The notes under the pieces: generated by a model
What the model was told of the DNA's origin: nothing
Database searches by the model: none
Seen by the model: the letters and a program-made list of their open reading frames with translations, nothing else
Program-made: the position numbers and the translations under genes
From: Candidatus Methylomirabilota bacterium
GTDB lineage: Bacteria > Methylomirabilota > Methylomirabilia > Methylomirabilales > Methylomirabilaceae
Direction: 5' to 3'
Length of the DNA: 11,234 bases
NCBI GenBank assembly: GCA_016200385.1
Contig: JACQEV010000332.1
Coordinates: 1 to 11,234, forward strand
Shown here: positions 1 through 11,234 of the stretch, in pieces
How the letters are laid out: each line of letters opens with the position of its first letter
Numbering within the stretch: position 1 is the stretch's first letter

Positions 1-337
1 TCTCGCGCGGCCCGAACGGACCCTTCTGCGGATGCAGCGTTTCCTGAATCCCGGGGGCTACGCGGTCGTGTCGCTTCCCAACGTCGCCAATTGGAAAACC
101 AGGATCGGTCTGCTCTTTGGCCGGTTTGACTACCAGGACGAAGGGATCCTGGATCGGACCCACCTCCGCTTCTTCACCAGGCGGAGCGCCGAGGCGATGA
201 TCCGGGAGGCCGGATACGAGGTGCTCGAATTTCATCCCGGCGCCACGCGAATGCCGGGGATCTTCCTGAAGGCGTGGCCGACTCTGTGCGCGGTCCACTT
301 GGTCTTCAAGATCGCCCCGCGGAAGGAAGGGCCATGA
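1..337 (+). CDS. SAM-dependent methyltransferase, MetW/type-11/23-like, 3' end only
   Basis: The reading frame is open from the window edge (first full codon at 2), so only the last 111 or so codons are present and the start lies upstream. The visible part matches the C-terminal half of class I methyltransferases found in O-antigen and capsule clusters. It has a strand with PGG then VVSLPNVANW, a GRFDYQDEGILDRTHLRFFT segment and a terminal AGYEV strand. The SAM-binding glycine motif would be upstream and is not visible. In this family the enzyme transfers a methyl group from SAM, probably to a sugar or lipid-linked intermediate here; the acceptor cannot be told. The stop codon TGA (335-337) overlaps the ATG of the next gene (ATGA), so the two are probably translationally coupled. 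Confidence 0.8.
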   Translation, partial: LARPERTLLRMQRFLNPGGYAVVSLPNVANWKTRIGLLFGRFDYQDEGILDRTHLRFFTRRSAEAMIREAGYEVLEFHPGATRMPGIFLKAWPTLCAVHLVFKIAPRKEGP

Positions 338-1563
338 TGGCAGAGGCGAGGGTCGCCCTCGTTCATGATTGGCTGACCGGAATGAGGGGCGGAGAACGCT
401 GCCTGGAGGCCCTCTGTGACCTCTTTCCAGAAGCGGATCTCTTCACGCTGCTGCACGTGAAGGGAAGCGTGTCGGAGATCATCGAACGGCGGCGGATCCA
501 CACGTCGGTGATCCACATGCTGCCGTTTGCCGGTCGCCGCTACCGATACTATCTTCCGTTATTCCCGTGGGCTGTCGAGCGGTTCTCACTCGAGGGGTAC
601 GACGTGATCCTGTCCGACAGCCACTGCGTCGCCAAGGGGGTCAGGGTTCCGGCCGGGGCTCTCCACATCGCGTATGTCTACACCCCGATGCGGTACATCT
701 GGGACCTGCATTATGCCTACGTTGGCGCCGGTCGGATGGGCCCGCTGTCCCGACTCATGCTTCGGGCGATGACGGGCTATCTGCGGCGGTGGGACCTCGC
801 GGCCAACGACCGCGTCGATCACTTTGCCGCCATCTCCCAGCATGTGGCAGATCGGATCCGACGCCACTACGGGCGGGAGGCCCGGGTGATCTACCCTCCG
901 GTCGAGACCGCCCGCTTTCACATCGCGAGCCGCACAGACGACTACTACCTCGTGGCTGGCGCTTTTGCCCCATACAAGCGGATCGATCTCGCCATCGAGG
1001 CGTTTAACCGTGTCCGGCGGCGCCTGGTGATCGTGGGTGACGGCCAGGAGAACCGTCGCCTGCGACGCATGGCTGGTCCGACCATCGAATTTCTGGGGTG
1101 GCGTCCGGACGGGGAGTTCGCCGAGCTGCTCAGCCGCTGCCGCGCGTTGCTCTTCCCTGGCGAGGAGGATTTCGGGATCCTCCCGGTCGAGGCGATGGCC
1201 TGCGGGCGGCCGGTGATCGCGTACGGAAAGGGCGGCGTCACGGAAACGGTCATCCCACTCAATAGTTTCGAGTTTCGAGTTTCGAGTTTGGAGTCAAGAG
1301 CGTCGCCGAACCCGAAACCCGAAACCCGAAACCCGAAACCCGAAACCCCGACGGGCGTGTTTTTCTACGAGCAGACCGTCGAGGGGTTGATCCGGGCGAT
1401 CGAGCTGTTCGATCGATCGTCGGATCAGTTCGATCCGGAGGCACTTCGGGCCCATGCGCTGACCTTTGATCGCGCGATCTTTGAGAAGCGGATGGCTGCG
1501 TTCGTCGCTGAACAGTACGAAGGTTGGAAGAATCAGGGCCGGAGCCGCCGACGACGATGCTGA
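334..1563 (+). CDS. Glycosyltransferase family 4, WbaZ-like, with translated heptamer-repeat insert
   Basis: This is a cytoplasmic GT-B enzyme of about 409 residues, probably adding a hexose (mannosyltransferases occur in this subfamily) to a lipid-linked glycan. The N-terminal domain starts with VALVHDWLTGMRGGE and carries SDSHCVAKGV and YTPMRYIWD, all typical of WbaZ-like GT4. The C-terminal domain begins near G209 (GAFAPYKRID) and has VIVGDGQE at 232-239 and the E-x7-E donor-site pair E278/E286 within EEDFGILPVE. I chose ATG 334 because a purine-rich GGAAGGAAGG lies just upstream and the start overlaps the previous stop; ATG 337 is equally possible. A longer frame from 274 only adds non-conserved residues. 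Residues 310-339 are encoded by repeat element A (1264-1348), between the family motifs GGVTETVI and TGVFFYEQT. The frame is intact on both sides. The 3' end overlaps the next gene by 7 nt. Confidence 0.88.
   Translation: MMAEARVALVHDWLTGMRGGERCLEALCDLFPEADLFTLLHVKGSVSEIIERRRIHTSVIHMLPFAGRRYRYYLPLFPWAVERFSLEGYDVILSDSHCVAKGVRVPAGALHIAYVYTPMRYIWDLHYAYVGAGRMGPLSRLMLRAMTGYLRRWDLAANDRVDHFAAISQHVADRIRRHYGREARVIYPPVETARFHIASRTDDYYLVAGAFAPYKRIDLAIEAFNRVRRRLVIVGDGQENRRLRRMAGPTIEFLGWRPDGEFAELLSRCRALLFPGEEDFGILPVEAMACGRPVIAYGKGGVTETVIPLNSFEFRVSSLESRASPNPKPETRNPKPETPTGVFFYEQTVEGLIRAIELFDRSSDQFDPEALRAHALTFDRAIFEKRMAAFVAEQYEGWKNQGRSRRRRC
1264..1348 (+). repeat. Element A: opposed heptamer arrays, inside the GT4 gene
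   Basis: The left arm is AGTTTCG three times (1264-1284) then AGTTTGG, decaying into AGTCAAG. The right arm is CCGAACC (1306-1312) followed by five perfect CGAAACC units (1313-1347). The right unit is the reverse complement of the left unit except at one base per heptamer (A opposite C), so the two arms could fold into an imperfect hairpin with a loop of about 7-14 nt. The element lies wholly inside the GT4 reading frame and is translated as part of residues 310-339. Confidence 0.9.
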
Positions 1564-2960
1564 AGCGACACAGCCAGTTTCTTGAAAGCCTGATGCTCCT
1601 GTCCGACCTGCTGGCGATCTCCGTAAGCTGGATGGTCGCGTACTATCTCCGGTTCTACTGGGGTCCTGTTCCGGTCTACCGCGGCGTCCCCGACATCCGG
1701 CCATATCTCCTCCTGCTGGCGCTGATCGTCATCGTCTGGGCCGCAGCCTTCAAGGCCTTCGGACTCTACCGTCCGCGGCGCATCTCCTCTCGCTTGGCGG
1801 AGGTGAGTGACATCGCCCAGGCATGCACGCTTGCCGTCCTGATCCTCGTGGCCCTCACGTTCTTCTTCAAACAGTTCGAGTTCTCACGATTGGTGATCGT
1901 CTATTTCTGGGGGTTCAGCATTCTCTCGGTCAGCCTTGTCAGGGGTTCCTTCCGCGAGAGTCTCCGCCTCATGAGGCGCAGGGGGTACAATCTCCGCCAC
2001 ACCGTGATCGTCGGAGAAGGGATGTTGGCCCGAAGGGTCGTCGAGAGAATCCGTGCGCGTCCGGAATTGGGCCTTCGCATCGCCGGGCTCCTGGTCGCGG
2101 ATCCCAAGACGGTGGGGGAAACGATGGAGGGACTGCACGTGCTCGGAACCTACGAGCAGGCGGGGGAGATCGCTCGGGAGCTGTCAATTGACAAGGTGTT
2201 CATCGCCATTCCCCTGGACGCCTATGGCCGGATGGAGGGGATCCTTCGAAGCCTTGAAGAGGCGATCGTGGACATCAACGTCGTTCCCGACCTCTACCAG
2301 TACATTACACTGCGCGGAGGGGTGGAGGAGTTCGAAGGCCTTCCCCTCATCAGTTTGCAAGACTCGCCCTCATACGGCTGGAACCGTGTTGCCAAGCGGG
2401 TGTTGGACATCGGCTCGTCGGGTATCGCCCTGCTCATCACGGCGCCACTGCTGCTGCTTCTCGCGGCCACTATCAAGCTGACATCGCCCGGCCCGGTGCT
2501 GTACCGTCAGGAGCGGATGGGTCTTGATGGCCGAACCTTTCATATGCTGAAATTTCGATCTATGAGAACCGAGGCTGAAGAAGACACCGGGGCGGTCTGG
2601 GCCACTCGGGACGACCGCCGCAGGACGGCGATCGGCGCGCTGCTTCGCCGGACTTCCCTGGACGAGCTGCCACAACTGATCAATGTCCTCCGGGGGGAAA
2701 TGAGTCTGGTGGGTCCCCGTCCAGAGCGGCCGGTCTTTATCGAGGAGTTCCGGAAGCAGATCCCACGGTATATGCTCCGGCACAAGGTGAAAGCAGGCAT
2801 CACCGGATGGGCCCAGGTCAATGGGTGGAGGGGCGATACCTCTCTTGAGAAACGGATCGAGTGCGACCTGTTCTACATCGAACACTGGTCGTTGCTGTTC
2901 GATCTGAAGATTCTCTGGTTGAGTCTCTGGAAGGGGTTCATCCACAAGAATGCCATGTGA
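1557..2960 (+). CDS. Undecaprenyl-phosphate hexose-1-phosphate transferase (polyprenyl glycosylphosphotransferase, WcaJ/EpsE type)
   Basis: This inner-membrane enzyme (about 467 aa) transfers a sugar-1-phosphate from a UDP-sugar, often UDP-glucose or UDP-galactose, to undecaprenyl phosphate, the first step in building a lipid-linked polysaccharide. Four hydrophobic segments lie near residues 10-32, 48-67, 88-108 and 113-132. A Rossmann-like CoA_binding_3 region follows (VIVGEGMLARR to about 270). The bacterial sugar transferase domain starts at K280 (KRVLDI), with a membrane helix at about 288-308 and then SPGPVLYRQERMG. D369-E370 in SLDELPQLINVLRGEMS, then VGPRPERP and GITGWAQVNG, are the catalytic-core motifs. 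The last residues, LSLWKGFIHKNAM, are the usual family ending. ATG 1557 overlaps the GT4 stop by 7 nt. TTG 1524 is in frame but would add 11 unusual residues. Sugar specificity cannot be read from the sequence. Confidence 0.92.
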   Translation: MLKRHSQFLESLMLLSDLLAISVSWMVAYYLRFYWGPVPVYRGVPDIRPYLLLLALIVIVWAAAFKAFGLYRPRRISSRLAEVSDIAQACTLAVLILVALTFFFKQFEFSRLVIVYFWGFSILSVSLVRGSFRESLRLMRRRGYNLRHTVIVGEGMLARRVVERIRARPELGLRIAGLLVADPKTVGETMEGLHVLGTYEQAGEIARELSIDKVFIAIPLDAYGRMEGILRSLEEAIVDINVVPDLYQYITLRGGVEEFEGLPLISLQDSPSYGWNRVAKRVLDIGSSGIALLITAPLLLLLAATIKLTSPGPVLYRQERMGLDGRTFHMLKFRSMRTEAEEDTGAVWATRDDRRRTAIGALLRRTSLDELPQLINVLRGEMSLVGPRPERPVFIEEFRKQIPRYMLRHKVKAGITGWAQVNGWRGDTSLEKRIECDLFYIEHWSLLFDLKILWLSLWKGFIHKNAM

Positions 2961-2961
2961 A

Positions 2962-3050
2962 AGTTTCGAGTTGCGAGTTGCGAGTGTTGGGTTCTGAAAG
3001 GCTCTTAGTAGACCCGAAACCCGAAACTCGGAACCCGGAACTGGGAAGCA
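2962..3050 (+). repeat. Element B: opposed heptamer arrays between phosphotransferase and epimerase
   Basis: The left arm is AGTTTCG, AGTTGCG, AGTTGCG, AGTGTTG, GGTTCTG (2962-2996). After a 13-nt loop the right arm is AGACCCG, AAACCCG, AAACTCG, GAACCCG, GAACTGG (3010-3044), ending GAAGCA. The element fills almost the whole 93-bp gap between stop 2960 and ATG 3054. Both arms are more degenerate than in element A. The GGGAAG at its 3' end is also the only Shine-Dalgarno-like sequence for the epimerase gene. Confidence 0.85.
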
Positions 3051-3053
3051 GAT

Positions 3054-4004
3054 ATGAAAATTCTGGTGACCGGAGGGGCCGGGTTCATCGCGTCGCATCT
3101 CGTGGACGCGTTGGTGAAGGAGGGCCATGAGGTGGTCGTGGTGGACGACCTTTCTATGGGCAGACGGGAACAGGTCCATCCCTCGGCCCGCTTCTACCAA
3201 GTGGATATCCGCCAGCGGGAGGCCATGGACGCGATCTTTCGCGCCGAGCGCCCGGAACTGGTCAACCATCACGCGGCCCAGGGTAACTTACGCCGGTCGA
3301 TGACCGAGCCGTCGTTTGACGCCTCTGTGAATATCGTCGGGTCACTGATCCTGATCGAGCTCGCCCATGCCTACGAGGTCAGGAAGTTCGTCTACATCTC
3401 GTCGGGTGGAGCGGTCTATGGCGAACCGCAGCGCCTGCCCGTTGACGAACACCATCCGATCCGTCCGCTGTCCGCCTACGGGCTGAGCAAATGTACAGTG
3501 GAACGGTACCTGGAAATTCTCCGCGATTGGTTTGGCCTGGACTACACCACCCTGCGGTATGCCAATGTCTACGGCCCCAGGCAGGATCCCAATGGCGAGG
3601 CCGGCGTGGTGGCGATTTTCAGCCGGCAGATGCTCGCCGGCCAGCGCCCGACGATTTTCGGCGATGGCACCAAGACCCGGGATTACGTCCATGTGGATGA
3701 TATCGTCCGGGCGAACCTCCTGGCGATGGTGGAGGAGAGAGGCGCCGGCAGGGTCTACAACCTGGGCCTCGGGCGTGAGGTCAGCGATCGGCAGATCTTT
3801 GAACTGGTTCGATCAGCGGTGGGTGCCACGCTGGAGCCGATCCTGGAGGCCAAACGTCCTGGGGAGATCGACCGAATCTGTCTGGACGCCTCACGCGCCA
3901 AGGCTGAACTCGGCTGGGAGCCGACCATTCCCCTTGAGGAGGGGATCACCCGCACCGTCGCATTCTACCGGGAGGCTCAGGGCCGGGTGAGCGAAACTGA
4001 TTGA
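3054..4004 (+). CDS. NAD-dependent epimerase/dehydratase, UDP-glucose 4-epimerase-like (extended SDR)
   Basis: This soluble extended short-chain dehydrogenase/reductase of 316 residues most likely interconverts a UDP-hexose and its C4 epimer to supply a nucleotide sugar to neighbouring glycosyltransferases. The N-terminal NAD site reads TGGAGFIAS; the third glycine of the usual GxxGxxG is alanine here. HHAAQ follows the third strand, and YISSGGAVYGEP holds the catalytic Ser (S116/S117). The catalytic pair is Y142 and K146 (YGLSK). RYANVYGPRQDP and TRDYVHVDDIV are typical substrate-domain motifs. The length is normal for GalE-like proteins. ATG 3054 is preceded by GGGAAG at about 3043-3048, which belongs to repeat element B. 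Exact substrate (glucose/galactose, GlcNAc/GalNAc or uronic acid) is undetermined, so I give no symbol. Confidence 0.85.
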   Translation: MKILVTGGAGFIASHLVDALVKEGHEVVVVDDLSMGRREQVHPSARFYQVDIRQREAMDAIFRAERPELVNHHAAQGNLRRSMTEPSFDASVNIVGSLILIELAHAYEVRKFVYISSGGAVYGEPQRLPVDEHHPIRPLSAYGLSKCTVERYLEILRDWFGLDYTTLRYANVYGPRQDPNGEAGVVAIFSRQMLAGQRPTIFGDGTKTRDYVHVDDIVRANLLAMVEERGAGRVYNLGLGREVSDRQIFELVRSAVGATLEPILEAKRPGEIDRICLDASRAKAELGWEPTIPLEEGITRTVAFYREAQGRVSETD

Positions 4005-4072
4005 ATTTTCCCGCGATTTGGGATAGCCTAACTGAGTAAAATTTCAGGAGTTTCCCGGCGGGAGGTGCGACG
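4005..4072 (+). other. AT-rich gap without heptamer repeats, leader of rfaE1
   Basis: This 68-bp stretch is noticeably AT-richer than its surroundings and is the only gap of more than 20 bp between 1557 and 7725 without a heptamer element. It contains TAAAAT at 4037-4042 and TTGAAT at 4001-4006, neither with a well-spaced partner, so a promoter is possible but not shown. Its 3' end holds the Shine-Dalgarno sequence of rfaE1. Confidence 0.5.
4051..4066 (+). promoter_or_regulatory. Strong Shine-Dalgarno of rfaE1 with potential sequestering hairpin
   Basis: GGGAGGTG (4060-4067) is a near-perfect Shine-Dalgarno sequence, and its core GGGAGG ends 7 nt before the ATT at 4073. No ATG, GTG or TTG in the rfaE1 frame is available at a suitable distance, so this site decides the start. 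TTTCCC at 4051-4056 can pair with GGGAGG at 4060-4065 across a GGC triloop (three G-C, one A-U, two G-U pairs in RNA), which could mask the site. Function is inferred. Confidence 0.6.
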
Positions 4073-5089
4073 ATTCGGTACCAGGAGATTCTGGCCCGTT
4101 TTCCCGAACAACAACTCCTCGTCCTCGGCGATATCATGGTGGACGAGTACATCTGGGGGAGTGTTTCTCGGATTTCTCCGGAAGCTCCGGTCCCGGTCGT
4201 GGAAGTCAAGGCCGAGAGCTTTCGCTTGGGGGGTGCAGCCAATGTCGCTGCGAACATTCGAACCCTGGGTGGGCGGGCGATCCTGGTGGGCGTGATCGGC
4301 AACGACCCTCATGCGGAGCGACTGGTTGATCAGCTTCAGGCCGTTGGAATCAAGGGGGACGGAGTGGTGGTGGACCGGAACCGCCCGACCACGATCAAGA
4401 CGAGGGTCGTCGCGGGCAGCCAGCAGGTCGTGCGGTTCGACCGGGAGAGCGCGCTGGAGATGTCGAAGGAGGCAACGGAGCGGGTACTGGAGCTCGCCGT
4501 GGAGCACCTTCGGGAGGCGGATGCGCTGCTCATTTCTGATTACGCCAAGGGGGTGATCAGCAAGCTGGTGGCCAGACAGATCATCCCCCTCGCTCGACGG
4601 CGCAAGAAGATTATCGTTGTCGATCCGAAAGTGCACCATTTCCACCTCTACAAAGGGGCGACTGTCGTTACCCCCAACCATCACGAAGCGGCCGCCTTTG
4701 CCCGGTTTCGCCTGCGCGAAGGGGGAGACCCCGATGAGCTGGGGCGGGAGCTGCAACAGAAGCTCGAGGTGAACGCCGTGCTGGTGACAAAGGGGGACCA
4801 GGGAATGTCGCTCTTTGAGGACGGCGGAGTCACCCACATCCCCGCAGTCGCCAAGGAGGTCTATGACGTCACGGGGGCGGGAGATACCGTCGTCGCCACG
4901 CTGGGCCTGGCCCTGGCATCGGGCGCCTCACTGAAGGAGGCGGCTGTGATAGCCAACCATGCGGCTGGGGTGGTGGTCGGGAAGATGGGAACCGCGACCG
5001 TTAGCCAGTCGGAGCTCAAGGACGCGCTGAAGCAGAACAGCTCCAGGTTCCAGACCTCAAGTTCCAAGCTGGAAAAGGGTACTGGCTGA
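4073..5089 (+). CDS. rfaE1: D-glycero-beta-D-manno-heptose-7-phosphate kinase (RfaE1/HldE N-domain type, PfkB family)
   Basis: This soluble carbohydrate kinase phosphorylates D-glycero-D-manno-heptose 7-phosphate at C1 on the way to ADP-heptose for the LPS inner core. Family landmarks are [11 protein letters not shown] followed by [14 protein letters not shown], the substrate loop [10 protein letters not shown] (from G53), SDYAKG, DPK and TPN, and the PfkB signature DVTGAGDT with catalytic base D271. The end [13 protein letters not shown] is typical. The first ATG (4136) falls inside the conserved GDIMVDEY motif, so it cannot be the true start. Starting at ATT 4073, 7 nt after GGGAGG, gives 338 residues with 18 ahead of GD, as in homologues. 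The frame is open only back to 4040. There is no fused nucleotidyltransferase domain, so the partner (RfaE2/HldC) must be elsewhere. The last 16 or so residues ([16 protein letters not shown]) come from the left arm of repeat element C. Confidence 0.88.
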
Positions 5090-5122
5090 ACCCGGAACCC
5101 GAAACCCGGAACACGAAACCCC
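5044..5122 (+). repeat. Element C: opposed heptamer arrays across the rfaE1 stop
   Basis: The left arm reads CAGGTTC, CAGACCT, CAAGTTC, CAAGCTG (5044-5071) and lies inside the 3' end of rfaE1. The right arm reads GAACCCG, GAACCCG, AAACCCG, GAACACG, AAACCCC (5088-5122) and is intergenic. CAGGTTC differs from the reverse complement of GAACCCG by one base. The rfaE1 stop TGA (5087-5089) uses the first two bases of the right arm, and the pyrG Shine-Dalgarno follows within 4 nt of the array's end. Confidence 0.82.
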
Positions 5123-5123
5123 G

Positions 5124-5133
5124 AAAGGAGGTG
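5124..5133 (+). promoter_or_regulatory. Shine-Dalgarno of pyrG
   Basis: AAAGGAGGTG is almost the full complement of the 16S rRNA tail. It sits directly after repeat element C and points to ATG 5136 rather than the in-frame GTG at 5133, which overlaps the site itself. Confidence 0.8.
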
Positions 5134-5135
5134 TG

Positions 5136-6743
5136 ATGTCGACGAAGTTCATCTTTGTGACCGGCGGAGTACTGTCGTCGCTCGGCAAGGGGTTAGCCTC
5201 CGCCTCCATCGGCTGTCTGCTGGAAAGCCGCGGCTTCAAAGTGACGATGTTGAAATGCGACCCGTACATCAATGTGGATCCCGGCACCATGAACCCCTTC
5301 CAGCACGGGGAGGTCTTCGTCACCGACGATGGCTCTGAGACCGACCTTGACCTGGGCCATTACGAGCGCTTCACTGACCTTGTTCTGACCAAGGCCAGCA
5401 ATATCACGACAGGTCAGATTTACCACTCAGTCATCACCAAGGAGCGTCGCGGCGACTACCTGGGTGGCACCGTTCAGGTCATCCCTCACATCACTGATGA
5501 GATCAAGCGCGCGATCCACCGGGTGGCGACGGGCGTGGACGTCGTGATCGTGGAAGTGGGCGGGACGGTTGGCGATATCGAGAGCCTGCCATTCCTCGAG
5601 GCCATCAGGCAGTTCAGGGGGGACGTCGGGAGGGAGAATGTCCTGTGCATCCACCTGACGTTGGTTCCCTATATCGCGCCGGCCGGCGAGCTGAAGTCGA
5701 AGCCGACTCAGCACAGCGTGAAGGAGCTGCTCCAGATCGGGATTCAACCCGATATCCTGCTGTGCCGGACCGATCGATTCCTGCCGAAAGAGCTGAAGGC
5801 CAAGATCGCGCTGTTCTGTAATGTCTCCGAAAAGGCTGTCATCACCGCGAAGGATGTGGACAGCCTGTACGAGGTCCCGTTGGTCCTGCACAGCGAGGGA
5901 CTGGACGCGATCATCGTCCAGATGCTGGGCCTGCCGAATACCCAGACGGATCTGGCGGGATGGGAGGCGATTGTCCGGAAGATCAAGGAGTCCAAGGCCA
6001 GCGTCACCATCGCTGTGGTGGGGAAGTACCTGGACCTGAAGGACTCCTACAAGAGTCTGACTGAGGCGATCATTCACGGCGGCATCGCCAACGACTGCCA
6101 TGTCCGGGTGAAGGCGGTGGATGCCGAGAAGGTGGAGCGCGACGGCCCCAAGGAGCACCTTCACGATGTGTCAGGTGTCCTGGTGCCTGGAGGCTTCGGC
6201 AGCCGAGGAATCGAGGGCAAGATTGCGGCCATCGCCTTCGCCCGTGAGGAGCGGGTCCCGTTCCTCGGGATCTGTTTGTGGATGCAGTGTGCCGTGATCG
6301 AATTCGCCCGGCATGTCTGCGGGCTGAAGGACGCGAATAGCCGCGAGTTTGACTCGAACACCCCGCACCCGGTCATCGATCTGATGCCCGAGCAGCGAGG
6401 TATCACGAACCTGGGAGGGACAATGCGGCTAGGCGCCTATCCGTGCCGTATCGTCCCTGGCTCCGTCGCCTACACAGCGTACGGGACCGAGGAGATCAGC
6501 GAGCGACATCGACATCGGTACGAGGTCAACAACGACTACCGAGATCTGTTAGAGCAGCATGGAATACGACTGTGCGGGTTTTCACCCGATAACAAGCTGG
6601 TGGAGATGATCGAGCTGCCGGATCATCCCTGGTTCGTAGGCGGGCAATTTCACCCCGAGTTCAAATCGCGCCCCAGGCGGCCTCACCCGCTGTTCCGGGA
6701 GTTCATCAAGGCCTCTCTCCAACGGAAGGAGACTAGGGTATAG
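5136..6743 (+). CDS. pyrG: CTP synthase (glutamine-hydrolysing)
   Basis: It makes CTP from UTP, ATP and glutamine in the cytoplasm; CTP is needed by KdsB to form CMP-Kdo, which explains its place next to kdsA. The 535-residue length is normal. The synthetase domain opens with [16 protein letters not shown] (P-loop K18), followed by [20 protein letters not shown], the [12 protein letters not shown] segment, and [12 protein letters not shown]. The class I glutamine amidotransferase domain starts around residue 288 (VTIAVVGKY). It has PGGFGSRG, nucleophile C380, and H506/E508 in FHPEF. The conserved nucleophile elbow is normally G-I-C-L-G-M-Q; here it is G-I-C-L-W-M-Q, with W382 (TGG, 6279-6281) in place of glycine. 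[10 protein letters not shown] is intact. The stop TAG and last codons fall in the left arm of repeat element D. Confidence 0.97.
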
Positions 6744-6810
6744 GGGTTAGGGTTTAGGGTAGAGGGGCCCTTCCCGAAACCCGAAACCCGAAACCCGAAA
6801 CCCGAAACCC
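6735..6810 (+). repeat. Element D: opposed heptamer arrays between pyrG and kdsA
   Basis: The left arm is AGGGTAT, AGGGGTT, AGGGTTT, AGGGTAG, AGGGGCC (6735-6769). The right arm is five perfect CCCGAAA units plus CCC (6773-6810). The left core AGGGTTT matches the reverse complement of the right unit except for one base per heptamer. The pyrG stop TAG (6741-6743) lies in the left arm, and the kdsA ATG (6812) starts one base after the right arm. The loop is only about 3 nt. Confidence 0.9.
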
Positions 6811-6811
6811 T

Positions 6812-7708
6812 ATGCCACTGACAAAGCAGGTACGAATTGGCGATCTCACATTGGGCGGCGGAGCGCCGCTGGTCCTGGTGGCTGGTCCCTGCGTTATCGA
6901 GAGCGAGGAGGACCTTTTCAGGACCGGCGAGGCGATCAAGGCAGCCTGTGATGCCTGTGAGGTCCCCTTTATCCTCAAGGCCTCGTACGACAAGGCCAAT
7001 CGTTCGTCAGCGGGTTCATTCCGCGGTCCTGGCCTTCGCAAGGGGCTCTGTATCCTGCAGCGCGTGAAGGAGAAGCTGGGCGTACCGGTCCTCTCAGACG
7101 TTCACGAAGTGGACCAGGTGCCTGCCGCCGCGGAGGTGCTCGATATCATCCAGATCCCGGCATTCTTGTGCCGCCAGACAGATCTCCTCCTTGTCGCTGG
7201 CCGGACCGGCAAGCCGGTCAACGTCAAGAAAGGGCAGTTCCTCTCTCCGTGGGACGCCCGGAATATCGTTGAGAAGCTTCAGTCTGCCGGCTCAGAGCAG
7301 ATCATCCTGACCGAGCGCGGGACGAGCTTCGGATACAATAACCTGGTGGTGGACGTCCGCTCCCTGCCGGTCATGCGCAGCTTCGGCTATCCGGTCCTGT
7401 TCGACGCCACCCACAGTCTGCAACTGCCCGGGGGGGCAGGACACGCCTCTTCAGGGCAGGCGGAGTTCATCCCTTACCTGGCACGGGCCGCCGTGGCGGT
7501 AGGGGTCGATGGCCTTTTCATGGAGGTCCACCCTGACCCCGCGAACGCGCCAAGCGACGGGCCAAACATGCTTCGACTGGATGCGCTGCCGGGACTCTTG
7601 AGGCAGGTGATCAGGGTTCAGCAGGCGGTAGCGCCCTCTATCGATGAGCAGTCAGCGATCAGCAATCAGCCATCAGCGAAAGGCTGCCGGCTGACCGCTG
7701 AGAGCTGA
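6812..7708 (+). CDS. kdsA: 3-deoxy-D-manno-octulosonate 8-phosphate synthase, metal-dependent class
   Basis: It condenses phosphoenolpyruvate with arabinose 5-phosphate to Kdo-8-phosphate, the committed step of Kdo synthesis for LPS. The TIM-barrel DAHP/KDOP synthase motifs are clear: AGPCVIES near the N-terminus, [71 protein letters not shown] and [16 protein letters not shown]27 in AGPC is the metal ligand of class II (Aquifex-type) enzymes; class I enzymes such as E. coli have Asn there. The ATG at 6812 has no Shine-Dalgarno, because its leader is the right arm of repeat element D, yet the N-terminus aligns well. The protein has 298 residues, longer than the usual 270-285. The extra tail from about [10 protein letters not shown] to the stop is encoded by repeat element E, whose right arm supplies the TGA. 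Confidence 0.96.
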
Positions 7709-7713
7709 GAGCT
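7650..7713 (+). repeat. Element E: opposed heptamer arrays of a different sequence, at the kdsA 3' end
   Basis: Four left heptamers ending TCAGC (AGTCAGC, GATCAGC, AATCAGC, CATCAGC; 7650-7677) face four right heptamers beginning GCTG (GCTGCCG, GCTGACC, GCTGAGA, GCTGAGA; 7683-7710) across a GAAAG loop, followed by GCT. The five-base core TCAGC/GCTGA pairs in nearly every unit while the other two positions vary. The layout matches elements A-D, but the unit sequence is unrelated. It encodes the C-terminal tail and stop (7706-7708) of kdsA and ends 13 bp before the msbA start. Confidence 0.9.
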
Positions 7714-7725
7714 TTCTTTCGAGGC

Positions 7726-9552
7726 ATGCACACTTCCTTTCAACAGTTCATCCGCCTGCTTCGGTATGCCGCCCCCTATCGGGCCAGCGTGATCCTGGCC
7801 GTCGGATGCCTCTTTCTGATCGCGCTCCTCAACGCGGTCTCCATCGGGTCGCTCCAGCCGATCTTCGACGGTGTGTTTAACACGGAGGGAGGCGGTTCCG
7901 GGATCAGCCTCCCGGGCCCGGTCAAGGCAGCGCTGGGCAACAGGCTGGTCCAGCTCCAAGCGTTCCTCCAGGCTCATCGGATCAGCGTCCTCACCTTCAT
8001 CGGAGCCGCACTTTTCCTGGTGTTTCTGGCCAAGGGCGCGCTGGGCTATCTTCAACAACTCCAGATGCGGTACGTCTCGGAACGGGTCCAGCGGGACATC
8101 CGGAACGATCTGTATGCCCACCTGCAGACGCTGTCGCTTGGATTCTTCAGCCGCCGGTCAACCGGCGAGATCATGTCCCGCCTCGGCTCTGATGTGGAGA
8201 GCCTGGGCGACGCCTCGACCGAGCTCTTCAAGAACGCTCTCAAAGAGCCGCTCAACATTATCGGGCTCATTGGTTTGCTCTTCCTGATCAAGTGGCAGCT
8301 CGCGCTTCTCTCCCTCCTCGTCCTGCCTGTGGCCATCCTGCCGATTGTGAAGTTCGGGGCAAGGATCCGTCGCAGGGGAACCCGGGTCCAGGAGCGACGA
8401 GCGGAACTGAACACGATCCTGCAGGAAACCATCTCCGGTGTCAGGGTCGTCAAGGCCTTCGGCATGGAGGAATACGAGAAGGGGCGATACTGGGAGGCAA
8501 GCGACCAGGTCTTCAAGGCCATCATGCGGATCGTCAGAGTTGACGCGCTCACCTCACCTGTGCTGGAGATCCTCGGTTCCGTCGGCATCGTGATCGCCGT
8601 CTGGGTCGGCGGTTACCTGGTCTTCTCCAAGAGCCTGACGCCAGGGGCCTTCATGGCCTTCCTTGGGGCCCTCGCCTCCCTCTATCAGCCCGTGAAACGG
8701 ATCAGCCAGATCAACAACAACATACAGCGTGGAATGGCCGGGGTGGCGCGGGTGTTCGAGCTTATGGATCTCTGCTCCGACGTGGCGGAGCGGCCCAACG
8801 CCGTGGCGCTCGGGCGGATGCAGGAAGGAGTGGAGCTCCACAATGTCTCCTTCGCCTACGAGGCCGATCGGCTCGTGCTCCGGGGGGTGAGTTTCAGTGC
8901 CAAGCTGGGCGAGATCGTGGCCATTGTCGGGAGCAGCGGTGCCGGCAAGACCACCCTGGTCAACCTCATTCCCCGCTTCTACGACCCGACGTCGGGAACC
9001 ATCACCATCGACGGGATCGATATCAGCCGGGCAACGGTCCGGTCGCTACGGGAGCAGATGGGGATCGTCGCGCAGGACACGATCCTCTTCGACGATAGCG
9101 TCTTCAACAATATCGCCTACGGCCAGCGCGACGTCGTCCCGGACAAGGTGGTGGAGGCTGCCAGGATTGCCAACGCCCATGAGTTCATCAATGCGCTCCC
9201 GGAGGGGTACGCCACCAGAGTCGGCGAGCGGGGGCTTCGCCTCTCGGGCGGCCAGAAGCAGCGGATTGCCATCGCCAGGGCCATCCTCAAGAACCCGCCC
9301 CTCCTGATCCTGGACGAGGCCACCTCGGCCCTCGATGCGGAGTCGGAGCGGCTCGTTCAGGAGGCCCTCGATCGGCTCATGCAGAACCGGACCGCCTTCG
9401 TGATCGCGCACCGGCTCTCCACCATCATCCGAGCCGATAAGATCCTTGTCCTGGACGGCGGACGTCTCGTCGAGCAGGGGACCCATGCCGAGCTGATCGC
9501 GCGCGGCGGCGTCTATAGTCGACTGTACGAGACATCGTATCGTGGGGCGTGA
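7726..9552 (+). CDS. msbA: Lipid A export ABC transporter, permease/ATP-binding (MsbA)
   Basis: This inner-membrane half-transporter of 608 residues acts as a homodimer that flips lipid A-core from the inner to the outer leaflet using ATP. Hydrophobic segments lie near residues 20-42, 86-108, 175-211 (two helices), 276-302 and 306-322, consistent with six helices. The nucleotide-binding domain has Walker A G402-SSGAGK-T409, the ABC signature LSGGQ at 506-510, Walker B LLILDE with D530/E531, and H-loop H562. RSTGEIMSRLGSDVE and the coupling-helix region are typical of MsbA. Genes next to kdsA in other Gram-negatives support lipid A export over drug export. ATG 7726 has only a poorly spaced GAGG before it; no other start fits, since the frame closes upstream at 7699. 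Confidence 0.9.
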   Translation: MHTSFQQFIRLLRYAAPYRASVILAVGCLFLIALLNAVSIGSLQPIFDGVFNTEGGGSGISLPGPVKAALGNRLVQLQAFLQAHRISVLTFIGAALFLVFLAKGALGYLQQLQMRYVSERVQRDIRNDLYAHLQTLSLGFFSRRSTGEIMSRLGSDVESLGDASTELFKNALKEPLNIIGLIGLLFLIKWQLALLSLLVLPVAILPIVKFGARIRRRGTRVQERRAELNTILQETISGVRVVKAFGMEEYEKGRYWEASDQVFKAIMRIVRVDALTSPVLEILGSVGIVIAVWVGGYLVFSKSLTPGAFMAFLGALASLYQPVKRISQINNNIQRGMAGVARVFELMDLCSDVAERPNAVALGRMQEGVELHNVSFAYEADRLVLRGVSFSAKLGEIVAIVGSSGAGKTTLVNLIPRFYDPTSGTITIDGIDISRATVRSLREQMGIVAQDTILFDDSVFNNIAYGQRDVVPDKVVEAARIANAHEFINALPEGYATRVGERGLRLSGGQKQRIAIARAILKNPPLLILDEATSALDAESERLVQEALDRLMQNRTAFVIAHRLSTIIRADKILVLDGGRLVEQGTHAELIARGGVYSRLYETSYRGA

Positions 9553-9558
9553 ACCGGG

Positions 9559-10359
9559 ATGGCTGAGCTCACGGCGACCGTTATCACCTACAACGAGGAA
9601 GAGCATATCCGGCAGTGCTTGGAGAGCCTCGCGTGGGTGAAAGAGATCGTGGTCGTTGACTCGGGCAGTCGCGATCGCACCACAGAGATCTGCCGGGGCT
9701 ACACCGACAAGGTGTTTGCCACCCCATGGGTGGGATTCATCGAGCAGAAGAATTGCGCGATCTCGTTCGCCTCGCACGATTGGGTCCTGAGCATCGACGC
9801 CGACGAGCGGGTCCCAGAGGAGCTGCGGCAGGCCATCGAACGAGAACTGTCGGCGCCCCGACACGATGGATACTGGATCTCCAGGAGGAACTATTTCTTG
9901 GGGCGGTGGATGCGCCACGGAGGGTGGTACCCGGATCGTGTCTTGCGCCTGTTTGACCGACGCAAAGGGCGGTTTGGGGGGGTAAACCCCCATGCGTGTG
10001 TGGTGATCCAGGAAGGCTCCGTTGGCCTCATCGATAGTCACCTGGCTCATCTGACCTATAAAGATTTCTCGCAGTATGTCCGACAACAGAACCGCCATAC
10101 GGAGATCTCGGCCGCCGAGCTGGTACGCAGGGGTCGCCAGCCCGGGTCGGTCACCGGGGCGGAGCTGTTGCTGCGGGCCCTGGTCAAGTTCGTCCAGGCC
10201 TACCTGTTCAAGAGGGGGTTCCTGGATGGGTTTCACGGGTTGATCGCCGCGGTCGGCGCCTCCTACTGTCATGTCATCACATATGCCAAGGTCTGGGAAC
10301 AGGGCCTCCGCGTGGAATCGAAGACCGGCTCGGGGACATCGTGGCCGCCATCTCGATAA
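9559..10359 (+). CDS. Glycosyltransferase family 2, WaaE/KdtX-like (LPS core beta-1,4-glucosyltransferase family)
   Basis: This is a cytoplasmic GT-A enzyme of 266 residues, likely adding a sugar to the LPS inner core. The N-terminus TATVITYNEEEHIRQCLES is the nucleotide-sugar binding strand and helix of GT2. VVVDSGSRDRT follows, and SIDADERV carries the metal-binding D80-A-D82. RRNYFLGRWMRHGGWYPD, RLF and the C-terminal FLKRGFLDG-like block (YLFKRGFLDGFHGLI) with AYAK-type ending are characteristic of the WaaE family. The start is 6 nt after the msbA stop, so it is in the same transcript. The C-terminal 15 or so residues (RVESKTGSGTSWPPSR) are not conserved in the family as I know it, and overlap the next gene by 19 nt. 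Confidence 0.88.
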   Translation: MAELTATVITYNEEEHIRQCLESLAWVKEIVVVDSGSRDRTTEICRGYTDKVFATPWVGFIEQKNCAISFASHDWVLSIDADERVPEELRQAIERELSAPRHDGYWISRRNYFLGRWMRHGGWYPDRVLRLFDRRKGRFGGVNPHACVVIQEGSVGLIDSHLAHLTYKDFSQYVRQQNRHTEISAAELVRRGRQPGSVTGAELLLRALVKFVQAYLFKRGFLDGFHGLIAAVGASYCHVITYAKVWEQGLRVESKTGSGTSWPPSR

Positions 10360-11198
10360 GTGGTTTCACCTTGTGTCTGAACGCTGTCACCTTCGATTAC
10401 CCCATCGTCGAGTCGATCCGGTCTCTCCTCCCGATCGTTGATGAGTACGTCGTGAATGTGGGTCGATCCGAGGACGGCACGCTCGACCTGATCCGCTCGA
10501 TTCGGGATCCGAAGATCAGGATCTTCGAGACCGAGTGGGACGAGAGCCTCAGGCGCGATGGGTTGATCTTTTCTCAGCAGACCAACCTGGCCTTAGCCCA
10601 GTGCAAAGGCGACTGGGCCTTCTACCTGCAGGCGGACGAGGTAATACACGAAGACGACCTGTCCTCGATCCTGCGGTCTCTGGAGCGTAACCACCAGCGC
10701 CGAGAGGTCCTTGGGCTGCTGTTCCGCTACCTGCACTTCAAGGAAAATTACTGGTCCGTCGATCCCTGGTCGTACCATCGGGAGGTCCGTCTCATCCGCA
10801 ACGATGGGCGGCTGTGGTCCATTGGTGACGGCTGCGGGTTCGGGTGCGTTGACGATCCCGGTCAGCAGAACCTGAAGGCCGGGCCTCGGCGCAGGTTGGC
10901 GAAATCCGGGGGTCGCATTTTCCATTATGGCTACGTGAAAGATCCAGCCATCCTGGTCCGGAAGAAACGATATCAGGCCTCAAGACATCACGAGGTGATC
11001 CCGGAGCCGGAACGGCGAGTCCTGACCCGGGAGGCGTGGGAGTTCGAAGACTATGATATCCTGAAGGAGTTTAACGGGACACATCCGGCCGTTATGGCCG
11101 GGCGTATTTCTCGGAGTGCTCGGCTCCGACCCAGGAGGAACCGCTGGCTGAACCGGCGTTTCTATGCGGAGGTCTTCGCCCATGGATTCAAAGGGTGA
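10341..11198 (+). CDS. Glycosyltransferase family 2-like protein with QADE metal motif
   Basis: This predicted cytoplasmic GT-A protein of 285 residues starts with ISGFTLCLNAVTFDYPIVESI, with VVNVGRSEDGTLDLI as the second strand and loop. The position of the usual D-x-D is Q97-A-D99-E100 (FYLQADEVIHEDDL), keeping only the second Asp. Later blocks SYHREVRLIRND and IFHYGYVKDP are usual for this branch of GT2 proteins in LPS and teichoic-type clusters. The GTG start at 10341 has GGGGA at 10332-10336 and overlaps the preceding gene by 19 nt; the next in-frame candidate, TTG 10371, would cut into the first conserved strand. Donor and acceptor are unknown. Its 3' end overlaps the next gene by 17 nt. 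Confidence 0.82.
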   Translation: MAAISISGFTLCLNAVTFDYPIVESIRSLLPIVDEYVVNVGRSEDGTLDLIRSIRDPKIRIFETEWDESLRRDGLIFSQQTNLALAQCKGDWAFYLQADEVIHEDDLSSILRSLERNHQRREVLGLLFRYLHFKENYWSVDPWSYHREVRLIRNDGRLWSIGDGCGFGCVDDPGQQNLKAGPRRRLAKSGGRIFHYGYVKDPAILVRKKRYQASRHHEVIPEPERRVLTREAWEFEDYDILKEFNGTHPAVMAGRISRSARLRPRRNRWLNRRFYAEVFAHGFKG

Positions 11199-11234
11199 TG
11201 GACCGACCCTGTCGGTCCTCATCATCACCCGCAA
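11182..11234 (+). CDS. Glycosyltransferase, family 2-like, 5' end only
   Basis: Only the first 17 codons are present. From ATG 11182 the protein reads MDSKGDGPTLSVLIITR, the typical first strand of a GT2 enzyme, and the frame runs off the window. GGAGG at 11168-11172 lies 9 nt upstream. The start is inside the 3' end of the previous gene, continuing the overlapping pattern. ATG 11198 is in another frame and gives no recognisable strand. The assignment rests on very little sequence. Confidence 0.6.
   Translation, partial: MDSKGDGPTLSVLIITR

Follow-up and report, generated by a model that had tools for sequence, protein, structure and literature searches.

Opposed heptamer arrays in a Candidatus Methylomirabilota genome as probable gene-less relatives of small S23 elements

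The window, by which we mean the whole stretch of 11,234 nucleotides analysed here, carries five heptamer-repeat elements, A to E (none assigned to a strand), which sit among the protein-coding genes of an LPS (sugar-coat) cluster and outside 23S rRNA. Element A (1264-1348) consists of a left arm of GTTTCGA units (1264-1294), a loop and a right arm of GAAACCC units (1309-1348). Element B (2962-3047), of the GTTTCGG type, has its arms at 2962-2985 and 3012-3047, element D (6734-6810) pairs a GGGTTTA-like left arm (6734-6760) with CCCGAAA units (6773-6810), and element E (7647-7713) pairs CAGCNNT units (7647-7677) with GCTGANN units (7682-7713). Tandem Repeats Finder called period-7 arrays over these same arms in A, B and D, and at 7647-7677 and 7697-7713 in E, which bears out the claim of an earlier note on this DNA that paired opposed heptamer arrays exist. 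Of the five elements in the note, element C (5044-5125) folds weakly, its left side is weak, its period-7 array lies on the right side alone (5088-5125, GAACCCG units), and a random-flank test found no opposed partner for it.

The loops of A to E are too short for any gene, and all elements except C are terminal inverted repeats without a gene, as in MITEs. RNA-fold z-scores (plus/minus strand) are strong for A (-6.5/-8.9), B (-4.0/-3.2) and E (-5.0/-5.3), in agreement with the proposal that the opposed arms can form hairpins, and they make D modest (-2.3/-1.9) and C the weakest of the set (-0.6/-1.7). The elements had also been described as filling the gaps between genes, which holds only in part: A lies in frame within a glycosyltransferase reading frame (334-1563), as it does in the ten sister genomes in which both halves were found, and the ends of rfaE, pyrG and kdsA overlap C, D and E, with stops at 5089, 6743 and 7708, respectively. 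The gap 5' of rfaE (4005-4072, plus strand) holds no element; its sequence is conserved in sister genomes and is read as a putative promoter. Among the sisters, inspection by eye found a heptamer element at this gap only in G010, upstream of the conserved stretch.

Opposed heptamer arrays are confirmed as real, as genome-wide, which the earlier note had supposed, and as beyond chance. The window and 20 further contigs of the same genome (C1-C20; 117,161 bases together) contain 18 period-7 arrays with a score of at least 11, as opposed to none in any of three simulations under a first-order Markov model, and other periods from 5 to 16 gave zero to two arrays each, except for the harmonic period 14 with 13. 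An opposed partner within 150 bp, scoring above 97.5% of random flanks, accompanies 14 of the 18; for the complete sister genome G005 the figure is lower, 8 of the 15 arrays in a 400-kb sample, and this weighs against the S23 reading given below. Genome-wide, AACCCGAAACCCGAAACCC has 88 matches with up to two mismatches, compared with 0 for the reversed control. Array length peaks at 3-4 units (median 4.3; 187 arrays), which leaves a pentamer model of one subunit per heptamer unsupported.

Orthologous junctions in sister genomes hold elements at the same places, a check that the earlier note had proposed, and the units there differ between species. At the orthologue of junction D in G008 and G013, and of junction E in G001, G010 and G013, an S23 gene is present between the arms, that is, a gene of the S23 or 23S-rRNA-intervening-sequence family of four-helix-bundle proteins (PF05635, TIGR02436). 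The genome of the window has two complete S23 genes of its own, with GTTTCGG and CAGC arms. Elements A, B and E and the right arm of D are of these two types, and C was given no type. A target-site duplication was not visible in two comparisons of filled with empty sites (the junction before rfaE in G010, and Azospirillum rRNA), an observation that speaks against reading the arrays as parts of S23 elements.

The association of S23 genes with opposed arrays extends across phyla. Mutually inverted flanks were observed at 114 of 139 S23 genes and at 3 of 43 PIN control genes, and period-7 arrays at the flanks of 83/139 and 3/43, respectively. The S23 sample, part of a longer match list, comprised 60 automatic loci and the 80 next best by score, two loci of which yielded no placement; placements below 40 bits, sequence duplicates and flanks shorter than 150 bp were excluded, so that 139 of 142 were kept, and for the PIN controls 17 of 60 loci near contig ends were left out. 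The 30 cross-phylum genomes were hand-picked for variety among the heptamer-array loci listed, and six of them (loci L104, L107, L118, L119, L120 and L185) were known beforehand to hold an S23 gene, which makes 20/24 the fairer count; minus the six genomes with an S23 gene near an array known beforehand, inverted flanks in the cross-phylum part stand at 52/65. Genomes not chosen for arrays showed inverted flanks at 21 of 27 S23 genes. In Flavobacteriales that had not been selected, arrays of period 8 and of period 7 are about equally frequent (6 and 7 of 27), which does not favour a reading built on heptamers.

A heptamer of its own accompanies every S23 type, among them GTTTCGG, CAGCNNT, AAGGCGT and GGTTCNN. 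Where S23 proteins from different phyla are at least 60% identical, their units agree to within one mismatch in 23 of 25 pairs, at a fourfold-site identity that is saturated (191/724); genome and phylum labels were set by hand, Rhodothermaceae being kept separate from Bacteroidota and Pseudomonadota split into Gamma and Delta. Over all cross-phylum pairs the relation between S23 identity and unit is weak (Spearman -0.15), which likewise tells against the S23 reading; in its favour, 0 of 1000 permutations reached the correlation. For one type, the load of solo arrays follows the gene as well: among 95 genomes of the phylum, a GTTTCGG-type S23 (at least 80% identity) occurs in exactly G000, G009 and G013, with a next best of 50%, and these have 62, 56 and 34 matches to (GTTTCGG)3, compared with no more than 8 in any of the remaining 92. 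When load was compared in the same way for the CAGC arrays, it did not track the S23 present in the genome: genomes with a CAGC-type S23 have 21-68 matches, and G005, G002, G009 and G019, all without one, have 41-47, a persistence that also weighs against the S23 reading.

We favour, as the probable explanation, that opposed arrays are the ends of small S23 elements and that those in the window are solo, gene-less derivatives with cognate heptamers. A complete element would consist of a heptamer array, one S23 gene (PF05635) and an inverted heptamer array, each S23 type pairing with its own heptamer, and GTTTCGG solo arrays do abound only where the matching S23 resides. The S23 protein may recognise the cognate heptamers at either end of its element and help that element to multiply or persist, gene-less copies being served in trans; binding, movement and trans action are all inferred. 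Units within an arm would afterwards turn over by slippage-like homogenisation. More tentatively, the arrays could represent a minimal mobile class found across phyla, with complete elements of about 0.5 kb, in which each lineage of an Avd-like, probably pentameric S23 reads heptamer iterons of its own and gene-less hairpins are multiplied in trans, with rRNA intervening sequences as the copies that landed in rRNA. Azospirillum provides one filled and one empty site within the same genome: an S23 gene flanked by 7-nt arms lies inside a 23S rRNA, at a hairpin, and the two sites together suggest that the insert took the place of the hairpin tip.

Over 170 S23 domains the median pI is 6.5, so that a basic, positively charged character was not found, which does not favour the S23 reading, and none of the 170 matches the motif GxxRxxxSxxxNxxE (PMC3936711) as transcribed here. 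Phage records gave no S23 match at 1e-5. The resemblance to Avd also prompted us to consider a reverse transcriptase as the mover, but PF00078 was found in 17 of 41 genomes including G009 and G013, and G000 (81% complete), G001 and G006 lack it, even though each has S23 and a large number of arrays, so that on present evidence it is not required.

An element acting at the RNA level is an unlikely alternative, in which the arms form an RNA stem, as they do in 23S rRNA intervening sequences, and cleavage by RNase III either releases the S23 mRNA or shortens the host transcript, making insertion tolerable, with S23 perhaps binding this RNA. The strong folds of A, B and E, the position of the Azospirillum copy at a 23S rRNA hairpin and the resemblance of S23 to Avd would fit this, as would the Coxiella intervening sequence, which the available text of PMC4990558 describes as an S23 reading frame in a loop between terminal inverted repeats, excised by RNase III. 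In the arms of 114 S23 elements, however, sense-strand mismatches show no excess either way (182 G-U versus 210 A-C, p 0.17), which leaves a stem kept by base pairing unsupported, and cutting at element A, in its coding frame, would sever the message. The position of A also argues against regulatory sites, bound by a host factor that controls transcription or translation and kept at operon junctions for that role. Recurrence at the same junctions in sister genomes is consistent with such sites, and translational regulation was proposed for TAACTGA repeats by MacGregor 2015 (PMC4679880, in the portion available), but from one sister species to another a given junction can hold entirely different units, and a link with S23 is not predicted; we regard this explanation as very improbable.

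Slippage or templated copying of 7 nt, which the earlier note had put forward, fails as the main account, since it leaves unexplained that both the unit and the GTTTCGG load track the S23 type. In its fullest form, replication slippage would create and renew the arrays and inverted duplication the opposed arms, S23 merely sharing the spacer. Units are indeed homogeneous within arms and differ between the arms of one element and between species at one junction, which makes slippage-like turnover inside arms likely; at junction C, unit-level indels distinguish the close relatives G007 and G014, and PMC4692102, in the part available, cites an excess of heptameric repeats in many bacteria. Slippage alone is rejected as the main account in view of unit matching across phyla at saturated divergence, of the GTTTCGG load and of control genes of the same genomes, which are rarely flanked (3/43), and we consider the satellite explanation as a whole highly doubtful.

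The recurrence of one protein-plus-repeat pairing in many phyla points to a widespread, unrecognised mobile DNA family. S23/IVP four-helix-bundle proteins are common in environmental bacteria, with no function found in the literature searched, and repeated reports of heptamer arrays have named no agent for them. If true, the S23-heptamer link would join S23 proteins, heptamer arrays and rRNA intervening sequences, give an uncharacterised family a testable role with predicted binding specificities, and account for much of the repetitive DNA that lies between genes in many phyla. The open-licence literature yielded no report of this link, subscription papers being mostly outside the search.

STRR sequences are tandem heptanucleotide repeats located between genes. 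Our elements resemble these and TAACTGA repeats in being tandem heptanucleotides between genes, patchily distributed across phyla; relative to STRR, each arm is such an array, and here the arms are paired in opposition. TAACTGA repeats are direct, with 169 sets and one indirect (PMC4679880, available part). The dispersed, mostly intergenic heptamer arrays of Xanthomonas (GGGAATC) and Nostoc (GGGGA(C/T)T) are also similar, and GGGAATC arrays often converge in pairs, of which two genomes have 70 and 75, which qualifies the earlier statement that paired arrays are not a standard annotated class that can be named; in the portion available, Rehm et al. 2015 stressed G-quadruplexes and generally found no mobile-element association (all PMC4692102). 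Opposed heptamers were thus already known in Xanthomonas, and X. campestris also possesses an S23 protein (XCC0516, 2gsc). S23 and Avd, the accessory protein of diversity-generating retroelements, are described as homologous four-helix bundles (PMC10053308, available part); the two S23 proteins tested gave weak matches to bAvd, below its cut-off, and unlike Avd, S23 occurs with PF00078 in G009 and G013 and without it in G000, G001 and G006. With REP and RAYT (TnpA-REP) our elements share small gene-less hairpins, a cognate gene flanked by the same sequence and a load that follows the gene; S23, in contrast, folds as a four-helix bundle for which no catalytic site is known, and the ends are tandem 7-nt arrays rather than the single GTAG/CGTC-tagged palindrome of 20-40 bp (PMC3733652, in the part available, and partly general background). 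The 23S rRNA intervening sequences are described in the available part of PMC4990558 as rRNA inserts lacking an accepted origin. The window elements differ from them in lying outside rRNA with no gene inside, but complete elements likewise hold an S23 (PF05635) reading frame between terminal inverted repeats, and the Azospirillum rRNA copy has 7-nt arms as the elements studied here do.

The period-7 arrays of the window are best read as the ends of S23 elements, in which opposed heptamer arrays (arms) enclose a gene for the four-helix-bundle S23 protein (PF05635, 23S rRNA-intervening sequence protein); in the window, all of them are gene-less. The window, which is contig 114 of a draft genome of 2.21 Mb that is 81% complete, carries genes for a glycosyltransferase, a WcaJ-type phosphotransferase, a sugar epimerase, RfaE domain I, CTP synthase, KdsA, an MsbA-like transporter (below the curated cut-off) and additional glycosyltransferase-like proteins. 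The five elements described in the earlier note, here delimited as A (1264-1348), B (2962-3047), C (5044-5125), D (6734-6810) and E (7647-7713), are real period-7 arrays, four of them opposed, with C weak. We found 18 such arrays in 117,161 bases sampled from the same genome, where period 7 exceeds other periods as well as first-order Markov simulations, all three of which yielded none. In 400,000 bases of a complete sister genome (G005), 15 period-7 arrays, only eight with an opposed partner, compare with one in a first-order Markov simulation and at most three for any other period except 14. The proposal of a genome-wide family also holds, as one unit type has 88 matches across the window genome and its reversed pattern none, and GTTCATA, GTTGACG and GGGTATA arrays add further types in the sample. 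The right arm of D reaches the kdsA start codon (6805-6814), and no obvious ribosome-binding site remains.

Presence or absence at orthologous junctions was among the checks proposed in the same note. With genes placed in 20 related contigs and the junctions extracted, the same junctions hold elements again within the genus, but units differ and some elements are missing. Junction B carries GTTTCGA, GGGTATA, CAGCNNN, GTGTCNA or GTTTCTA units depending on the species, no heptamers in relative G006 and a different palindrome in G009; junction D, only 5 nt long in G003 and G004, lacks the element there (all three by eye). Both halves of element A were found in 11 genomes, and in every one of them it is in frame within the glycosyltransferase. 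Ahead of rfaE, the gap is a conserved stretch resembling a promoter; G010 alone among the sisters has a heptamer element in this gap, on the upstream side of that stretch and with no obvious target duplication (by eye). Other sequences occupy these junctions as well: a palindromic element of GTAGGGGC...GCCCCTAC type at B and before rfaE in G009 (locus L201), a second element of GTCATTGCGAGGGAG...GAAGCAATCTC type in the loop between GGGTNTA-type arms at junction C of G010, G009 and G004 (L203, L201, L206), and, separating pyrG and kdsA at junction D of G006 (L200), a 1,382-nt insert whose 385-codon, membrane-protein-like open frame lies behind the remnant AGGGTATAGGG.

Some sisters have an open reading frame of about 120 codons between the arms: G013 and G008 at junction D, and G001, G010 and G013 at junction E. 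Both of the enclosed proteins that were tested match PF05635 (E 5e-38 and 1.5e-39) and show a weak match to bAvd, below its cut-off. PF05635 is present in 27 of 41 genomes (25 above cut-off) and in none of 14 control genomes. The window genome has three copies: an S23 gene with GTTTCGG arms on contig C277, one with CAGC arms on C382, and a fragment on C8 adjoining a GAACTCT array; the arms of the first two are of the types seen in A, B, D (right arm) and E. Elsewhere (G013:C28:5886-6994), an S23 gene is closely preceded by a reverse transcriptase domain, an arrangement like that of diversity-generating retroelements.

This association of S23 with arrays is well supported beyond the phylum. Among 30 genomes from many phyla, taken from the (CGGGTTT)n-array loci among the matches listed, 26 have PF05635 above cut-off; six were known beforehand to hold S23, and leaving these out gives a fairer 20 of 24. 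Since PF05635 is common anyway in some groups (19 of 40 Flavobacteriales, G045 itself included), such genome-level co-occurrence alone is modest evidence, and inverted flanks are stronger. Flanks were called inverted when the upstream one matched the reverse complement of its own downstream partner better than 95% of swapped partners did, which held for 114 of 139 S23 genes and, in the same two genome sets, for 3 of 43 genes encoding PIN domains. Period-7 arrays accompany 83 of these S23 genes versus three of the PIN-domain genes; S23 genes with periods 8 (17), 9 (7), 12 (6) and 6 (5) were found, too. Without the six previously known genomes, the cross-phylum part comprises 65 S23 genes, 52 with inverted flanks and 33 with period 7; in Flavobacteriales unselected for arrays, 21 of 27 S23 genes have inverted flanks, and of the 27, seven have period 7 and six period 8. 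There (L459-L487), 8-nt units such as GGTGATAC frequently replace 7-nt units in the inverted arms. Eight annotated plasmid copies, judged by eye, comprise clear opposed arms in L488, L489, L493 and L495, a short downstream match in L490 and L494, no clear pattern in L492, and L491 (1-1154; Pseudanabaena galeata plasmid pPg_01), where long AAAAGCT/AAAAGCC arrays, direct and not inverted, flank an S23 gene located between cas6 and cas4.

Also well supported is a cognate pairing of S23 type and unit. Period-7 arms are present at 99 of 142 S23 genes, and for these we set protein identity against unit distance, with the caveat that the distance is the closest agreement among the three top-ranking units per side. 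Of 25 cross-phylum pairs with at least 60% S23 identity, 23 have the same unit to within one mismatch; this share falls to 36% of 83 pairs at 50-60%, 16% of 590 at 40-50% and 4-10% below 40%. Taken over all cross-phylum pairs, the correlation is weak (Spearman -0.15) and comes from the close pairs; arms shuffled within phyla reached it in 0 of 1000 trials. The 25 pairs form seven clusters, each with a cross-phylum pair within one mismatch, and their fourfold sites agree at only 191 of 724 (26%), so that units are conserved even though neutral positions have reached saturation. Within one genome, S23s below 35% identity share a unit in 0 of 52 pairs.

Array load follows S23 type for one unit. 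In 95 genomes of the phylum, overlapping (GTTTCGG)3 matches with up to two mismatches number 62 in the window genome (G000), 56 in G009, 34 in G013 and at most eight in all others (control pattern 0), and relatives of the C277 S23 occur in G013 (84%) and G009 (80%), the next best anywhere being 50%. G003 and G006 are nearer to the window genome by KdsA (82% and 85% versus 76% for G013), yet have neither mass GTTTCGG arrays nor C277-type S23. Unlike this type, CAGC load does not follow S23 type across the 95 genomes: (CAGCNNT)4 arrays occur in 34 and CAGC-type S23 (at least 68%) in six, with 21-68 matches, while G005, G002, G009 and G019 have 41-47 matches without it, which we read as relics. 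Family f7 (57 genomes) has CAGC matches in two and one weak S23 match, the PF05635 profile having been run on six of the 57, and family f4 (four genomes) has neither CAGC matches nor an S23 match; this scarcity is confounded with ancestry.

The earlier note attributed the arrays to slippage or templated 7-nt copying and envisaged RNA or DNA hairpins, a mechanism that was partly right; the arrays are best read as S23-element ends. G-U is not favoured over A-C among the arm mismatches, nor the reverse (182 versus 210, p 0.17), so RNA pairing is seemingly not what keeps the arms alike. Recognition of the arms at the DNA level fits better, with S23 as the putative binding protein, but its domains have a median pI of 6.5 and are thus not basic. 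The arms present one putative recognition unit in inverted copies at two ends. In three array-rich genomes that bear S23, no reverse transcriptase could be detected. Solo arrays may have arisen from S23 elements through internal deletion, as suggested by a short remnant resembling the S23 3' end (by eye) at junction E of G003 and G009. We infer that S23 elements move and act in trans.

Convergent heptamer arrays (Rehm et al. 2015, PMC4692102) and TAACTGA repeats (MacGregor 2015, PMC4679880) have been described, as have the homology of PF05635 and Avd (PMC10053308) and PF05635 genes in cas loci (PMC3936711); XCC0516 appears to be a pentamer, judging by the title of a cited paper and the five chains in 2gsc. 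Searches of the open-licence literature, passages of these works on heptamers and S23 included, yielded no link between S23 and heptamer arrays. The Coxiella intervening sequence combines an S23 open reading frame with terminal inverted repeats (PMC4990558). In Azospirillum lipoferum 4B, a plasmid S23 gene with about four 7-nt units per side (by eye) lies inside a 23S rRNA gene (RF02541 spans the insertion), and two other replicons of this genome carry the gene uninterrupted. The flanking sequence of filled and empty sites agrees across 336 and 351 nt, apart from 0 or 1 mismatches, and shows no visible target duplication; since rRNA copies are homogenised, this agreement does not date the insertion. 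Where the empty site has a 19-nt hairpin tip, the filled copy has 473 nt.
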